Source: Halobacillus yeomjeoni
GTDB lineage: Bacteria > Bacillota > Bacilli > Bacillales > Halobacillaceae
Direction: 5' to 3'
Assembly: GCF_020171525.1 (NCBI RefSeq)
Contig: NZ_JAIVAI010000002.1
Span: 124,001-188,000, forward strand
Length of the DNA: 64,000 nucleotides
Each line of letters starts with the position of its first letter. Position 1 is the first letter of the stretch. Shown in pieces: positions 1 through 64,000 of the stretch. Position numbers and translations under genes: made by a program. The notes under the pieces were generated by a model. That model had not been told where the DNA came from. It saw only the letters and a program-made list of their open reading frames with translations, and ran no database searches.

Positions 1-256
1 TCAACATTTGTTCTGCTTTATCCAGAAGTTGAAGAAGGTCTTCTATACCATTATTAATTCTGTTTGATAAATATTCATAATTGACGCGTAAAGAATGGAT
101 CGCTTCATGGGGATGCTGCATGTATCCTTTACAAGCAGAACCTGCATTTTTTGATTTTTCCCCCACGTATTCTCTCGTATCTTTATCCAGCAGCATCATT
201 GCACCGCCTACGAAAGCACCCAAAAGTACACCTTTCAAAAGTTTCTGTTGTCCCAT
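1..256 (-). CDS. YtxH-like small protein, YfkI position (3' end outside window)
   Basis: The reverse strand reads from an ATG at 256 through at least 85 codons without a stop and leaves the window at base 1. The product starts with a short glycine-rich hydrophobic stretch (LLGAFVGGAMMLL) followed by a charged, probably helical region, which is the usual layout of YtxH-domain proteins: one N-terminal membrane-inserting segment and a cytoplasmic coiled tail. An AAGGAGGG site lies just upstream of the ATG. It follows the yfkJ-like phosphatase gene by 12 bases on the same strand; in Bacillus subtilis yfkJ is followed by yfkI and yfkH, so this is probably the yfkI counterpart. Function unknown; a link to stress physiology is inferred from the operon only. 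Confidence 0.7.
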   Translation of the reverse strand, partial: MGQQKLLKGVLLGAFVGGAMMLLDKDTREYVGEKSKNAGSACKGYMQHPHEAIHSLRVNYEYLSNRINNGIEDLLQLLDKAEQML

Positions 257-268
257 TGTAAACCCTCC

Positions 269-736
269 TTATAAATGATGATCCTTTTTTATTTGTTCTA
301 ATAACTGCGTACATCCTTGTGTCACCAGATCATACACATATTCGAAATTGCCGGTGAAGTAAGGATCCGGCACATTCCCTTCATCGCTTTCAGGAACAAA
401 GTCCAACAATTTAGCTACCGTAACTCCATTTTTCTCGCGGATAGCCTGCAAATCACTAATATTTTTATCATCCATGGCAATGATGTAATCAAAATCATCC
501 CAGTCGGATTCCTTGACTTGCCTTGCCGCCATTCCCTTATACGAAATTTGTTTGTCATCCAGTATTTTTCTTGTACCTTCGTGTGGAAGGGATCCGATGT
601 GCCAGTGACCGATTCCTGCTGAATCCACCTGAATACGATCTTTCAGCCCTTCCTCTTCAATTTGATGCTTGAAGACAGCCTCCGCCATCGGGGAACGACA
701 AATATTCCCTAAACAAACAAATAATACGCGAATCAT
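269..736 (-). CDS. yfkJ: Low-molecular-weight protein-tyrosine phosphatase, YfkJ type
   Basis: The 155-residue product hydrolyses phosphotyrosine on proteins in the cytoplasm. The P-loop C8-x5-R14-S15 (CLGNICRS) lies at the extreme N terminus, and the general-acid motif DPY is present at about residues 124-126, both as in LMW-PTPs. Length equals the usual 150-160 residues, so the protein looks intact. It is the first gene of a two-gene set with the YtxH-like gene downstream, matching the yfkJ-yfkI order of Bacillus subtilis. LMW-PTPs of this kind have been linked to stress resistance in Bacillus; that role here is inferred. The family alternative is arsenate reductase ArsC, but the NICRS P-loop and DPY motif favour the phosphatase. 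Confidence 0.93.
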   Translation of the reverse strand: MIRVLFVCLGNICRSPMAEAVFKHQIEEEGLKDRIQVDSAGIGHWHIGSLPHEGTRKILDDKQISYKGMAARQVKESDWDDFDYIIAMDDKNISDLQAIREKNGVTVAKLLDFVPESDEGNVPDPYFTGNFEYVYDLVTQGCTQLLEQIKKDHHL

Positions 737-951
737 AAACCTTCCTCCATAACTAGTATTTCTTCATTACTAATTTCTATGAATTGTTACATAATCCTCC
801 TAATATGAACGATATTGTCCATATTTCCCCCACTCCAGATAAAATAAACGGTTTCCTCCCTGATCTCTATAAAACCGCTTGACTTTTTGTTTAAATTTTC
901 GGAATATTTAATATATAGGTATTATTCCAATATAAAGAAGAGGGGGATTTT

Positions 952-2343
952 ATGGAAGAACGAAGCGCTCTTTATCACTTCTTTGACACAGCCAGCGGAA
1001 TTGTCTGGGGACCATTTTTATTGATTTTATTAGTTGGTACCGGCGTCTACTTGACATTCAGGCTGGGATTCCTTCAGTTCCGGACATTATTTTACGCATT
1101 GAAGCTTGCTTTCAAACCTGGAAAAGAAACGAAAGGAGAAAAAGGGGACATCTCCCATTACCAGGCATTGACTACTGCCTTAGCTGCCACCATCGGAACA
1201 GGTAACATCGCTGGTGTAGCCACTGCAGTATTCCTTGGTGGTCCAGGTGCTGTGTTCTGGATGTGGATCACAGCTGTTTTCGGGATGGCGACCAAATATG
1301 CCGAAGCGGTTTTAGCCGTCAAATATCGTATCACCGACCCGAACGGGGAAATGGCCGGCGGTCCTATGTACTATCTATCCCGCGGGGTTAAAACGAAATG
1401 GATCGGTAAGCCTTTAGGTGTTCTATTCGCCATCTTCGGTGCTGTCGCTGCTTTCGGAATTGGAAACATGGTTCAATCCAATTCTGTTTCTGACGTTATG
1501 GAGACGACATTCAGTGTTCCGACATGGGTGACAGGACTGATCTTATTCTTATTTGCTGGTCTTGTACTTCTTGGTGGAATCAAGAGTATTGGTAAAGTGA
1601 CCGCATTCTTCGTTCCAATCATGGCCGTATTCTATATCATAGGTGCACTTATTATCATCTTCATGAACATGGACATGGTCGTACCAGCCTTCGGAACGAT
1701 TCTGAACGATGCCTTTACAGCCAGTGCTCTTGGTGGTGGACTTTTGGGTACCGTTATTCGCTACGGTGTGGCTCGTGGTGTATTCTCCAACGAAGCAGGT
1801 CTTGGATCTGCTCCTATCGCTGCCGCTGCTGCTCGTACGGATTACGCAGGTAGACAAGCTTTGGTTTCCATGACTCAAGTCTTCATTGATACAATCCTCG
1901 TGTGTACAATGACTGGATTGACGATCGTCATGGCCGGGCAATATAAAGGAGATCTCGATGGTGCCGACCTCACTTCGCAATCCTTCCAAGTGTTCCTGGG
2001 AGATGCAGGTGCCTATATAGTAACCATCGGATTGATTTTCTTCGCCTTCTCCACGATCGTGGGCTGGTCTTACTATGGCGAAAAATGCTTCGGTTATTTG
2101 ACTGGTAACCGCGCATTAGGAATTTACAAGCTGTTCTTCGTTCTATTTGTCTTCATCGGTGCAGTCGCACAGTTGGACACGGTGTGGAAGTTCGCTGATG
2201 TCATGAACGGGTTGATGGCCTTCCCTAACTTGATCGGCTTGTTACTGCTTTCAGGGGTTGTAGCTTCTGAAACGAACAAGTTCCTGAAAGTCGCCAAAGA
2301 AGAGCGGCGATTGGAAAGGGAAGCAAAGTATTCTTCAAACTAA
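952..2343 (+). CDS. Sodium:alanine/glycine symporter, AGCS (AlsT) family
   Basis: The 463-residue integral membrane protein takes up alanine or glycine (possibly glutamine, as proposed for AlsT) with Na+. The N-terminal IVWGPFLLILLVGTGVYLTF segment, the IGTGNIAGVATA signature near residues 80-92, GGPMYYL, and the SNEAGLGSAPIAAA segment are family hallmarks, and about ten hydrophobic helices can be counted. An AGAGGGGGA site precedes the ATG. It stands alone, with a rho-independent terminator directly after the stop. The substrate cannot be decided from sequence. Sodium coupling suits a halophile. Upstream, TTGACT near 880 may be a -35 element, but I do not see a convincing -10 at the right spacing. 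Confidence 0.93.
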   Translation: MEERSALYHFFDTASGIVWGPFLLILLVGTGVYLTFRLGFLQFRTLFYALKLAFKPGKETKGEKGDISHYQALTTALAATIGTGNIAGVATAVFLGGPGAVFWMWITAVFGMATKYAEAVLAVKYRITDPNGEMAGGPMYYLSRGVKTKWIGKPLGVLFAIFGAVAAFGIGNMVQSNSVSDVMETTFSVPTWVTGLILFLFAGLVLLGGIKSIGKVTAFFVPIMAVFYIIGALIIIFMNMDMVVPAFGTILNDAFTASALGGGLLGTVIRYGVARGVFSNEAGLGSAPIAAAAARTDYAGRQALVSMTQVFIDTILVCTMTGLTIVMAGQYKGDLDGADLTSQSFQVFLGDAGAYIVTIGLIFFAFSTIVGWSYYGEKCFGYLTGNRALGIYKLFFVLFVFIGAVAQLDTVWKFADVMNGLMAFPNLIGLLLLSGVVASETNKFLKVAKEERRLEREAKYSSN

Positions 2344-2346
2344 ACG

Positions 2347-2384
2347 AAAACCTCCACAGCTTCTTCTATCTGTGGAGGTTTTTT
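2347..2384 (+). terminator. Rho-independent terminator of the AGCS gene
   Basis: AAAACCTCCACAG pairs with CTGTGGAGGTTTT around a short loop and is followed by a T run. The symmetrical A run upstream means it can also serve the converging SRAP gene. Confidence 0.9.
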
Positions 2385-2417
2385 ATATCTATTGTTCAAT
2401 TCCTTCTAAGTAATCCC

Positions 2418-3083
2418 TTAAGCAAGAGGCCGAATACATTCAGGTCCTTCGTTCTTGGCAGAATTGACGTAACTGCTTACGTTATAGGCCGTAAGTTCTT
2501 CCATATTCAATTGATGGATAAAATCATGAGCTTGTTCAGCTTCCCATTTGAAAGGTTGAATCCAATCATCCTGTTCTGCTTTCGGAAGGATCACAGGCAT
2601 ACGGTTGTGGATTGGAGCCATGAAGTCATTGGCTTCCTGAGTCAGAATCGTACACGTGAACCGCTCATCGTCATCTGTTTTCCAATGGTCCCATAATCCC
2701 GCAAAAGCGAAAAGTTCCCTGTTTTCCGGAGAAATCCTTACCGCTTGTTTGCCGTCGTCCGTTTTCTGCCATTCATAGAAACTATCCGCAATGATCAGGC
2801 AGCGTTTTTTACTCATCAAGCGCTTGAAGCTCGGTTTTTCATGTGCGGTTTCGCTTCTGGCATTGATCATTTTATAACCGATTTTCGGGTCTTTTGCCCA
2901 GGAAGGCACCAACCCCCAATACATGAAACCCGCTCTTTTTTCTTCCCCATCATGAATAACCGCCAGTACCTTCTGCCCCGGCGCAATGTTATATCTTGGC
3001 GTGTAATCAGGCAGCGGTTGATCAATCCCGAACTCCCTCAAAATTTCAGCTTCTTCGGCCAGTAAAGTGTATCTACCACACAT
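2418..3083 (-). CDS. SRAP (YedK/HMCES family) abasic-site DNA-protein crosslinking protein
   Basis: SRAP proteins covalently bind abasic sites in single-stranded DNA through an N-terminal cysteine that is exposed after Met removal. I place the start at 3083 because this gives the mandatory Met-Cys start and the AGGAGG lies 7 bases upstream; the longer reading frame to 3137 would bury Cys2. Residues matching the YedK active site are visible: C2, N74 (in MINARSET), E104 (SFYEW) and H159 (APIHNRMP). The product is 221 residues, normal for the family. It is a single gene, convergent with the AGCS gene. The role in protecting abasic sites during replication is established for the family. Confidence 0.94.
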   Translation of the reverse strand: MCGRYTLLAEEAEILREFGIDQPLPDYTPRYNIAPGQKVLAVIHDGEEKRAGFMYWGLVPSWAKDPKIGYKMINARSETAHEKPSFKRLMSKKRCLIIADSFYEWQKTDDGKQAVRISPENRELFAFAGLWDHWKTDDDERFTCTILTQEANDFMAPIHNRMPVILPKAEQDDWIQPFKWEAEQAHDFIHQLNMEELTAYNVSSYVNSAKNEGPECIRPLA

Positions 3084-3225
3084 GATCATACCTCCTGAAG
3101 AACGATTTTTATTATTAAAAATATGTCCCTTTCTCAATTAAACCAAACTTAAACGGTCATAAACTTGTTCTGGGCATGTAGACAGCCGCCTGCTCTATCC
3201 ATCCCCTTATTCAAAGATGATTCTC

Positions 3226-3597
3226 TTAAAAACCTAACCGCCGATTGATTTTGTTTTGATATTGACCAAAGGCACCTGATTGATTCAGCTTTCTCTTCTC
3301 CATCATCAAATCGAACCTGATCTTCTTCTCACTCCATTTTTTCTTGAGCTCTTTTTCCCGGTCCTGATCAGCGGCTTCTGCGATTAAATATTCGAGCTCC
3401 GCCATTTCTTTTTTCAATATCATTTCCTCAGGCAGCATATTGGCATTCTTCAATATCCGGTAACTATTTCTTACATCCTCCGGCAGATAGGCAAATTCAT
3501 CTTTAGGTAACGGTTTGCCTTTGCCCGGTAAATCATCAAAATCTCCACGGTCGATCGCCTGCTTGATTTTCTCTTCTATGATTTGACCGAAATCCAA
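3226..3597 (-). CDS. DUF1992 (DnaJ-homologue subfamily C member 28-like) protein
   Basis: The 123-residue soluble, highly charged protein carries the DUF1992 signature: an N-terminal EEKIKQAIDRGDFDDLPGKGKP segment (about residues 8-29), then AYLPEDVR and a helical charged C-terminal half. The start codon appears to be TTG at 3597, with GGAGTGATC a few bases upstream; no ATG fits. The family includes bacterial proteins and the conserved domain of human DNAJC28, and no biochemical role is firmly established. It lies downstream of the MOSC gene on the same strand with a 42-base gap, so cotranscription is possible. Confidence 0.85.
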   Translation of the reverse strand: MDFGQIIEEKIKQAIDRGDFDDLPGKGKPLPKDEFAYLPEDVRNSYRILKNANMLPEEMILKKEMAELEYLIAEAADQDREKELKKKWSEKKIRFDLMMEKRKLNQSGAFGQYQNKINRRLGF

Positions 3598-3639
3598 GGA
3601 AGATCACTCCTTTTTAGAAGGTGCAGATTCAGGGTGAGT

Positions 3640-4278
3640 TTATGAAAGCCTTTTTTGGAGGGTTTCTCTCAGGCTGTCTGACAAAGCATCCAGTTCAATA
3701 ATGGCTTCGATTTTTTCATGGTTGTCACGATCGTTGTATCTGACATCATTCACTTCTTCTACTGAAATCATTGAAGGATGTCTTTCAACCAAGCTCATCC
3801 AGTCTCCCGTTTTTACATATCCTTCCTTCAATACCCTCAAATAAAAGCCCGTATACCCACTTTGCATCACTTGTGCAGGGAAGTCGTCGATTCCATGTGT
3901 GCGTGCAATGATATAACAAGGCTTGCGGGGTTCAGAAATTTGCACAAGTGCTTCTCCGAGCTGAAAAATATCTCCGATATGGACTTTTGCTTCTTCTATT
4001 CCCTCAACCGTAATATTTTCTCCGAAAGCAGGAAAAGAAAACGTCTGGTTGTAATGGTTCTCCCAATGCCGGTAGTGCTGGGCAGGATACAGACATACCG
4101 CTTTATCTCGTCCGCCATGATGTTTTTTATCCGCTTGTTCATCCCCTTCGAAATTGAGTGATGATAGATACTTTGATTCATGTACGGGTTTTTTTCGGTA
4201 TGCACTTTTCAGTGGTCCGCGATCGGTTTCATATGTCTCCGGCTGACCTACGTTCAGTGAAAGCAATTTATGCTTCAT
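3640..4278 (-). CDS. MOSC domain protein, YiiM-like
   Basis: MOSC domains bind molybdenum cofactor or a sulfur carrier through a conserved cysteine. The domain occupies roughly residues 25-165, including the KKHHGGRDKAVCLYP segment and the EPRKPCYI segment with the conserved Cys. A C-terminal helical extension (about 170-212) resembles the YiiM 3-alpha domain. I set the start at 4278 (MKHKLLSLNVG): the longer frame reads back through the upstream gene. Its start overlaps the stop of the upstream cysteine-cluster gene by 11 bases (ATGAAGCATAA), suggesting translational coupling. YiiM detoxifies N-hydroxylated compounds with Moco in Escherichia coli; whether this protein does so is inference. 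Confidence 0.88.
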   Translation of the reverse strand: MKHKLLSLNVGQPETYETDRGPLKSAYRKKPVHESKYLSSLNFEGDEQADKKHHGGRDKAVCLYPAQHYRHWENHYNQTFSFPAFGENITVEGIEEAKVHIGDIFQLGEALVQISEPRKPCYIIARTHGIDDFPAQVMQSGYTGFYLRVLKEGYVKTGDWMSLVERHPSMISVEEVNDVRYNDRDNHEKIEAIIELDALSDSLRETLQKRLS

Positions 4279-5014
4279 CCAACGTCCCCTCTCTCCATTT
4301 TTCGATCCAAGCAGGAAGATAATCATAACTCCAGGCATCCATCGGATAATCGACGAAGACATCTTCTCCATTCTCATACAGGATCTGAATCAGTTCATTC
4401 ACAGCCCCGAAGTAATACGTGTACAAAAACTCATAACTGAATGGTTCTTTAGGCATATGGTTTTCCGCACAAACCTGCGGGTCACTATAATTCAAATAGG
4501 TTCGACATGGAATCGGTCTGATTTCATATGCCATGCATAACTGGGTTTCTGGATTGAGCATTGGACATGGAAGGTTCATTTTTTTATACTCAAGCTTCGT
4601 CTCAGGTTCCTCATAATCCATCGCATAAGCTTTTTGCAGTTTTCCTCTCTGCTGATCAAAATAACGGTCCCAATGTTGGAAGATGGACCTTTTCCTTTCT
4701 TCATCAAAGGCCTCGATGGAACGAAACATCATCTTCGCCTCCATCCGGGTTATGACAATCGGAAAGTAACAACAAAAAGCACAGCCCATAAAGCAATTCG
4801 GCTTCATATCAGAGAAATCTTCCATCCTCTCGATTTCATGATCGACTTCGCTCAAGAGCCGTTGAAATCCTTCCAAAATAACCTCTTCAGTATCTTTTTC
4901 GGTATTCAACAAATCATCCAGAATCCTGTCAAAAACCTCCGGGTTGATTTCATAATCCTCGTTGATCCGTTCACACTTATCGAGGATTTGTTGATGGTTC
5001 AAAAAATTCGTCAT
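4268..5014 (-). CDS. YkgJ-type cysteine cluster protein
   Basis: The 248-residue protein has a CxxxCxxCC cluster (C74, C78, C81, C82) plus further cysteines in CPML, QLCMAYE and IPCRTYL, the pattern of the YkgJ/UPF0153 zinc- or iron-binding family. The start at 5014 (MTNFLNHQQ) is chosen because AGGAGA sits 8 bases upstream; upstream Met codons lack such a site. It overlaps the MOSC gene, so the two probably act together or are at least coexpressed. The metal bound and the reaction are unknown; proximity to a MOSC protein hints at a redox or cofactor-related role, which is inference. Confidence 0.85.
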   Translation of the reverse strand: MTNFLNHQQILDKCERINEDYEINPEVFDRILDDLLNTEKDTEEVILEGFQRLLSEVDHEIERMEDFSDMKPNCFMGCAFCCYFPIVITRMEAKMMFRSIEAFDEERKRSIFQHWDRYFDQQRGKLQKAYAMDYEEPETKLEYKKMNLPCPMLNPETQLCMAYEIRPIPCRTYLNYSDPQVCAENHMPKEPFSYEFLYTYYFGAVNELIQILYENGEDVFVDYPMDAWSYDYLPAWIEKWREGTLDEA

Positions 5015-5104
5015 AAGGAAATCTCCTTCTTCTATCATTATTGTCATTATACATGTTTTATCAATTGATTCTCCACACATTCACCATGAATTTCCTATTG
5101 TATA

Positions 5105-5110
5105 ACCCCC
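5105..5110 (+). promoter_or_regulatory. Possible sigma-I -35 element of mreBH
   Basis: ACCCCC occurs 64 bases before the mreBH start. In Bacillus subtilis mreBH belongs to the SigI regulon, whose -35 element is C-rich. I do not see a clear CGAA -10 at the expected distance (AGAA occurs at 5130), so this is tentative. Confidence 0.3.
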
Positions 5111-5173
5111 ATAAAACTCCTATCCTAAAAGAAGTCTTATAAGAGAATCTGTCATCTTTGGAGGTACGTCTAA

Positions 5174-6181
5174 ATGTTAGCAAATGCTGAAATAGGTATT
5201 GATCTTGGTACGGCGAATATATTGATTTACTCGAAGTCAAAAGGAATTTTATTGAATGAGCCTTCTGTCGTAGCTTATAACACAGAAACGAAAAGTGTCG
5301 TGGCTGTCGGTAAAGAAGCAAAAGAAATGGTAGGAAAAACACCTCGCAACATCATTCCAGTCCGCCCTTTACGTGATGGTGTAATTGCCGATTATGACAT
5401 GACAGCCCAGATGTTGAAAGAACTATTGAAAAAAGTCTCAAAGAAATCCGGTATTTCCATGCGCAAACCGACTGTAGTCATCTGCACGCCTTCCGGTTCG
5501 ACATCTGTAGAGCGTCGTGCGATTCATAATGCTGTGAAAAGCTATGGCGCCAAAAACGTCCATCTGATTGAAGAGCCGATCGCTGCAGCCATCGGTGCCG
5601 ACCTTCCTGTTGATGAACCGATTGCCAACGTCATTGTAGATGTCGGTGGCGGTACAAGTGAAGTGGCGATTATTTCCTTTGGTGGCGTCGTTTCATGCAA
5701 ATCGATCCGAACTGGCGGCGACGTCATGGATGAAGAAATCATTCAGTACGTCAGAAAAGCCTACAACGTTCTAATCGGTGAACGAACAGCTGAACTGATT
5801 AAAATGGAGATCGGTTATGCTCTGATCGATCATCCGGAAGTGACAATGGAAGTGCGCGGAAGAGATATGGTCACTGGTCTGCCGAAGACGATCACTCTCT
5901 CTTCCACCGAAATCCAATCAGCTTTGAAAGAATCTTTGGAACAACTGTTGGAAACGATCCGCGCTACACTTGAAGAATGTCCTCCTGAATTGAGTGGCGA
6001 CATCGTCGATCATGGTGTCATTCTGACAGGCGGCGGTTCAATGTTGAACGGCATGCAGGACTGGCTTGCAAGTGAAATTTCCGTGCCTGTCCATATGGCA
6101 CCAAGCCCACTGGAATCGGTAGCAATCGGAACAGGCCGTTCATTGAAAATGATCCAAAAACTTCAAAAAGCATCAAAATAA
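5174..6181 (+). CDS. mreBH: MreBH, actin-like cell-shape protein
   Basis: The 335-residue MreB paralogue polymerises along the membrane and directs lateral wall synthesis; in Bacillus subtilis MreBH positions the hydrolase LytE. The actin-fold motifs are clear: [14 protein letters not shown] (phosphate 1), [13 protein letters not shown] (phosphate 2) and [12 protein letters not shown] (adenosine). Overall wording ([48 protein letters not shown]) is closest to MreBH rather than MreB or Mbl as I remember them. It is monocistronic, far from a mreBCD operon, as mreBH is in Bacillus subtilis. A GGAGGT site lies 8 bases before ATG. An ACCCCC element at 5105 resembles the -35 of sigma-I promoters. 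Confidence 0.93.
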
Positions 6182-6195
6182 TCTCACTCTATTCA

Positions 6196-6224
6196 AGCGC
6201 TCTGCTCTGCAGAGTGCTTTTTTA
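6196..6224 (+). terminator. Terminator of mreBH
   Basis: AGCGCTCTGC pairs with GCAGAGTGCT (one G-T pair), followed by six T. Confidence 0.88.
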
Positions 6225-6304
6225 TGGTCTCATTTTTCTATGTATAGACAGGTGAACATCCATGGAAAGCGAGTGATTTCCCGGACCTTTTTCTTTATTT
6301 TATA

Positions 6305-6673
6305 GGCTCTGTTAAAGTCTGTTGTTGATATTTTAAACGATCACTAAATAGTCCTCGTCTGGAATTAGTGGGCCGGTCTGTTATTCACTCAGAGCATGGG
6401 ATGGCAGGGAAAACAGTCCGTTCGTAGTTGGAGTAATGGACTTCGGTATTGGCCTTTCCGCTCCTTCTACTTTGAAGAGGCGGCCTTTTAGAATGGCGAG
6501 ACTCCTGTGGGATAAAGGTACATCGTGAGACCCCGGAAGGCGTAGCCTGAGGAGGCTCACGGTACCCCACGGAAAGGGAGTCATTCTAAAAGGCCGCCTC
6601 ATACAAATTCCAGGACAGAAAGAGCGGGTACAAGCTCCCAGGTGAAATAACAACATCAAGCAATAACAGAGCC
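6305..6673. mobile_element. MITE-like element, copy 1 (IS6-type ends, 8-bp target duplication)
   Basis: The 369-bp element begins GGCTCTGTTAAAGTCTG and ends with the inverted TAACAGAGCC. Ten terminal bases match perfectly and the subterminal TGTTG-TATTT stretches are similar. It is flanked on both sides by ATTTTATA (6297-6304 and 6674-6681), an exact 8-bp direct repeat. GGCTCTGTT-type ends and 8-bp duplications are typical of the IS6 family, but no transposase is encoded, so it would be non-autonomous. Inside are the left arm of palindromic module B (6398-6416) and the whole of module A (6477-6600). Short reading frames in it are by-products of the palindromes. Confidence 0.8.
6477..6600. repeat. 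Palindromic module A, copy 1
   Basis: A 124-bp module has perfect 19-bp arms GAGGCGGCCTTTTAGAATG (6477-6495) and its inverse (6582-6600) around a core with GACTCCTGTGGGA, GTGAGACCCCGG and GAGGAGGCTCACGG. It is 122/124 identical by eye to the copy at 60041-60164. Cores of this kind recur in Bacillaceae intergenic regions. Confidence 0.85.
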
Positions 6674-6846
6674 ATTTTATAAGGAAGGAAACACTCCCGA
6701 CTTCCAACTTATATATTTTAAAATCCACCCTACTACTTATTAAGAATTAACACCACTTGACCCAAATCAAAACTACCTGAAAAGGAAAATGAAGAGATTA
6801 TGGCGAAAGGTACAATGAGGATAACTTTTGAACAGAGGTGAAAATT

Positions 6847-7245
6847 ATGGCAAAATTATACCCATATCTACTCTGTAAAGACGCAAGAGCACAAGCGGAT
6901 TTTTACATAAAGTCTCTCGGTGGTGAAATAGAGAGTGTGCAGACTTATGATGAAATGCCCGACCCAGACCCTGCTCTGGAAGGAAGAGTCATGCACCTCG
7001 TCCTTCAGGCAGCCGGAATCCGAATATTCATGGCGGATGCAGCCAGTCAGGAAATTGAACCGGGCACGAACATCGATCTTACTCTGGAATTCACTTCTGT
7101 AGAAGAAGCTGAAAAAGCGTTCGATGGCTTATCAGAAGGCGGAGATATTTTCATGCCTTTTGAAAAAATGTTCTGGGGCGACTATTTCGGCCGTTTTCAA
7201 GACCGATACGGCGTCCGCTGGCAAATCTCAGTAAGTGAGGAGTAA
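6847..7245 (+). CDS. VOC family (PhnB-like) protein
   Basis: The 132-residue protein belongs to the glyoxalase/vicinal-oxygen-chelate superfamily, PhnB-like branch: LYPYLLCKDARAQADFYIKSLGG at the N terminus, then a second beta-alpha half ending DRYGVRWQIS. The ATG at 6847 is preferred over GTG 6838, because GAGGTG there is itself the ribosome binding site. Metal ligands are not obvious and the substrate is unknown; many PhnB-like proteins have no assigned activity. A small membrane protein gene starts 4 bases after the stop, so the two are probably cotranscribed. Confidence 0.85.
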   Translation: MAKLYPYLLCKDARAQADFYIKSLGGEIESVQTYDEMPDPDPALEGRVMHLVLQAAGIRIFMADAASQEIEPGTNIDLTLEFTSVEEAEKAFDGLSEGGDIFMPFEKMFWGDYFGRFQDRYGVRWQISVSEE

Positions 7246-7249
7246 AACA

Positions 7250-7552
7250 ATGAAACTATCGACATGGTTGAAATGGTTTACAGGAGGTTGTGAAGCGTTG
7301 CTCGCCATACCTTTGGCTGGGGGATTATTCGTCCTCAGCACAGGTTGGCAGGTACTGATCTTCATGTTTTTGTTCCACTTGGTCACATTAATATTTTCTG
7401 TCAAAGAAAGCCGCTCTTTTGCAGGGAGCATCTTAGGTTTAATTACGAGTGTCGTCGGAGCCATACCATTCCTTGGATGGATCATGCATATGGTGACGGC
7501 CATCGTACTTCTTGTAGATGCGGGCCTTGCTACAAAAACCGATAAAGCCTAA
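7250..7552 (+). CDS. Small integral membrane protein
   Basis: The 100-residue protein contains three or four hydrophobic helices (about 9-30, 35-52, 57-75, 78-92), with conserved-looking glycines and a short charged C-terminal tail. I do not recognise the family. GTGAGGAG lies upstream of ATG 7250, within the end of the preceding VOC gene, and the intergenic gap is only 4 bases, indicating translational coupling. No signal peptide or catalytic motif is visible. Function unknown. Confidence 0.75.
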   Translation: MKLSTWLKWFTGGCEALLAIPLAGGLFVLSTGWQVLIFMFLFHLVTLIFSVKESRSFAGSILGLITSVVGAIPFLGWIMHMVTAIVLLVDAGLATKTDKA

Positions 7553-7606
7553 GAAAACAGGTAATCATTCAACTGGCTTTAAACACGATAACGGAGGTAG
7601 AGGAAA

Positions 7607-7966
7607 ATGTATACTGTCGTTTGTTTTTTTAGAGTCCGGAAGTCTGATAAAAACCTTTTTCTTAGAATGACTAAAAAGACTGGGGAATTATTAAAGTCCC
7701 ACGGCACTCTCGAACATCACATCTACCAGGCCCATGAACTGACCGGCCGACAAGGATCGATGGGAATGCTTAACTTGATTGATATCGAAGAGGATGAAGA
7801 GCTGTTGATGGGCCAGACAATTTTTAAGAGTAGAGACCATTATGAGGATGTCATGAGTGAGATCGGTTCTGATGATATCATTCAATATCTACACGACCAC
7901 ATTAAGGATACCGTAGATATGACCAGAGTAATCACATCCAGTTTCGCAACAGATACCCTTCAATAA
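7607..7966 (+). CDS. Small conserved protein, possibly DUF1428/dimeric alpha-beta barrel
   Basis: The 119-residue soluble protein has a beta-alpha-beta pattern (MYTVVCFFRV, helix, SMGMLNLIDI, helix, second strand) and the segment TIFKSRDHYEDVMSEIGSDD, reminiscent of DUF1428/YbaA-like or dimeric alpha-beta barrel proteins. The assignment is tentative. GGAGGTAGAGGAAA precedes the ATG. The terminator hairpin begins before the stop codon, so the gene ends its transcription unit. Function unknown. Confidence 0.65.
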   Translation: MYTVVCFFRVRKSDKNLFLRMTKKTGELLKSHGTLEHHIYQAHELTGRQGSMGMLNLIDIEEDEELLMGQTIFKSRDHYEDVMSEIGSDDIIQYLHDHIKDTVDMTRVITSSFATDTLQ

Positions 7967-7982
7967 ATTGAAGGGTTTTTTT
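7955..7982 (+). terminator. Terminator overlapping the stop of 7607-7966
   Basis: ACCCTTCAA pairs with TTGAAGGGT, followed by T7; the TAA stop is in the loop. Confidence 0.9.
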
Positions 7983-8060
7983 GATGGTTCGGAATCGAAT
8001 TTCTTTCATGTGAAAAGGGACATGCTATGATAGAGTTAGAAATCAATTGGAGGTGCTTTC

Positions 8061-8981
8061 ATGAAAATTGTTGTATTAGGAGCAGGAGCACTTGGTGCTT
8101 ATTTTGGTGCACGTTGGCAGGAAGCCGGTCATGAAGTCATCAACCTCGTCAGAGAAGGACGAGCAGAACAAATTGAAAAACACGGCATTCATCTACATAG
8201 TGAGATGGGAGATTATACCGTTCCAGAACCGATCGTAGCTACATCTCCAGAACAAATCGAAGATCCGGACCTCGTCTTTTTAGCGGTCAAAGGATACCAC
8301 CTTCACGGAACACTGGACTGGCTGAAACAGCTGACTCAAAAAGGAGCTAAAGTCTATCCGGTCCTGAATGGAATGGAACACATCAGTATATTACAAAAAG
8401 AGCTGGGAGAAGAGAATGTCATGGGCGGCCTCTCCTACATCATCGCCACACTTGATGAAAAAGGCCACGTTGTCCACACTAGTCAATTCCACGACTTAGT
8501 ATTCGGACCTCTTCATCCTTCTCAGCAGCAAATCTGTGAAGAGCTGGCTCTGGCATGCAATCAGGCCAACCTTAACGCCAACCTTAGCCCTAACATTTTA
8601 GAAGATATGTGGAAGAAATATATGTTCATCTCCGCATTCTCTGGAATAACGACTGCCGTAAACCTTCCGATCGGTGAAGTGCGTAGTCACCCTCAGACTT
8701 TCCGAATAGCAGAACGAATTCTTGAAGAAATGAAAGAACTCGCTAATGCTTATAACGTCAATTTGTCTGATGAACACGTGGCTAACGGATTCGAACGCCT
8801 TCGTTCCTTCGACCATGAAATGACTTCTTCTATGCACCAGGACCGAAGAAAAGGGCTGCCTCTTGAGGTGGAACACCTGCATGGCGGTGCTTTAAGACTA
8901 GGAAGTGAGGTAAACCTGACCATGCCTTATACCGAAACGATCTTTGGCATGATCAAACCTTTCGAAGCTTATCAAAAATGA
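8061..8981 (+). CDS. 2-dehydropantoate 2-reductase (ketopantoate reductase)
   Basis: The enzyme reduces 2-dehydropantoate to pantoate with NADPH in pantothenate and CoA synthesis. The 306-residue protein opens with the Rossmann motif GAGALG (residues 7-12). LAVKGYH supplies the conserved Lys, followed by VLNGMEH (Asn-Gly loop) and EDMWKKYMF with the second conserved Lys near 190. Length fits PanE/ApbA. Bacillaceae often carry more than one paralogue and there is no panB/panC nearby, so it may act on a related 2-oxo acid; hence no symbol is given. GGAGGTG lies 8 bases upstream of ATG. It is a single gene with a strong terminator. Confidence 0.9.
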   Translation: MKIVVLGAGALGAYFGARWQEAGHEVINLVREGRAEQIEKHGIHLHSEMGDYTVPEPIVATSPEQIEDPDLVFLAVKGYHLHGTLDWLKQLTQKGAKVYPVLNGMEHISILQKELGEENVMGGLSYIIATLDEKGHVVHTSQFHDLVFGPLHPSQQQICEELALACNQANLNANLSPNILEDMWKKYMFISAFSGITTAVNLPIGEVRSHPQTFRIAERILEEMKELANAYNVNLSDEHVANGFERLRSFDHEMTSSMHQDRRKGLPLEVEHLHGGALRLGSEVNLTMPYTETIFGMIKPFEAYQK

Positions 8982-9000
8982 AGAAGTATAGAGCATGAAT

Positions 9001-9038
9001 AAAAGCGGACGGAACCCCAGGGGTTCCGTCCGCTTTTA
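9001..9038. terminator. Bidirectional terminator between convergent genes
   Basis: A perfect 15-bp stem, AGCGGACGGAACCCC with its inverse, is flanked by A and T runs and serves the reductase (+) and the M15 peptidase (-). Confidence 0.92.
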
Positions 9039-9084
9039 TCATTTTAGTGTGCTATTACCTTAGTATTTTCAAATCGTTACCTAT

Positions 9085-9666
9085 TCACTTGGCATAGGAT
9101 TCTACTTTAGGACGGTGCCCTCTTTTCAATTGCCGGATGGATAAGCCGAAATTCATCTGCAGGTGAGGATAATCTTTGAACTTTGACCAGTCTCCTCCCC
9201 ATTCAAAACCTAACTGTTTGGCGATAGCGACGACTTCCATCCAATCTGATCGGCCGTTGCCATTGCGGTCGGCCTCCATATCCCAGCTTACTCCTCCATT
9301 TTCATTTCTCAACGCAAAATCGATAGCCAACCCATAATTATGGTAGGACTCCCCCGCTTTGGCATAAGTGACAATCCGTCCCTCTTCCGATCTCCCTTTT
9401 TCATAAAGAGCATTTTGTCTTTCAGCACTTCGGTGTCCTTCAGTAATGACGACGTTGATGCCTTTTTTTGCTGCTTGATCTACAAGTTCGCTTTGATAAT
9501 CTTTAACGACTGGATGAAGCATCGTCGGCAGTGGCACGTCTTTGTCCACAAATGGATTCATTGGCTGAACAGCTTCCCACTTCGGGAAAACCAAATAAAG
9601 TGCAGCACATATAAGAATCGTCGATATGATGAAGGCGAACAGGTTACTTATGATCTTCACAATCAA
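9085..9666 (-). CDS. M15C peptidoglycan peptidase, CwlK-like, membrane-anchored
   Basis: CwlK-type enzymes cleave the L-Ala-D-Glu bond of peptidoglycan stem peptides outside the cell. The 193-residue product has an N-terminal hydrophobic segment (about 5-27), a signal anchor or uncleaved signal. The M15 zinc ligands are visible: H109 and D116 in SYHNYGLAIDFA and H168 in DYPHLQ. A short EF-hand-like loop D-x-N-x-N-G-x-S-D-x-x-E (133-144) lies between them. The start is probably TTG at 9666 with AGAGAGG 5 bases upstream; no ATG fits. Carboxypeptidase VanY/DdcY is the alternative activity. Confidence 0.88.
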   Translation of the reverse strand: MIVKIISNLFAFIISTILICAALYLVFPKWEAVQPMNPFVDKDVPLPTMLHPVVKDYQSELVDQAAKKGINVVITEGHRSAERQNALYEKGRSEEGRIVTYAKAGESYHNYGLAIDFALRNENGGVSWDMEADRNGNGRSDWMEVVAIAKQLGFEWGGDWSKFKDYPHLQMNFGLSIRQLKRGHRPKVESYAK

Positions 9667-9850
9667 GCAATCCTCTCTCCTTATAATTTTTGCTTATGTC
9701 CGGAAATTTTCTCTATAAATCTATCATACCCCAATCAGGCAGTGGTGCATACTGTGATGCTTTCTTGTTCTCACTCTTGCAGCTCCAAAGTTTAAATCTT
9801 CCATAAAAAAGGAAACGTGTTATATCCCGATACAATATGGAGGTAATATG

Positions 9851-10042
9851 ATGACAGATTCTAACAAGAACCGTGCAAATAAAGGCAACCAAAGTTTTGA
9901 AGATAAAAAGAAAAAAGAACAACTCTACGATGATATACCAATGGAAGACTTGAAAAAGGAAGAAAGAGAGCAGGAAAAAGGAAGTCAATCTAAAAACGAT
10001 TCTTCGAGCGAGGAAAAATATGATGAAGATTTAAGACCATAA
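9851..10042 (+). CDS. Small hydrophilic, probably disordered protein
   Basis: The product is about 63 residues and almost entirely Lys, Glu, Asp, Ser and Asn, with no hydrophobic core, so it is likely disordered. GGAGG lies 7 bases before ATG 9851 (ATG 9848 is only 4 bases away). The frame ends 13 bases before the YhfP-like gene, whose ribosome binding site follows, so they may be cotranscribed. Such proteins are common in halophilic Bacillaceae. No family recognised. Confidence 0.55.
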   Translation: MTDSNKNRANKGNQSFEDKKKKEQLYDDIPMEDLKKEEREQEKGSQSKNDSSSEEKYDEDLRP

Positions 10043-10055
10043 AGGTGGGAATTAA

Positions 10056-11049
10056 ATGACGACATTCCAAGCATACCGTCTCTATGATGATAAAGATTCC
10101 ATAAAAGGTGAAATGAAGACCCTCCCTTTAAAAGATCTTCCTTCCAGTGATGTATTGATCAAAATAAAGTATTCCAGCTTGAATTACAAAGACGCATTGG
10201 CAACCAGGGAGGATAATCCGATCATTGAAAAATATCCGATCACTCCTGGTATTGACCTGGCTGGAGAAGTGGTCAAATCCCGATCACCTCGTTTCAATAA
10301 AGGAGATAGAGTCATCGCGACAAGCTATGAGATCGGGGTTTCTCATGATGGAGGATTCAGTGAATATGCAAGCATTCCAGAAGAATGGATCGTTCCCCTT
10401 CCGGAAGGTTTGACGTTGAAAGAATCGATGATTTATGGAACAGCAGGGTTTACAGGCTGCCCTTTCCATCCATCGATTGGAACAAGCCGGTCTTACTCCC
10501 GATCAAGGGCCTATTCTTGTCACAGGAGCTTCCGGTGGCGTCGGTAGTATAGCTGTAGCCATGCTTGCTAAACGAGGATATGCGGTGAAAGCAAGTACAG
10601 GGAATCCTGAAGACAACAAGGAATATTTGAAAAAGCTCGGTGCAAATGAAGTTCTATCCAGAAAAGACATATTTAATGGGGAAATAAAACCACTGGCCAG
10701 AGAACGCTTTGCAGGTGCGGTCGATCCAGTCGGCGGAGAACCGTCAGCCTCAATCCTGAGTCAGCTTCAATATGAAGGTTCAGTGGCTCTCAGTGGATTA
10801 ACGGGAGGAGCGAAAATTCCCACGAATGTTTACCCATTCATCCTCAGGGGTATTAGTCTTATTGGCATCGATTCGGTGAACTGTCCAATGGAAACGAGGA
10901 AAAGGGTCTGGCTCCGTATGGCCAATGATTTAAAAATAAAAGAGTGCTTTGATGAAATCGAAAACCTCCTTTCATTGGATGAGGTACCGGAGAGACTGCA
11001 AGACCTTCTAAATAATCAAAAACGCGGAAGAATGGTCGTAAAACTTTAA
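10056..11049 (+). pseudogene. YhdH/YhfP-type quinone oxidoreductase, broken by a +1 frameshift
   Basis: The medium-chain dehydrogenase/reductase (acrylyl-CoA reductase/YhfP group) is split into two frames. The first part (from 10056, MTTFQAYRLYDD) runs to GTAGFT at 10452-10454. One extra G at 10455/10456 then shifts the frame, and reading resumes as AALSIHRLEQAGL to the stop at 11049. Without that base the ORF is 330 codons, the exact length I expect for YhfP. Both halves keep family motifs: SLNYKDALA and PGIDLAGEV in the catalytic domain, and VTGASGGVGS in the NADPH site. The rest shows no decay, so the change is recent or a sequencing error. As written, the protein would be truncated at about 163 residues and inactive. 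Confidence 0.85.
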
Positions 11050-11087
11050 TGTTCTATAGGTAGACACATGTTTCAAGACATAGACTG

Positions 11088-11116
11088 TTGACTTTTCATG
11101 AATTGCATATTATAAT
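11088..11116 (+). promoter_or_regulatory. Strong sigma-A promoter
   Basis: TTGACT (11088-11093), a 17-base spacer and TATAAT (11111-11116). Start is predicted near 11123. No ORF with a ribosome binding site follows for about 375 bases. Confidence 0.8.
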
Positions 11117-11122
11117 TATTTC

Positions 11123-11426
11123 TTAGTGCCTTCGCTAAAAGGTAACTCGGAAAAAGAAAAGAGTGATTTGTATGAGACTGGCATTCTGCTATGTTTTGAT
11201 ACAACTTAATCACACTGGATCAGCTTCGGAGCTGTAAGGATGCAATAGAGGTAGGGATTGCGTCGTTTAAGTTGAAAAACTACCATGTAGAATTTTGAAC
11301 CGCGGCAAGAGGATGAGAAATATAACATCCTGTAAAAGGTAAAAAAACCTATTAAAAAAATAAGATTTTTTGTTTTTCCGAAGTAACACATAGAAGCGGG
11401 TTGGACGATTGTCCGGCCCGCTTTTT
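11123..11426 (+). ncRNA. Candidate structured non-coding RNA or long 5' leader, ~300 nt
   Basis: A near-consensus promoter ends just upstream and a strong terminator closes the region, with no credible ORF between. Several helices can be drawn: TTAGTG/CGCTAA at the predicted 5' end; a three-way junction with P1 CAACTTAA/TTAAGTTG (11202-11209 with 11267-11274), P2 CAGCT/AGCTG (11221-11234) and P3 GATGCAAT/ATTGCGTC (11239-11264); AGGATG/CATCCT near 11309-11331; then A/T-rich sequence and the terminator. I compared it from memory with 6S, RNase P, SRP, tmRNA and T-box RNAs and the common riboswitch classes and could not assign it. It could be a trans-acting RNA or an attenuated leader of the gene at 11501. 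Confidence 0.55.
11395..11426 (+). terminator. Terminator of the candidate RNA
   Basis: AGCGGGTTGGAC pairs over 12 bp (two G-T pairs) with GTCCGGCCCGCT around a GATT loop, followed by T5. Confidence 0.88.
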
Positions 11427-11500
11427 CCAATTCTATAAGGTTTATGCTTCCCCGAACATGGTAATATAGGTCATAGAAGCTATGAAGGAGGATTGTTTGC

Positions 11501-11893
11501 ATGTCGCAATATTTGAACCGCATAGAACCTGAAGATGTTCGTTTTTTAATAGACTTGACTGAATTAAAAGAAGTTGTCATCGATTTATTAGGGGATGCTG
11601 CTTCACTCGTCCATGTAGAAGTCAGCTATGATCAATTCCAAGACCCCTACGATGTAACTATGATCCGTCCCATGGTCAAACTGGAAGAAGTCAGTGATTT
11701 CACAGAAGAAAACCGTCATACACTTCTCTCAACTGGATTTTCAATAGACAAAGAACCCTTTGATAACGGGGATTATGCTCTGGAACAAATCTTTGGGCAA
11801 GAATACACGATTGTTGAAGCCAATGAAGATCAGGAAGGTGCTTTCTTCACGGTGGAGATGCCTTATCGAGCATATGTCGATTTGAAGCAATAA
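11501..11893 (+). CDS. Hypothetical soluble protein
   Basis: The 130-residue acidic protein has a strong AAGGAGGA site before ATG 11501. I do not recognise the family. An N-terminal helical part (RIEPEDVRFLIDLTELKEVVIDLLG) is followed by a probable beta-rich half rich in Asp and Glu, typical of a cytoplasmic protein from a salt-adapted organism. It begins about 75 bases after the terminator of the upstream candidate RNA, so the RNA could be its regulatory leader. A terminator lies about 40 bases after the stop. Confidence 0.7.
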   Translation: MSQYLNRIEPEDVRFLIDLTELKEVVIDLLGDAASLVHVEVSYDQFQDPYDVTMIRPMVKLEEVSDFTEENRHTLLSTGFSIDKEPFDNGDYALEQIFGQEYTIVEANEDQEGAFFTVEMPYRAYVDLKQ

Positions 11894-11934
11894 TGAATCC
11901 CCCTCTGATTTGATAGAATGGTAAATATGCTGTA

Positions 11935-11963
11935 CGTCCAGGACACTCCCTGGGCGTTTTCAT
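11935..11963 (+). terminator. Terminator of 11501-11893
   Basis: CGTCCAGG pairs with CCTGGGCG (one G-T pair), followed by TTTTCATTTT. Confidence 0.8.
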
Positions 11964-12145
11964 TTTCCCTCATATGCATAATAAAGCATCCTTTCACTTC
12001 CGATGAAAGATCCCTTTACATATAACGCTATATTCCACCCTAAAAACACCCTGTTTTTCTCTGATAGATATTATCCAACCTTCTTTCATTTGACATATTC
12101 CTGACACACAACCGCTATACAATGAACATGTACAAAATATCAAAT

Positions 12146-12204
12146 AGGAGGATGAACTGAACCCATTTCAGCAGCAACTTGGTTTACTTTATTTCTACAT
12201 ATAA
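12146..12204 (+). other. Good ribosome binding site followed only by a 15-codon CTG-start micro-ORF
   Basis: AGGAGG at 12146-12151 is followed immediately by ATG-AAC-TGA (no spacing) and, 5 bases on, by CTG opening 15 codons to TAA 12202-12204. The terminator hairpin starts directly after. This may be a translated leader peptide, a start-stop element or the remnant of a lost gene. The wider stretch 11964-12145 shows nothing else I can support. Confidence 0.3.
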
Positions 12205-12249
12205 AAAATCCTGATCAAGTACTGAGCTAGTACGAGTCAGGATTTTTTT
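12203..12249. terminator. Bidirectional terminator
   Basis: AAAAAATCCTGA and TCAGGATTTTTTT flank an inner GTACT/AGTAC stem. It ends the micro-ORF transcript (+) and touches the stop of ywbE (-). Confidence 0.88.
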
Positions 12250-12443
12250 CATGTATGAATATTTTTTACACGACCCACCTGTCCATCTTCAAGTCTTACT
12301 TTGATGCCATGAGGGTGCGATGGAGATTTGGTCAGCAGATCTTTGACGATTCCTCGAGTAAGCTTCCCTGTCCGCTGGTCTTGTTTCAATACGATATCGA
12401 CTTCAAGTCCAGGCTTGATATCGCTTCTTTTTTGTCCATTCAT
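12249..12443 (-). CDS. ywbE: YwbE family protein
   Basis: The 64-residue small basic protein matches YwbE almost word for word in its centre: VDIVLKQDQRTGKLTRGIVK and SPSHPHGIKVRLEDGQVGRV. It has a beta-barrel-like (SH3/KOW-like) composition and no known biochemical function. AAGGAGGAG lies upstream of ATG. The stop codon abuts the bidirectional terminator. Length equals the family norm. Confidence 0.92.
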   Translation of the reverse strand: MNGQKRSDIKPGLEVDIVLKQDQRTGKLTRGIVKDLLTKSPSHPHGIKVRLEDGQVGRVKNIHT

Positions 12444-12495
12444 GCGCTCTCCTCCTTTCTTTCAACCTGTTCTACATCCTACCACAATTCCATAT

Positions 12496-12525
12496 AAAAA
12501 AAAGCACCTGTATAAAGGTGCTTTT
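12496..12525 (-). terminator. Terminator of the 99-residue DUF2188 gene
   Basis: Read on the minus strand, AGCACCT pairs with AGGTGCT and is followed by T8. Confidence 0.85.
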
Positions 12526-12533
12526 CAATGGAA

Positions 12534-12833
12534 TCAATTCTTATTACCTTTGGCGTATTTGCCTTGACGCCCATACTCTTTGTTCGTTTCTTCAGAACGT
12601 TTTCCTCCGCTATTTCCTTGACTGTTGTCTTCAGAATAAGAGAATTGATTTTGTACCGTTCCATCTTTCTTGTGGATGACGGCTGTCGTACCTTTGTTCT
12701 GAGCAATCTCTTTTGCACGATCGATCGCATCCTGCTTATTATCAAAAACTTTCGTCGGCTGATCTGCACCTTCTGGTTGAACTGCCCAGCCTTCTTCATG
12801 AGAAACTACAAATTCATTGCGATTGTCTGCCAT
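12534..12833 (-). CDS. DUF2188 domain protein, paralogue 1
   Basis: The 99-residue protein has one DUF2188 domain (residues about 5-65: EEGWAVQPEGADQPTKVF, DRAKEIAQNKGTTAVIHKKDG, QNQFSY) and a polar, probably disordered tail. DUF2188 proteins are small and their role is unknown. It lies 70 bases downstream of a second DUF2188 gene on the same strand, and the two domains are clearly similar (GWAVQ, DRAKEIAQNKGT, VIH-KDG), indicating a local duplication. AGGAGGT precedes ATG. Confidence 0.85.
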   Translation of the reverse strand: MADNRNEFVVSHEEGWAVQPEGADQPTKVFDNKQDAIDRAKEIAQNKGTTAVIHKKDGTVQNQFSYSEDNSQGNSGGKRSEETNKEYGRQGKYAKGNKN

Positions 12834-12903
12834 TGATATAACCTCCTATTTTTTTATGATTTACAGGGTATATAACCAACTCATTTATAATTGAAACCCT
12901 TAT

Positions 12904-13362
12904 TCAACCATTTCTGTAAGAATATTCATTTTGAATACTTCCATCTTTTCTATGGATAACGACTTTTGTCCCTTTATTCTGAGCAATTTCTTTTGCACGG
13001 TCCACGGCTTCATCCTTCGTTTCAAATACATCCGACGGTTGTTTGGCATCTTCTGCTTGAACGGCCCACCCGTCGTCATGTGCCACCACATGCTCACCTT
13101 TGTCCAATAACTCCGGACGACTTTCTGAAGAGTCATCATCCCTCCTCTTCAAGTCTTCGTCACTCATTTGTTTCACACGATTGACCTCTTTTTCATCTGC
13201 ATTTTCATACCATTCCTTGGCTTGTTCTGTGGCGATAGGAATTGCTCTATTCTCCCCATAACCTTCGTCCAGCATCGCATTGGCAATATCAATCGCCTTT
13301 TTCCTTACTGCCGTATCCAAATTTTTCAGCGAATCAGGGTAATCATTAGTATCCCATGGCAC
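12904..13362 (-). CDS. ChaB-like plus DUF2188 fusion protein, paralogue 2
   Basis: The 152-residue protein has two parts. The N terminus (MPWDTNDYPDSLKNL ... RKKAIDIANAMLDEGY ... AIPIATEQAKEW, residues 1-53) resembles ChaB-type domains. The C-terminal DUF2188 domain (about 90-150) is paralogous to that of the next gene. The start is GTG at 13362, with AGGAGG 10 bases upstream; the in-frame Pro-Trp start is typical of this family. Upstream, GTTTAT and GAGGAAAC about 13 bases apart weakly resemble a sigma-B promoter, which would fit a stress protein, but this is speculative. Function unknown. Confidence 0.82.
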   Translation of the reverse strand: MPWDTNDYPDSLKNLDTAVRKKAIDIANAMLDEGYGENRAIPIATEQAKEWYENADEKEVNRVKQMSDEDLKRRDDDSSESRPELLDKGEHVVAHDDGWAVQAEDAKQPSDVFETKDEAVDRAKEIAQNKGTKVVIHRKDGSIQNEYSYRNG

Positions 13363-13581
13363 TTTATCGACGCCTCCTTTACTTTTTACTTATCGTTTCC
13401 TCACATGGACATTTCATAAACAAAATCGACACACTGCAGAATGAATAGATAGTTCTAATTTAAATGATAAAAAGTGTAATAAGACATACAATATTCCTAT
13501 TTCAAACATTATTGATGATGAAAAATGAAAGAATTCATACACAAATCTAATAACTTTTAATCAGAATAGTGTGACCTTAAT

Positions 13582-13610
13582 TTGATAGGAATCATAAAAT
13601 AGGCTAGCAT
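13582..13610 (+). promoter_or_regulatory. Candidate promoter of the pxp operon
   Basis: TTGATA, 17 bases, TAGCAT, located about 70 bases before pxpB. The rest of 13363-13681 is A/T-rich with nothing else clear. Confidence 0.45.
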
Positions 13611-13681
13611 GATAGACAAGCATAATTCTGTTTATACCCTTGCGATAAAGGGCTTAAGAACTTTAATTGAGGAGGGCCTCT

Positions 13682-14395
13682 ATGGATGCCGAATATTACT
13701 CACTAGGCGATCAAGCGATCGTAATAGAACTCGGTGACAAAATAGAACGAACGACACATCAACGCGTAAAAGAAGTTTCTGAATACCTCAAAAATCATCC
13801 ACCCCACTGGATGATCGAATACATACCCGCATTTACGACAGTTACTGTTTTTTATGACCCAATAAAGGTCATGGAAGATTCCACTTCGGGCAAACTGCCC
13901 TACTCCATAGTTTGTGAAAAACTAGATCAACAAATTACGAACTTAGAGATCACCACCGACTCTGAGCCCCGCCTTATAGAAATCCCTGTATGTTATGGAG
14001 GGGAATTCGGTCCCGATCTTTCCTATGTAGCCGAACAGAATGAGATGAGTGAAGATGATGTCATTGAAATTCATAAAAACGGTGACTATTTAGTCTATAT
14101 GATCGGTTTCGCACCAGGATTTCCTTATATAGGCGGGATGGATGAAAGAATCGCTACTCCGAGAAGGGATGACCCTCGTCTGAAAATACCCGCTGGATCC
14201 GTAGGCATTGCGGGAGGTCAGACGGGCGTCTACCCTATTGAAACTCCAGGAGGATGGCAGTTGATCGGGCGTACACCGACGAAGCTGTTTGACGCCGGTG
14301 AAGAGGTTCCATCTCTGCTGCAAGCCGGAGACAAAATCAAGTTCACTTCCATAACCGAAGAAGAATATCACAATTGGGAGGGAACCAACTCATGA
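13682..14395 (+). CDS. pxpB: 5-oxoprolinase subunit PxpB (KipI family)
   Basis: PxpB and PxpC form one part of the prokaryotic ATP-dependent 5-oxoprolinase, which with PxpA converts 5-oxoproline to glutamate. The 237-residue protein shows the KipI signature: an N-terminal YYSLGDQAIVIELG segment, IPVCYGGEFGPDL and the long conserved block GFAPGFPYIGGMDERIATPRR through GSVGIAGGQTGVYP. I start at ATG 13682, with GGAGGG just upstream. It overlaps pxpC by 4 bases (ATGA). KipI was first described as a KinA inhibitor in Bacillus subtilis; the operon here favours the oxoprolinase role. Confidence 0.93.
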   Translation: MDAEYYSLGDQAIVIELGDKIERTTHQRVKEVSEYLKNHPPHWMIEYIPAFTTVTVFYDPIKVMEDSTSGKLPYSIVCEKLDQQITNLEITTDSEPRLIEIPVCYGGEFGPDLSYVAEQNEMSEDDVIEIHKNGDYLVYMIGFAPGFPYIGGMDERIATPRRDDPRLKIPAGSVGIAGGQTGVYPIETPGGWQLIGRTPTKLFDAGEEVPSLLQAGDKIKFTSITEEEYHNWEGTNS

Positions 14396-15393
14396 TCAAG
14401 CTGGCTAAATCCGGTCTATTGACGACCATTCAAGACCTGGGTCGTATCGGGTATCAAAAGTATGGAGTCATCGCAAGCGGAGCAATGGATAGTGAATCGC
14501 ACCGCATTGCGAATTTACTCGTTGGAAACGATGGGGATCATCCAACGATGGAAATCACTTTGATGGGTCCTGTGATCGAATTTCAAGAAGATGCACTGAT
14601 TGCTATCTGTGGCGGAGACTTATCTGCCATGGTCGACGGTGAACGAGTAGAATTATGGAAGCCGATTTACATAAAACAGGGCAGTGAATTAAGGTTCGGA
14701 AATCCGAAACAAGGATTTCGTGCCTATTTAGCGATAGCTGGAGGTTTTGATGTCCCTTATGTAATGAACAGCGGATCGACCTATCTTCGTGCGGGAATTG
14801 GTGGATTCGAAGGACGTGCCTTAGAAAAAGGAGATGAAATCCCGGTCGGTGATCCTTCTATGCCTTCCCTCTCTATGATGGAAAGTCTGAAAGAGCTCGC
14901 TGGAGAAGAACACTTTTGCAGCGCAAGTTGGTTCGCTTCTCCTGAATTTGTTCCAAACGCCCATTCAGGGTGTGAAATACGTGTGACCGAAGGCAGAGAG
15001 TTTGAATTATTCTCTGAGGAAAGTCAGGAGAAATTCTTTGAACAGGCGTATCAAATCGATTCAAAATCAGACCGGATGGGGTATCGCTTGAAAGGAAGCA
15101 AACTGAAGTTGAATGAAAAAGTGGATATGATTTCTGAGGCTGTCGCCTTCGGTACTGTTCAGGTGCCTTCAGAAGGAAATCCGATCATTCTGCTGGCAGA
15201 TCGCCAAACCACAGGTGGATACCCTAAAATCGCCCAGGTCGCTTCCGTCGATTTACCTAAACTAGCTCAACTGAAACCTGGTGAAAAAATCATCTTTAAA
15301 AAAATCACCCACGAACAATCTCAAAAATTATGGATTCAACGGGAAATGGAGATCAAACAGTTGAAGCGAGGCATTCACTTTAAATACAGATAG
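14392..15393 (+). CDS. pxpC: 5-oxoprolinase subunit PxpC (KipA family, biotin-dependent carboxyltransferase-like)
   Basis: The 333-residue partner of PxpB has the AHS2/KipA domain: GLLTTIQDLGRIGYQ at the N terminus, GAMDSESHRIANLLVGN, then YLAIAGGFDVP, GSTYLRAGIGGFEGR and QTTGGYPKIA. The start ATG 14392 overlaps the pxpB stop and GGGAGGG sits 7 bases upstream; the frame extension to 14374 is ignored. It is followed by pxpA after 11 bases. Urea amidolyase domains are homologous, but the context defines it as oxoprolinase. Confidence 0.93.
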   Translation: MIKLAKSGLLTTIQDLGRIGYQKYGVIASGAMDSESHRIANLLVGNDGDHPTMEITLMGPVIEFQEDALIAICGGDLSAMVDGERVELWKPIYIKQGSELRFGNPKQGFRAYLAIAGGFDVPYVMNSGSTYLRAGIGGFEGRALEKGDEIPVGDPSMPSLSMMESLKELAGEEHFCSASWFASPEFVPNAHSGCEIRVTEGREFELFSEESQEKFFEQAYQIDSKSDRMGYRLKGSKLKLNEKVDMISEAVAFGTVQVPSEGNPIILLADRQTTGGYPKIAQVASVDLPKLAQLKPGEKIIFKKITHEQSQKLWIQREMEIKQLKRGIHFKYR

Positions 15394-15404
15394 GAGGATA
15401 AACG

Positions 15405-16178
15405 ATGTATCACGTTGATTTGAACTGTGACATGGGAGAAGGTTACGGAAAATATACAATAGGTAATGATGAAGAGATTATGAAGTATATCACTTCTGCG
15501 AACATCGCCTGCGGATTTCATGCCGGTGACCCCGCCATCATGCGAAGAACCGTACAGTTAGCTGCAGAACACGATGTCGGCATAGGCGCACACCCCGGCC
15601 TTCCTGATCTTTCCGGTTTCGGAAGGAGAATGATGGACATCAGTCCAAAGGAAGCCTACGACATGGTCGTCTATCAAATCGGGGCACTTCAAGGGTTTGT
15701 TCAAGCCGAAGGAGTAACGTTACAACACGTCAAACCTCATGGCGCTTTGTTCAATATGGCTGCTAAACAAAGAGAACTTGCCGACGCCATTGCTCAAGCT
15801 ATCAAGGATGTAGACTCGAATTTGATTTTATTCGGGTTGGCAGGAAGTGAACTTGTCCACGCAGGAAAAAATGCCGGGCTGAACACTGCAAGCGAAGTAT
15901 TCTCGGATCGGACTTATCAGGAAGATGGCTCCCTTACCTCCCGTCGTGATCCGGACGCCTTGATCACCGATCATGAACAAGCCGTCAGCCAGGTAATTCG
16001 TATGATCAAAGAAAAGAAAGTGATGACCCTGCAGGAAAAAGATATTGATATAGATGCTCAAACCGTTTGTATACATGGAGACGGAGAACACGCCGTCGAT
16101 TTTGCTTCCTATATCACTCAAGCATTAAACCAATCCAATATTGAACTTCGTAAAATAGCAGACTTTTCATCTAAATAA
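15405..16178 (+). CDS. pxpA: 5-oxoprolinase subunit PxpA (LamB/YcsF family)
   Basis: The 257-residue LamB/YcsF-fold subunit carries [12 protein letters not shown] at the N terminus, [12 protein letters not shown] (metal-binding His region), [16 protein letters not shown] and [10 protein letters not shown]. It catalyses the hydrolytic half of 5-oxoproline cleavage with PxpBC in the cytoplasm. An AGGAGG site precedes ATG. Gene order here is pxpB-pxpC-pxpA-transporter, a permutation of the ycsF-ycsG-ycsI-kipI-kipA order of Bacillus subtilis. No kipR regulator is present in the window. Confidence 0.95.
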
Positions 16179-16188
16179 GGAGGACAAC

Positions 16189-17376
16189 ATGAAGCAGCAA
16201 TCTACTAGAAGCATTCTCTTAGGGGCAGCCTTTCTTATGGCTACCTCTGCCATCGGACCAGGATTTCTAACACAAACGACCCACTTTACAGATCAACTCG
16301 CCGCAAGCTTCGGTTTTGTCATTTTAATCTCCATCTTCATTGATATTGGTGCTCAACTTAACATATGGAGAATCATCGCCATATCAGAGAGACCTGCACA
16401 GGATATCGCCAATCGACTACTGCCAGGGCTGGGCATTGTCCTTTCCATCCTCATTGTGGCTGGTGGACTGGCTTTCAACATTGGAAATATCGCAGGTGCA
16501 GGGTTGGGGACGAACGTATTGTTCGGCGTATCCCCAGAGATGGGAGCCTTGTTCAGCGGCATTGTAGCCGTTGCCGTCTTTCTAGTTCGTGAAGCAGGAA
16601 AAGTGATGGACCGCTTTGCCCAGATTGCAGGTTTCACCATGATTGCCCTGACTATTTTTGTCATGTTTTCAGCGAACCCCCCTGTCGGTGAAGCTGTTAC
16701 AAAGACGTTTGTTCCTGAAACCATCGACTTTCTCGCCATTATTACACTGGTAGGTGGTACAGTCGGAGGATACATAACTTTTGCAGGAGGACACCGCCTC
16801 CTGGATGCTGGTGTAAAAGGAAAGGAATCTCTCGGACATGTGACAAAAAGTTCTGTTTCCGCTATCGGGATCGCATCCATCATGCGTATTTTCCTTTTCC
16901 TTGCTACACTCGGTGTCGTTTCATCAGGGATTGCACTGGATCCTTCCAACCCTCCGGCCTCTGTTTTCCAGGCTGCTGCTGGAAATGTCGGTTATAAAAT
17001 TTTCGGTATCATCATGTGGGCCGCTGCAGTAACCTCTGTTGTCGGAGCCGCTTATACATCTGTATCATTCATTCGTTCTTTCAGTAAAACGATCGACCGC
17101 AATCACAAATGGTTCATCGTCGGCTTCATTGTCGTTTCTACAGCCGTTTTTGCAACAGTCGGTAAACCTGTAAAAGTTTTGATCTTAGTCGGTTCCTTGA
17201 ATGGACTGATTTTACCGATTGCACTGAGTGTCATGTTGATTGCTGCTTATAAAACCAAAATCGTCGGTGATTATAAACACCCTCTTTGGCTGACTATTTT
17301 TGGTGCAGTCATCGTCGTTGCCATGTCCTACATGGGAATCATGTCCTTGATCGAAGGACTTCCTCAGCTGTTTTAA
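16189..17376 (+). CDS. NRAMP-family transporter, YcsG-like
   Basis: The 395-residue membrane protein has about eleven helices and belongs to the NRAMP superfamily, YcsG branch (ATSAIGPGFLTQTT at the first helix, where classical metal transporters have DPGN). The absence of the canonical Asp-Pro-Gly metal motif and the position as fourth gene of the pxp operon suggest that it transports an organic substrate or another ion linked to 5-oxoproline use; this is inference. AGGAGG and a 10-base gap tie it to pxpA. The operon's terminator (17589) is separated from the stop by an inserted MITE-like element. Confidence 0.88.
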   Translation: MKQQSTRSILLGAAFLMATSAIGPGFLTQTTHFTDQLAASFGFVILISIFIDIGAQLNIWRIIAISERPAQDIANRLLPGLGIVLSILIVAGGLAFNIGNIAGAGLGTNVLFGVSPEMGALFSGIVAVAVFLVREAGKVMDRFAQIAGFTMIALTIFVMFSANPPVGEAVTKTFVPETIDFLAIITLVGGTVGGYITFAGGHRLLDAGVKGKESLGHVTKSSVSAIGIASIMRIFLFLATLGVVSSGIALDPSNPPASVFQAAAGNVGYKIFGIIMWAAAVTSVVGAAYTSVSFIRSFSKTIDRNHKWFIVGFIVVSTAVFATVGKPVKVLILVGSLNGLILPIALSVMLIAAYKTKIVGDYKHPLWLTIFGAVIVVAMSYMGIMSLIEGLPQLF

Positions 17377-17391
17377 ACATTCTTAATGAAT

Positions 17392-17580
17392 GGCTCTGAT
17401 AAAGGCTGGTGTTGATATTTTAAACGATTACTAAATAGTCCCCGGAAGGCTTCAGCCTGAGGAGACTCACGATACCCCACGGAAAGCGAGTTATTCCCAA
17501 GGCCCCTTCACACTAATTCCTCTACGGAAATAGTTATGTGAGCTGCATGTAAAATAACAACATCAAGTATTATCAGAGCC
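17392..17580. mobile_element. MITE-like element, copy 2 (inserted between ycsG-like stop and its terminator)
   Basis: The 189-bp element starts GGCTCTGATAAAGGC and ends with the inverted TTATCAGAGCC; 11 terminal bases are inversely identical. Compared with copy 1, both ends carry the same T-to-A change (CTGATA for CTGTTA), so the ends evolved together or moved as a pair. AATGAAT directly flanks both sides (17385-17391, 17581-17587), a 7-bp, possibly originally 8-bp, duplication. The inside keeps a partial module A core (CCCCGGAAGGC, GAGGAGACTCAC, CCCCACGGAAAG). Confidence 0.75.
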
Positions 17581-17588
17581 AATGAATG

Positions 17589-17622
17589 AGAAACTCAGAG
17601 TAATAAACTCTGAGTTTCTTCA
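17589..17622 (+). terminator. Terminator of the pxp operon
   Basis: GAAACTCAGAGT pairs with ACTCTGAGTTTC, followed by TTCATTTC. It lies beyond the MITE-like insertion. Confidence 0.82.
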
Positions 17623-17696
17623 TTTCATAGACCATTAGACGGTTACATGATTTAAGAGTAGACTGGTAATTACATCCACTATGAGGAGGTAAACTT

Positions 17697-18359
17697 ATGG
17701 AAGAACAGAATAAATGGAGAAAAGTTGATGACTATTTCACGGATCGGTTAAATTTAACCGATTCTCAATTGGACGAAGTATTGGAAAACAATGCCGATTC
17801 CGGACTTCCACCTATTGATGTTTCCAGAACCCAGGCGAAGATGCTTCAACTATTAATCAAGCTGCAAGGAGCACGACGTGTCCTGGAGTTCGGAACCCTA
17901 GGGGGCTACAGCAGCATAGCGATGGCTGAGGGGCTTCCAGAGGATGGTCACGTGGTCTCTTTAGAAGCCAGCAAAAAACATGCGGATGTTGCCAGATCCA
18001 ACGTTCAAAAAGCCGGGCTCAGCCACAAAATCACGGTCCATGTCGGTCCAGCTCTTGAAACCCTTCCTACGCTCAGTAACGAACCTCCTTTTGACTTCAT
18101 TTTTATTGATGCTGATAAAAAGAATAATCCTGCCTACGTCGAGTGGTCGTTGAAATTAGGAAAACCAGGGGCTTGCTTAGTTGTTGATAATGTCGTCCGG
18201 GGTGGAGAGGTGCTGGATGACCAAAGTTCTGATGAGAACATACAAGGAATCAGGAAGATGTTTGACTATATTCATGATCATCCAAAAATCGATGCCACTG
18301 CTATTCAGACCGTGGGATCGAAAGAATATGATGGCTTTTTACTCGCTATAATCAAGTAG
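17697..18359 (+). CDS. SAM-dependent O-methyltransferase (family 3)
   Basis: The 220-residue class I methyltransferase resembles the caffeoyl-CoA/catechol O-methyltransferase-like family. Motif I VLEFGTLGGYSSIAMA lies near residues 62-77, the acidic end of strand 2 is SLEAS, and the metal-binding region FIFIDADKKN and VVDNVV (Asp residues near 140-165) is intact. Residues before 50 form the N-terminal helical cap. GGAGG precedes ATG. A terminator directly follows. The acceptor is unknown. Confidence 0.9.
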   Translation: MEEQNKWRKVDDYFTDRLNLTDSQLDEVLENNADSGLPPIDVSRTQAKMLQLLIKLQGARRVLEFGTLGGYSSIAMAEGLPEDGHVVSLEASKKHADVARSNVQKAGLSHKITVHVGPALETLPTLSNEPPFDFIFIDADKKNNPAYVEWSLKLGKPGACLVVDNVVRGGEVLDDQSSDENIQGIRKMFDYIHDHPKIDATAIQTVGSKEYDGFLLAIIK

Positions 18360-18365
18360 GACTAA

Positions 18366-18405
18366 AAAAAACAGCCGAATGAGCATGTCTCTAACGGCTG
18401 TTTTT
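18366..18405. terminator. Terminator between convergent methyltransferase and phosphotransferase genes
   Basis: AAACAGCCG pairs with CGGCTGTTT, with A8 and T5 flanks, so it can work in both directions. Confidence 0.85.
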
Positions 18406-18408
18406 CTA

Positions 18409-19272
18409 TTACAAGTAATCTTTCATCCCATTTTCAAAAGCTTGATCATCCTTATTCCTCAGCCCGTGAAGTGCTTCTTGGAGTGCGAACGTGCTTTGAT
18501 AAAATTTTGCCCGGTCAAAAATACGATCATCATCAAAATAATGTTCCAGACATTTTATTGTAAATTCATCTCCATAACTGGCTGCTAAACCAGCAAAATC
18601 ATAGGCTGGATCTCCGTATGAAGTTTCTCCAAAGTCTATGATTCCCGTTATTTGGTGATTGTGAGAAGACCATAAAATATTTGATGCTCCAAAATCCCCG
18701 TGTATCAAAACTGAATCAATTGACACTCCATATCCAATGAATCGGTTGAAGCGACTGGTGATCCGTGCTTTGGCTTTTTCGTTCATATATGGAAACAAGT
18801 TATTCTGAATGTTTATGTACAACTGTTTCATCCAGCATCCAAGGGGCTCATTTTGATTAGTAAAAAGTCCATCAGCAGAAGTAGAATGCAGCTCTTTTAA
18901 AAACCCTCCCAGTTGCGAAGCCAAGTGCTTGAGAACATCCTTATTCTCAATAGTATCGAAGGATTCTTTCCATAATGGATACCCCTCTATCCGCGGGTAA
19001 CCAATAAAAACGCGCCCCACATCTTCTGTGTGGATATTCATATAAAGAGGATCCGGAACAGATAGGCTGACCTTTTCCTTCACATGATTCAAGACCCTCA
19101 CTTCTTTTCTCATCTTTTCTACACCTTCCACGTACTTTGGAAAACGATATACTATATCGCCATCCGCTATATACACATCATTATTCTGACCTACCGGATT
19201 CTTCTGCAAGTCCTGTATCTTCACACTTGGAAAAACACGGTTTATCCGATTGCGGATTTCACTTACTTTCAT
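18409..19272 (-). CDS. Aminoglycoside phosphotransferase (APH) family kinase
   Basis: The 287-residue protein has the APH/choline-kinase fold: an N-terminal lobe with NDVYIADGDIVYRFPK, the catalytic loop LIHGDFGASNILW, and the metal-binding IIDFGETSYGDPAYDFA. It phosphorylates a small molecule with ATP or GTP. It is most like APH(2'')-type proteins, but resistance cannot be claimed from sequence; many chromosomal members are housekeeping enzymes. The start ATG 19272 has GGAGG 5 bases upstream and overlaps the end of the upstream acetyltransferase gene by 14 bases, so the two are coupled. Confidence 0.85.
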   Translation of the reverse strand: MKVSEIRNRINRVFPSVKIQDLQKNPVGQNNDVYIADGDIVYRFPKYVEGVEKMRKEVRVLNHVKEKVSLSVPDPLYMNIHTEDVGRVFIGYPRIEGYPLWKESFDTIENKDVLKHLASQLGGFLKELHSTSADGLFTNQNEPLGCWMKQLYINIQNNLFPYMNEKAKARITSRFNRFIGYGVSIDSVLIHGDFGASNILWSSHNHQITGIIDFGETSYGDPAYDFAGLAASYGDEFTIKCLEHYFDDDRIFDRAKFYQSTFALQEALHGLRNKDDQAFENGMKDYL

Positions 19273-19837
19273 AGACTCCTCCACTTGACGTTTCTGTCAT
19301 CATCCAATCCTTTATGAGCATTCCATAAACCACATGATTGACATGTCGATCGTAAAGGAAGGCAGCATCACGAATGATCCCTTCCTGTTTAAAGCCCAAG
19401 CGTTCAGGTACTGCCCGGCTTTTCACGTTCTCTTCTGCGGCTCTTATTTCTATTCGATTCATCCCCATTTGTTTGAACGCATAGTCAAAGATCACTTGGC
19501 AGGAACGTGTCAATAAACCCTTACCAGCATATTCTGAACCCATCCAGTACCCGATGCTCGCTTTATTGTTCATCCAATCCAATTCATGAAAATCGACGAT
19601 TCCTGCTATTTTATTTTTATATAGAATACATATCGTCCACCCATTATTTTCTGCATATCGGTTCATACAGTATTGGATATACTCTTTGGTATCCTGTACA
19701 GATTCCGTTTCATGAATCCAAGGAAGCCAGGTTTGAAGATGGGATCGGGATCTGTCTGACAGATTGAACAATTCCTCCGCGTCTTTGAACTCTAACGGCT
19801 TTAAAGTTAAATCTTGATCTATTATATATTTAAACAT
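19259..19837 (-). CDS. GNAT acetyltransferase, RimL/YdaF-like
   Basis: The 192-residue N-acetyltransferase has the RimJ/RimL pattern: LTLKPLEFKDAEELFNLSDRSR, ASIGYWMGSEYAGKGLLTRSC (acetyl-CoA-binding loop), RIEIRAAEENVKSRAVPERLGF and the C-terminal strand HVNHVVYGML. These enzymes acetylate ribosomal proteins or small amines. AGGGGGA lies before the ATG. The downstream APH gene overlaps its end, and the pair may modify the same kind of amino compound; that is inference. Confidence 0.88.
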   Translation of the reverse strand: MFKYIIDQDLTLKPLEFKDAEELFNLSDRSRSHLQTWLPWIHETESVQDTKEYIQYCMNRYAENNGWTICILYKNKIAGIVDFHELDWMNNKASIGYWMGSEYAGKGLLTRSCQVIFDYAFKQMGMNRIEIRAAEENVKSRAVPERLGFKQEGIIRDAAFLYDRHVNHVVYGMLIKDWMMTETSSGGVYESK

Positions 19838-19901
19838 CTTAATCCCCCTGAGCAGCTGTTACTTTTGCAGTTATAGAACCTGCGGATAGCTTTCTATACA
19901 A

Positions 19902-19943
19902 AAGGGCTGATATTTCAAGTGCACTCTTGAAACGTCAGCCCTC
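19902..19943 (-). terminator. Terminator of the enoyl-CoA hydratase gene
   Basis: A 17-bp stem (AGGGCTGA-t-ATTTCAAG with its inverse) is followed on the minus strand by TTTTG. Confidence 0.8.
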
Positions 19944-19949
19944 ATTCAA

Positions 19950-20744
19950 TTATCCCCTTAAGTTCCCAGAGAAAGCAGGTTTACGTTTTTCTTTAAACGC
20001 CTGCACACCCTCCTGGTGGTCCGAAGTCGTAGACATCATCGTCTGTGTTATCCGTTCCTGAGTCAAAATCGCAGCTAGATCTGCGTGCTGGGCTTGATCT
20101 ACAAGTTTTTTCATCATTCCCATGGCACGCCCCGGCCCTTTGGCAAGTTCAACGGCATAATTACTCACTTCTTCTTCCAACTTTTCAATTGGATATATGC
20201 GATTCACCAATCCCCATTCGATTGCTGTTTCTACAGGCAATGGTTCGGCTCTGAACAATAGCTCTTTTGCCCGGTATGGTCCCAGCAACCTTGATAAGAA
20301 GTAATGTCCTCCAGCATCTGCGACTAACCCGACTTGAGCAAAGCTAAGGGCGAATTGTGTCCCCTCTGCAGCTAAGATTTGATCACAGGCTAAAGCAAGA
20401 TTGAACCCTGCTCCTGCAGCATATCCATGGACAGCTGCAAGGACAGGTTTATCAAGCTCTTTTATCGTTAAAATCAATTGATTCAATTCTCCAAGGTGAT
20501 TATAAATATCATCAGAAGAATAGTCTTCCATCGCTTTTACATCCCCACCTGCAGAGAAAGCACGTCCAGCACCAGATATGACGACAACTCGGACCTCATC
20601 ATTCAGTGCCGCTTCTCTTAATGCTTCTTTTAGTCCAAGCAGCATTTCATCAGAAAAAGCGTTCAATGAATCCGGACGATTTAACACACACGATAAAATT
20701 GGGCCTTTATTATGTACCTCCAAATGTTCGTTTCCTAATTGCAC
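19950..20744 (-). CDS. Enoyl-CoA hydratase/isomerase family protein
   Basis: The 264-residue crotonase-fold enzyme has oxyanion-hole segments SGAGRAFSAGGDVKAM (about 58-73) and HGYAAGAGFNLALACD (about 106-121). The catalytic Glu positions of true hydratases are partly replaced (VGLVADAGG), so it may be an isomerase or other crotonase. The start is taken as GTG 20744, 9 bases after AAGGAG; the in-frame ATG 20753 touches the ribosome binding site. The neighbouring acyl-CoA thioesterase gene suggests fatty acyl-CoA breakdown. Confidence 0.87.
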   Translation of the reverse strand: MQLGNEHLEVHNKGPILSCVLNRPDSLNAFSDEMLLGLKEALREAALNDEVRVVVISGAGRAFSAGGDVKAMEDYSSDDIYNHLGELNQLILTIKELDKPVLAAVHGYAAGAGFNLALACDQILAAEGTQFALSFAQVGLVADAGGHYFLSRLLGPYRAKELLFRAEPLPVETAIEWGLVNRIYPIEKLEEEVSNYAVELAKGPGRAMGMMKKLVDQAQHADLAAILTQERITQTMMSTTSDHQEGVQAFKEKRKPAFSGNLRG

Positions 20745-20848
20745 AGCAAACATCTCCTTTAGTTGAGGTATTTTGCACCTTCTTACTCTTTACAGAACAT
20801 TTCCCGGGAAATTGTCGAATGGACGCTGATTTACTTGATAAGAACCGG

Positions 20849-21247
20849 CTACTTTGCAGCTAGTGAATGACTTTGCAGTTTTTCCTTCATTGCTTCAGAG
20901 AGCGGTGTGCTTGTTTGATTTTTAAAATCAAAATGAACGAGCACTGATGAGCCTTTAGCCACCAGCTCTCCGGATTCTTTTTCATAATGTTCCTGTTCCA
21001 AATGGAAACTTGAATTTCCGATTTTACTAATGTGACTCTTGATGGTCAGTGTCTGGCCGAAAAACACCTGCTGGATAAATTCACAATTAATGGAGGCCAG
21101 TATGAAGCTCCAATCACCATCTACAAGCTGCAAGTCTCTAATGAATTGTATTCTGGCATCTTCCATGTAAACAAAGAAATTGTTGTTATTTACATGGCCA
21201 AGCAGATCTGTTTCACAAAAACGGACTTTCACTTCATGTTCGTGCAT
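20849..21247 (-). CDS. Acyl-CoA thioesterase, 4HBT hotdog family
   Basis: The 132-residue 4-hydroxybenzoyl-CoA thioesterase-like protein shows VKVRFCETDLLGHVNNNNFFVYMEDARIQF. The Asp of TDLLGHVNN is the expected catalytic acid. It hydrolyses acyl-CoA in the cytoplasm. The start at ATG 21247 has GAGAGAGG upstream. It is encoded upstream of the enoyl-CoA hydratase with a 104-base gap on the same strand. A TGAATG-AA-CATTCA palindrome lies about 105 bases upstream and resembles sites of TetR-type fatty acid regulators. Confidence 0.88.
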   Translation of the reverse strand: MHEHEVKVRFCETDLLGHVNNNNFFVYMEDARIQFIRDLQLVDGDWSFILASINCEFIQQVFFGQTLTIKSHISKIGNSSFHLEQEHYEKESGELVAKGSSVLVHFDFKNQTSTPLSEAMKEKLQSHSLAAK

Positions 21248-21353
21248 AACCTCTCTCCTCTTCAGAACATTTTTCAAATCTAGTCGTGTGTCACTTTTGT
21301 TTTCTGTTTCACCAATTCCATTTTATACCTGAAATTCAGAATATTCAACAAAA

Positions 21354-21367
21354 ATGAATGAACATTC
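21354..21367. promoter_or_regulatory. Possible FadR(YsiA)-like operator
   Basis: TGAATG and CATTCA are separated by AA, between the divergent thioesterase and 21456 genes. The Bacillus FadR consensus has similar arms with a longer spacer, so this is tentative. Confidence 0.35.
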
Positions 21368-21455
21368 ACCTTTTTGCGACATTAGATTCATAAATCGACT
21401 CCAAACACATACGTATGAATTGTAGGACATAATTTACCAGGAGGAGATTGATGAA

Positions 21456-21758
21456 ATGAGTGATAAAAAAGAGCACTCCCACTCGTATAATGAGTCCTCA
21501 GGCAGAAAAGAGGAGGGCTTTATCAAAGGAGTTTCAAAAGAAGCCAATGATTTGATCCACAATACGGTCGACACCTCTGGAAAAATCTTAAAGTCCATCA
21601 CCGTCGAAGGCGGGTTGATCGGAAAGACCATCGACTCTTCAGGTAATATCGTGAAAAAAGCATCGGAAAAAGGAACTGATGCGATTGGGAAGACCATAGA
21701 TACGTCCTCTAAAGCGTTCAAGTCGATAAAAGATAAAACCTTTAATAGGAAGAAATGA
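21456..21758 (+). CDS. Hypothetical repetitive hydrophilic protein
   Basis: The 100-residue protein is built of imperfect repeats of a GK-x-IDTSGK-type unit (DTSGKILKSIT, GKTIDSSGNIVKKAS, GKTIDTSSKAFKSIK), with roughly 11-residue periodicity, many Lys, Ser, Thr and Gly, and no transmembrane segment. This periodicity recalls LEA-like or amphipathic-helix proteins, but I recognise no family. AGGAGGAG precedes the ATG. It is monocistronic with its own terminator. A stress or spore-associated role would be a guess. Confidence 0.7.
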   Translation: MSDKKEHSHSYNESSGRKEEGFIKGVSKEANDLIHNTVDTSGKILKSITVEGGLIGKTIDSSGNIVKKASEKGTDAIGKTIDTSSKAFKSIKDKTFNRKK

Positions 21759-21761
21759 TAA

Positions 21762-21799
21762 AAAGACTACCAACCATGCGGGGTTGGTAGTCTTTTTTT
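21762..21799 (+). terminator. Terminator of 21456-21758
   Basis: AAAGACTACCAACC pairs with GGTTGGTAGTCTTT, followed by T7. Confidence 0.92.
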
Positions 21800-21886
21800 G
21801 ATAGAAGAAACGCCTCGTCATTGACGTCTCTTGCAGGGAAAATATTCATGGTGTGGTCCGCCATGAGTCTATAAAACTATGTTTAT

Positions 21887-21899
21887 AGATAGTCTATCT
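21887..21899. promoter_or_regulatory. Palindrome upstream of the coat protein gene
   Basis: AGATAG-t-CTATCT is perfectly symmetrical and 140 bases before the CotY/CotZ start. It could be an operator. I see no firm sigma-K promoter; CATAGAAATA near 22000 is only partly like the -10. Confidence 0.3.
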
Positions 21900-22038
21900 T
21901 ATGTTTTTTCGGTAGTTTTGGCTTGGCATATATCCTATAACTCTCTCTTTTTTCCAATAAATAGACGACTGTACAAGCACGTTCTCTATTTTTTCATAGA
22001 AATATATAGACTTACAATAAAAAGGAGAGATTTATAGA

Positions 22039-22545
22039 ATGAGTTGTTACCACTCAGATGGCTGTAAAAAAGACAAATGTATCCGCGACATCGTCAGAGA
22101 TATCGTCAAAGCTCAAGATGAGGTAGCTGAGCGCGAGCACAGTTGCAGCACAAGTTGCGAGCAGTCCATTCGTGAGCTTCTTTCACCAACTGCGAACGAA
22201 AACCAGAAGACTACCATTCCAGTCATGTTATACACAAAGGACTCTGAAATCTTTAAAGCTGAAGGGTACAAGAGTCTTGGTGGAAAACAATGGTTGGTCA
22301 AAACCAAAGTCTTCAAAGTGAAAAAATTCGTTGAGGGCAGTCGTCATTGTGTCAAATTGGAATTGCTTAAACCTATCAAGCATTCTCCATCATCTACAGT
22401 ATCTACACCTTGCAGAAAGAAACATGTGGATGAGTTCAAGTCCACAGGAATCTGTATCACTGTTGACTTGAAATGCTTCTGTGGAATCGCTTGTCTGGAG
22501 CCAATTACTCCAGAGCCGGTTACTTCAGGAGACCTTGAATGCTAA
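22039..22545 (+). CDS. CotY/CotZ-family spore coat protein
   Basis: The 168-residue cysteine-rich protein (about 14 Cys) has the CotY/CotZ layout: an N-terminal CIRDIVRDIVKAQDE block, then IPVMLYTKDSEIFKAEGY and the C-terminal STGICITVDLKCFCGIACLEP block. CotY and CotZ build the crust, the outermost layer of the spore coat, by disulfide-linked self-assembly. Because CotY and CotZ are close paralogues, I give no symbol. AAAGGAGAG precedes ATG. It stands alone rather than in a cotVWXYZ cluster. Expression in the mother cell under sigma-K is expected from the family. Confidence 0.9.
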   Translation: MSCYHSDGCKKDKCIRDIVRDIVKAQDEVAEREHSCSTSCEQSIRELLSPTANENQKTTIPVMLYTKDSEIFKAEGYKSLGGKQWLVKTKVFKVKKFVEGSRHCVKLELLKPIKHSPSSTVSTPCRKKHVDEFKSTGICITVDLKCFCGIACLEPITPEPVTSGDLEC

Positions 22546-22549
22546 ATAG

Positions 22550-22582
22550 AAAACCCAGGATGCGTGCATCCTGGGTTTTATT
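22550..22582. terminator. Terminator between coat and DinB genes
   Basis: AAAACCCAGGATG pairs with CATCCTGGGTTTT; the hairpin reaches the stop of the convergent DinB gene. Confidence 0.9.
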
Positions 22583-23046
22583 TATCCTCTGACAACTGGA
22601 GAGGACGTCCACGTACCGAACTGCTTACGTATATGCACGATCTGACCGATATGGTAAGCATTATGGATCAACAAATGAGAAATCGTTTCTGCCCACTTTT
22701 CCAATTTTTCATCACTGCACATACGAAGCTGCCGACGGAACTTGATCATACATTCCTGATAGTTTTTGACCGTTTGTTCCCACGTCAAGCCATCATGATT
22801 TTGAAACGTATCGTAGTAACGGGGGTAATCTGGTATTTCTTCACCACAAAAGCGGCATAAATACCGATAATTGTAAAAGTAAAGGTGAGAGACAAGTTCA
22901 AAAATAGAATTCGACTGACCATCATCGGGTTTCTCATTTGCCTGATATTCAGTAAGATCTTTCACTGCTAAATTAAAACATACAAACCAATTATTTTCGT
23001 CATAAATGGCGGCAAGCTGTTCAAGTAAAACATTCCTTAAAGTCAT
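22582..23046 (-). CDS. DinB/DUF664-like four-helix protein
   Basis: The 154-residue protein has the DinB/YfiT four-helix fold with likely metal-binding His residues in ELVSHLYFYNYRYL and in the C-terminal HNAYHIGQIVHIRK block. These proteins bind divalent metal and some act as thiol-dependent transferases; the substrate here is unknown. I start at ATG 23046, 8 bases after GGAGG; three upstream in-frame ATG codons are too close to or ahead of that site. Confidence 0.82.
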   Translation of the reverse strand: MTLRNVLLEQLAAIYDENNWFVCFNLAVKDLTEYQANEKPDDGQSNSIFELVSHLYFYNYRYLCRFCGEEIPDYPRYYDTFQNHDGLTWEQTVKNYQECMIKFRRQLRMCSDEKLEKWAETISHLLIHNAYHIGQIVHIRKQFGTWTSSPVVRG

Positions 23047-23174
23047 TTTCATCGCCTCCATAGTCATCTCTAGTTTAATTTCGTCATTTATCGACCCGAA
23101 TCCTTCTTTTGTCCTATGGGAATAAGAGGAAATAGACTATGTATAAGTTTTAAAGAATGCTCAACATAACCAAA

Positions 23175-23208
23175 ATAAAAAAGGGAAACTCCTGAGAGTT
23201 TCCCTTTA
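23175..23208 (-). terminator. Terminator of proHJA
   Basis: AAAGGGAAACTC pairs with GAGTTTCCCTTT; on the minus strand TTTTTTATTTT follows. Confidence 0.9.
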
Positions 23209-23224
23209 TCACTATCAGATTGTT

Positions 23225-24484
23225 TTATCGGATTTGGCCAGTACCTTTCATTAGGAACTTAACCGTTGTCAACGCTGGAAGACCCATTGGTCCACGTGCG
23301 TGTAACTTCTGAGTAGAAATACCGATTTCTGCACCGAATCCAAGCGCTCCACCGTCTGTGAAACGGGTAGATGCATTGTGGTAAAGTGCTGCAGCGTCTA
23401 CAAGTGCAAAGAACTTGTCAGCTGCTTCCTGGTTTTCTGTAACGATTGCTTCAGAGTGTTTCGTTCCGTACGTTTCGATGTGAGTAATGGCATCTGTCAG
23501 ATCGTCTACAGCTTTTACAGCGATGTCTGTGCTTAGATATTCATTTGCCCAGTCTTCTTCGCCAGCAAGGACGGATCCTGGAATGATATTCATCACGTGT
23601 TCATCACCGTGTACGTGGATGTCGTTTTCTTTCAAGGCTTTGATCAATGCTTCATTGTTGGCAGCCAACCACTCTTTGTGGACGACCAGAGTTTCTGCTG
23701 CGTTACATACCGCCGGGCGGTCAGTTTTTGCGTTCACAAGAATATTGATTGCTTTTTCTACATCGGCATCTTTGTCGATATAGATGTGGCAGTTTCCGAC
23801 ACCTGTTTCAAGTACAGGTACAGTAGCATTTTCAACAACAGCTTGGATCAGCTTGCCACCGCCACGTGGAATCAATACGTCGATATGCTCTTTCATTGTG
23901 AACATTTCGTTGGTTGCAGAGCGGTCCGTGGATGCGATGAATTGTACTGCTTCTTTAGGAATTTTTGTTTCTGCCAGTCCTTTGTGCATCACTTCAACGA
24001 TGGCCTTGTTGGAGTTGATGGCAGATGAACCACCTTTCAGCACAATAGCGTTACCTGATTTAAGAGCAAGGCCGGTAGCATCTACTGTTACGTTCGGGCG
24101 TGCTTCGTAAATCATGCCGATGACGCCAAGTGGTACGGTCACTTTTTCGACCTGAAGATCATTTTCCAATGTCCAGTCAGATAGAACCTGACCAGTTGGG
24201 TCTTCAAGCTCAGAAACTTCACGAAGACCTTGGGCAAAATCAGCGATACGTTCTTTTGATAGAGACAGACGGTCCATGAACGCCTCGGTGAAGCCTTTTT
24301 CACGTCCATTTTCCAAGTCTTTTTCGTTGGCTGCAAGAATGGTTTCATACTCGCGCTCAAGAACATCAGCCAAATGGTTCAACGCTTCGTTCTTTTCCTC
24401 TTTAGAAAGGATCATCAGTGTTTTAGAAGCTTTCTTCGCTTCTATCGCTTGTGCTTCAACATTTACTTTCGTTGTTTGTGTCAT
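23225..24484 (-). CDS. proA: Gamma-glutamyl phosphate reductase ProA
   Basis: ProA reduces gamma-glutamyl phosphate to glutamate-5-semialdehyde with NADPH, step 2 of proline synthesis. The 419-residue aldehyde-dehydrogenase-fold protein carries VPLGVIGMIYEARPNVT and KSGNAIVLKGGSSA. The catalytic Cys is in DRPAVCNAAETL and the C-terminal FTDGGALGFGAEIGISTQKLHARGPMGL block is intact. The ATG at 24484 follows AGGAGG by 6 bases. It is the last gene of a proH-proJ-proA unit; in Halobacillus halophilus this operon makes proline as a compatible solute at high salinity. Confidence 0.96.
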   Translation of the reverse strand: MTQTTKVNVEAQAIEAKKASKTLMILSKEEKNEALNHLADVLEREYETILAANEKDLENGREKGFTEAFMDRLSLSKERIADFAQGLREVSELEDPTGQVLSDWTLENDLQVEKVTVPLGVIGMIYEARPNVTVDATGLALKSGNAIVLKGGSSAINSNKAIVEVMHKGLAETKIPKEAVQFIASTDRSATNEMFTMKEHIDVLIPRGGGKLIQAVVENATVPVLETGVGNCHIYIDKDADVEKAINILVNAKTDRPAVCNAAETLVVHKEWLAANNEALIKALKENDIHVHGDEHVMNIIPGSVLAGEEDWANEYLSTDIAVKAVDDLTDAITHIETYGTKHSEAIVTENQEAADKFFALVDAAALYHNASTRFTDGGALGFGAEIGISTQKLHARGPMGLPALTTVKFLMKGTGQIR

Positions 24485-24504
24485 CAAAGACCTCCTTGAG
24501 AATT

Positions 24505-25635
24505 TTAAACGCCTACAGGTAGTGCAACTTCTAAATGACAGACGAAGTCTTTACGTTCGATTGCTGCTTTTTCATACGATTCAAGTTCCGGTTCAGTAAG
24601 ACCAATCATGTCTTTCATTTCCTTGGATGAATAATTTACGACTCCAAGGCCGATTTCTTCGCCTTCCAAATCGTGAATGCGAACGACTGCACCTTTTTCA
24701 AAGCTTCCTTCAACGTTGTGAACATTCATTGGCAATAGGCTCTTCTTCATTTCAACAATAGACTCTTTTGCACGGGCGTCGATAGTTACATCGCCTTCCG
24801 GGCCTGAGTTGAATGCGATCCATTGCTTTTTCTGGTCGAGGTTTTCTTGTTCGGAATTGGATTCGAAGTACGTTCCTTTAGCATTGTGGTAAACGGCATC
24901 ATATACAATGTCATCTACGCCGGCTTTTCCTAGGAAGGAAGAAATTCCAGAAGCCATAGCGATCTTGAATGCGTCAATTTTAGACTTCATTCCGCCTGTA
25001 CCAACAGAGCTTCCTGGATCTCCTGCAGCAGCTTCGATTTCTGGGGTGATTTCGCGGACTTGTTCGAGAAGCTGTGCATCCTCATTTTTTCTAGGGTCAT
25101 CATCATATAGTCCATCAATATCAGATAGTATAATCAGTTGATCGGCATCGACCAGGGCAGCGACTTTCGCAGAAAGCGTGTCGTTGTCACCGAACCTTAG
25201 ACGATCGACCGTAATCGTATCGTTTTCGTTGACGATTGGAATGATTCCACGTTCGAGCAATACGTTGATGGTGTTGCGCGCATTGTTATAACGGTTTTCA
25301 TCCGAAAAGTCTCCGCGTGTGATTAGGATTTGGGACCCCATATAGCCGTGGGACAAGAACAGGTCAGAATATGACTCCATCAATAGTCCTTGGCCGATGG
25401 AAGCCGCAGCTTGCTTTTCAGGCAGCTCGGTCGGGCGCTCAAGGCAGCCAAGCTTACGATATCCAGCTGCTACAGCTCCTGAGGATACAAGTAATACTTC
25501 GTGGCCGTCGTCCTTCAAACGGACAACTTCATCTACTAATTTCTCAAGCTTGCGGCGACTGATTTCACCGTGCAAACTAGTCAGGGAACTACTCCCTATT
25601 TTTATTACTACCCTTTTATTATCTTTAGTCAACAT
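24505..25635 (-). CDS. proJ: Glutamate 5-kinase ProJ/ProB with PUA domain
   Basis: The enzyme phosphorylates glutamate to gamma-glutamyl phosphate. The 376-residue protein has an amino-acid-kinase domain (VVIKIGSSSLTS at the N terminus, LVSSGAVAAGYRKLG, FGDNDTLSAKVAALVDADQLIILSD, GTGGMKSKIDA) and a C-terminal PUA domain (about 285-370). The operon order proH-proJ-proA matches the osmoregulated cluster described for Halobacillus, hence proJ rather than proB; this choice rests on synteny. ProJ-type kinases are expected to be less feedback-inhibited than ProB, but I cannot show this from sequence. Confidence 0.94.
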   Translation of the reverse strand: MLTKDNKRVVIKIGSSSLTSLHGEISRRKLEKLVDEVVRLKDDGHEVLLVSSGAVAAGYRKLGCLERPTELPEKQAAASIGQGLLMESYSDLFLSHGYMGSQILITRGDFSDENRYNNARNTINVLLERGIIPIVNENDTITVDRLRFGDNDTLSAKVAALVDADQLIILSDIDGLYDDDPRKNEDAQLLEQVREITPEIEAAAGDPGSSVGTGGMKSKIDAFKIAMASGISSFLGKAGVDDIVYDAVYHNAKGTYFESNSEQENLDQKKQWIAFNSGPEGDVTIDARAKESIVEMKKSLLPMNVHNVEGSFEKGAVVRIHDLEGEEIGLGVVNYSSKEMKDMIGLTEPELESYEKAAIERKDFVCHLEVALPVGV

Positions 25636-25678
25636 ATCACTCCTGATTAGCGTTTTTGCTTCAATGGAAAAAGGTCTT

Positions 25679-26521
25679 TTATTTACTACCTACGAGCAAT
25701 CCTTCAAGTTCTTCGCTCAATTGTTTAGAACGGCTTGCAGCACCTTTGATCGCTTCTGAGATCGCCTGACCTCCGCCATTTTGATCCAAAGCGTCAAGTC
25801 CAGCCGCTGTCGTACCGTTTGGAGATGTTACATTTTCGCGTAGTTCAGTAGGGCTTTCATTACGTTCAAGCATCATTTTCGCGGCACCTAATAAGGTTTG
25901 TGCACCGATTTCACGCAACGTTTCTGAGTCCATGCCTTCTGCACGACCTGTTTCTTCGATGTGTTCCATAAGATAGTAGAAGTATGCAGGTCCGCTTCCG
26001 GCAATGCCTGTGAAAACGTCCATTTTATCTTCTTCAATAACGAATACTTCACCGATGGAACGCAGCAATTCTTTCGCTACAAGTACATTGTCCATAGCTG
26101 CATATCGTCCTGGAGTAATTGCAGTTGCTGATTCACGCAGCATGCTGGAAGTGTTCGGCATAACACGAATCACTTGCTGTCCATCGTTCAATCGTTCTTC
26201 CATATAAGAAGTAGAGATTCCGGCTAAAACGGAAACCAATACTTGATTCGGTTGAATTTTATCTTTTAAATCTGCTAATACAGCATCAATATCTTTCGGT
26301 TTCATTGCAAGAATGAATTGATCGACTTCTGCGAAATCCAATTCATCTTTTAATACTGTGCGTACACCATATTTTTCATTAATTTCATTTAGACGTTCTT
26401 TATTGCTTCTATTTGTAACGATCAGTTTATCGGCAGGAATATTGCCTGATTCCACCATTCCTGAAATCATTGCTTCTGCCATAGATCCTGCTCCTAGAAA
26501 TGCAATCGTCTGTTTGATCAT
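25679..26521 (-). CDS. proH: Pyrroline-5-carboxylate reductase ProH
   Basis: The enzyme completes proline synthesis by reducing P5C with NAD(P)H. The 280-residue protein has a Rossmann motif FLGAGSMAEAMISG near residues 8-21, VSVLAGIS, the RVMPNTSSMLRESATAI block, and the C-terminal substrate-binding helix with ENVTSPNGTTAAGLDAL. It is the first gene of the cluster and a sigma-A-like promoter is visible 57 bases upstream. No T-box is present, unlike the proBA operon of Bacillus subtilis, which supports an osmotic rather than proline-starvation control. Confidence 0.94.
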   Translation of the reverse strand: MIKQTIAFLGAGSMAEAMISGMVESGNIPADKLIVTNRSNKERLNEINEKYGVRTVLKDELDFAEVDQFILAMKPKDIDAVLADLKDKIQPNQVLVSVLAGISTSYMEERLNDGQQVIRVMPNTSSMLRESATAITPGRYAAMDNVLVAKELLRSIGEVFVIEEDKMDVFTGIAGSGPAYFYYLMEHIEETGRAEGMDSETLREIGAQTLLGAAKMMLERNESPTELRENVTSPNGTTAAGLDALDQNGGGQAISEAIKGAASRSKQLSEELEGLLVGSK

Positions 26522-26577
26522 TATGGGTTTATCTCTCCCGTTCGCGTTTTTTGTTCGCTAATTACAAGACGTTAATC

Positions 26578-26605
26578 ATAATAACATGGGGAAAATCATT
26601 ATCAA
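26578..26605 (-). promoter_or_regulatory. Promoter of proHJA
   Basis: On the minus strand TTGATA, 16 bases, TATTAT. The remaining region up to 26826 holds nothing else that I can support. Confidence 0.6.
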
Positions 26606-26825
26606 GGGCTTTTCGGGATGTCATGCCTATAAGAGCCAATTAGTGAGTGTAAACGGTTTCATGGAGAGATATTTAGTACTTATCGTGTCTCATCGCTATT
26701 CATTCCTTCTCAGGATATTATTTGAAGGTTGAAATTTCCTGATTTTACCCAATAATCCGTCACTAACAATTAGTTGAATGTTCAGAAAAATCCGTCATGA
26801 TGAGCTTTCATGGACATTGAATGCA

Positions 26826-26861
26826 TAAAAAAAACCGATCCATAATTTCATACGGATCGGG
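26826..26861 (-). terminator. Terminator of the thioredoxin-like gene
   Basis: CCGATCC pairs with GGATCGG; T8 follows on the minus strand. Confidence 0.88.
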
Positions 26862-26868
26862 CCTCTCA

Positions 26869-27198
26869 TTAATCTTCATTTATGAAGTGATTGAACTTTG
26901 CAAGCTGCATATTCAATTCCCCCATCGGAACGAAGCGTGCTTTCCTGAACATTTCTTTTCCTTCTGCAAAGATCAGAATGGCCGGAACTGTCATGACAGA
27001 AAATTGACCGGCTACCTCAGGGACCTCTTTGGCATCCAAATGAATGGATGTAATTTTCGGATAATCCTCTAAGAGTTCTTCTACTTGAGGCAATAGAGAA
27101 TGACAAACCGAACAATTTGGTTGAGAAATGTATAAGAGGGATAAAGGTTGTGATTGGATGACTTCCTGGGCTTGTTCCATAGTTTCTAGTTTCTTCAA
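26869..27198 (-). CDS. Thioredoxin-like protein (YtpP/YdbP-like)
   Basis: The 109-residue thioredoxin-fold protein has a CSVC redox motif (C29, C32), a cis-Pro in VMTVPAIL and a typical beta-alpha arrangement. The start is TTG at 27198, 8 bases after AGAGAGG; the frame reads further upstream but no better site exists and related proteins begin with KKLE. It is downstream of a DUF421 gene on the same strand with a 71-base gap. It probably acts as a thiol-disulfide oxidoreductase in the cytoplasm; the target is unknown. Confidence 0.87.
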   Translation of the reverse strand: MKKLETMEQAQEVIQSQPLSLLYISQPNCSVCHSLLPQVEELLEDYPKITSIHLDAKEVPEVAGQFSVMTVPAILIFAEGKEMFRKARFVPMGELNMQLAKFNHFINED

Positions 27199-27269
27199 AT
27201 CGTTCACCTCTCTTTTCTTTCTATATTGTATCAGTTCACCAGCCTCTTTACCTTTCATCTGCCTCATAT

Positions 27270-27881
27270 CTACTGAAGTCGATCTGCGGGAGGTGTTGAA
27301 TGTATTTTCTTCTCCACTTCGCTGAATATCGTGGATTGTTCAGAGGGTGAGACGGGTTGTAACGCCTGATCAGAACTCATAGCATTTCTTAATAGGACGA
27401 GTTCCTTCATTATATGGTCAATATCTTGTCTGGTGGCAGGCTTTTTTTCATCCTTCAATTCAATGCCTACTTGTCCATTCGGTTCAAGCGTAGCTGTTTT
27501 GACGTCACTGATATTGGATACACCGCTCTGTCTTAATTTCATTTCCAGCTGGTCGACTGTAAATCGCAGATTCTTTATATTTTCTTCCTTCAACTGTCCA
27601 TGTTCTATGATAGTTACCGCTCTACCAGTCAAGAACTTTTCCATAAAATCAAACTTCACTTGTAAGTATTCTATCAATAACAACGTACCGACAAGTACAC
27701 CACCAACACCAAAAGTCACCCATATGTTTTTCCCTGAGACAGGTTGAATCAACAAGGATCCTATTCCGATCATGATGACCGTCTGGGCAAGTGTCATTTG
27801 TGAAATTGATTTTCTTCCTGCAATTCTGAGTATGATCGTCCCAACAGAAATGATTAATACGGCTTTCCATATCCAGTCCAT
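27270..27881 (-). CDS. DUF421 membrane protein (YetF/YrbG-like)
   Basis: The 203-residue protein has three N-terminal hydrophobic segments (about 5-22, 30-48, 55-72), followed by a cytoplasmic part with the DUF421 signature (RKSISQMTLAQTVIMIGIGSLL; later GRAVTIIEHGQLKEENIKNLRFTVDQLEMKLRQ). DUF421 proteins are widespread in Bacillus, including spore-related members, without a defined activity. It is likely cotranscribed with the thioredoxin-like gene downstream. Confidence 0.85.
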   Translation of the reverse strand: MDWIWKAVLIISVGTIILRIAGRKSISQMTLAQTVIMIGIGSLLIQPVSGKNIWVTFGVGGVLVGTLLLIEYLQVKFDFMEKFLTGRAVTIIEHGQLKEENIKNLRFTVDQLEMKLRQSGVSNISDVKTATLEPNGQVGIELKDEKKPATRQDIDHIMKELVLLRNAMSSDQALQPVSPSEQSTIFSEVEKKIHSTPPADRLQ

Positions 27882-27944
27882 CTATACCCACCTCTTTTCC
27901 GGCTTATCTTCCCCTCTCGTTTATCGCTTATTCTCTTTTCCTTA

Positions 27945-27973
27945 TTGCAATTGGGGGTTCGATTCGCTATAAT
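27945..27973 (+). promoter_or_regulatory. Promoter of the T-box argS transcript
   Basis: TTGCAA, 17 bases, TATAAT, positioned about 20 bases before the T-box leader. Confidence 0.75.
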
Positions 27974-27984
27974 CTTCTCTAATC

Positions 27985-28214
27985 ATTAAAAATCGTTGAA
28001 AAAGAGAGTAGCTTTTATGGATCGGACAGCGAATCAGGGGTGGTGGGAGCCTGAGACGAAACCAGAAAGTGAACCGGACTTTTGAGATGTGATCCTGAAC
28101 TTATAGTAGGGATTGCCGGGGGATTCTCCCTCGTTAACAAATCGAGTGGCCTGTTGGCTATAAGAGTGGTACCGCGAGCAAACCTCGTCTCTTCAGTGAG
28201 ACGAGGTTTTTTTA
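27985..28214 (+). promoter_or_regulatory. T-box leader controlling argS
   Basis: A T-box riboregulator senses uncharged tRNA and switches between terminator and antiterminator. The invariant AGAGTGGTACCGCG is at 28163-28176, directly before the terminator. A long stem I region is closed by GGATC/GATCC, with CAGG-GGTGGTGGGAG-CCTG at its tip. In the 3' part of stem I the sequence GAAC-CGG-ACT offers CGG, an arginine codon, as the likely specifier; that reading is inferred by position. Low charged tRNA-Arg would then raise argS expression. Confidence 0.9.
28180..28214 (+). terminator. Regulated terminator of the T-box leader
   Basis: AACCTCGTCTC pairs with GAGACGAGGTT, followed by T7. Confidence 0.92.
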
Positions 28215-28239
28215 GGTTCAATAAAAAGGAGGAATCAGG

Positions 28240-29922
28240 ATGGAACGACACATTTTCGCTTTACAGATCTCCCACCTGTTAGGAGAATCTTTTTCAAGAG
28301 AGTGGGTTTATGCCCAGATTGAAATTCCGAAACAGGAAACGCACGGGGACCTCGCTTTTCCGTGCTTTTCCTTAGCGAAACATTACAGAAAAAATCCAAA
28401 AGACATCGCTGAAGAAATCAGTCAATCTATCAAGCACGATGTTTTTGAGTCCGTGTCAGCAACCGGCGGGTTCGTTAATGTCATGTTGAATAAAAAGTTC
28501 ATCACGTCACACACACTCAACCAGCTATTATCAGAACCCGGAGAGTTTGGAACCCATTCGTTCGGAAAAGGAAAGAAAGTGGTCCTTGACCTGTCCGCGC
28601 CCAACATCGCCAAACCTTTTTCGATGGGACACCTCCGATCGACAGTGATCGGGAACGCAGTCGCCAACCTCGCTGAAAAGTGTGGATATGAGCCTGTAAA
28701 AATTAATTATATCGGTGACTATGGAACGCAGTTTGGTAAACTTCTCGCCGCTTATAAACGCTGGGGGAACCCTTCATTAATTAAAGAAAATCCGCTTCAT
28801 GAATTGAAGAAAATCTATGTGAAGTTCCACCAGGAAGCAGAAAAGAATCCAGATTTGATTGAAGAAGGCCGCCAATGGTTCAGGAAATTGGAGCACCAAG
28901 ATGAAGAAGCGGTAGAGTTGTGGACCTGGTTCAAGGATGTATCATTGATTGAGTTCAATAAAGTCTATCAGCTGCTGGGGGTTTCATTCGATCTTACACG
29001 TGGCGAAGCTTATTACAACGATAAAATGGAAGCGACCATCGAATTGTTAAAAGAGAACAATCTACTTGAACATTCAGAAGGGGCCGAGGTCGTGCGCCTG
29101 GATGAGGAAGGCCTTCCTCCCTGCCTGATTCGTAAAAGTGATGGCACAACTATCTATGCGACGCGTGATTTGACTGCCGCCATTGATCGATACCAAACCT
29201 ATGCATTCGATGAGAGTCTTTATGTTGTCGGGCATGAACAAACCCTCCATTTTCAGCAGATTGTTCACGTGCTGAAAAAGTTGAATTTCGAGTGGGCCGA
29301 TCGGATTCAACATATATCATTCGGGATGATGTTGAAAGATGGAAAGAAGATGTCGACTCGAAAGGGAAAAACGATCTTATTGGAAGAAGTGCTGAAGGAA
29401 GCCATTGATAAGGCAAGAGAAAATATTGAAGAGAAAAATCCACAATTAGAAAACAAGGACGAAACCGCCCGCCAGGTAGGTGTCGGTGCAGTCATTTTCC
29501 ACGACTTGAAGCACGACCGACGCAATGATGTTGAGTTTTCTCTTGATGAAATGCTCACGTTTGAAGGACATACCGCTCCTTATTTACAGTACTCTTATGT
29601 CAGAGCGAAATCTCTGCTTGAAAAAGGAGGATTCACATCTTCTTCAGCTGCAGCAGAAATCGATGACCCGGAAGCCTGGTCCTTAATAAAAACGATCCGT
29701 GCTTATCCGGAAAAAATCAAAATGGCTTACGAGACCTATGACCCTTCCACGATAGCCAAGCATTTATTGGACCTTGCCAGATCCTTCAACCAGTATTATG
29801 CCAAAACGAATATTGTAAACAGCCATAACAAAAATGAAAAACTCACCCTGGTTTATGCATTTTCCCTCGTATTAAAAGACGGCCTTCAAGTTCTTGGAAT
29901 CGAAACGCCTGAAAAAATGTAA
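28240..29922 (+). CDS. argS: Arginyl-tRNA synthetase
   Basis: The enzyme charges tRNA-Arg. The 560-residue class I synthetase has an N-terminal additional domain (1-100), the HIGH-like motif SMGHLRST near residues 127-134, the KMSTRKG signature (KMSKS-like) and the C-terminal anticodon-binding helical domain (about 440-560). Length fits the bacterial family. AAGGAGGAATC precedes ATG. Expression is set by the T-box leader, unlike Bacillus subtilis argS, which has none to my knowledge; this could therefore be a second, inducible argS, but a second copy cannot be checked here. Confidence 0.95.
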   Translation: MERHIFALQISHLLGESFSREWVYAQIEIPKQETHGDLAFPCFSLAKHYRKNPKDIAEEISQSIKHDVFESVSATGGFVNVMLNKKFITSHTLNQLLSEPGEFGTHSFGKGKKVVLDLSAPNIAKPFSMGHLRSTVIGNAVANLAEKCGYEPVKINYIGDYGTQFGKLLAAYKRWGNPSLIKENPLHELKKIYVKFHQEAEKNPDLIEEGRQWFRKLEHQDEEAVELWTWFKDVSLIEFNKVYQLLGVSFDLTRGEAYYNDKMEATIELLKENNLLEHSEGAEVVRLDEEGLPPCLIRKSDGTTIYATRDLTAAIDRYQTYAFDESLYVVGHEQTLHFQQIVHVLKKLNFEWADRIQHISFGMMLKDGKKMSTRKGKTILLEEVLKEAIDKARENIEEKNPQLENKDETARQVGVGAVIFHDLKHDRRNDVEFSLDEMLTFEGHTAPYLQYSYVRAKSLLEKGGFTSSSAAAEIDDPEAWSLIKTIRAYPEKIKMAYETYDPSTIAKHLLDLARSFNQYYAKTNIVNSHNKNEKLTLVYAFSLVLKDGLQVLGIETPEKM

Positions 29923-29958
29923 ACAAAATAAAGCCCGTTCACTACGATGTGAACGGGC
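29923..29958. terminator. Terminator between argS and the nuclease gene
   Basis: GCCCGTTCAC pairs with GTGAACGGGC. The T-rich side lies on the minus strand, so it mainly serves the nuclease gene. Confidence 0.8.
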
Positions 29959-29965
29959 GACACGT

Positions 29966-31099
29966 TTACCAAATCAAGTCGACATATTCAGGATGATCGA
30001 TGAACGGGTTACGGTTATTTTGGTAATCGTTATAGATGATTTCGTTTCTGTTCTGCTCAAAATCACTGACAGGATCCTGGTCATGCCATTGTTTTAACGT
30101 GGAGAGTTTTCCGAGTTTCGGTCCACTCGTTCCTACATAATCGGCTACAACAAGGTCCGGTTCCCCTGACCGTTCCCCTTCATAACGGACAGCCATATAG
30201 AAAATCATTCTGGCAACATCGCCTTTTACTTCGTCACGAGGCTCCCAGGAATCCGAATCGTAAAAAGTCCCAGGTGCTTCATGATGGCTGGAACCTCCGT
30301 TATCAAAATCCAAATTACTACGTGAAGAATTGACGGTTACATCGGTCGGCCTCAAATGATGCAGATCGGTACCAGGTCCCATAGCGTTTCCAAAATCCCC
30401 ATGTGATTTCGCCCAGACGTGTTCCCTGTTCCAATCATCGACATCTCCGCCATTTTCATATTTAGATTGAGAACGTCCGGAATAAAGTAAAAGGACATTA
30501 TTGGCGTTTGCTGGATCTTCATCCGTCATACGCAGAGCCCCCCAGACATCATCATAAGAGATTTCTGTATGAGCATCGATAATATCGTTCAGTCCGTCCT
30601 TCAATGCTTGACCGCTTTTTCCTTCAACAGAGTCATAGTACCCATTCGGGCCACCAGAACCAGAACCGGATCCACCTCCGCCACTCGTAGATTTCGTTAT
30701 GATGGACGTCACATTTTCCACGCCTTCATGACTGAAGTATGGATCTCGGGTGCCATCGACCTCTATGAAATCCCCCATATTTTCCGGGTGGTTGACCAAA
30801 CCATATTCTGCACGGTACTCAGAATCAAGCTTGATGAAGATCATCTTACTGATTTGCGTTTCCGCTGGATCATCCGCCAGGGCAAGGGCATAATTGCTCG
30901 TAAAGTCTTTTTGTTCGACATGATCGACACGAACAGGAACTCCAACAATATATCCTTCGACAGAAACGTTCGTTCCATCCGGTTCATTCATCGCCTGCTC
31001 CACATTCAACACATTGGATGCCGCCTGGCATGCTCCTGCAATTCCAACTGTGATGAATGCAACAATGATTGCAAAGATCAGCTTTCTCGTAATTTTCAT
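29966..31099 (-). CDS. Secreted endonuclease I family nuclease with N-terminal OB-like domain
   Basis: The 377-residue protein has a Sec signal peptide ending near ACQAAS (residues 1-27). A DUF6359-like OB-type domain (about 30-135), a Gly/Ser linker (GGGGSGSGSGG, about 138-150) and an endonuclease I domain of the EndA/BsnA type follow. Catalytic features include NREHVWAKSHGDF, DLHHLRPTD and SRSNLDFD. It degrades DNA, possibly RNA, outside the cell for nutrient recovery. Modular architecture like this is seen in Bacillus extracellular nucleases. Monocistronic. Confidence 0.9.
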   Translation of the reverse strand: MKITRKLIFAIIVAFITVGIAGACQAASNVLNVEQAMNEPDGTNVSVEGYIVGVPVRVDHVEQKDFTSNYALALADDPAETQISKMIFIKLDSEYRAEYGLVNHPENMGDFIEVDGTRDPYFSHEGVENVTSIITKSTSGGGGSGSGSGGPNGYYDSVEGKSGQALKDGLNDIIDAHTEISYDDVWGALRMTDEDPANANNVLLLYSGRSQSKYENGGDVDDWNREHVWAKSHGDFGNAMGPGTDLHHLRPTDVTVNSSRSNLDFDNGGSSHHEAPGTFYDSDSWEPRDEVKGDVARMIFYMAVRYEGERSGEPDLVVADYVGTSGPKLGKLSTLKQWHDQDPVSDFEQNRNEIIYNDYQNNRNPFIDHPEYVDLIW

Positions 31100-31237
31100 C
31101 TCATCAACTCTCCTCAGCCATTCATTTGAACGATGATCCGTCCACTACCAACATCGGCAATCGACAACAAATGTGTATAGACTTTGAGCTATTTTTGAAA
31201 AGTGATTCCTTAGGTCTGCTTCAATAGGCTGGATGTT

Positions 31238-31266
31238 TTCACTTGAATCAGGCCATCCTCTATAAT
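31238..31266 (+). promoter_or_regulatory. Promoter of 31300-31527
   Basis: TTCACT, 17 bases, TATAAT; about 35 bases before the start codon. The rest of 31100-31237 shows nothing clear. Confidence 0.6.
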
Positions 31267-31299
31267 AGGAATAAGCCTAGAGAAACGGAGATGAGTGAA

Positions 31300-31527
31300 A
31301 TGTATCCTTTCTATTATGCAGTTGTAATTCTTGTTTCGATAGTAGCTCTCATAAGTACGATCGTCATTGCTAAAGATATGACGAAAAAAGAAAAAGAGCA
31401 TAATTCTGAAGAAGACCTTGAGAGTTTAAAAGCAGACGGAAAAAATTCGAGCATTCCGCTATTGACCACCATTTATGCGATCACTTTCGCTATTACGATC
31501 ATCCTCGTATGGATTTTCATCTTCTAA
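31300..31527 (+). CDS. Small two-helix membrane protein
   Basis: The 75-residue protein has an N-terminal transmembrane helix (about 2-22), a charged cytoplasmic-type linker (KDMTKKEKEHNSEEDLESLKADGKN) and a second helix at the C terminus. GGAGA lies 8 bases before ATG 31300; upstream in-frame Met codons (31243, 31291) have no suitable site. The family is not recognised. Its TAA is directly followed by the complement of the TGA of the convergent CPBP gene, with no base between. Confidence 0.72.
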   Translation: MYPFYYAVVILVSIVALISTIVIAKDMTKKEKEHNSEEDLESLKADGKNSSIPLLTTIYAITFAITIILVWIFIF

Positions 31528-32142
31528 TCATTGAATAAATAGAAGATAAACTGTCATGATTCCTGCATCCGCCAGCATATGACTGATCGTTACAGCCGCA
31601 AGCGATCCGGACTTTTCACGCAGCCACCCCCAATACAAGCCGACTATAAATACAGGCAGGACGATGAGGATGTTGACGGGCCATTGAAACAAAAGCAAAA
31701 CAGTCAACACATGATAAATCGTATAAAAAAATGCTGAGTATAAAACAGCCTCTTTTTTCCCTCTCTTCAGTCTGATCCTTTCAAAAATGAACCCTCTCCA
31801 ATACATCTCCTCCAAGAAAGGGTTAATAAAAATCAGAATTAAAATCAAACCCACTCCAGTGAACTTCCACTTGGCCAAAAGCGTCTCAACATTCTCCGGA
31901 TCTATCAACAAATTAAAAAATATCGAGACACCTGTAACAATGGTCACATAAAAGAAAATACCGCTGATGATACCCATTTTTATTTTGTAGAAATCTCCCA
32001 GCTTCCTCAGCTGACCGGGACGGATGGATATCACCGCCAACCACCCATAAAATAGTACAAAGGTGATCAGAAGATTCTCAAAAGCATACAGCCCCATGGC
32101 GATCATGAAAGTAGGTCCAATTAAGTAAATGGAAGATTTCAT
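31528..32142 (-). CDS. CPBP family intramembrane metalloprotease
   Basis: The 204-residue multi-pass protein has the CPBP/Abi (Rce1-like) motifs: EEMYWRGFIFER (EExxxR), FYTIYHVLT and a final SHMLADAG. About six helices are predicted. Members include prenyl-protein endopeptidases and bacteriocin self-immunity proteins, but the substrate here is unknown. AGGGGAATGAT lies upstream of the ATG. No bacteriocin gene is nearby, so immunity is not suggested. Confidence 0.88.
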   Translation of the reverse strand: MKSSIYLIGPTFMIAMGLYAFENLLITFVLFYGWLAVISIRPGQLRKLGDFYKIKMGIISGIFFYVTIVTGVSIFFNLLIDPENVETLLAKWKFTGVGLILILIFINPFLEEMYWRGFIFERIRLKRGKKEAVLYSAFFYTIYHVLTVLLLFQWPVNILIVLPVFIVGLYWGWLREKSGSLAAVTISHMLADAGIMTVYLLFIQ

Positions 32143-32348
32143 ATCATTCCCCTACCTTTCAAGGATAAAGAAGAAGATGAGCGGTAATAAAACCATTGCA
32201 AGACTATGGTCTTCACTAAGCAGACATGAACACAGTCTGAAAATTGAACATAACAGTAAAATATACGCATAAACTGTACTAGCTCCCCTTGTTGTCCACC
32301 TGAAAAGACCGAGAGTTAAAACACATCAGAGGTAAAGGAGATTACATC

Positions 32349-33053
32349 ATGAAGCTACTTGGTTTGAAGCTGTTCAACTTAGCTGCTTATCTTTATTTAC
32401 TGATCGCTTCCTTCTTTTTATCTGGAGATCTAATGGATGCCTCAGCAAACTCCGTGCTTGTCATGCCCGCCCCGTTCGCTTTTTCGATTTGGTTCCTTAT
32501 TTACTTATTGCTCTTCATTTTCATTATACGCTCCTTTTTCGGAGATGAAGAATTCAATGACGTCATAAGAAAAATCGGACTATGGTTTCCGATCAGCATG
32601 ATTTTATCCGGAACGACAGTCGTCGTTGATACGACTCCCTCTCTGCTGTTCATCTCACTCTCTTTATTGACACTATGCGTCGTCTACACGTGGATCGTTT
32701 CGCTCACTGGAAGTAAACCGAAGTACAGACTCCCTTTTTCCATCTATCTAGGATGGACGTCCATCGCGGTCATCGTCGATACATTCGTAGTATTGAAAGA
32801 AAATGGAGTGGACCAACTATTCGGAATCGGTGAACTGGGCTGGTCCGTTTTAGCTCTATGTCTCGGTGGGTTCGTTGCGACCGCCTTTCATTTTTATCAT
32901 AAGGATTACTTCTTCCCTCTCGTGTTCGTTTGGGGTTATGGAGCGATATTCGCCTACCAGAGTGACTCTTTTATCAGGTTCGTCACAGGCGCATTCGTCC
33001 TAATACTGCTTTTCATCCTTTCCTTCCATTTCTTAAGAAGAAGAGATTCATAA
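32349..33053 (+). CDS. TspO/MBR-like tryptophan-rich sensory protein homologue
   Basis: The 234-residue membrane protein has seven predicted helices. The segment PAPFAFSIWFLIYLLLFIF (about 39-57) resembles TspO-type P-x-x-FxxIWxxIYxLL and later ELGWSVLALCLGGFVATAFHF continues the pattern. It is longer than classic 160-residue TspO, like the extended TspO-related proteins of Bacillaceae. Ligand and role are unknown. GTAAAGGAGAT precedes the ATG. A hairpin follows the stop. Confidence 0.72.
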   Translation: MKLLGLKLFNLAAYLYLLIASFFLSGDLMDASANSVLVMPAPFAFSIWFLIYLLLFIFIIRSFFGDEEFNDVIRKIGLWFPISMILSGTTVVVDTTPSLLFISLSLLTLCVVYTWIVSLTGSKPKYRLPFSIYLGWTSIAVIVDTFVVLKENGVDQLFGIGELGWSVLALCLGGFVATAFHFYHKDYFFPLVFVWGYGAIFAYQSDSFIRFVTGAFVLILLFILSFHFLRRRDS

Positions 33054-33062
33054 TTCATAGTT

Positions 33063-33092
33063 AAGGAGTGCTTCTTAAAAAAAGCACTCCTT
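33063..33092 (+). terminator. Hairpin after the TspO-like gene
   Basis: AAGGAGTGCTT pairs with AAGCACTCCTT; the T tract is weak, so termination may be partial. Confidence 0.6.
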
Positions 33093-33256
33093 GAAGTCGT
33101 GTAGGATTTTTTTCAAAAACCCTCTGATTAAGGAGAAATCATGGTAAAGTGGAAGTAACACCCTTTCTCACACTTATACAATACATTCATTCCACCCTAA
33201 TTGAATACCCTATAACAAACATGGTTTCTTCATAGAAAAATGAAGGAGTGTTTGAT

Positions 33257-33781
33257 ATGAAACGACCTTTCCATTTCCAAAACCTCACCCATAAAAAAAT
33301 GAGCTTTGATCAAGTCTTCTCTCACATTTTGACGTTCATGAAAAAAGACCCCCTGGGCAACTACCGGTTGATGCTGGGCACGGATTCCCAAGTGCACACA
33401 AGCCATACCATCTTCATCACCGGGATTGTCATTCAGCGTGTCGGTAAAGGGGCGTGGGCGTGCTTTCGTAAAGAATTGGTACAAAGACAGATATCAACGC
33501 TCCACGAGCGCATCTCCCATGAAACTTCTCTCACTGAACAGGTAGCTGCTCTTTTCACTGAACAAAGAAAAAACGAATTGATCGATGTTGTTCTCCCCCA
33601 CATTTATAAAGGCGCGACATTCACGATGGAGGGCCACATCGACATCGGCTGTGGAGACAAAAACAGGACAAGAGTTTATGTGAATGAAATGATGGCAAGG
33701 ATCGAATCACTCGGAATAGAGCCGAAAATCAAGCCCGATTCCATCGTGGCCAGCAGCTACGCCAACCGGTATACGAAGTAA
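33257..33781 (+). CDS. YkuK-like ribonuclease H-like protein (DUF458)
   Basis: The 174-residue protein matches the YkuK family, described as RNase H-like: MLGTDSQVHTSHTIFITGIVI carries the first Asp of the possible active site and EGHIDIGCGDKNRTRVYVNEM the next acidic pair. The activity is not established. I start at ATG 33257, 8 bases after AAGGAG; GTG 33248 lies inside that site. Its stop codon abuts the stop of the convergent transporter gene. Confidence 0.86.
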   Translation: MKRPFHFQNLTHKKMSFDQVFSHILTFMKKDPLGNYRLMLGTDSQVHTSHTIFITGIVIQRVGKGAWACFRKELVQRQISTLHERISHETSLTEQVAALFTEQRKNELIDVVLPHIYKGATFTMEGHIDIGCGDKNRTRVYVNEMMARIESLGIEPKIKPDSIVASSYANRYTK

Positions 33782-34684
33782 TCACCCGGCCTTTGAAGTC
33801 TTCCATGGCTTTTGTAATGGTTGTGACTTTCGGTTAGATAAATAAATGCCGACGAAAATCATCACTAATCCCATTGTCAGGTTCCGGGTCAGCGTCTCTC
33901 CAAGCAGGACGCTCCCCCACACCATCGCCGTCAATGGAATCAAGTAAGTGACTGAGGTCGCAAACTCCGCACTCCCTTTTTCAATCATGTAATAAAACAG
34001 TAAATGGGCGATGCCGGAGCCGAAGCAGCCGAGACCGATGATGGAAACCCAGATCATAGGACTGAAAAATGCCTCGGAGGGAATCGGGTTCTGTGTAATC
34101 AGCATTCCAATCCCTCCGACAGCCGCTCCTACTAAAAGAGAGACCGTGGTCACCAATAAGACACCCGCGTTCTGAAGATGGCGTTTCGTGTATTGAGAGG
34201 CGAACCCGTAGCAGGCGGTGGCCAGGATCATCGTGCCGATTCCGATAAAGTCCTGACCGAGGATTTCATCAACGTTGAAGTCCATGATGACGACAATGCC
34301 GATGAAGCCGATCCCTACTCCTGCCCATTGCTTCTTGGAAAGGACGATAGAGAAAAACAAGTATCCGATCAAAGCTGTGCACACAGGAGTCAAGGCATTG
34401 AGGACCGCTGCTGTACTGCTGTTGATCGTCGTTTCACTAAGAGCAATCAATCCCCATGGTAACCCTGCATTGAAAATCCCTACCACCCCGAGAGATTTCC
34501 ATGGAAGAGGACGAACCAAGTGCTTCCTCTGCCACCAAAGGAATGGGAGTAAAATCAACGCCCCAGCCATACATCTCAGGAAAACCGTTCCCCATACCCC
34601 GGCAGGATCGACCAGCACTTTGATAAAGACGAAAGATAATCCCCATATCATACTCAAGCTGATAAGTGCTGCATAAAGTTTCAT
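33782..34684 (-). CDS. DMT-family (EamA) transporter
   Basis: The 300-residue protein has ten predicted helices as two EamA repeats (about 10-135 and 150-285), with IWGLSFVFIKVLVDP in the first helix and the typical SALxL-like end of each repeat. It exports or imports small metabolites, with the substrate unknown. ATG 34684 has AAGGATT upstream. The stop is immediately adjacent to that of the convergent YkuK-like gene, leaving no room for a terminator between them. Confidence 0.9.
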   Translation of the reverse strand: MKLYAALISLSMIWGLSFVFIKVLVDPAGVWGTVFLRCMAGALILLPFLWWQRKHLVRPLPWKSLGVVGIFNAGLPWGLIALSETTINSSTAAVLNALTPVCTALIGYLFFSIVLSKKQWAGVGIGFIGIVVIMDFNVDEILGQDFIGIGTMILATACYGFASQYTKRHLQNAGVLLVTTVSLLVGAAVGGIGMLITQNPIPSEAFFSPMIWVSIIGLGCFGSGIAHLLFYYMIEKGSAEFATSVTYLIPLTAMVWGSVLLGETLTRNLTMGLVMIFVGIYLSNRKSQPLQKPWKTSKAG

Positions 34685-34786
34685 ATGTAATCCTTCTTTC
34701 ATTCTGATTTTCTTCTAATCTATTCATTATATCTCCATCCACTTTCCCTGTATGTACTTCATATGGATCATAAGGAGGCGCTCAAA

Positions 34787-35059
34787 ATGAACAGCAAAGC
34801 TCTTACATCACTCACTTTCGGAATACTGTCATTGTTTATTCCCATCGTCGGTCTCATCCTGGGTCTTCTTGGGGTAAGATATGCCAATTTGAGCCTGACG
34901 GAAATTTCAAGTACGGGCGAAGACGGCCGTAATGTAGCGCTGTCAGGAAAGGTGTGCAGTATCGTCGGATTATGTATTCAGATCGGAGCACTCGTTCTGA
35001 TTTTCTTAAGTCTGTTGTTATTTAATTTTACTATCGAACAATTTGAAATGACCCCATAA
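34787..35059 (+). CDS. DUF4190-like small membrane protein
   Basis: The 90-residue protein has two hydrophobic helices. The first contains ALTSLTFGILSLFIPIVGLILGLLGV, a DUF4190-type segment, and after a polar loop (SSTGEDGRNVALSGKVC) the second is SIVGLCIQIGALVLIFLSLLL. AAGGAGG lies 8 bases upstream of ATG 34787. DUF4190 proteins are small and uncharacterised. A weak hairpin terminator follows. Confidence 0.78.
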   Translation: MNSKALTSLTFGILSLFIPIVGLILGLLGVRYANLSLTEISSTGEDGRNVALSGKVCSIVGLCIQIGALVLIFLSLLLFNFTIEQFEMTP

Positions 35060-35087
35060 AAAAGCACCCCTTTCAGAGGCGCTTTTG
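35058..35087. terminator. Terminator between convergent genes
   Basis: AAAAGC-a-CC pairs imperfectly with GG-c-GCTTTT, with flanking A and T runs. Confidence 0.6.
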
Positions 35088-35111
35088 TAAACTATGATCA
35101 ATCCACTGACT

Positions 35112-35759
35112 TTAAACCTGCTTCAGCACTTCCAGGACTTCTGAAGGCTCAGCACGATCTTTATAATCAGACTTCGTATACTGATAGACGATCGTACCAT
35201 CTGTATCAATCACGTAAGTGGCTGATACCGGAAGCGTCCATGCGTCATCTCCGTTGTGCTCATCCACCTTCAAGCCATTATTTTTATAGATTTCTATTAA
35301 GTAGTCCGGCAATTGATAAACCAAGTTATATTGGTTGGCAACTTCATTGCCTACATCACTCAGCACGAGGTACTCAAGATTATTTTTCTCTACAGTGGAT
35401 AGAGAATGATCAGGAACTTCCGGGCTTACAGCCACAAGCTGACCGCCAGCTTCATGAATTTCTCCGATGATTTGTTGATAGGCGCGAAGTTCCATATTAC
35501 AGAATGGGCACCAACCCCCCCGATAAAACGTCAGGATTACCGGTCCTTGTTTCAACTGCTCATACAATTCAACAGTCTGTCCATTCGCATCAGGAAGATT
35601 GAAATTCGGTGCTTTTTCCCCTTTTTCCAATCCGTTTCCCTCAGGAGAATTTTCTAATTCGTCTATCGCCTGTTTCATCTTTTGTTTGACTTCATCCGGC
35701 GCTTTTTCATTGAATTTCTCTACATACTCTTGAACCTTCTGTTTCATAGCGGTACTCAC
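35112..35759 (-). CDS. Peroxiredoxin-like (AhpC/TSA) protein
   Basis: The 215-residue thioredoxin-fold protein has a charged helical N-terminal extension (1-48) and an AhpC/TSA domain with TFYRGGWCPFCNMELRAYQ, where C84 is the peroxidatic position and C87 makes a CxxC pair. It probably reduces peroxides with a thiol partner. The start is GTG 35759, 8 bases after AAGGAG. Its role in oxidative defence is inferred from the fold; no regulator site (PerR box) is evident upstream. Confidence 0.88.
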   Translation of the reverse strand: MSTAMKQKVQEYVEKFNEKAPDEVKQKMKQAIDELENSPEGNGLEKGEKAPNFNLPDANGQTVELYEQLKQGPVILTFYRGGWCPFCNMELRAYQQIIGEIHEAGGQLVAVSPEVPDHSLSTVEKNNLEYLVLSDVGNEVANQYNLVYQLPDYLIEIYKNNGLKVDEHNGDDAWTLPVSATYVIDTDGTIVYQYTKSDYKDRAEPSEVLEVLKQV

Positions 35760-35811
35760 AAGAAAAACTCCTTTAATTTGAGATTCCTCTTTATTATAGT
35801 AAAGATTTCTC

Positions 35812-36906
35812 TTATTCCGAAATCATCTGTTTCGTACCTTTCGTGAATAGCAGTGCCAACACAACCGCTAATATACCTGCCGTCAATTTTCCTATCAGTA
35901 CTGGCAGGATCATTTCCTTTTCCACACCAGCCACAAAGGCGAAGTGGCTGCCGATGACAAAAGCTCCACTGACAGCGAACGCTGCATTGACGACTTTCCC
36001 TCTGTGGTCCATATCTTTCATGGTCGCAAGCATCGGCAGGTGATGCGCAAGGGAGGCGATCATTCCTGTCATCGAAGCTGTATTCAATCCAAGCTTTCCT
36101 CCCAACCTTTCTAGCATAGGCGCACCTTTCTGGTTGATGAAACCGACTAGAGGGTAGGCCCCGGCGAGGGTCACTGTAATCCTCCCGACGATCGTCACCC
36201 CCTCAGATAATGGGCTCATGCCGGGAATGATGATAAAACCTGTCAAAGTTTCTATGATGATAGCGGCTAACCCAGCGATGATGATGATTTCTACCGTTTT
36301 TCCAAACATGGCAAACAAACGGATGGTGGCATTGGTGAATAACCAAAGACCAAATCCGATGAACACGGAAAGCAGCAAAGTCGGCAGCAAATTCCTAAGC
36401 ATCCATCCCATTTCATAACCAGCGATCCCCCCGCCGACCAAACAGCCGACCGGAATGGTCATCAAACCGATTAGAATACCTTTGGCAAAATCCGGACGAT
36501 CATTTTTCTGGATGACGGTCAATGCCACCGGGATGGTAAAAACGAGCGTAGGACCCATCATCGTTCCTAAAAGTGCCCATGAAAATACAGCGGCTCGTTC
36601 AGACAAAGCGAGAGAATTCGCTAACGGGTAAGCTCCCATATCAATCGCCAGAATCATCGAGGCGAACATAGAAGGATCTGCACCAAACCATTGGTAAAAA
36701 GGAGCGATCACAGGGGCAAGCCACATGGACAGGACAGGAGCCAAGGAGATGATTCCTACCATTGATAGAGCCAGTGGACCCATCATCATAAATGCTTCAT
36801 AAAAGCGCCATCCTAAAGATAGACGGTGGTTCAATACATAATAATCGAGAGCTCCTAACACCATGAAGACGCACATGACGATCAATATCGCTTCATTCAA
36901 CCACAT
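35812..36906 (-). CDS. EutH-family ethanolamine transporter (orphan)
   Basis: The 364-residue membrane protein has about ten helices and matches EutH: MGPLALSMVGIISLAPVL, ILAIDMGAYPLANSLA, FTIPVALTVI, and the C-terminal GSHFAFVAGVEKEMILPVLIGKL. EutH supports ethanolamine entry at low external concentrations. No eutBC, microcompartment or other eut genes are in the window, so it may feed a pathway elsewhere or transport a related amine. AGGAGG precedes ATG. Monocistronic. Confidence 0.88.
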   Translation of the reverse strand: MWLNEAILIVMCVFMVLGALDYYVLNHRLSLGWRFYEAFMMMGPLALSMVGIISLAPVLSMWLAPVIAPFYQWFGADPSMFASMILAIDMGAYPLANSLALSERAAVFSWALLGTMMGPTLVFTIPVALTVIQKNDRPDFAKGILIGLMTIPVGCLVGGGIAGYEMGWMLRNLLPTLLLSVFIGFGLWLFTNATIRLFAMFGKTVEIIIIAGLAAIIIETLTGFIIIPGMSPLSEGVTIVGRITVTLAGAYPLVGFINQKGAPMLERLGGKLGLNTASMTGMIASLAHHLPMLATMKDMDHRGKVVNAAFAVSGAFVIGSHFAFVAGVEKEMILPVLIGKLTAGILAVVLALLFTKGTKQMISE

Positions 36907-37015
36907 AGGGCGATCCTCCTCTCATCTCTCTCCCTGAATTTTACTTCATACTTCAGGGAAATTACTACCTTCAGTTTTTAGAAATCATTGAAAGGAAGTT
37001 CAATAGATGAATGCA

Positions 37016-37047
37016 ATAAAAAAAGACCTCCAGTATGTGGAGGTCTT
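37016..37047 (-). terminator. Terminator of msrA
   Basis: AAGACCTCCA pairs with TGGAGGTCTT; T7 follows on the minus strand. Confidence 0.9.
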
Positions 37048-37055
37048 CGGTTGTA

Positions 37056-37526
37056 TCAGATTCCACAAGCGACGGTTCCATGCTTCTGGAAATACTTTTG
37101 ATGCTCTTCTTCTGCTTCGTAAAATGTAGAAAGTTTAACAACTTCCGTCACAATCGGGCGCTTGAATGTCCCTTTTTCATTCCATTCATGAATCTTTTCT
37201 TCACCGATGAATTTTTGACTCTCATCGGAGTAAAAGATTACGGAACGGTATTGGTGGCCGACATCGACTCCCTGCTTATTCTTAGAAGTCGGATCGTGCA
37301 CTTCAAAAAATATATTCACAAGCTCAGCATAGGTGATGATCGTTGGATCATAGTCGACTTTCACGACCTCTGCATGCCCTGTCTCTCCTGTTTTGACTTG
37401 TGTATAGGTAGGATTTTCTAAGTGTCCTCCCATGAAACCGACTCGCGTCGCGATAACTCCTTCAAATTTTTCAAAAAATGCTTCTACACCCCAGAAGCAT
37501 CCTGCTCCAAATATAGCTGTTGCCAT
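37056..37526 (-). CDS. msrA: Peptide methionine-(S)-sulfoxide reductase MsrA
   Basis: MsrA repairs Met-S-sulfoxide in proteins and free Met. The 156-residue protein has the active-site GCFWG with C10, the conserved GGHLENPTYTQVKTGETGHAEVV segment and a HDPTSKNKQGVDVGHQYRS block; the C-terminal Cys (GTVACGI) may serve as resolving cysteine. No MsrB domain or neighbour is present. A SAM riboswitch with a terminator lies about 65 bases upstream on the same strand, so expression should rise when SAM is low. Confidence 0.95.
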   Translation of the reverse strand: MATAIFGAGCFWGVEAFFEKFEGVIATRVGFMGGHLENPTYTQVKTGETGHAEVVKVDYDPTIITYAELVNIFFEVHDPTSKNKQGVDVGHQYRSVIFYSDESQKFIGEEKIHEWNEKGTFKRPIVTEVVKLSTFYEAEEEHQKYFQKHGTVACGI

Positions 37527-37589
37527 TTGTCATCTATCCTTTCTGTTTAACGCAACTTCTATCGAGAGTCTATGGCCGTAGCACAAATG

Positions 37590-37626
37590 AAAGACCCCTT
37601 TTCTTATCCAATAAGAAAAGGGGTCG
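37590..37626 (-). terminator. Regulated terminator of the S-box leader
   Basis: A 15-bp stem GACCCCTTTTCTTAT with its inverse is followed on the minus strand by TTTC. The 3' arm can also pair with aptamer sequence. Confidence 0.88.
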
Positions 37627-37639
37627 CTAATATCCGCAC

Positions 37640-37766
37640 GATCCTCTCATCTTCTAGGATAAAGTTCATCCTACAGGAATTGGCACCGTTCTCGTCAATC
37701 CGCAGATTGATTCGATGGTTGCCGGGCATCAAAGGGCCAGTCCCTCCGCCTCTCTGGATAAGAAGT
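37640..37766 (-). promoter_or_regulatory. SAM-I (S-box) riboswitch upstream of msrA
   Basis: On the minus strand the conserved S-box elements occur in order: P1 TCTTATC with GATGAGA, AGAGAGGCGGAGGGACTGGCC, CCTTTGATGCCCGGCAACC, GGTGCCAATTCC and the closing strand. SAM binding should stabilise the terminator. The only gene downstream is msrA. A reading frame on the plus strand here (37572-37778) is a shadow. Confidence 0.93.
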
Positions 37767-37954
37767 TTCCGTTATTAATTTATGTTAATTAACATCTTAC
37801 AATGTTTCAGTAGTGAAGTAAAGGAGGATGCTTATAATTTTTTTAACGGGAGCACATCCAGAATCGCTTAGCTTTATTATATTCATGAACTGGTTTCAAA
37901 TGCCTGTCTTTGAAAAGAAATAGGGAGTTGGAATATAGACAGTGAAATTTAGAC

Positions 37955-37990
37955 GACAAAAAAAACGCCCTGAAAATATCAGAGCGTTTC
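37955..37990 (-). terminator. Terminator of the VOC gene
   Basis: AACGCTCTGA pairs with TCAGGGCGTT (one G-U pair) on the minus strand, followed by T8. Confidence 0.88.
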
Positions 37991-38041
37991 ACGCCAATAC
38001 TGATTCTGGAGATCGACATCCCCTTGACCCGCGGCAAAATG

Positions 38042-38437
38042 TTATTGAGCATTTTCATCCGGTTGATGGATGCCGAATATATTTCCTTCTGTATCAAAAT
38101 AATACCCTTGCCAAGCCATACCAGATAAGGCTTGCTTCGGCATAGCTACTTTCCCATCATTACTGAGAATCTTTGCTTCAATTGAATCGTAATCATCAAT
38201 ACCGATCGTACAGGCATAGGCACTAAGAGCCTGATTCACTTCCGGAGGAGCACTCTGCCGCTGCATCAAAGCTCCATTGATTCCCGGCTCCTCATCATCA
38301 CCAGTCACCGCTCCGAAATAAGGCATCCCCGCGAATTCACTCCAATCCTGGAATGTCCATCCGAACACTTCACTATAAAACTTTTTCGCCCTCTCCATAT
38401 CATCAACATGAATTTCAAAATGTATGACCCTGCTCAT
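38042..38437 (-). CDS. VOC family (glyoxalase-like) protein
   Basis: The 131-residue protein has two beta-alpha-beta-beta-beta modules: VIHFEIHVDDMERAKKFYSEVFGW in the first and YACTIGIDDYDSIEAKI ... YFDTEGNIFGIHQ in the second. The metal-binding positions His and Glu near the ends of the strands (HFEIHVDD; GIHQPDE) are partly present. It is related to the YcfH/CFP32-like VOC group. The substrate is unknown. AGGAGAATTGAG precedes ATG. Confidence 0.87.
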   Translation of the reverse strand: MSRVIHFEIHVDDMERAKKFYSEVFGWTFQDWSEFAGMPYFGAVTGDDEEPGINGALMQRQSAPPEVNQALSAYACTIGIDDYDSIEAKILSNDGKVAMPKQALSGMAWQGYYFDTEGNIFGIHQPDENAQ

Positions 38438-38630
38438 CTCAATTCTCCTTCCTGATTCTTCTTAACTTTATATTCCACTCCACAACGTCTTTGTCCTCTT
38501 TTAAGAGCTGATGTTTCGTTGGTAATTTCAAATAAGGAAAAGGTAGATTTTAGAAATAGGAGTTATTCATGTGAACATGACGGGTAAGAGATAGGTAGCA
38601 TCCAAAATGCTATGGAGAAAGGATGAAATC

Positions 38631-39116
38631 ATGTACGGAATCGACGAGAAGAGAAAAGAAATCATTGAATTCACGGAGAAGCTTTCAGAAGAAGAAGCTC
38701 ATCAAAAACCCGAGGAAGAGAAGTGGTCCATTTTAGAGATTTTAGAACATCTATATCTAATGGAAGAAATGGTCGTTTACCGAATGAAACAATCTTTGAA
38801 GCAGGGAGATCTTCAACAGGCAACTGAAAAGCCTGTTCATAAAACCGTAGATAGAACGCGGAAAGTCGAAGCACCAGAATCCGTACAGCCGAAAGGGGAA
38901 TTTGAATCCTTAGAAGAAGCGATGGATCGTCTGGAAAAAACACGGGAAGCTACCATGTTTCTCATTCATAATAAAGACAAAGAAGTACTTCAAAACAGAA
39001 TCTACCCTCACCCATCCTTCGGTGATATGAACTTGGAACAATGGGTGGAATTCATCGGTTGGCACGAACTTCGCCATTTAGAACAGATGAAAGAAGTCAA
39101 ACAGAAAATCAGTTAA
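38631..39116 (+). CDS. DinB superfamily protein
   Basis: The 161-residue four-helix protein has DinB metal-ligand positions in ILEILEHLYLMEEMVVYR (His in helix 2) and in GWHELRHLEQMK (two His in the last helix). EKWSILEILEHL is a characteristic family segment. The start at ATG 38631 has GAAAGGATG upstream. It is a second DinB-fold protein in the window and only distantly similar to the one at 22582. It may be a thiol transferase (bacillithiol-dependent in Bacillus); that is inference. Confidence 0.87.
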   Translation: MYGIDEKRKEIIEFTEKLSEEEAHQKPEEEKWSILEILEHLYLMEEMVVYRMKQSLKQGDLQQATEKPVHKTVDRTRKVEAPESVQPKGEFESLEEAMDRLEKTREATMFLIHNKDKEVLQNRIYPHPSFGDMNLEQWVEFIGWHELRHLEQMKEVKQKIS

Positions 39117-39151
39117 AAAAATCCCTTGAGCCCGGTGCTCAAGGGATTTTC
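39115..39151. terminator. Bidirectional terminator between DinB and nhaC genes
   Basis: ATCCCTTGAGC pairs with GCTCAAGGGAT, with A7 and T4 flanks. Confidence 0.9.
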
Positions 39152-39153
39152 GT

Positions 39154-40644
39154 TTACGATTGACGCTGATAATCTTCAGGTTTAATTTCTTCTCCATTTT
39201 TACCAGAGTAACGAAGGCCCCAGCCAGTCATTGCTGCAATAAACATGACAATCAAAAGACCCCAGCCTTGGAAAACGAATGGGAAGACTTCTGCCGGCCC
39301 GACAACAGGGAGAAAATCGAACTCTTCTGCTGCACCTTGAATCGTCGTCCATGCAAGCAGGACACCACCACTCCAAGGGAAAATATACCCTAAGGATGAG
39401 GTAACCGTATCAAGGAAATTCGCTCTTCTATAAGGATGGATATTCATCTCTTTACCAAGCTTACGAACGAATGGTGCAGCTGCAATTTCCGCTGCTGTAT
39501 TGATTGTGATGAACACATTCAAAAAAGCGATGATTCCGTACATGGAAAGCTCTGCACGACGTGTAACGCCTTTGATAATTCTTAAGAAGAAGTTCTTAAT
39601 GACATCCATTGTACCTGCCACTTCCAATAAGTGAGCAGCCGCCAGAATGAATAGAATGAGAATAGCCATATTGAAGTAGCCGCCAATACCACTCATCAAG
39701 GCACCTTCAATGACTGCGTCCCCAGCATCATTCTCATAAATGTGTAAGACTTTGGTCAGTGGAGTATCCATAATTCCGATCATGATGATCGAAACGACAA
39801 TTCCCCACGTCAAAGATGTCAACAAATGCTGTCCGCTAAGAGCTAAATATAAAACCAAAGCGAAAGGTATCAGCATTATTAATCCGTTAGGGGCGACTTG
39901 ACTTTGAAGCTGAGTGACAACTTCCCGGCTTCCTTCATCTCCGCCGCCGCCAAGGATTACAAATAAAATAAGTGCTGGAATGGCAGCTGCGATAGAATAT
40001 TTGAACCTTGAACGTACAACTCCAGGTACATCTGCTTCCTGAGTTGTAGCAGAAACAATGGTCGTGTCGGATACTGGTGCAAGGTTATCCCCAAATACAG
40101 CACCACTCAAGATTGCAGCAAGTAAGATAACAGGATCTGCACCTAAGATGACCCCGGCAGGATACATAAGAACACCGAAAGTCGCCACGGTACCGTACCC
40201 AGTACCTACCGCAGTTGCGAATAAAGCAGCAAGTAAGAAAGTAATTCCTACAAATGCGCCTCCTTCCAAACCTGTCTGGAAACCGAACCAGATCAACCCA
40301 TCAACCAGACCTCCGGCTGACAGAAGTTTGGCGAACATACCTGCCCAGAACCAGGCAATGATAGCCACAACCCCGACTGGCTGGGCCATTCCTGCAAACA
40401 GACTCTGCGCATAATCCGCCCATTTTGATTTTGTTAAGAATAATCCTATAGCTATTCCGATTACCATACCTATAACAAGACCTTGCTCAGTTACAAGCCC
40501 CGTAACACTCAATGTGATTGCCCATATGATAAAGAATACTAAAGGAATCGTGGCAGTAAAAACTCCACCTCTGAACTCTAGTCGTTTAATATCTCTTTCT
40601 CCGACTGCATCATCAATGACTTCATTATTTTCTTGATCAGCCAC
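39154..40644 (-). CDS. NhaC-family Na+/H+ antiporter
   Basis: The 496-residue membrane protein has about twelve helices and belongs to the NhaC ion-transporter superfamily: GTGYGTVATFG, AAILSGAVFGDNLAPVSDTTIVSA and NTAAEIAAAP. It exchanges Na+ for H+ (or Na+-lactate/malate in the MleN branch). The start is GTG 40644 with AAGGAGGG upstream; the in-frame extension is ignored. A perfect catabolite-responsive element lies 54 bases upstream, so CcpA control is likely. Na+ export fits a halophile. Confidence 0.88.
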   Translation of the reverse strand: MADQENNEVIDDAVGERDIKRLEFRGGVFTATIPLVFFIIWAITLSVTGLVTEQGLVIGMVIGIAIGLFLTKSKWADYAQSLFAGMAQPVGVVAIIAWFWAGMFAKLLSAGGLVDGLIWFGFQTGLEGGAFVGITFLLAALFATAVGTGYGTVATFGVLMYPAGVILGADPVILLAAILSGAVFGDNLAPVSDTTIVSATTQEADVPGVVRSRFKYSIAAAIPALILFVILGGGGDEGSREVVTQLQSQVAPNGLIMLIPFALVLYLALSGQHLLTSLTWGIVVSIIMIGIMDTPLTKVLHIYENDAGDAVIEGALMSGIGGYFNMAILILFILAAAHLLEVAGTMDVIKNFFLRIIKGVTRRAELSMYGIIAFLNVFITINTAAEIAAAPFVRKLGKEMNIHPYRRANFLDTVTSSLGYIFPWSGGVLLAWTTIQGAAEEFDFLPVVGPAEVFPFVFQGWGLLIVMFIAAMTGWGLRYSGKNGEEIKPEDYQRQS

Positions 40645-40697
40645 TTTACTCCCTCCTTTTTCTTTCCTATAAGAGTTTATCATGAACATGCTAACAC

Positions 40698-40711
40698 TGA
40701 AAGCGCTATCA
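40698..40711. promoter_or_regulatory. cre (CcpA site) upstream of nhaC
   Basis: TGAAAGCGCTATCA matches the consensus TGWAARCGYTWNCW at all positions and lies in the promoter region of the nhaC gene. Confidence 0.75.
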
Positions 40712-40807
40712 AAAAAAGCATTAATTTATTAGCGCACTAAAGTAAATTCGTGGAAATTTGATAGGTTTTTTTATGGTATTTATCTTCATTTTAGAATTAC
40801 CTACATA

Positions 40808-40840
40808 TAAAAAAGCATCCCTTATATGGAATGCTTTTTT
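40808..40840 (-). terminator. Terminator of the SMP-30 gene
   Basis: AAAAAGCATTCC pairs with GGGATGCTTTTT (G-U pair allowed) on the minus strand. Confidence 0.85.
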
Positions 40841-40841
40841 C

Positions 40842-41714
40842 TCAACCTTTAAATGGATAAGAAAGACTACCTTTTACTTTTGTTTTCACTTTGAATAACC
40901 CACCCGCATGAGGATACTTTTCCAAGTCTTCATTAGAGGTCCCCACTCTTGCTGTGGTAATGAACAGTTCGTCCCGGTGCTTTCCTCCAAATACACAGGA
41001 AGTCACGTTGACTGCCGGAACATGTATCTCTTCGATTTTTTCACCATTCATTGGATCCCATCTTGAAACTTTGGCCCCTCCCCAGTGAGCGATCCAGAGC
41101 ATTCCTTCTTCATCGATCGTCATTCCATCAGGAATCCCTTCTTCTTTATTGAAAGACAGAATCACTTCAGGATCCGTAATTTCACCTGTTTCGATGTTAT
41201 AAGAATAGCGGACGACTTGCTGGGTCGGCGTATCGATAAAGTACATGGAAGAAAAGTCATTGGACCAGGCTAATCCATTCGATGTCCTGACACCACTCAC
41301 TTTCTCCTCTACATTTAAATACGTATCCAAACAATATAAGGCGCCGTTCGGTTCAATTCCATCTTCATCAGTCGTTCCAGCCCAAAACCTTCCGGCCGGA
41401 TCGCACTTCCCGTCGTTAAAACGATTATTCGGTAAATGCTCCTCTGGATCATCAATCGGATCAAGGTGCTCAGAAATCCAATTGTAAAAATAAAACCCAT
41501 TTTCCAATGCCAGGACGACTTCTCCTTCTTCCCTCGGGACAATCGTCCCTGGTGATTGATCTAACTCTACGGTATGGTTCTCATGCTTCATTGGATCGTA
41601 ACGATGAATTTTCTTTCCTTGGATATCCACCCAATAGAGGAGTTCTTTTTCAGCATCCCAGCTTGGCGATTCGCCTAATCTTGATTTTGAATTGATCACT
41701 AATTTCACAGTCAT
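40842..41714 (-). CDS. SMP-30/gluconolactonase/LRE family lactonase
   Basis: The 290-residue six-bladed propeller protein has the metal-site residues typical of the family: an N-terminal Glu in RLGESPSWD, Asn/Asp in NNRFNDGKCDPAGRFWAGT, and IPDGMTIDEEGMLWIAHWGG with the catalytic Asp. It hydrolyses a sugar or other lactone with Ca2+ or Zn2+. ATG 41714 has AAGGAG upstream. A perfect cre is 137 bases upstream. No sugar operon is adjacent, so the substrate is undecided. Confidence 0.9.
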   Translation of the reverse strand: MTVKLVINSKSRLGESPSWDAEKELLYWVDIQGKKIHRYDPMKHENHTVELDQSPGTIVPREEGEVVLALENGFYFYNWISEHLDPIDDPEEHLPNNRFNDGKCDPAGRFWAGTTDEDGIEPNGALYCLDTYLNVEEKVSGVRTSNGLAWSNDFSSMYFIDTPTQQVVRYSYNIETGEITDPEVILSFNKEEGIPDGMTIDEEGMLWIAHWGGAKVSRWDPMNGEKIEEIHVPAVNVTSCVFGGKHRDELFITTARVGTSNEDLEKYPHAGGLFKVKTKVKGSLSYPFKG

Positions 41715-41850
41715 ATTTTTCACTCCTTATTCAATGGGGGTTGTCTTTCATGCTAACATTTTTTTCCTTATAATCCTTGAATACCACATGATTGTAATCA
41801 AAATTTTAAAAAAATTTACAAGTCATAAAATAAGGCGTTCTTCATTTTCG

Positions 41851-41864
41851 AGTTAGCGCTTACA
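41851..41864. promoter_or_regulatory. cre (CcpA site) between the SMP-30 gene and ppc
   Basis: On the minus strand TGTAAGCGCTAACT matches the cre consensus fully. It lies 137 bases from the lactonase start and 173 bases from ppc, so either could be the target. TTGACT at 41946 with AACATT 17 bases on may be the ppc promoter. Confidence 0.7.
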
Positions 41865-42036
41865 TGCATTATTATGAATATGTTTTTCATTTTTTCCCGT
41901 TTAGGATAAGAGGTTAAACTCTATCCTGATAATTTTTCTTATTATTTGACTAAAAGAACTATTCTGATAACATTATGAAAACATAAGGCAAAATTCATAT
42001 TTATTCATAACAGCAACTGAACAGGAAGGTGTATTT

Positions 42037-44796
42037 ATGAAAACGAAAAGCCAAACGAATGATTTAACAACCCCGTTACGAAGAGATATCAATGCATTAG
42101 GAAACATGTTGGGGGATATTCTCGTCCACCATGGCGGTGAAGAATTATTGAATAAAGTAGAAACGATCCGTCAATGGACCAAAGATTTGCGAAGCAACCC
42201 GAATGTATCCACATATAATCAGCTTAAAAAAGAAATTCAGTCTTTGAAACCTCCGATGCGCGCTCAAGTCATCCGCGCGTTTTCAATCTATTTCCACCTC
42301 GTCAACATCGCTGAACAAAACCACCGCATACGCAGGCGCCGGGAGTACCAGTTGAGAGAAGACCACGATGTGCAGCCTTTCTCTCTGGAAAGTGCGGTCT
42401 TGAACTTGAAGAAAAATGACTTTTCAAAAGAGGTCATCCAAGATGTGTTGAACCGGTTGTCCCTTGAATTGATCATCACTGCTCACCCGACCGAAGCGAC
42501 TAGGCGGACGGTTCTTGAAACACAGAAAAGGATTGCGACCATTCTAAAAGAATTGGATCAGCCGAATTTGACTGTCCGTGAAAAAGAAAGCCTGCAAGAC
42601 AGTCTCCAAAATGAAGTGACTGTCCTATGGCAGACAGAAGAACTGCGGAACCGTAAACCTACCGTCATGGATGAAGTCCGGAACGGTCTTTATTACTTTG
42701 ATGAAACCTTATTTGATGTTCTGCCTGAAGTCCATCAGGAACTCGAGGCAAGGCTTGAGGAACATTATCCTGGTGAGGATTGGTCCGTGCCGAACTTCTT
42801 ACGCTTCGGTTCATGGATTGGTGGAGATCGTGATGGCAACCCGAATGTTACCCCGGAAATCACGTGGGAAACCCTTGGCAAACAACGCAGCCTTGTTTTG
42901 GAGAAATATGAGGAAGTACTGGTGGAATTGATGAAGCGATTCAGCCATTCTACTTCTCAAGTGACCGTGACAGACGAATTGATGAAGTCTGTTGAAAGTG
43001 AAGAAGGGCTCATCCCGGAAGATAAAAGATGGCGGGCAGAGCGCGAAATCTACCGTCGTAAGTTCGCGATCATCCTGGAACGACTCCGCCAAATCGGAAA
43101 ATCAGACTTCGCATACGGATACTCCGATGAGCTGCTCCGTGATTTGTATCAGATCAAGGAAAGTGCTGAAAGTCACCAGCCTAACAAACGTGAATTGAAG
43201 AAACTTAGTAAGTTGATCCGCCAGGTGGAATTGTTCGGTTTCCACTTAGCTACATTGGATATCCGGAACCATAGCGGCGAACATGAATCAGCCGTAGCTG
43301 AATTACTGAATAAAGTAAGGATTACCGACGATTACTCAGCTCTAAGCGAACAAGAGAAATTAGACGTCCTCCAAGACGTATTGAGCGATCCACGTCCCGT
43401 TTCATTATTGAATGAGGACTATTCCGAATCCACCAGAAAGATGCTGGACGTCTTCCAGATGATCCGCAAAGCTCATGTAGAGTTCGGGAAACGTTCCATT
43501 GAAGTTTACTTGATCAGCATGACTGAATCTGCAAGTGACCTGCTGGAAGTATTGGTGCTGGCCAAAGAAGCCAGTATTTACCGCCTTCATTCCGATGGAA
43601 CAGTGAAAAGCGACCTCAACATCGCTCCGTTATTGGAAACTGTTGATGACTTGGTGGCAGGACCTGAGATTCTGAAGACATTATTTGATATGCCGGTTTA
43701 TGCCAAGCATTTGAACCACCACAACAACCACCAGGAAATCATGCTCGGTTATTCTGATGGAAGTAAAGATGGGGGAACGTTGACGGCGAACTGGCGCTTA
43801 TACAAGGCCCAGCAGGAAATCCACGACATGGCGAATGAGTACAACGTAGGTTTGAAATTCTTCCATGGCCGCGGTGGATCTCTCGGCCGCGGAGGCGGTA
43901 CATTGAACCGAAGTCTATTGTCCCAGCCAGTGGAAACATTAGGTGACGGGGTGAAAATTACAGAACAAGGCGAAGTACTGTCCTCCCGCTACTTACTTCG
44001 TGACATCGCTTATCGTAGTCTTGAACAGGGCGCATCCACCATACTTGAAGGGGCTGCGAATGTTTCGAAGGAATCTGAACAGTCCTATCACAGGGAACAA
44101 TCCTGGGAAGACGCAATGGAAGAAATCTCAGGCGTCGCTTTGAAAAAATATCAATCCCTCGTGTTCGAAGACCCTGATTTCTTGACGTATTTCAATGAAG
44201 CTACTCCACTTCAAGAATTAGGAGAATTGAACATCGGCTCTCGTCCGATGAAGAGGAAAGATAGTTCCAAGTTTGAAAACCTTCGTGCTATTCCGTGGGT
44301 ATTCGCTTGGTCTCAGAGCCGTCAGTTGATTCCAGCATGGTATGCAGCTGGTTCAGGCCTGTCCAGCTACGTTGATAAAGGGGAAGACAATCTGAAGCTG
44401 CTTCAACACATGTACGAGAACTGGCCATTCTTCCGCTCCACTATCAACAACCTGCAAATGGCTCTGACGAAAGCGGACATTCCAACCGCCAAGGAGTATA
44501 CGACGCTGGTTAATGATAAACAGCTGGGTGAGCGAATCTCTAAAAACATATTTGATGAGTATGAACGAACGAAAGACGTTCTACTCAAGATTTCCGGTGA
44601 TGATGAACTATTGGATCACCAACCGACAATCAAAGAATCCGTACGTTTACGTAACCCTTATGTAGATCCATTGAACTTCTTACAAGTGGAGCTCATTAAA
44701 GAGCTTCGTCAGAGTGAAGACAAGAATGAAGATATTCTCACAGAAGTGTTATTGACCATCAGCGGAATTGCAGCTGGTCTTCGTAACACCGGTTGA
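42037..44796 (+). CDS. ppc: Phosphoenolpyruvate carboxylase
   Basis: PPC converts PEP and bicarbonate to oxaloacetate, refilling the TCA cycle and feeding aspartate and glutamate synthesis. The 919-residue protein has LIITAHPTEATRRT (catalytic His, near residue 150), GSWIGGDRDGNPNVT and FHGRGGSLGRGGG. The C-terminal LRNTG end is the conserved tail of the enzyme. Length is normal. GGAAGGTG precedes the ATG. Oxaloacetate supply would support glutamate-derived solutes such as proline; that link is inferred. Confidence 0.97.
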   Translation: MKTKSQTNDLTTPLRRDINALGNMLGDILVHHGGEELLNKVETIRQWTKDLRSNPNVSTYNQLKKEIQSLKPPMRAQVIRAFSIYFHLVNIAEQNHRIRRRREYQLREDHDVQPFSLESAVLNLKKNDFSKEVIQDVLNRLSLELIITAHPTEATRRTVLETQKRIATILKELDQPNLTVREKESLQDSLQNEVTVLWQTEELRNRKPTVMDEVRNGLYYFDETLFDVLPEVHQELEARLEEHYPGEDWSVPNFLRFGSWIGGDRDGNPNVTPEITWETLGKQRSLVLEKYEEVLVELMKRFSHSTSQVTVTDELMKSVESEEGLIPEDKRWRAEREIYRRKFAIILERLRQIGKSDFAYGYSDELLRDLYQIKESAESHQPNKRELKKLSKLIRQVELFGFHLATLDIRNHSGEHESAVAELLNKVRITDDYSALSEQEKLDVLQDVLSDPRPVSLLNEDYSESTRKMLDVFQMIRKAHVEFGKRSIEVYLISMTESASDLLEVLVLAKEASIYRLHSDGTVKSDLNIAPLLETVDDLVAGPEILKTLFDMPVYAKHLNHHNNHQEIMLGYSDGSKDGGTLTANWRLYKAQQEIHDMANEYNVGLKFFHGRGGSLGRGGGTLNRSLLSQPVETLGDGVKITEQGEVLSSRYLLRDIAYRSLEQGASTILEGAANVSKESEQSYHREQSWEDAMEEISGVALKKYQSLVFEDPDFLTYFNEATPLQELGELNIGSRPMKRKDSSKFENLRAIPWVFAWSQSRQLIPAWYAAGSGLSSYVDKGEDNLKLLQHMYENWPFFRSTINNLQMALTKADIPTAKEYTTLVNDKQLGERISKNIFDEYERTKDVLLKISGDDELLDHQPTIKESVRLRNPYVDPLNFLQVELIKELRQSEDKNEDILTEVLLTISGIAAGLRNTG

Positions 44797-44805
44797 TTCA
44801 TTCAT

Positions 44806-44839
44806 GAGCTGTCAGCTTAGGCTGACAGCTCTCTTTTTT
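44806..44839 (+). terminator. Terminator of ppc
   Basis: GAGCTGTCAGC pairs with GCTGACAGCTC, followed by TCTTTTTT. Confidence 0.92.
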
Positions 44840-44869
44840 ACGACTCTTATCCAAGACTTTAAAACGAAG

Positions 44870-45039
44870 AGGTCCGTTGCCGTAAAAGTAAAGGGTGGGA
44901 GTGGAAACGGCTCGCTTTCCTGCGGGGGACCTGGCAAGCTTCCTCGGGCTTACGCCCTGTGGGATCTCGCCCAGCCCCTTCTCCCGCGGGAGTCTCGCCG
45001 TTTCCACTCCCACCCAACAGAATGGTTAAGAACGGACCT
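44870..45039. repeat. Long composite palindrome (module C)
   Basis: Outer arms AGGTCCGTT (44870-44878) and AACGGACCT (45031-45039) enclose inner 18-bp arms GGGTGGGAGTGGAAACGG (44893-44910) and its inverse (44998-45015). The core (CGCTTTCC-GCGGGGGAC, CTCCCGCGGGAGTCTCG) is of the same type as modules A and B but with unrelated arms. It is intergenic, downstream of ppc, with no coding capacity that I accept. Confidence 0.8.
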
Positions 45040-45090
45040 TAACAAAAATGCAGTTTGATTATCAGTGACATTCTTTTAAATAGAATCAAC

Positions 45091-45131
45091 AAAAGCCGCT
45101 GCTGAAGTGATCTGCAGCGGCTTTTGTTTTT
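45091..45131. terminator. Hairpin, probably the original terminator of the gdh gene
   Basis: AAAAGCCGCTGC pairs with GCAGCGGCTTTT. It is now separated from the gdh stop (45411) by the 273-bp element at 45132-45404. Confidence 0.75.
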
Positions 45132-45201
45132 TGCTCTGTTAAAGTTGGTTGTTACCATTTGCATAAACGCAAACCATTTTTTTCAGATAAAATGGAGAAG
45201 T

Positions 45202-45294
45202 GTGAATTACCATTGGAGTTTAAGTTTATTGGTTGCCTTACCAGTAGTTATAATACTGATGACAATATACACTAAAACGAAGCAAGATGATTAG
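45202..45294 (+). CDS. 30-residue single-helix membrane peptide
   Basis: A GTG start at 45202 with TGGAGA a few bases upstream opens 30 codons to TAG 45292-45294. The peptide begins MNYHWSLS, continues with a hydrophobic run (LLVALPVVIILMTIY) long enough to cross a membrane, and ends in charged KTKQDD. This design resembles small membrane proteins and type I toxins, but I recognise no family. It lies wholly inside the mobile-like element and is followed by a strong terminator at 45338. Too short for usual gene calling; reality of translation is unproven. Confidence 0.45.
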   Translation: MNYHWSLSLLVALPVVIILMTIYTKTKQDD

Positions 45295-45337
45295 AGCAGC
45301 TTGCTTCGCTAACGGCTATTAATAGTAAATAAAATAA

Positions 45338-45374
45338 ACAGAACTTCCAAGAAAATGGAAGTTCTGTTTGTTTA
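45338..45374 (+). terminator. Terminator after the 30-codon ORF
   Basis: ACAGAACTTCCA pairs with TGGAAGTTCTGT, followed by TTGTTTATG. Confidence 0.85.
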
Positions 45375-45410
45375 TGAGTATCAAAATTAATCTTTAACAG
45401 ATTCTTGTTT

Positions 45411-46787
45411 TTAATAGAGTTTTCCTTGGCGATACATGATCGTTGATAGTTTCATGACGGAATGGATATAGCAATTTTGGCGGAGAGGGAATGGATCTCC
45501 GAAGAATTGTGGAAGAATCGTATCCATCGTGCCCCGCATCTTATCGAATAAGCGTTTATACACTTCTTCCTCAGTCATGAACTGGGTATCGCGGCCTTGT
45601 ACCCATTCATAGTAGGAAACGATGACCCCTCCTGCGTTGGCCAGGATATCAGGAACAATCAAGACGCCTTTATCAGCCAGGTAGCGGTCGGCCTCTTCTG
45701 TAATCGGTCCGTTGGCTCCTTCGATGATCAATTTAGCTTGGATATCTTCCATATTCTCTTTATGGATCTGGTCTTCCAATGCAGCCAATAAGAGCACATC
45801 TACATCAAGTGCGAGCAGGTCATCCCGCTCCTTGACCTCTGCTTTGATATCATATTCGTCCAGTTCTTCCTGGTTGGTAGGAAGGTCTCCGTCATGCTCT
45901 TTCGTAAATTTGACAAGGCCAGGAATATCCAGACCGTCCTCATGATAAAGCATGACATTATGATCGCTTACAGCGACGATTTTATTTTGAAGGTGGCTGC
46001 ACTGGTAAGCTTCTAATGCGGCTACGGAACCAAGGTTACCGAACCCCTGCACAGCCATCGTAAGTTTTCTATCTGCATGCTCAAGAGCGGTTTTCGCAAA
46101 GATGTTATCTGTTTCTTTGAGAGCCTTTTCATTTTCATTCAAGTAATTGTGCATCATATATCGGAATGTGAAATAAACCCCTTTACCCGTCGCTTCTCTT
46201 CGCCCAAGTGATCCGCCATTTACGATACTCTTACCTGTGAAACTGTTGCGGTAGATCTTCCCTGGATGCGTATTTTTATATTCACCCATCATCCAGTCCA
46301 TTTCACGCTCACCAGTACCTACATCAGGAGCAGGGATATCTTTATCCGGCCCTAAGATATCATTGAAATACTGGACGTATTTCTTACAGATCAGATTCAA
46401 TTCTTTGATGCTGTATTCTTTAGGGTTGATGATGACTCCGCCTTTTCCTCCACCGAAAGGAAGTTCGTGAAGAGCGTTTTTCAATGTCATCAGCTTCGCA
46501 AGGTTGGACACTTCTTCTTCATTCACGGTCTCGTGGAATCGAATACCACCTTTATAAGGCCCTAAGGTATCACTATGCTGTACACGGAAAGCAGGGATTC
46601 TCACAATCGTCCCATTCTCTAAGGTGACCCTTAAAAAGGACTTATGTATGTGGTTGGGAGTCGAAAGTAAAGCGCAGAGAGATTTGTAGGCCTGTTCACG
46701 TGTTTGAGCTTGCAGGTTCGGTAAGAAAGACTCGTCTTCCATTACAGCTTTCAAGGATTCTTCGATAATGTGTTGTTGTTTTTGCAT
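45411..46787 (-). CDS. Glutamate dehydrogenase (Glu/Leu/Phe/Val dehydrogenase family)
   Basis: The 458-residue enzyme interconverts glutamate with 2-oxoglutarate and ammonium. It has GPYKGGIRFH (K79), PFGGGKGGVI (catalytic-region K115), PAPDVGTGEREM, a Rossmann motif QGFGNLGSVAA and the C-terminal DILANAGGVIVSYYEW block. The cofactor is not decided by sequence alone. Glutamate is both a major solute in Halobacillus and the precursor for the proHJA pathway, so the enzyme may help adjust the glutamate pool. The stop codon lies in the 8-bp duplication beside a mobile-like element. Confidence 0.93.
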   Translation of the reverse strand: MQKQQHIIEESLKAVMEDESFLPNLQAQTREQAYKSLCALLSTPNHIHKSFLRVTLENGTIVRIPAFRVQHSDTLGPYKGGIRFHETVNEEEVSNLAKLMTLKNALHELPFGGGKGGVIINPKEYSIKELNLICKKYVQYFNDILGPDKDIPAPDVGTGEREMDWMMGEYKNTHPGKIYRNSFTGKSIVNGGSLGRREATGKGVYFTFRYMMHNYLNENEKALKETDNIFAKTALEHADRKLTMAVQGFGNLGSVAALEAYQCSHLQNKIVAVSDHNVMLYHEDGLDIPGLVKFTKEHDGDLPTNQEELDEYDIKAEVKERDDLLALDVDVLLLAALEDQIHKENMEDIQAKLIIEGANGPITEEADRYLADKGVLIVPDILANAGGVIVSYYEWVQGRDTQFMTEEEVYKRLFDKMRGTMDTILPQFFGDPFPLRQNCYIHSVMKLSTIMYRQGKLY

Positions 46788-46880
46788 TGTACGGTTTCCT
46801 CCATTCCCGGTATATATTACTGAGACTATTTTCCTTATCTAACTTTACCTTTCCCTCTTCGCTCTATATCAAACGTGTTC

Positions 46881-46921
46881 AAAAAAATAAAAGCCACTCT
46901 CCCATTGAGGGAGAATGGCTT
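46881..46921 (-). terminator. Terminator of fabI
   Basis: A 13-bp stem (AAGCCATTCTCCC with its partner, one G-U) is followed on the minus strand by TTTTATTTTTTT. Confidence 0.9.
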
Positions 46922-46926
46922 CATAA

Positions 46927-47706
46927 TTAACCGAGGATGTTATACCCGGAATCGACGTATACAATTTCACCTGTGACACCGCGGGACAAGTGGCTCATCA
47001 TTGCGAGCGTCATGTCTCCCACTTCTTCTTTCGTTACATTTTTCCTTAACGGGGACGTTTCTTCAATCTTTTGAAGGATTTCATTGAAGGAAGGCACGCC
47101 TTTCGCAGCAAGTGTGCGCACAGCTCCTGCAGAGATGGCATTGACGCGGATGTCGTCTTTACCAAGATCATTTGCAAGATAACGGACCGAGGCTTCAAGA
47201 GATGCTTTAGCTACTCCCATTACGTTGTAACCTGCAACGACCCGCTCTGCCCCAAGGTAGCTCATCGCGATCAAGGAACCGCCTTCTTTCATTAATGGAC
47301 GGCTCGCTTTTGCTACAGCGATAAGAGAATATGCACTTGTATCCTGTGCAAATGCGAATCCATCTCTTGACGTATCGACGAATTCACCTTTCAGGTCTTC
47401 AGCATTGGCAAAAGCGACCGAATGAACGACGCCGTGGATGCAGTCGACTTCTTCCCCGATTTTTTCAAAAGCTTCTTGAATGCTTTCATCACTGTTCACA
47501 TCACAAGCAAGAACCATTTTCGCTTCGATCCCGTGATCATTCAGCAGCTTTTCAATTTTCTTGTATGAACGTTCTTTCCTGTATGTAAAAATCAGGTTTG
47601 CACCAGCCTGATGCAGGGATTGGGCTACGCCCCAAGCCAAACTTCGGTTGTTGGCCACTCCCATGACGACAATATTCTTATCTTTCATTTTCAGTAAATC
47701 TTCCAT
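46927..47706 (-). CDS. fabI: Enoyl-[acyl-carrier-protein] reductase FabI
   Basis: FabI performs the last reduction of each fatty acid elongation cycle with NAD(P)H. The 259-residue short-chain dehydrogenase-fold protein has GVANNRSLAWGVA (cofactor loop), Y150 and Y160-x6-K167 (AGYNVMGVAK), the enoyl reductase arrangement, and GEIVYVDSGYNILG at the C terminus. GGAGG lies 8 bases before ATG. A FapR-like operator sits just upstream, matching malonyl-CoA-responsive control known for fabI in Bacillus subtilis. FabI is the triclosan target in many species. Confidence 0.96.
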   Translation of the reverse strand: MEDLLKMKDKNIVVMGVANNRSLAWGVAQSLHQAGANLIFTYRKERSYKKIEKLLNDHGIEAKMVLACDVNSDESIQEAFEKIGEEVDCIHGVVHSVAFANAEDLKGEFVDTSRDGFAFAQDTSAYSLIAVAKASRPLMKEGGSLIAMSYLGAERVVAGYNVMGVAKASLEASVRYLANDLGKDDIRVNAISAGAVRTLAAKGVPSFNEILQKIEETSPLRKNVTKEEVGDMTLAMMSHLSRGVTGEIVYVDSGYNILG

Positions 47707-47732
47707 AATTGTGCCTCCAATGAACGTATAAT

Positions 47733-47749
47733 TTATTACCAGGTCTTAA
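47733..47749. promoter_or_regulatory. FapR operator upstream of fabI
   Basis: TTATTACCAGGTCTTAA differs at two or three positions from the TTAGTACCWGGTACTAA-type FapR palindrome and lies 27 bases before the fabI start. Confidence 0.75.
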
Positions 47750-47820
47750 TCGGATTATATCATAACATGCAAGAAAGTAGTCCAGCTACCTCCCCTTATC
47801 TTTAACCATAGTCCCCTGAA

Positions 47821-48888
47821 TTATTTCTTTCCTGTCCAGTATGCTCCATCTTCCATATGAGCGAATGGCAGCTCAGTATCGACTTTACCATAGATCCTCT
47901 CGTCACTGATCTCTTCACCTTCCAGCCATTTAGGAAAATCGAATTTGACAGGATCCTTATCTCCACCAAGCGTAAACCAGGCCTTTTTTTGTTTCGGCAG
48001 GTACCCTGAAGTGTGAATCGTTCCTGCCCAGTTGCTGTAAAGTTTTGAAAAAACCCCTTTTTCCGTATCGTTCATCAAACGGAAAGCATCTTCAGCTGTC
48101 TTAATCGTATGCCTGTTGGTTTGAATAGCATCCATCCGCTTCATGGAATCGACTAAATGATTTCGGTTCTCTTTTGTCAAAATTTCAAAGTGATTCGTAC
48201 ATACATCCGACTCCCTGACCTCCACCCCTCTGGGCGAAGCTTCTACTACATACGTTTGATTACTGGAATCAAAGACTGTATAACTGAATGAATGTCGATG
48301 CGGAATTTCTTTAAGCATGTCCACAGCCTCATCGACATTGGCACAGGACTCGAGAATAAGACGTCCGATCATACAACAGATGAAGCCGATCCCCGGGCGC
48401 TTGCGGTGCATGAAGTTGTACCCCATCACCAATCCTTTTTCATTCATTCCGTCCATCCGTCCGGTAATGCGCTGCGTCGGTCCGATGATGGCGTACCCTT
48501 GGTCAGTAGGTTGATAAAGCGAATACCTGCCTTCGTATGTTTTTGGCATATAATCATAATTCCGAATGAGGTATCCGTCGCCCGTCATGATGGAGCAGCC
48601 AGATTTCTTGTAATCAATCCGGTATCCCCCGAACTCCATCAGCACCCGTTCCATCGGCCACTCCAAAGCGTCACGCAGTCCGATCAGCTCATCCCAAACC
48701 CCGGGTGCGAAGCGTGTGATGGCCTCCTTCACCTCTTGTTCCTCTACCGTGAACCTCGGCTTCCTCGTTTTCCATTGTTTTTCTCTGTTTTTCACAGTCC
48801 AAGAATTCTTCAATTCCGTGCCCTGCCAATACCCAAAATCATAGTGGGAACCGCGGAACTGCAGAATGTCGCTATAGATGTGTTTCAT
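47821..48888 (-). CDS. C45-family (acyl-CoA:6-APA acyltransferase-like) Ntn hydrolase
   Basis: The 355-residue protein resembles peptidase family C45/AAT-like Ntn hydrolases. The putative nucleophile is C98 in YKKSGCSIM, followed by the RNYDY strand and GRMDGMNEKGLVMGYNF. In family members the proenzyme is cleaved before this Cys. It may hydrolyse an amide bond, such as acyl-amino acids or bile-salt-like compounds; the substrate is unknown. AGGAGATG precedes ATG. It is monocistronic, with a truncated MITE-like repeat upstream. Confidence 0.86.
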   Translation of the reverse strand: MKHIYSDILQFRGSHYDFGYWQGTELKNSWTVKNREKQWKTRKPRFTVEEQEVKEAITRFAPGVWDELIGLRDALEWPMERVLMEFGGYRIDYKKSGCSIMTGDGYLIRNYDYMPKTYEGRYSLYQPTDQGYAIIGPTQRITGRMDGMNEKGLVMGYNFMHRKRPGIGFICCMIGRLILESCANVDEAVDMLKEIPHRHSFSYTVFDSSNQTYVVEASPRGVEVRESDVCTNHFEILTKENRNHLVDSMKRMDAIQTNRHTIKTAEDAFRLMNDTEKGVFSKLYSNWAGTIHTSGYLPKQKKAWFTLGGDKDPVKFDFPKWLEGEEISDERIYGKVDTELPFAHMEDGAYWTGKK

Positions 48889-48950
48889 GAGGCATCTCCT
48901 TTGATTTCCAACGTTTCGTTCACTTTACCATTTTTCTGTTTTTTCTTTAA

Positions 48951-49109
48951 GGGTTCGTTAAAGTCTGTTGTTGATATATTAAAATTAAATGATTCTTACA
49001 AGGCCACTCGTTAGGATTGTGGTTTCAGTCCGTTTTTTAATCAGAGCGGGGGAGGGAAGGGAAAACAGTCCGCTTTCCGCGGGGAACGCTGAGTCTCCTC
49101 GAACCTTTT
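48951..49109. mobile_element. Truncated MITE-like element (copy 4, left part only)
   Basis: The left end GGGTTCGTTAAAGTCTGTTGTTGATAT resembles the family end (10 of the first 13 bases). It is followed by the left half of module B (GGGAAAACAGTCCGCTTTCCGCGGGGAAC). The element breaks off near 49109, just before the stop of the convergent VC0807-like gene at 49118, and I see no right end or duplication. Confidence 0.65.
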
Positions 49110-49117
49110 TAAAGAAA

Positions 49118-49777
49118 TTACTTTTCAGCCTTCATCTCTTCCTTTACTTCATCAACCAGCTCCGGCGTTTCTTTGATGATTTTACCTACGTAGAAAAAAC
49201 CACCCATGATAAGGAAGGCAATTCCCCAGTTCAGCACTTGCCGGAGGATGATTCCTTTATCAAAAGCTTCCACACCATATTCAATGATCAACCACACCTT
49301 GATACTTGCCAGGAGCACATCCTGCACAGCGAAAGCAACGGCAATCCAGTTGAAAATAGATAGAAGCTTTTTCTTATAGAATAACCGTTTAGTGAACGGA
49401 CGATTATATCCTTGAAGTTCTGTGAAATCCAAAGCGAAGTATAGGGATATCGGCTTCTTAATTAAAATGCTCATCAAGAATATCCCTGCCAATACATATG
49501 CAAAAATGACACTGTTCCACAATAACTGTAATGCAGACCCAGCCAAAACATCGAGCAGGGTCCCGATGACTAGTGTAGATAAGATATAAATTCCGAACAC
49601 GTTGACCTTTTTCAACGCCATGAAGCGATACACAGTGTAAATGATTCCCGGTACGGAGGATAAAAGCATTGCATAATAATCGCCAATCGGTTCACGTGTA
49701 AGGTGCCAAACCGCAAGCGGAAATATGACATAGCAAACCAAATCCAGCATAATGAATTTCTGATCCTTCACCTTCAT
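49118..49777 (-). CDS. VC0807-like multi-pass membrane protein
   Basis: The 219-residue protein has six predicted helices and resembles the VC0807/intracellular-septation-A-like family (LCYVIFPLAVWHL..., PGIIYTVYRFMALKKVNVFGIYILST, LDFTELQGYNRPFTKRLFYKK). The function of that family is unknown. GAAGGAGAG precedes the ATG. The 3' end is directly followed by a truncated repeat, so the original terminator may have been lost. The upstream region 49778-50038 is shared with the divergent NDH-2-like gene and holds a cre-like site. Confidence 0.75.
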   Translation of the reverse strand: MKVKDQKFIMLDLVCYVIFPLAVWHLTREPIGDYYAMLLSSVPGIIYTVYRFMALKKVNVFGIYILSTLVIGTLLDVLAGSALQLLWNSVIFAYVLAGIFLMSILIKKPISLYFALDFTELQGYNRPFTKRLFYKKKLLSIFNWIAVAFAVQDVLLASIKVWLIIEYGVEAFDKGIILRQVLNWGIAFLIMGGFFYVGKIIKETPELVDEVKEEMKAEK

Positions 49778-49968
49778 CTCTCCTTCGGAAACCTTCTTTA
49801 TTTATATACGACGTGACTTGCCTGCCGTTTCAGGAAATTTTCACTTTTGACATCATTCGATTTAGGGAATGCTGAACATATGAGAAAATTGTCTTTTCGT
49901 GATAAGAAATGCTCACTTGTTATAGTTTTCCGATCGGTTTTTTGGTAGGCTTAAAGTTGTAAGAAAAC

Positions 49969-49982
49969 AGAAAGCGTTTTCG
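49969..49982. promoter_or_regulatory. cre-like site upstream of the NDH-2-like gene
   Basis: AGAAAGCGTTTTCG fits 12 of 14 consensus positions, with mismatches only at the ends, and lies 57 bases before the start. Confidence 0.5.
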
Positions 49983-50038
49983 ATAAACGACTTATATTAC
50001 AGCAATTAGAACGGAATTAGAAAAGGGTGGTGACAAGA

Positions 50039-51097
50039 ATGAAAGAAGTGGTCATACTCGGAGGCGGCTACGGTGGAATCAATATTTTACACGGCCTTCT
50101 CGATGATCTGCCGAAGGACGTACATATCACTGTCGTCGACCGAAACCCCTATCATTCTTTGAAAACGGAATTTTATACGATTGCAGCTGGCACAGAATCG
50201 GACAAGCACGCACGTGTACAATTCCCTGAGCATGATCAAGTGGACTATGTATTCGAAGAAATTGAAAAAATCGATACAGAAAATGAAAAAGTGGTCATCC
50301 GAGGCCTCACCGAAGATATCGCCTACGATTATCTGATCATCGGCCTTGGTTGTGAGGATAATTACCACGGCATTGATGGTGCCAAAGAATTCACAGAAAG
50401 TGTCCAAACGTTCAGTAAGGCCCGTAAGGCAGGGCTTGCAATCAACAATTTGGGAGCTTACGGAAAAGTGACGGTCGTCGGTGCAGGATTGAGCGGCATC
50501 GAAGTGGCATCTGAGGTCCGTGAAAGCCGGCCTGATTTGAATATCCGGCTGCTCGATCGCGGGGAAACCGTACTGAAGGCATTCGATTCGAAGATCCAAA
50601 ACTACGTCGAAAACTGGTTCAAAGAAAATGATGTCGAAGTCATTCATGGGGCCAACGTCGACTATGTCGAAAAAGATGGTGTGTGCAACAACGGCATTTG
50701 TTTCCTCAATGATGTCACGGTTTGGACGGCTGGTGTCCGACCGAATTATTTAGTCAGAGAGCTGCCGTTTGAAAAAGATAATCAGGAAAAAATCATCATC
50801 AACGACTTCTATCAAGTCCCATCCCAACAGAATGTCTATATCGTCGGTGACTGTGCCGCCTCTGAACATTCACCGAGTGCCCAGCTAGCCGGCCAGCAGG
50901 GTGAAAAAATTGCTGAAGTACTGCTCGCTGTCTTGAACGACCGCGTACCTGAGCGTCCAAGTGAAGTGAAACTCAAAGGAGCTCTAGGGTCTCTCGGAAA
51001 GAACGATGGTTTCGGCAACATGCTGCAAAAACCTATGACAGGTGTTCTTCCACGTCTAGCCAAATCAGGCGTTCTATGGCTGAGCAAGCGACATTGA
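50039..51097 (+). CDS. Type II NADH dehydrogenase-like FAD oxidoreductase (YutJ-like)
   Basis: The 352-residue flavoprotein has FAD motif VVILGGGYGGINIL near the N terminus, a second Rossmann motif VTVVGAGLSGIEVASE (NADH), TVWTAGVRPN and NVYIVGDCAASEHSPSAQLAGQQG for the flavin. It is shorter than Ndh (about 390-405) and lacks a clear C-terminal membrane anchor, as in YutJ-type proteins. It probably transfers electrons from NADH to quinone or another acceptor. The start ATG 50039 follows GGTGGTGA. A cre-like site suggests carbon-source control. Confidence 0.87.
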   Translation: MKEVVILGGGYGGINILHGLLDDLPKDVHITVVDRNPYHSLKTEFYTIAAGTESDKHARVQFPEHDQVDYVFEEIEKIDTENEKVVIRGLTEDIAYDYLIIGLGCEDNYHGIDGAKEFTESVQTFSKARKAGLAINNLGAYGKVTVVGAGLSGIEVASEVRESRPDLNIRLLDRGETVLKAFDSKIQNYVENWFKENDVEVIHGANVDYVEKDGVCNNGICFLNDVTVWTAGVRPNYLVRELPFEKDNQEKIIINDFYQVPSQQNVYIVGDCAASEHSPSAQLAGQQGEKIAEVLLAVLNDRVPERPSEVKLKGALGSLGKNDGFGNMLQKPMTGVLPRLAKSGVLWLSKRH

Positions 51098-51108
51098 TAA
51101 AACAACAT

Positions 51109-51142
51109 GAAAAAGTGCCACCAAGCAGGTGGCACTTTTTTA
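51109..51142. terminator. Bidirectional terminator, overlapping the stop of the ATP-grasp gene
   Basis: AAAAAGTGCCACC pairs with GGTGGCACTTTTT around AAGCA. The T run contains the TAA of the minus-strand gene. Confidence 0.9.
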
Positions 51143-52084
51143 TGCTTGAATTTTTTCCAGGTGACTGCCAAGATACTTCGCAAGCTCCAGCATGCCATAT
51201 ATGTCCGCTTCCGTCTCCGCATCCGAATTATAATTCGTGTTCGTGTTTACATCGTATGCGTATACATTGCCATCTTCATCCTGAATCGCTTCAATCCCTG
51301 CCACCTGAATATCATTTTCTTCCAAAAATCTTTCATATTGGTCAATGAAAGGTGGATGATAATCTTGAAGAATTTCAAACTTGGCTTTCGATTTCTGCTG
51401 TTCTCCATCTGTCGGACAAAACATGTCTTCAATGGAACAAGCATCTGCAGGGCATAATTCAAACCCTTCTGAAGTGTCCACTTTCACTCCGTACAAAAAC
51501 TTGCCGCCGACAAATTCGTGGCGAATGATATAAGGCTCCGGCGATTTGATGTACTGTTGGATTAGAGTGATTCCATCTACAGGTTCCTCAAATCCGTCCC
51601 CTTCCACATATCCTTTCAAAGCTTCGATAGAGTGGAACAACTGGACTCCCTGGCCTTTTCCTGCTCTGTTATGTTTCGTAATGAACGAATCCATCTCCAA
51701 TTCCTGAGCGGCTTCTACAATACGGTTCTTTCCTACCGCTGCAATTGTTTTCGGTGTATCAATTCCAGCTTGATTCAACGCCATATACTGATTGACTTTG
51801 CTTACTTCAAGGCGCAATGCTCTGCTTCCGTTGATGACGGTCCTTCCGTGTCGTTCAAGCCAGGCCAGCACCGCTTCCGTAAATTCAGGGGCATAACGGT
51901 GGTCTCTCGTATGGGAGGATGCGCTGATTCGATTGTAAAAAACTCCTTCTGGTGGAGTGCTTGTCAGATCAAGCTTCCCTTCATCCAAATGCCACAGTTC
52001 ATATGGGAGTTCCAACTCTTCCAATCTGTCTTTCAAATGATCGGTCCATTCATTATTTTCATGAAGTACATAAATTCTGCTCAT
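51140..52084 (-). CDS. ATP-grasp (RimK/YheC-like) ligase
   Basis: The 314-residue protein has the ATP-grasp fold: an N-terminal Rossmann-like part (1-95), SFITKHNRAGKGQGVQLF (nucleotide-binding Lys and glycine loop, about 133-150), then EPYIIRHEFVGGKFLYGVKV and a metal-site block ending AYDVNTNTNYNSDAE. RimK-type ligases attach glutamate or other amino acids to carboxylates. The substrate is unknown; there are no peptide or siderophore genes nearby. It is monocistronic. Confidence 0.85.
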   Translation of the reverse strand: MSRIYVLHENNEWTDHLKDRLEELELPYELWHLDEGKLDLTSTPPEGVFYNRISASSHTRDHRYAPEFTEAVLAWLERHGRTVINGSRALRLEVSKVNQYMALNQAGIDTPKTIAAVGKNRIVEAAQELEMDSFITKHNRAGKGQGVQLFHSIEALKGYVEGDGFEEPVDGITLIQQYIKSPEPYIIRHEFVGGKFLYGVKVDTSEGFELCPADACSIEDMFCPTDGEQQKSKAKFEILQDYHPPFIDQYERFLEENDIQVAGIEAIQDEDGNVYAYDVNTNTNYNSDAETEADIYGMLELAKYLGSHLEKIQA

Positions 52085-52140
52085 CTATTCTGACTCCTTC
52101 ATTAGGTGGATAGCTTTATTCTAACATAATTCACACCATA

Positions 52141-53055
52141 TCAGTCGGAATTATCATTCATATGAGCTTTAAACCACTGATCTATCTCACTCGATACTTC
52201 TTCAAAGTGCTCAAAAAGAGCATGACTTCCATCTGGATATTCAACATAGTCGAAATCTGCGTTCTGCTCATCCAGCTGATCGGCCAATAGTCTTGCTTGT
52301 TCAACAGGCACCCGCTCATCTGCCTCTCCATGTAAAATCAACAGCGGAGCATCAAGCTGCTCGACCCAATGCTGCGCTGAACGGGCCCTGTATGCTTCTT
52401 TGTTTTCATCCGGAGAACCGACCAACCTTAAAAGCATGTCTTGGACCAGTTTTCCTCTGGCGTCATAAAAACCTTCCACATCGGTGATCCCCCCGATTAC
52501 AGCGGCTGCATCCAGGTCCATCCCTTTCTTTATAGCTAAGTAAGTCATCATCCCCCCACGTGACATCCCGAGCATGAAAGTATTTTCTGTATCGATGAAA
52601 TCGTACTCTTGGGCGACTTTTTGTAAACGGATGACATCATTCACGTCTGAGCCTCCAAACTCTTCTTCTCCTTCTCCCCCGTCAACACCACGGTATTGGG
52701 TGGCCAAGACGACATATCCTTGGTGAGCCCAGTAGGACAAATAATGGGACAGCTTCTTTTCATTAATTTTTCCATACCCTCGATTGCCTCCGCGGTTATA
52801 GATCAAAAGCGGAAGATCCCCTTCTATTTTTTCAGGCTTCACCATATATCCGGTGACCTTCAACCCATCACTTTCATAAGTGATTTTCTTAGCTTCGGTA
52901 TGTTTCGAATACTCCGTTTCGTTCAAGTCGACTTCAACTTCGTTTACAGTTACCTTTTCTTCTTTTGAAGATCCGGCGGTTTCCTCCGCACTCTGTTCAC
53001 ACCCCAGACTACTAAGGAGTAAAAGACTTCCCAGCACTAAAGAAAAAAACTTCAT
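52141..53055 (-). CDS. Lipoprotein alpha/beta hydrolase (prolyl-oligopeptidase-like)
   Basis: The 304-residue protein has a lipoprotein signal (lipobox LSSLGC, C19) and an acidic linker. An alpha/beta hydrolase domain follows, with LLIYNRGGNRGYG (oxyanion region), nucleophile GMSRGGMM, the Asp in LHGEADERV and His in DGSHALF, a full triad. It is anchored outside the membrane and probably acts as an esterase or peptidase. AGGAAGTG precedes ATG. Acid-rich composition fits an extracytoplasmic protein of a halophile. Monocistronic. Confidence 0.88.
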   Translation of the reverse strand: MKFFSLVLGSLLLLSSLGCEQSAEETAGSSKEEKVTVNEVEVDLNETEYSKHTEAKKITYESDGLKVTGYMVKPEKIEGDLPLLIYNRGGNRGYGKINEKKLSHYLSYWAHQGYVVLATQYRGVDGGEGEEEFGGSDVNDVIRLQKVAQEYDFIDTENTFMLGMSRGGMMTYLAIKKGMDLDAAAVIGGITDVEGFYDARGKLVQDMLLRLVGSPDENKEAYRARSAQHWVEQLDAPLLILHGEADERVPVEQARLLADQLDEQNADFDYVEYPDGSHALFEHFEEVSSEIDQWFKAHMNDNSD

Positions 53056-53194
53056 CCCACTTCCTCCTTTGTATTTCCTTACGACTCAACCGATCGAAAG
53101 TTTCACATATGAAAAATCAGCTGATATAGAAACAAAACGCTTTATTCCGAGTAAACTACTATGTATAATAAGTTATAAAGGAAGGTGAACAGAA

Positions 53195-53608
53195 ATGGGT
53201 ATTCCTAAACCACTTGTTCAAACCAATCAAGCATTTGTCGTCATCAGTGTATTGTCTGGACTGTTGATCCATCATTCATTGTTGCTTTTACCACTCGCCA
53301 TCGGCGTATATACATTAGTTACAAAGACAAACCCGATCATCAAGATCAGCCGCACTTTCTTGTCCAAAAAGCCTGATCAATATATACAGGAAGATAAGGA
53401 TCAGCAGCTGTTCAATCAATGGATTGCTACCATCTGCGTGGGGGCGGCACTTGGATTTTTCTCCATCGACCTGAATGTCCTCGGTTATTTATTCGGGGGA
53501 ATGGTCATTGTTGCTGCCGGCGTTGCTTTGATGGGTTACTGCATCGGCTGCACCATCCGTTACCGGTATATGATGTGGAAACACCGCCGCACTTCCACAA
53601 GTTCATAA
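53195..53608 (+). CDS. DUF4395 membrane protein
   Basis: The 137-residue protein has four hydrophobic segments (about 12-28, 30-42, 77-95, 98-118) and the DUF4395 pattern: an N-terminal VQTNQAFVVISVLSGLL, NPIIKISRTFLSKKP, and a C-terminal GYCIGCTIRYRYM with two Cys that may be redox-active or bind metal. Such proteins often occur near thiosulfate or redox genes, but none is seen here. AAGGTGAA precedes ATG. Function unknown. Confidence 0.85.
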   Translation: MGIPKPLVQTNQAFVVISVLSGLLIHHSLLLLPLAIGVYTLVTKTNPIIKISRTFLSKKPDQYIQEDKDQQLFNQWIATICVGAALGFFSIDLNVLGYLFGGMVIVAAGVALMGYCIGCTIRYRYMMWKHRRTSTSS

Positions 53609-53615
53609 TTTGAAA

Positions 53616-53651
53616 CATCCGCCTGAGTGACATTTCGGGCGGATTTTTTTA
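53616..53651 (+). terminator. Terminator of the DUF4395 gene
   Basis: ATCCGCC pairs with GGCGGAT, followed by T7. Confidence 0.85.
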
Positions 53652-53660
53652 TTAGCATGC

Positions 53661-53692
53661 AAAAAAGAGCCGCTTCATGATAGAAGCGGCTC
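53661..53692 (-). terminator. Terminator of cstA
   Basis: GAGCCGCTTC pairs with GAAGCGGCTC; T6 follows on the minus strand. Confidence 0.9.
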
Positions 53693-53698
53693 TCTTCT

Positions 53699-55144
53699 TC
53701 AGCTTGCTTTCGTAATGACGACTTCTCGATTTGCTGCATTTTTCTCTTTGATGACTTGCCAGATGAACCAAGCAGCCACCATCAGCCAGACGAATGCTCC
53801 AATGACCATCGCTGTCGAGTATTCAAGTCCGAACCCTTCAGGGGCGTAAAACAAATACGTACTCACGACTGCGGTCATGAATAACGCGGGAATACTGCAA
53901 ATCCAATGGAACTTTTGTTTTCTCAATAAATACATCGCTGCTGTCCACAGCATGACGGTCGCAACGAGCTGATTCCCCCACCCTACATAACGCCAGAGGA
54001 AGGTATAATCGACTTGCGTGAAAAAGAAAGCGGGAAGAGCTACTGGAATAGCGAACAATACAGGTGTCCATTTGCCCTTCATTTCTTTTTTCCTTACTTG
54101 TTCCACAAAGTCGACGAGCATCATACGGGAAGAGCGCAGTGCCGTGTCTCCAGTCGTAATCGGTAGGATGATGACACCAAGGATCGCTAAAATACCTCCC
54201 AATTGTCCGAGAGTCGTACTGCTGATTTCATTGATGACTCCTGCCGGACCACCGGCATCGAGAGCTGATTGTAATCCTCCCGTACTGCCAAAGAAAGTCA
54301 TACCAGCAGCGGCCCAGACCATCGCGATGATCCCCTCTGCCACCATAGCGCCGTAAAACACTTTCCTGCCATCGCTTTCTTTTTTCAAGGTCCTTGCTAG
54401 AATCGGGCTCTGTGTACTATGGAAGCCGGAAACCGCTCCGCAGGAAATCGTCACCATCAGCATCGGCCAAACCGGCAGTTCTTCCGGATGAAGATTGTTC
54501 AAAGTCAAATTAGGAATCGAATGATCGAAGAAAAACATTCCGATTCCGATCGATACAGCCATGAATATAAGTACAGCTCCGAAGATCGGATAAATCTTTC
54601 CGATCACTTTATTGATTGGAAGCAGTGTCGCTATTAAAAAGTAGGCAAAAATCAAAACGATACTAGTCATGAATCCTAAAGGTGTCACTTCCGCCATCAA
54701 CTGCGCAGGACCTGCTGTGAAGGCTGCAGCGACAAGGACCATCAGCAAAACCGAAAGGATATTCATGATCGATTGTACCGGTTTCCCTAAATATTTCCCC
54801 ACAAGGGCCGGGTATTGGGAACCTTTGTTACGGACTGACAGCATACCTGAAAAATAATCATGAACCGCTCCACCGAGGATGGTACCGGCAACGATCCACA
54901 AAAATGCGACCGGTCCGTATAACGCACCAAGAACCGCTCCGAAAATCGGTCCGAGACCAGCGATGTTCAGCAGTTGAATCAGACCGGCTTTCCACCAGCT
55001 CATAGGCATATAGTCGAACCCGTCTTGATTCGCGTAAGCCGGGGTCTTCCTTTCGTCATCGATGCCGAAAATTCGCTCGACCACCTTTGAATAAATGATG
55101 TAACCGACAATAAGTAACAAGATGGATGCGATAAATGTAATCAT
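53699..55144 (-). CDS. cstA: CstA-family carbon starvation/pyruvate transporter
   Basis: The 481-residue membrane protein has about 13 helices and typical CstA blocks: GFDYMPMSWWKAGLIQLLNIAGLGPIFGAVLGALYGP, GTILGGAVHDYFSGMLSVRNKG, AVSGFHSTQSPILARTL and GDTALRSSRMML. CstA proteins import pyruvate or peptides during carbon limitation. Start ATG 55144 has GAGGAGG upstream; the longer frame is not needed. It belongs to the shorter CstA class, lacking the long C-terminal extension. No lytS/lytT-type regulator is adjacent. Confidence 0.92.
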   Translation of the reverse strand: MITFIASILLLIVGYIIYSKVVERIFGIDDERKTPAYANQDGFDYMPMSWWKAGLIQLLNIAGLGPIFGAVLGALYGPVAFLWIVAGTILGGAVHDYFSGMLSVRNKGSQYPALVGKYLGKPVQSIMNILSVLLMVLVAAAFTAGPAQLMAEVTPLGFMTSIVLIFAYFLIATLLPINKVIGKIYPIFGAVLIFMAVSIGIGMFFFDHSIPNLTLNNLHPEELPVWPMLMVTISCGAVSGFHSTQSPILARTLKKESDGRKVFYGAMVAEGIIAMVWAAAGMTFFGSTGGLQSALDAGGPAGVINEISSTTLGQLGGILAILGVIILPITTGDTALRSSRMMLVDFVEQVRKKEMKGKWTPVLFAIPVALPAFFFTQVDYTFLWRYVGWGNQLVATVMLWTAAMYLLRKQKFHWICSIPALFMTAVVSTYLFYAPEGFGLEYSTAMVIGAFVWLMVAAWFIWQVIKEKNAANREVVITKAS

Positions 55145-55281
55145 CGCTTGGCCTCCTCTCAAAAAAATGAATGTAAGGAGTATTCTAGCGAGAGAAATGT
55201 CGAACCGCAACCAGTTTTCAGAAAATTATATTTTTTATCTTTTTTTTCTAAGATATGAAGCGGTTACATTCGTTAGCAAGC

Positions 55282-55309
55282 AAAAAAACAAGGGAAATCC
55301 CTTGTTTTT
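55282..55309 (-). terminator. Terminator of the 56716-55309 operon
   Basis: AAACAAGGGA pairs with TCCCTTGTTT; T7 follows on the minus strand. Confidence 0.88.
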
Positions 55310-56007
55310 CACTCTACGATATCATTTTTATTTAAATTAATGACAAATGACAGCTTTTCATTTCCTCCGAATGAGTAGGCGGTATCAGAAGACGGTGAAG
55401 GTGAAATGACTTCTTGATTTTCACCATACGTGATGTACCCCAAATTCATAATTGGACGTCTTGAATCACTCGATTTTGCTCGAATGTCACTCCACACCTC
55501 GGGCAGCTTTACTGCTCCATAGTTTCTCTTATCAAATGCAACCTCTTTCTTTAATTGAATGGGAGGTTGGTAGAAGTTTTCTTTCCCATTACTGATCGAC
55601 CAATACAGCTCTTCACGGTAATAAAGGTCCATGGAGTCTACGCCTTCTAAATGGTAGATGACATGAAAAGTGGAAGGTTTTTCAGGGTCGATTTCCCAAA
55701 CTTCTGGACTTCCATCAGTATCCACTCGTACGAGTTTCCATTTGAACCAGCCATCCACCCACAAACTCTTCCCCCGGCTTCCATTTTCAAATACTACAGG
55801 TATGTATAAGTGACGATCATCTATCAGCTGCCTGCCTTGCACCTTTTTTATTAAAGTTCCCTTTTTAAAATGGTTTTGTTCTTTCAGCTTATCATTCATC
55901 TTTTCTATCAGATGTTCATTTTCTGGTATTTCAGAAGTGGAATGGTATACCAACCACCCACCAAATCCAATCAACAAAGTGAGCCCGGCGATGATTATTT
56001 TTTTCAC
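55309..56007 (-). CDS. Hypothetical membrane-anchored extracytoplasmic protein
   Basis: The 232-residue protein has one N-terminal hydrophobic anchor (about 3-20) followed by a soluble domain rich in Trp, Tyr and charged residues (SLWVDGWFKWKLVRVDTDG, WEIDPEKPSTFHVIYHLEGVDSMDLYYREELYW). I do not recognise the family. The start is GTG 56007, one base after the TAA of the upstream gene, with GGGGGAG 4 bases ahead. It is the second gene of a two-gene operon and probably works with the membrane protein encoded before it. Confidence 0.7.
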   Translation of the reverse strand: MKKIIIAGLTLLIGFGGWLVYHSTSEIPENEHLIEKMNDKLKEQNHFKKGTLIKKVQGRQLIDDRHLYIPVVFENGSRGKSLWVDGWFKWKLVRVDTDGSPEVWEIDPEKPSTFHVIYHLEGVDSMDLYYREELYWSISNGKENFYQPPIQLKKEVAFDKRNYGAVKLPEVWSDIRAKSSDSRRPIMNLGYITYGENQEVISPSPSSDTAYSFGGNEKLSFVINLNKNDIVE

Positions 56008-56008
56008 A

Positions 56009-56716
56009 TTACTCCCCCTCTAATATGGATGTGCTCAACTCGTAAAAAGCTTGACCTCGATTCGTTTCTATCAGAAGAGCCTTTCCATCCTTTCTAATAT
56101 GAATGACAGGATCCAATCCACTCCCCCAGAGGGGTTCTGCTCCCAAGATAATATAAGGGAAGAGCGTCATACGCTTAGAATGAGGGGTGTTTATGACTTG
56201 CTTGTCATTAGAATGCCACTCCATGACATTCATGGATATACGCTTCATATTCACTCTTTCTAATTCGGAAGTTATCAGTGAACGTTTCAAAGATTTAGGA
56301 TGAATGCTCAACAATTCTGTTTCTTCAGGATTTGTGATATAAGTATGTAGGTCATCTTTATTGTAAAACGCATCGTGGACCACCGGCGCAACCATCTGCA
56401 CTCCAGCTAATAAAAAACTGGCTGCTACACCGCTCCATGCGTATGGTTTAAGCTTCAACCACAACAATGGTTTTTTCCTCGTTGCCAGTAATAATACTAG
56501 AAATCCTAAAGGCAGAACAGGAAGGTTTACACGTTCATATAAATAGATATCGAACGTTAATGAGCCGAGAAATACCACTAAAGCGACCTTCCATAGTTTT
56601 AAAGAATCCCCCCTGTTTTTTCTTATATATAAGACGACTGCCCCTGTTAACCCCCAAGCAATAAGGGTTAAAAGTGTAGAAGCAGCATCGAAATAAAAAT
56701 CTATGTTCAAGTTCAT
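56009..56716 (-). CDS. Hypothetical multi-pass membrane protein
   Basis: The 235-residue protein has about four N-terminal helices (within 10-115: TLIAWGLTGAVVLYI, VALVVFLGSLTFDIYLY, LPVLPLGFLVLLL, SGVAASFLLAGVQMV) and an extracytoplasmic C-terminal domain of about 115 residues with MKRISMNVMEWHSNDKQV and DPVIHIRKDGKALLIE. No family recognised. ATG 56716 has GAGGAGG upstream. The gene is preceded by a leader with its own promoter and a terminator 34 bases before the start, so its expression is probably attenuated by an RNA switch. Confidence 0.7.
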   Translation of the reverse strand: MNLNIDFYFDAASTLLTLIAWGLTGAVVLYIRKNRGDSLKLWKVALVVFLGSLTFDIYLYERVNLPVLPLGFLVLLLATRKKPLLWLKLKPYAWSGVAASFLLAGVQMVAPVVHDAFYNKDDLHTYITNPEETELLSIHPKSLKRSLITSELERVNMKRISMNVMEWHSNDKQVINTPHSKRMTLFPYIILGAEPLWGSGLDPVIHIRKDGKALLIETNRGQAFYELSTSILEGE

Positions 56717-56741
56717 CTTTTCCTCCTCTCTAACCATAAGC

Positions 56742-56774
56742 AAAAATAAAACCTCTACTTTTAAAGTAGAGGTT
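56742..56774 (-). terminator. Terminator inside the leader of the 56716-55309 operon
   Basis: AACCTCTACTTT and AAAGTAGAGGTT form a perfect 12-bp stem, followed on the minus strand by TTATTTTTG. Confidence 0.88.
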
Positions 56775-56836
56775 GAACCTGCCATCCCGGAAATGGTTAA
56801 GTTTCCCGCAGTCGTATGATCGCGTGGGATGGCATT
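56775..56836 (-). promoter_or_regulatory. Candidate riboswitch-like leader RNA
   Basis: Just downstream of a good promoter, an 8-bp stem GCCATCCC/GGGATGGC (56826-56833 with 56781-56788) closes a 53-nt fold with inner CGC/GCG and GGAAA/TTTCC helices. It is followed after a few bases by a terminator and then the start of an unknown membrane-protein operon. I could not assign it to any riboswitch class from memory. Confidence 0.5.
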
Positions 56837-56842
56837 GATTTA

Positions 56843-56871
56843 AAATTATCATGTTAACGTGTGATATTCAA
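56843..56871 (-). promoter_or_regulatory. Promoter of the leader RNA
   Basis: On the minus strand TTGAAT, 17 bases, TAATTT; predicted start about 56836, a few bases before the aptamer-like stem. Confidence 0.65.
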
Positions 56872-56876
56872 GTCTA

Positions 56877-57050
56877 TTAATAGTTACTGGTATTCTGATA
56901 ACTGGCATGCTTCCTGAATTTATTCAATAAGTCATCCAATTCTTGAGAAATTCGAACCAACTCTTTATCTGTCGGATTGTTGTTATAAATCTCATACATT
57001 CGAATCCGCAGCTCTTCAATCTGACCTTCTAACAGTTGTTTATAAGGCAT
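56877..57050 (-). CDS. Spo0E-like aspartyl-phosphate phosphatase
   Basis: The 57-residue protein is read from ATG 57050 (AGGGG upstream) to TAA at 56877. It starts MPYKQLLEGQIEELRIRMYE and contains ISQELDDLLNKF, the Spo0E signature SQELD that provides the catalytic Asp side chain. Spo0E-type phosphatases dephosphorylate Spo0A~P and delay sporulation. Length is normal for the short Spo0E/YisI/YnzD class. Because of its size it escapes usual length cut-offs. It is monocistronic, directly upstream of the promoter of the next unit. Confidence 0.88.
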   Translation of the reverse strand: MPYKQLLEGQIEELRIRMYEIYNNNPTDKELVRISQELDDLLNKFRKHASYQNTSNY

Positions 57051-57276
57051 GTCTATCCCCTCATTCTCATTATTGTTGGAAAAGCACTCATAGATGGAAG
57101 GTTCACTTTATCAATCACCCATCTTTCTCTATCCTGTATATCCTATCCACTCATAATTAAAACGGAAAATAAAGGGAATTAATGTCGATTATTGCCCAGG
57201 AAATGTTCGACATTTGTCACTCATTTTTCAAGGACTATGTTAGGATAAATGCAAACCATACATAGGAGGTATTATC

Positions 57277-57657
57277 ATGTTCACACCCATCTCTACAAAA
57301 CAAGCACCAGCGGCTATAGGTCCCTATTCTCAAGCGGCTGATCTAGGTAACTTACTCATCATTTCAGGGCAGATCCCTCTTGATCCTGAAACGATGGAGT
57401 TCGTATCAGATGAAGTCGAGCAACAGACCCATCAAGTGATGAAAAACCTGGGTGCCATTTTAAATGAAGCAGGACTCAGTTTTAAAAACCTCGCAAAAAC
57501 TACAATCTATCTGGATGATATGAACGATTTTTCAGTAGTGAATGAAGTGTATGCCGGTTACTTGAGCGAGCCCTATCCTGCACGGGCTGCCGTAGAGGTC
57601 GGCAAGCTCCCTAAAGGAGCGAAGGTGGAAATAGAAGCGATTGCGGTAAAAGAATAA
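57277..57657 (+). CDS. RidA family reactive intermediate deaminase
   Basis: The 126-residue protein is a typical YjgF/YER057c/UK114 member: QAPAAIGPYSQAADLGNLLIISGQIPLDP at the N terminus, a central helix THQVMKNLGAILNEAG, and the YPARAAVEVGKLPKGAKVEIEAIA block with the Arg that binds the imine carboxylate. RidA hydrolyses 2-aminoacrylate-type imines made by PLP enzymes. AGGAGG lies 8 bases upstream of ATG. In Bacillus subtilis the homologue is YabJ near purR; here it stands alone. Confidence 0.94.
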   Translation: MFTPISTKQAPAAIGPYSQAADLGNLLIISGQIPLDPETMEFVSDEVEQQTHQVMKNLGAILNEAGLSFKNLAKTTIYLDDMNDFSVVNEVYAGYLSEPYPARAAVEVGKLPKGAKVEIEAIAVKE

Positions 57658-57660
57658 GAC

Positions 57661-57695
57661 GAAAAAGCAGAGCTCACGAAGCTCTGCTTTTTTTA
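57661..57695. terminator. Bidirectional terminator between ridA and the HTH gene
   Basis: AAAAAGCAGAGCT pairs with AGCTCTGCTTTTT around CACGA. Confidence 0.92.
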
Positions 57696-57923
57696 ATCCT
57701 CGTCTTTGACATCCGGGTCTTCTGGAATTGGTTCACTCAAGTAGTCCTGGATCATAGCTCTATATTTCTCCATTTGCTCTAAGTGAGATTGAAATTGGTT
57801 TTTGTTGATCAAGACCTGCTCTCCATCATACACGGTTTTAATTTTATTGTGATGTACCAAGGTTTCGATGTACTCTTCTGGTAATTCCAGAAATTCTGCT
57901 GTTTCTTTAATCGTCAAATACAT
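57693..57923 (-). CDS. Excisionase-like winged HTH DNA-binding protein
   Basis: The 76-residue protein has an N-terminal MerR/excisionase-type helix-turn-helix (YLTIKETAEFLELPEEYIETLVHHNKIKTVYDGEQVLINK, about 2-41), followed by an acidic tail. Such short proteins can be transcription regulators; excisionases are similar, but there is no integrase or prophage nearby. ATG 57923 has GAAGGTG upstream. The stop overlaps the terminator. Target unknown. Confidence 0.78.
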   Translation of the reverse strand: MYLTIKETAEFLELPEEYIETLVHHNKIKTVYDGEQVLINKNQFQSHLEQMEKYRAMIQDYLSEPIPEDPDVKDED

Positions 57924-58103
57924 GATTTCACCTTCTTCTACACTCTTACTATACCATATCCATTCTATCAAAATTCAGATTACTACTACATGAAGAAACC
58001 AAAAAAGCTTTTTCTAAAGATGGTTTCTGCTGCTATAGTTATGGGAATGAATTACATATAAAACGAAGCAGATTAAAATAACAATAGAAAAGAGTGATTG
58101 GAT

Positions 58104-58949
58104 TTGAGCACATCTATGACACGTACGAAATCCACAACCAAAGAAGACATCAAACCATGGATCCGCAGGTTCGCCCGCTTCGGTTATATGGCGAAGGGAT
58201 TCGTGTATGTCGTCATCGGTATCCTCGCTTTTATGGCGGCGATCGGCGTAGGCGGAAAAACTACAGATACGAAAGGAATGTTAAGGTCCTTAGCCACCCT
58301 TCCCTTCGGTGCTGTTTTACTATGGCTCACCGCCGCGGGATTGATCTGCTATATCTTATGGGTTTTTCTTAAAGCGGTCAAAGACCCGAAAGATAAAGGC
58401 AGTGATGCGAAAGGGCTTGCCAATCGAGCGATGTATATATTGAGTGGAATCATCTATTCAGGTATTGCGCTTAATGCCGTTCAAATCGCTATGAACGCAG
58501 GCAGCAGCGGAGGCGGGAATACTCAAGAAACACTATCCGCTAAGCTCCTGTCTCAACCCTTCGGACAATGGATTTTAGGGGCTGTTGGACTTGCCATTAT
58601 CGGGTATGGACTGAATGAACTTTATGGAGGGGTTACGACGAACTTCATGGGTAAATTCCATACAGGTATGATGGATGATCATGAGAAGAAATTAGCCAGG
58701 AATTCTGGTCGTCTAGGGCTCGTATCGAGAGGGATCGTCCTCAGTTTGATCGGGTATTTCTTTATTCAAACAGCCATCACCGCAAACCCGGAGAAAGCGA
58801 AAGGCCTGGATGAAGCCTTATCAGAACTTGCTCAAAAGCCGTTCGGACAATGGATCTTAGGCATTGTGTCCTTAGGTTTACTTTTATATGGAACTTATCA
58901 AATCATCCGTGGAAGACACGAAAATATGAGCTTCGGAAAAGTGAAATGA
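58104..58949 (+). CDS. DUF1206 membrane protein
   Basis: The 281-residue protein contains three DUF1206 repeats of two helices each (about 20-90, 105-180, 205-275). Each has an ARFGYMAKGFVYVVIG-like entry or a QPFGQWILGAVGL-like exit; the repeated SQPFGQWILG and QKPFGQWILG make the duplication obvious. The start is uncertain: TTG 58104 is preferred, with ATG 58116 possible. The role is unknown. It is monocistronic with a strong terminator. Confidence 0.87.
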   Translation: MSTSMTRTKSTTKEDIKPWIRRFARFGYMAKGFVYVVIGILAFMAAIGVGGKTTDTKGMLRSLATLPFGAVLLWLTAAGLICYILWVFLKAVKDPKDKGSDAKGLANRAMYILSGIIYSGIALNAVQIAMNAGSSGGGNTQETLSAKLLSQPFGQWILGAVGLAIIGYGLNELYGGVTTNFMGKFHTGMMDDHEKKLARNSGRLGLVSRGIVLSLIGYFFIQTAITANPEKAKGLDEALSELAQKPFGQWILGIVSLGLLLYGTYQIIRGRHENMSFGKVK

Positions 58950-58952
58950 TAT

Positions 58953-58995
58953 AAAAAAAGCCTCCCCATCATGTTGGGGAGGCTTTCGATTTTTG
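58953..58995 (+). terminator. Terminator of the DUF1206 gene
   Basis: AAAGCCTCCCCA pairs with TGGGGAGGCTTT, followed by CGATTTTTG. Confidence 0.85.
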
Positions 58996-59177
58996 CCGCG
59001 AATGTACCGACGACCACATTCGTCGTTTAGATTTTTAAATCATATACTTCGTCTTACGCAAACAGCTCATCGCTCTCCTACTATATCATCCTTTGATACA
59101 GAAGGCAATCAGTATTTCATACACACATCCGATTGTGCTATACTGAATCAATTAGAAAATGTACGGGAGGAACCAAT

Positions 59178-59633
59178 ATGTTATTATTCGAAGAAAAATT
59201 AGCAGTCATCGAAGAATTCGATGAGCTTGAGAAAAAAGAGATTTCACTCGGACGGGTGAATTTTCACTTTGAAGAGAGTTTGTATGACAAAAAAATCGTT
59301 GTGTATCGTCTTCACCCAAACGGAAATGGATTCGTTTACGGAGGAGAAATAGACGGGATAGAAACAGATGCCAAAGGCATGGTCAATATCAAAGATTATG
59401 AAGCTGATGAGCTTCGTGAACTGATTCGCGCATCCATCGATTCTTTATCACTTTCACCCGCTGAGAAAGATCCAGTGATGGAAGAATGGTTGAATGATGC
59501 TGATCAAGCCCTTGTCCTGATCCGCGAAGACGACGGTTTTAACGTTTATGCTGACGAAAGTCTGGAAGGTACATTTAACACGTACCAGGAAGCAGCTGAT
59601 TTTCTCAACCAAGAAGGCTTCAGCCGAGCATAA
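59178..59633 (+). CDS. Hypothetical acidic cytoplasmic protein
   Basis: The 151-residue strongly acidic protein (many Glu and Asp) has a mixed alpha/beta pattern: LLFEEKLAVIEEFDELEKKE, KKIVVYRLHPNGNGFVYGG, then an amphipathic helix and a C-terminal DDGFNVYADESLEGTFNTYQEAADFLNQ. No family recognised. GGGAGG lies 7 bases before ATG 59178. A promoter with TTCATA, 17 bases, TATACT is visible about 40 bases upstream. The composition fits a halophile cytosolic protein. Confidence 0.7.
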   Translation: MLLFEEKLAVIEEFDELEKKEISLGRVNFHFEESLYDKKIVVYRLHPNGNGFVYGGEIDGIETDAKGMVNIKDYEADELRELIRASIDSLSLSPAEKDPVMEEWLNDADQALVLIREDDGFNVYADESLEGTFNTYQEAADFLNQEGFSRA

Positions 59634-59705
59634 GAATTACTCAAGAAATCTCTATCCTTCCTGAGGTAAAACGGACGGACCACAAATAATATTCAGCATG
59701 AAAGA

Positions 59706-59770
59706 GGCGGTGAAAATGGGTTCAGCTTATTAGCGAACCCATTTTCACCGCCTTCATTTATTTAATTTTT
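59706..59770 (+). terminator. Large hairpin after 59178-59633
   Basis: An 18-bp perfect stem GGCGGTGAAAATGGGTTC with its inverse (ending 59752) is followed by a T-rich tract. Confidence 0.78.
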
Positions 59771-59860
59771 ATTAGCTTTGTTAAATTCTGTTGTTATTTT
59801 TAACGATCACTGAATAGTCCCCGTCCGGGATTGTTTCGGTCCATTCTTTACCCAGAGTAT

Positions 59861-59983
59861 GGGATGGCAGGGAAAACAGTCCGCTTTCCGCGGGGGACGC
59901 TTGAGCCTCATCGAACTTCGTTCTCCGGGGTCTCACCTTGTTCCTTTTTCCCCTAGGAGGCTACCTGTTTTCCCTGCCATCCC
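59861..59983. repeat. Palindromic module B
   Basis: A 123-bp module has perfect 19-bp arms GGGATGGCAGGGAAAACAG (59861-59879) and its inverse (59965-59983) around a CGCTTTCCGCGGGGGACG ... CTAGGAGG core. In copy 1 only the left arm remains. Confidence 0.82.
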
Positions 59984-60040
59984 GTTCGTAGTTGGTGTAC
60001 CGGACTTTGGTAATGGCCTTTCCGACCCTCATACTTTGAA

Positions 60041-60164
60041 GAGGCGGCCTTTTAGAATGGCGAGACTCCTGTGGGATAAAGGTACATCGTGAGACCCCGG
60101 AAGGCACAGCCTGAGGAGGCTCACGGTACCCCACGGAAAGGGAGTCATTCTAAAAGGCCGCCTC
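60041..60164. repeat. Palindromic module A, copy 2
   Basis: 124 bp, identical by eye to 6477-6600 except for two adjacent bases in the core (GGCACAGCC versus GGCGTAGCC). Arms are perfect. Confidence 0.85.
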
Positions 60165-60310
60165 AAATTCCACGACGTAAATAGCTGATATAAGCTCCTT
60201 TATTAAATGGCATTATTCAGAGTCAATACTGAATGTTGCTTAAAATGAAACCCATCTTCCAGCATCTTTTCATACAATACCACTATGACACAAAGATGAC
60301 GGAGGTTATC

Positions 60311-61063
60311 ATGTTTTATTATCCATACCCGAACCACCACTTTCGTATGGCAGCCAACTCTTATATCTTATCTTTTAAGAAAGGCGATGTGAACGGAGAC
60401 TATATCGAGGACTCTGTCTACCTTATCGGCCAACGTTCTTCTGACAGCCCCTACAACACGAATATCACCCTGGTCGTCCAGGACGGCCGCACTTCTCAGC
60501 TTTACACGATCCCTCTAAAGACGAACCAAGCTTATCAGCCGCGCTTATTTCTTGGTGATTTCACTGGAAATGGAGTGAATGATATTCTCATCAGCATGGA
60601 CTCGGGTGGCAGTGGTGGATTTGGATACTATTATATCTACTCTTTCTTAAACAATATCCCACAATTGATTTTTGATTACGAGAGGTTCGATGCGCAGTCG
60701 TATATCTACAAAGTAATTTATCGAGACAACTATAAAGTAGAAATTATCAATGATTCCCTTGAACTTTCGTTCATCATCGACTTGAGCAATAGAAGCCCTC
60801 AATACCTTGCTGAAATATATAATGAAGACGGTACATTGAAAGAGCCGTTAGAAGGTTCTGTATCAGGGTTGAATCAATTGTACCCGATTGACTTTGATGG
60901 AGATGGGGTCTATGAAATCGAAGCTGTCCAAAGAATCATCGGAAGGTATAACGCCGATGAACTGGGCATCATTGAAACACCATTAAAGTGGAATACAGTG
61001 AAATTCGACCTGTTCTTTGACAATCAAGCTGTCTCTGTGATGGGCCAACCAAAGAACGCGTGA
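60311..61063 (+). CDS. FG-GAP/VCBS-like repeat protein
   Basis: The 250-residue protein contains three Asp-rich loops of the FG-GAP/calcium-binding type: KKGDVNGDYIEDSV (about 24-37), GDFTGNGVNDILI and DFDGDGVYEIEAV, separated by beta-rich segments with a Gly/Ser loop (SGGSGGFGYYYIYS). No signal peptide is visible, so it may be cytoplasmic or spore-associated; related Bacillus proteins are uncharacterised. ATG 60311 follows GGAGGTTATC; the upstream frame runs into the repeat. Confidence 0.75.
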   Translation: MFYYPYPNHHFRMAANSYILSFKKGDVNGDYIEDSVYLIGQRSSDSPYNTNITLVVQDGRTSQLYTIPLKTNQAYQPRLFLGDFTGNGVNDILISMDSGGSGGFGYYYIYSFLNNIPQLIFDYERFDAQSYIYKVIYRDNYKVEIINDSLELSFIIDLSNRSPQYLAEIYNEDGTLKEPLEGSVSGLNQLYPIDFDGDGVYEIEAVQRIIGRYNADELGIIETPLKWNTVKFDLFFDNQAVSVMGQPKNA

Positions 61064-61070
61064 AAATAAG

Positions 61071-61108
61071 AAAGCCCCTTCGGTCAAACGAAGGGGTTAC
61101 ATTTTTTT
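61071..61108. terminator. Terminator between FG-GAP-like and GNAT genes
   Basis: CCCCTTCG pairs with CGAAGGGG, followed by a T run; it overlaps the stop of the GNAT gene. Confidence 0.78.
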
Positions 61109-61573
61109 CACTAACGTAAGCAGTGTACGCTCTTTTTTTCTGAAGGATTCCTTTTCTTTTTCTCCAGTCTCATAAAAGCCATTTTTTTTAAAAAAAGACA
61201 AGCTCTCGATGTTATCCTCATACACTTCTGCATAAACACGAGGAAGGGGATAAATTCTTTTTACATCGTCTAAGAAAAGGGACATCGCCTTGGACCCGAT
61301 TCCTGAACGCCTCTTTTTTGAAACAACAATGCCAATAAATGCCCGCTCCACGGCCATGAAAAGTTCCACTTTCCCGACGAGTTCCCCATCCAGTTCTATG
61401 GCTTTCATTTTCAAATCTGGTTTGCCACCTCTTCTGAAGGCCTTCATTGAATTCAAAAACTGCCAATAAGTCCGAGGCTCTTCAACACCTGTCTTCTCCT
61501 GCAATTCTTTGTTCAACTCCCAGGTATACATTTCCCTCAAATGATCTTTTCGAACATCTTTTAGCTCGATCAT
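61097..61573 (-). CDS. GNAT acetyltransferase
   Basis: The 158-residue GNAT-fold protein has the acetyl-CoA loop KKRRSGIGSKAMSLFL (motif A, about 88-103), the strand VYAEVYEDNIESLSFFKKNGF (motif B) and a basic C terminus. It acetylates an amine on a small molecule or protein. AGGAGGAAAAG precedes ATG. Upstream, a perfect inverted repeat (61591-61622) overlaps its likely promoter or leader. Confidence 0.85.
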   Translation of the reverse strand: MIELKDVRKDHLREMYTWELNKELQEKTGVEEPRTYWQFLNSMKAFRRGGKPDLKMKAIELDGELVGKVELFMAVERAFIGIVVSKKRRSGIGSKAMSLFLDDVKRIYPLPRVYAEVYEDNIESLSFFKKNGFYETGEKEKESFRKKERTLLTLVKKM

Positions 61574-61590
61574 CTTTTCCTCCTATGTAA

Positions 61591-61622
61591 ATGAAGTACT
61601 GTCTTTACTGACAGTACTTCAT
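61591..61622. promoter_or_regulatory. Perfect 13-bp inverted repeat upstream of the GNAT gene
   Basis: ATGAAGTACTGTC, six bases, GACAGTACTTCAT, about 18 bases before the GNAT start. There is no T run on either strand, so an operator or leader hairpin is more likely than a terminator. Confidence 0.55.
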
Positions 61623-61726
61623 CAATTGTTGACCTCTATATCGATTGCGATTCCCTTTCAAAATTAAAAGAAAACCATCCGTATCCAAAATCAGTCTTTA
61701 GAACCTGAGGGGAGTAAATGCCCCTA

Positions 61727-63025
61727 TCACTTTTTGGCTGTTGTGAATTTCGGGAATCGGAATGCGATAGCCAATAGTCCGGAAACAGCCAGCAGGATCG
61801 GATAAAAGCTGAATGGTACGATAGCCACAGGAGATACTTCAGCTACTGCAGCAACTGACAGGATTTGTGCGCCGTAAGGGAGCAAACCTTGTACGGAGCT
61901 TGAGAAAATATCCAACAAGCTCGCTGAGCGGCGCTCTTCTATATCATATTGCTCAGAAATCTGCTTAGCCAGTGGACCTGCCGTAATGATTGAAATCGTG
62001 TTGTTTGCCGTTGAAAAGTTGACGGCACTCACTAATCCAGCAATGCTCCATTCGCCTCCACGACTGTCGTTTGTTCGTTTGTGGATGGCCTGCAATAGAA
62101 AATCGATGCCTCCATTTTGGCGGATCAGCTCTACAAGTCCTCCTAGAAGTATGACGAGCAGGGATAAGTTCTGCATACTTTCGAACCCGCTCCCGAGTTG
62201 ATTGATGAAATCCATGAATGTGATTTCATTGATGGAAAGTCCGATAACCCCGGCAAACACGATTCCTCCCATCAACACAAAAATGACATTGAATCCAAGA
62301 ATCGCAAAGATGAGTACACCAAGATAAGGCAGCACTTTCACCAATTCAAAAGGATGTTCTTCCTGCATCGTTTGAGAAGCATCGGCTGTGATGAAACCGA
62401 AGATGATCGCAGTTAAAATGGCAGCCGGCAGTACAATGAAGAAGTTCGCTTTGAACTTATCTTTCATTTCAGCGCCTTGCGTGCGGACAGCCGCAATCGT
62501 CGTATCAGAAATGATGGACAAGTTGTCTCCAAACATCGCTCCACTGACAATCGCCCCCATCGCCAAAGCCACGGCAATTCCTGTTTCGTCTGCAATACCA
62601 GCTCCGATCGGCGCAAGCGCCACAATGGTTCCAACTGAGGTGCCCATTGAAATGGAAATGAAACAGGCGATGACAAACAGTCCGACAATCAATAAATTTC
62701 CTGGGAGTACACTCAAGCCTAGATTGACCGTCGACTCAACTGCTCCCACCCCTTCAGCTACAGAAGTAAAAGCTCCTGCCAATAAGAAAATGATGACCAT
62801 CAACATGATGTTCGGGTCTCCACTTCCTTTGGTAAGCTGCTGGAGCTTCGTTTGAAAATCCGTTTTCCGGTTCATGAGCAATGCCACCAAGATCGCTGCA
62901 AAGATGGCTACAAGAACAGGCAGTTTATAAAAGTCTCCGGTCACTATGCCGGATCCAATAAATAATATGATAAATACCCCAAATGGAATCAGGGCCAATG
63001 GGTTCCCTTTCGTTTGTTCACTCAT
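61727..63025 (-). CDS. NhaC-superfamily antiporter/transporter (YuiF-like)
   Basis: The 432-residue membrane protein has about eleven helices and Na+/H+ antiporter-family motifs: GTSVGTIVALAPIGAGIADETG, GAIVSGAMFGDNLSIISDTTIAA and NFSTANNTISIITAGP. It is only distantly like the NhaC at 39154 (shared GAxFGDN-x-SDTT segment). YuiF-type members have been suggested to carry amino acids, so the substrate is open. ATG 63025 has AAAGGAGG upstream. A short leader with its own terminator lies directly before the gene. Confidence 0.85.
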   Translation of the reverse strand: MSEQTKGNPLALIPFGVFIILFIGSGIVTGDFYKLPVLVAIFAAILVALLMNRKTDFQTKLQQLTKGSGDPNIMLMVIIFLLAGAFTSVAEGVGAVESTVNLGLSVLPGNLLIVGLFVIACFISISMGTSVGTIVALAPIGAGIADETGIAVALAMGAIVSGAMFGDNLSIISDTTIAAVRTQGAEMKDKFKANFFIVLPAAILTAIIFGFITADASQTMQEEHPFELVKVLPYLGVLIFAILGFNVIFVLMGGIVFAGVIGLSINEITFMDFINQLGSGFESMQNLSLLVILLGGLVELIRQNGGIDFLLQAIHKRTNDSRGGEWSIAGLVSAVNFSTANNTISIITAGPLAKQISEQYDIEERRSASLLDIFSSSVQGLLPYGAQILSVAAVAEVSPVAIVPFSFYPILLAVSGLLAIAFRFPKFTTAKK

Positions 63026-63047
63026 CCCAGTACCTCCTTTATACAAA

Positions 63048-63073
63048 ATAAAAAAGCCTTGAATCACAGGCTT
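63048..63073 (-). terminator. Terminator in the leader of the YuiF-like gene
   Basis: On the minus strand AAGCCT, a loop, AGGCTT and TTTTTATTTT, ending about 25 bases before the start codon. TATAAT occurs about 30 bases further upstream. Confidence 0.6.
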
Positions 63074-63253
63074 AGTTTCTCTCCACATCCATATAAATAA
63101 ATCCCTATTATACTCTACAACACATTACTCCGCTAAAGCAAATAGCAATGTTCCCCTTCACCCTATCAGGTTTTTGAAAAAAATAATTAGAAACCCCCAT
63201 ATTTTTCTTCTTCTTAGAGAAAGATGTGAACGTAATGATCTCCCCTTATTACA

Positions 63254-63288
63254 AAAGGCGCAGCCATAGTGGCTGCGCCTTTTTTTAG
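63254..63288. terminator. Orphan terminator between divergent genes
   Basis: GGCGCAGCC pairs with GGCTGCGCC and is followed by T7 on the plus strand (TTTTG on the minus). No gene is recognised in the surrounding 63075-63440. Confidence 0.75.
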
Positions 63289-63385
63289 GTATGTGTAAAG
63301 GATCAAGGATATTTCCTTCCTGATTGTTTAAGCTATCTAGGTAAACAGTTGTCTTCTAGAGAGCACACCCAGTTAAGCATATATC

Positions 63386-63414
63386 TTGAATTAAAGATAA
63401 ATGGCATCTATGAT
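63386..63414 (+). promoter_or_regulatory. Promoter of the Old Yellow Enzyme gene
   Basis: TTGAAT, 17 bases, TATGAT, about 35 bases before the start codon. Confidence 0.65.
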
Positions 63415-63448
63415 GAAATTAGACTTTCTAAAGAAAGGAAGATGAATA

Positions 63449-64000
63449 ATGCAATTCGATAAACTTTTCTCAAATACAGAAATCAAAGGAAAAACATTGA
63501 AAAACCGTTACGTCGTCGCTCCGATGACACGGATCAGTGCAGAAGCAGACGGACGCGCGAACAAAACGATGGAAAAATATTATGAGCGTTATGCTAAAGG
63601 TGGATTCAGCACCATCATCTCCGAGGGTATCTACATCGATCAGAGCTACAGTCCAGGGTACAAAAACCAACCGGGACTTGCTACTGACGCACAAAAAGAA
63701 GCCTGGAAATCCGTAGTCGAATCCTCACAAAAGCAGGGCGCACACTTTATTGCTCAGTTGATGCATGCAGGAGGGCAGAGCCAATACAACGCTTTTACGG
63801 ATGAAACGATCGCTCCTTCAGACATCCCTCCGAAGGGTGAACAGCTCGGGTTTTACGGAGGTTCTGGTCCGTTCCAAAAACCTAAAGCTATGACGGATGA
63901 AGATATCCACCAAGTGAAAGAAGCTTTCGTCCAAAGTGCCGAGCGTGCAAAAGATGCTGGCTTTGATGGTGTCGAGATTCATGGAGCGAACGGATACCTC
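63449..64000 (+). CDS. NADH:flavin oxidoreductase, Old Yellow Enzyme family (5' part)
   Basis: The frame from ATG 63449 is open to the end of the window (184 codons). The FMN-binding TIM-barrel signature is clear: LFSNTEIKGKTLKNRYVVAPMTRISA, a conserved FIAQLMHAGGQSQ strand, and AKDAGFDGVEIHGANGYL (the HGAxGYL active-site strand). OYE enzymes reduce activated C=C bonds with NAD(P)H. AAAGGAAG precedes ATG. The C-terminal half and any neighbouring genes are outside the window. Confidence 0.92.
   Translation, partial: MQFDKLFSNTEIKGKTLKNRYVVAPMTRISAEADGRANKTMEKYYERYAKGGFSTIISEGIYIDQSYSPGYKNQPGLATDAQKEAWKSVVESSQKQGAHFIAQLMHAGGQSQYNAFTDETIAPSDIPPKGEQLGFYGGSGPFQKPKAMTDEDIHQVKEAFVQSAERAKDAGFDGVEIHGANGYL

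Follow-up and report, generated by a model that had tools for sequence, protein, structure and literature searches.

Between a gene for a zinc-type dehydrogenase and one for a protein without a Pfam match, the 64,000-nucleotide stretch of Halobacillus yeomjeoni DNA analysed here (the window) contains a short region that a first-pass annotation had called an unassigned structured RNA, matching no standard class and a candidate for a new one. Is there an RNA at this place, from which strand is it read, to which family does it belong and how might it act? We think it probable, with some reserve, that the feature is a chromosomal, independently transcribed RNA of the BsrC family on the plus strand, that it represents a long subtype of this family marked by the motif CCGCGGC, and that it acts in trans through its P3 loop and the GGA of its P2 loop.

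Boundaries and fold of the RNA

The promoter ahead of the region (Table 1) agrees with the sigma-A consensus at 11 of 12 positions, in keeping with the near-perfect promoter that had been proposed; a match of this grade taken alone stands at chance level (shuffles of a 601-base stretch gave a mean of 1.7), and a promoter-like pair occupies the same position in relatives, among those listed. From this promoter, the 5' end of the RNA would lie at about 11123. At the other end, 6 of the 11 terminator pairs carry compensatory double changes among 15 close relatives, which bears out the proposed terminator with a stem of 11 rather than 12 bp. A simple terminator scan called no terminator at 11396-11426, perhaps because the stem can be extended into the T-run. 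The fold of the plus strand surpasses that of all 100 shuffled sequences (z -6.08), and this, along with compensatory changes in homologues, upholds the claim of a structured RNA of about 300 nt on that strand.

Two reading frames were considered and rejected. A small ATG frame at 11172-11237 (21 codons) is absent from the other families inspected, in which the linkers vary by insertions and deletions, and an antisense ORF of 124 amino acids is not credible, as it runs into the neighbouring gene encoded on the opposite strand. No credible ORF is thus left in the roughly 305 nt of the RNA, as had been stated at the outset. The zinc-type (MDR) dehydrogenase gene beside it (window 10056-11049) is itself split over two overlapping frames, with ADH_N at 10056-10547 and ADH_zinc_N at 10435-11049, a frameshift that points to a disrupted gene or else to a mistake in the assembly.

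The central part of the RNA was compared among homologues, from which 77 distinct cores were parsed (L074, L075, L084, L085 and L093 were left out, having an extra P2 base or a shift) and 50 of the 77 placed in an ungapped alignment of 82 columns, A1. Across A1, helices P1, P2 and P3 are formed in 89.2% of 950 cells, compared with 78.2% after shuffling, and 14 of the 19 junction pairs show double changes, so that covariance in homologues, named as a check in the first-pass annotation, is indeed present. The covariation score is 0.411; shuffled sequences give 0.195, and sliding the partners gives no more than 0.145. These controls do not amount to probabilities, given the kinship of the sequences and the derivation of the structure from the same alignment. 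Double changes occur at 6 of 7 pairs of P1, the outermost two of which are unpaired in 34 and 25 of the 50 homologues, and at 4 of 8 pairs of P3, a stem in which 97.0% of cells are paired and 12 of 400 are unpaired. All 50 sequences keep the P2-loop GGA unchanged, and 9 of the 10 columns of the P3 loop, AGAGGUAGGG, are likewise invariant; the P3 loop is altered in the diverged members L155, L156, L195 and L196. RNAalifold returns the same three helices, somewhat shorter, with an additional junction pair C15-G69 that is U-A in two sequences.

Outside the core, the support differs from helix to helix. Scored over the 15 close relatives, the window structure comprises 638 cells, of which 98.9% are paired, and double changes are confined to the terminator; the core in this set is nearly invariant and uninformative either way, and two summary counts were no better than shuffles (81 and 75 of 500). 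The two strands of the outer helix form an inverted repeat of 14 nt with 93% complementarity, whose CGGA/TCCG part recurs in 15 of 15 relatives. For P0, 24 long-type sequences scored 6.15 with their own partner strand and 5.12 with those of others (shuffled mean 4.63), and none of 20000 permutations did as well; this set excludes the near-identical L003-L027 and six long-type loci without a recognisable 5' motif, and includes three restored by hand. Comparative analysis thereby shows a three-way junction of P1-P3 that, in this lineage, is enclosed by P0 and the outer helix and has CCGCGGC, two small hairpins and the terminator after it. A three-way junction had been claimed before, its helices given without positions, and one supported by covariation exists, which may or may not be made of the helices originally meant; the minimum-energy fold of the single sequence lacks the junction as drawn here.

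Table 1. Features of the RNA locus, in window coordinates.
Feature	Position	Strand	Details and support
RNA	11123-11426	+	Length about 305 nt, with both ends deduced from the promoter and the terminator
Sigma-A type promoter	11088-11116	+	-35 TTGACT 11088-11093, 17-nt spacer, -10 TATAAT 11111-11116
5' hairpin	11127-11144	+	TGCCTT/AAGGTA; in 15 relatives 97.7% of cells paired, zero double changes
Outer long-range helix	11147-11160 with 11368-11381	+	5' strand TCGGAAAAAGAAAA; inverted repeat
Helix P0	11183-11189 with 11287-11293	+	ATTCTGC with GTAGAAT; permutation test
Helix P1	11202-11208 with 11268-11274	+	CAACTTA with TAAGTTG; covariation
Hairpin P2	11221-11234	+	Conserved GGA in loop; double changes at 4 of 4 pairs
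Hairpin P3	11239-11264	+	Loop AGAGGTAGGG at 11247-11256; 50 homologues
CCGCGGC motif	11300-11306	+	Marker of long subtype
Hairpin P4	11310-11331	+	AGGATG/CATCCT; sequence and by-eye inspection of relatives
Hairpin P5	11337-11350	+	AGGT/ACCT; sequence and by-eye inspection of relatives
Intrinsic terminator	11396-11426	+	11-bp stem GCGGGTTGGAC, GATT loop, GTCCGGCCCGC, then TTTTT; covariation in 15 relatives
Rfam RF01410 (BsrC) match	11190-11276	-	Reverse complement of most of P1-P3; 69.3 bits, gathering 38

Identity and strand of the BsrC match

A search of the window with cmscan (Rfam 15), another check proposed with the first-pass annotation, returned a known class, the outcome that had been set there as a refutation: RF01410 (BsrC), over the full model length 1-87 (E 4.1e-12 in a 521-base scan around the RNA); no other Rfam family, RF01766 included, appeared in the 521-base scan at E up to 1. 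BsrC was reportedly named in the 2009 study by Saito. The match lies on the strand opposite to the RNA described above and spans 87 of its approximately 305 nt, such that most of what the first-pass annotation had described (strand, length, junction, promoter, terminator) is absent from the entry as matched. Elsewhere in the window, Rfam matches comprise BsrF, a sister entry of BsrC, at 58960-59073 (-, 63.8 bits), a T-box leader at 27987-28195 (+) and a SAM riboswitch at 37644-37764 (-).

Structured RNAs retain G-U pairs on their own strand, and the opposite strand reads these pairs as A-C. The 950 junction cells of A1 comprise 740 Watson-Crick, 107 G-U, 12 A-C and 91 other combinations, so that standard pairs fill 89.2% of cells if the plus strand is read and 79.2% if the minus strand is; in P3 alone, 616 cells hold 498 Watson-Crick pairs, 99 G-U, no A-C and 19 others. 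For 47 of the 50 sequences the plus strand reaches the lower minimum energy, and for all 50 it gives the consensus structure greater stability. Terminators point the same way. Among 167 distinct loci (218 less 2 that were too short and 49 with a core already counted), 93 have an intrinsic terminator in the sense direction no more than 400 nt downstream, compared with 11 in the antisense direction and 6 after shuffling, leaving 74 without a sense terminator meeting the criteria; with duplicates retained, the sense count is 110 of 190, the antisense 12 and the shuffled 5.

The same conflict of strands is seen in B. subtilis 168, in which RF01410 matches at 474413-474499 (-) and 559894-559980 (+). 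At the 474-kb place both flanking ORFs, ydaG and ydaH by published position, are on the plus strand, a promoter (TTGTGT at L131:2232-2237, a 17-nt spacer and TATTAT at 2255-2260) predicts a plus-strand start near 474266, and a plus-strand terminator lies near L131:2620-2650. The predicted start is within 1-2 nt of the start of an Hfq co-immunoprecipitation peak named bsrC, placed at 474265-474410 in the accessible portion of PMC3574147; the peak spans sequence ahead of the core and not the core itself, and strand information was lost in these libraries. A second copy, located between cspC and ydeB, is listed in BSGatlas from an Rfam scan (PMC8208703, as available in part). The available text of PMC5670726 gives, from RNA-seq of P. 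riograndensis, a BsrC transcript of 322 nt, a length nearer to that of the window RNA than to the 87-nt model, and that of PMC4634765 reports that BsrC was not detected by dRNA-seq in B. amyloliquefaciens.

Because G-U far exceeds A-C, the plus strand is the more stable, terminators lie in the sense direction and the B. subtilis peak starts at the plus-sense promoter, RF01410 appears to be an inverted and truncated entry, the reverse complement of part of the RNA. By these comparisons of pairs, folding energy and terminators, the strand modelled in Rfam would not be the one transcribed in the window, and we judge the minus-strand match there to be the complement of the actual RNA. That the modelled strand is nonetheless correct, and that BsrC is a short minus-strand sRNA whose exposed C-rich stretch CCCUACCUCU pairs with G-rich ribosome-binding sites in the manner of C-rich Bacillus sRNAs, seems to us highly improbable. 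RF01410 does exceed its gathering threshold in 205 of 249 genomes of the order (20 with two matches and 2 with three), and C-rich seeds are known in B. subtilis sRNAs (accessible part of PMC8216469); but the pairs vary as G-U and not as A-C on the plus strand, the terminators and the promoter-like pairs ahead of the core are on that strand as well, and strand-specific arrays, in the portion of PMC2784878 available, join bsrC to its upstream gene, which in B. subtilis is on the plus strand.

Read from the plus strand, the window RNA has the features that characterize the family, namely the P1/P2/P3 junction and its loop. Its core is homologous to that of BsrC at ydaG-ydaH and at cspC-ydeB, with the same loop; RF01410 exceeds gathering at the window locus as well as at the two B. 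subtilis sites, the ydaG-ydaH core (L131) falls in the same alignment as the window core, and a plus-strand model, R1, scores 91.6 bits at 11197-11278 (+), with the window sequence part of its training set. Unlike the B. subtilis copies, the window RNA possesses P0, the outer helix and CCGCGGC and has different neighbours, the ydaG-ydaH setting not being that of the window copy; CCGCGGC is absent beside L079, a core of the B. subtilis type, and the sequences that bear it include neither L131 nor L132, the B. subtilis copies. The first-pass annotation was accordingly right about strand, ends and general nature, and wrong in taking the RNA for an unassigned one, this being a long subtype of the BsrC family. 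The literature searched, accessible in part, yielded no function for BsrC and, for BsrC and its locus, no description of a strand inversion or a link to csp genes. If the correction holds, annotation based on RF01410 places BsrC on the wrong strand, such that strand-specific RNA-seq counts and knock-outs miss the RNA; the plus-strand reading also supplies a covariance model, a structure and, in the P3 loop, a clear mutational target for a widespread small RNA of Bacilli.

Distribution and cold-shock neighbours

By blastn, the sequence occurs in 41 of the 61 genomes searched, that of the window counted. With filters stricter than usual, at which some weak matches are lost, R1 found the RNA in 12 of 348 genomes sampled from the whole phylum, every one of them a member of the window's class, and in 123 of 250 genomes sampled from that class. 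RF01410, run on 14 named control genomes, matched B. subtilis only. Plasmid and phage collections held no match to window 11170-11320 at E 1e-5. In one family (f189), the RNA is present in 8 of 8 listed genomes of genus g377 and in 0 of 13 of genus g356.

A recurrent neighbour of the other subtypes is a gene for a cold-shock-domain (CSD) protein. Such a gene is found in the fetched stretch at 29 of 125 loci with a regular core (128 family-labelled loci less L055, L155 and L156, which have none), in 17 of 41 families, compared with a chance expectation of about 0.2% of loci with a CSD gene within 900 nt (59 CSD genes in 12 genomes, about one per megabase). The gene lies on the same strand 296-510 nt upstream at 12 of the 29, on the same strand downstream at 11 (9 at 206-263 nt and 2 at about 680 nt), and in the opposite direction at 6. 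The linked loci are related and do not represent 29 independent events, and the varied arrangements suggest more than one. No CSD neighbour was found at the window copy or at 29 other loci of its family, and CCGCGGC occurs within 120 nt after the core at none of the 29 linked loci. Among short, cspC-type members (L032-L051), many share a conserved upstream region with a promoter-like site, TTGAAG-18-TAAAAT, about 30 nt before the core. A long AT-rich hairpin of the TTCACAT...ATGTGAA type and a T-rich stretch stand between core and csp in L084, L085, L093, L170 and L183, and L180 has a similar AT-rich hairpin ahead of its core.

These neighbours raise the prospect that the RNA arose as a cis-regulatory leader of csp genes and became free-standing later in some lineages, an origin we regard as unlikely. 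The nine downstream cases at 206-263 nt, drawn from four families, place the core ahead of the csp motif KWFN on the same strand, several with an AT-rich hairpin in between, and in preceding csp genes these members resemble the cspA thermoregulator RF01766, an entry that has no match in the window RNA. At the remaining 20 linked loci, however, csp stands upstream, further downstream or in the opposite direction, and 96 of the 125 loci have no csp in the stretch; in the window the terminator separates the RNA from the next ORF, which begins about 75 nt beyond it. On co-transcription with a regulated downstream gene, expected of a riboswitch or leader, this terminator and the copies ahead of csp in other genomes point in different directions. 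New in this analysis are the corrected strand, the covarying junction, the long subtype with its enclosing helix and CCGCGGC, the spread of the RNA through the class and the cold-shock genes near other subtypes, and these neighbours provide a first condition to test.

Mode of action and candidate partners

We infer that the RNA acts in trans, because it has its own promoter and terminator, its P3 loop lacks an intramolecular partner and bsrC is enriched with Hfq, heading the table of Hfq-enriched sRNAs at 53.6-fold in the available part of PMC3574147. The folded scaffold would present the conserved P3 loop and the GGA of P2 for contact with a partner, either another RNA or a protein, and this contact would adjust how targets are translated, or how stable they are, as cells grow or adapt to cold; the outer helices specific to this lineage and the 5' and 3' hairpins may protect the RNA and set its level. 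Over 73 loci, a few with misplaced loops (L032, L166), a search of the flanks for a partner of the P3 loop found none above chance (13.94 versus 14.20 in shuffled flanks), which would leave the loop free for contact in trans. A pairing of the loop with a downstream CUACC, perfect in the genus of the window, was rejected, being no better over the 73 loci than in shuffled flanks.

The G-rich loop, with no partner inside the RNA itself, could instead capture the C-rich seeds of other sRNAs, making the RNA a sponge of the kind that RosA forms for RoxS and FsrA in B. subtilis. RosA, as described in the accessible part of PMC8216469, is likewise a stand-alone RNA with a sigma-A promoter, a terminator and exposed G-rich regions; sequence relation to it was compared by cmscan. 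The distribution of the window RNA nevertheless differs from that of RoxS, the partner of RosA. Of the 250 class genomes, 63 carry RsaE/RoxS, and the genome of the window gave no RF01820 match; 36 of the 123 RNA-bearing genomes have it, leaving 87 with the RNA only and 27 with RoxS only, not the co-occurrence expected of a RosA-type sponge. The duplex computed between the 10-nt loop and B. subtilis RoxS, the C-rich sRNA covered by this comparison, is weak (-6.9 kcal/mol). A sponge is thus rather unlikely.

We likewise doubt, somewhat more strongly, that the RNA sequesters CsrA through the P2-loop GGA and an AAGGAUG at the P2/P3 junction. CsrB/RsmZ-type RNAs are defined by GGA in hairpin loops, a trait that the window-type RNA shares and whose invariance in the homologues would suit a decoy. 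CsrA is also found more often with the RNA (109 of 123 genomes) than without it (45 of 127; Fisher p 7e-19, uncorrected for kinship), that is, in 154 of the 250 genomes of the class, with 14 carrying the RNA only and 82 neither. Against this, the core has only two or three GGA and the P3 loop is not a GGA site, and the RNA, rather than being confined to genomes with CsrA, occurs in those 14 without a CsrA (PF02599) match, one of which, L156, retains the GGA elements. An Hfq match is present in 226 of the 250 class genomes and lacking in 7 of the 123 that bear the RNA. As CsrA, Hfq and RoxS are each missing from some RNA-bearing genomes, none of them is a general partner, and an obligatory role for any of the three is unsupported by their distribution.

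We therefore favour a trans-acting RNA with a universal partner or another one. A wider proposal, which we offer tentatively and with limited confidence, is that BsrC-type RNAs are loop-presenting regulators found throughout Bacilli and ancestrally linked to cold shock, which may use the conserved G-rich loop to reach, in trans, a universal partner distinct from CsrA, Hfq and RoxS (a component of the translation apparatus, for instance) and so aid the adaptation of translation to cold or growth changes, the class having been hidden by an inverted public model. A duplex between the P3 loop and the anti-Shine-Dalgarno sequence, with a computed energy of -8.4 kcal/mol, was set aside, but its GAGGU part is worth noting as one that L155, L156, L195 and L196 do not retain.
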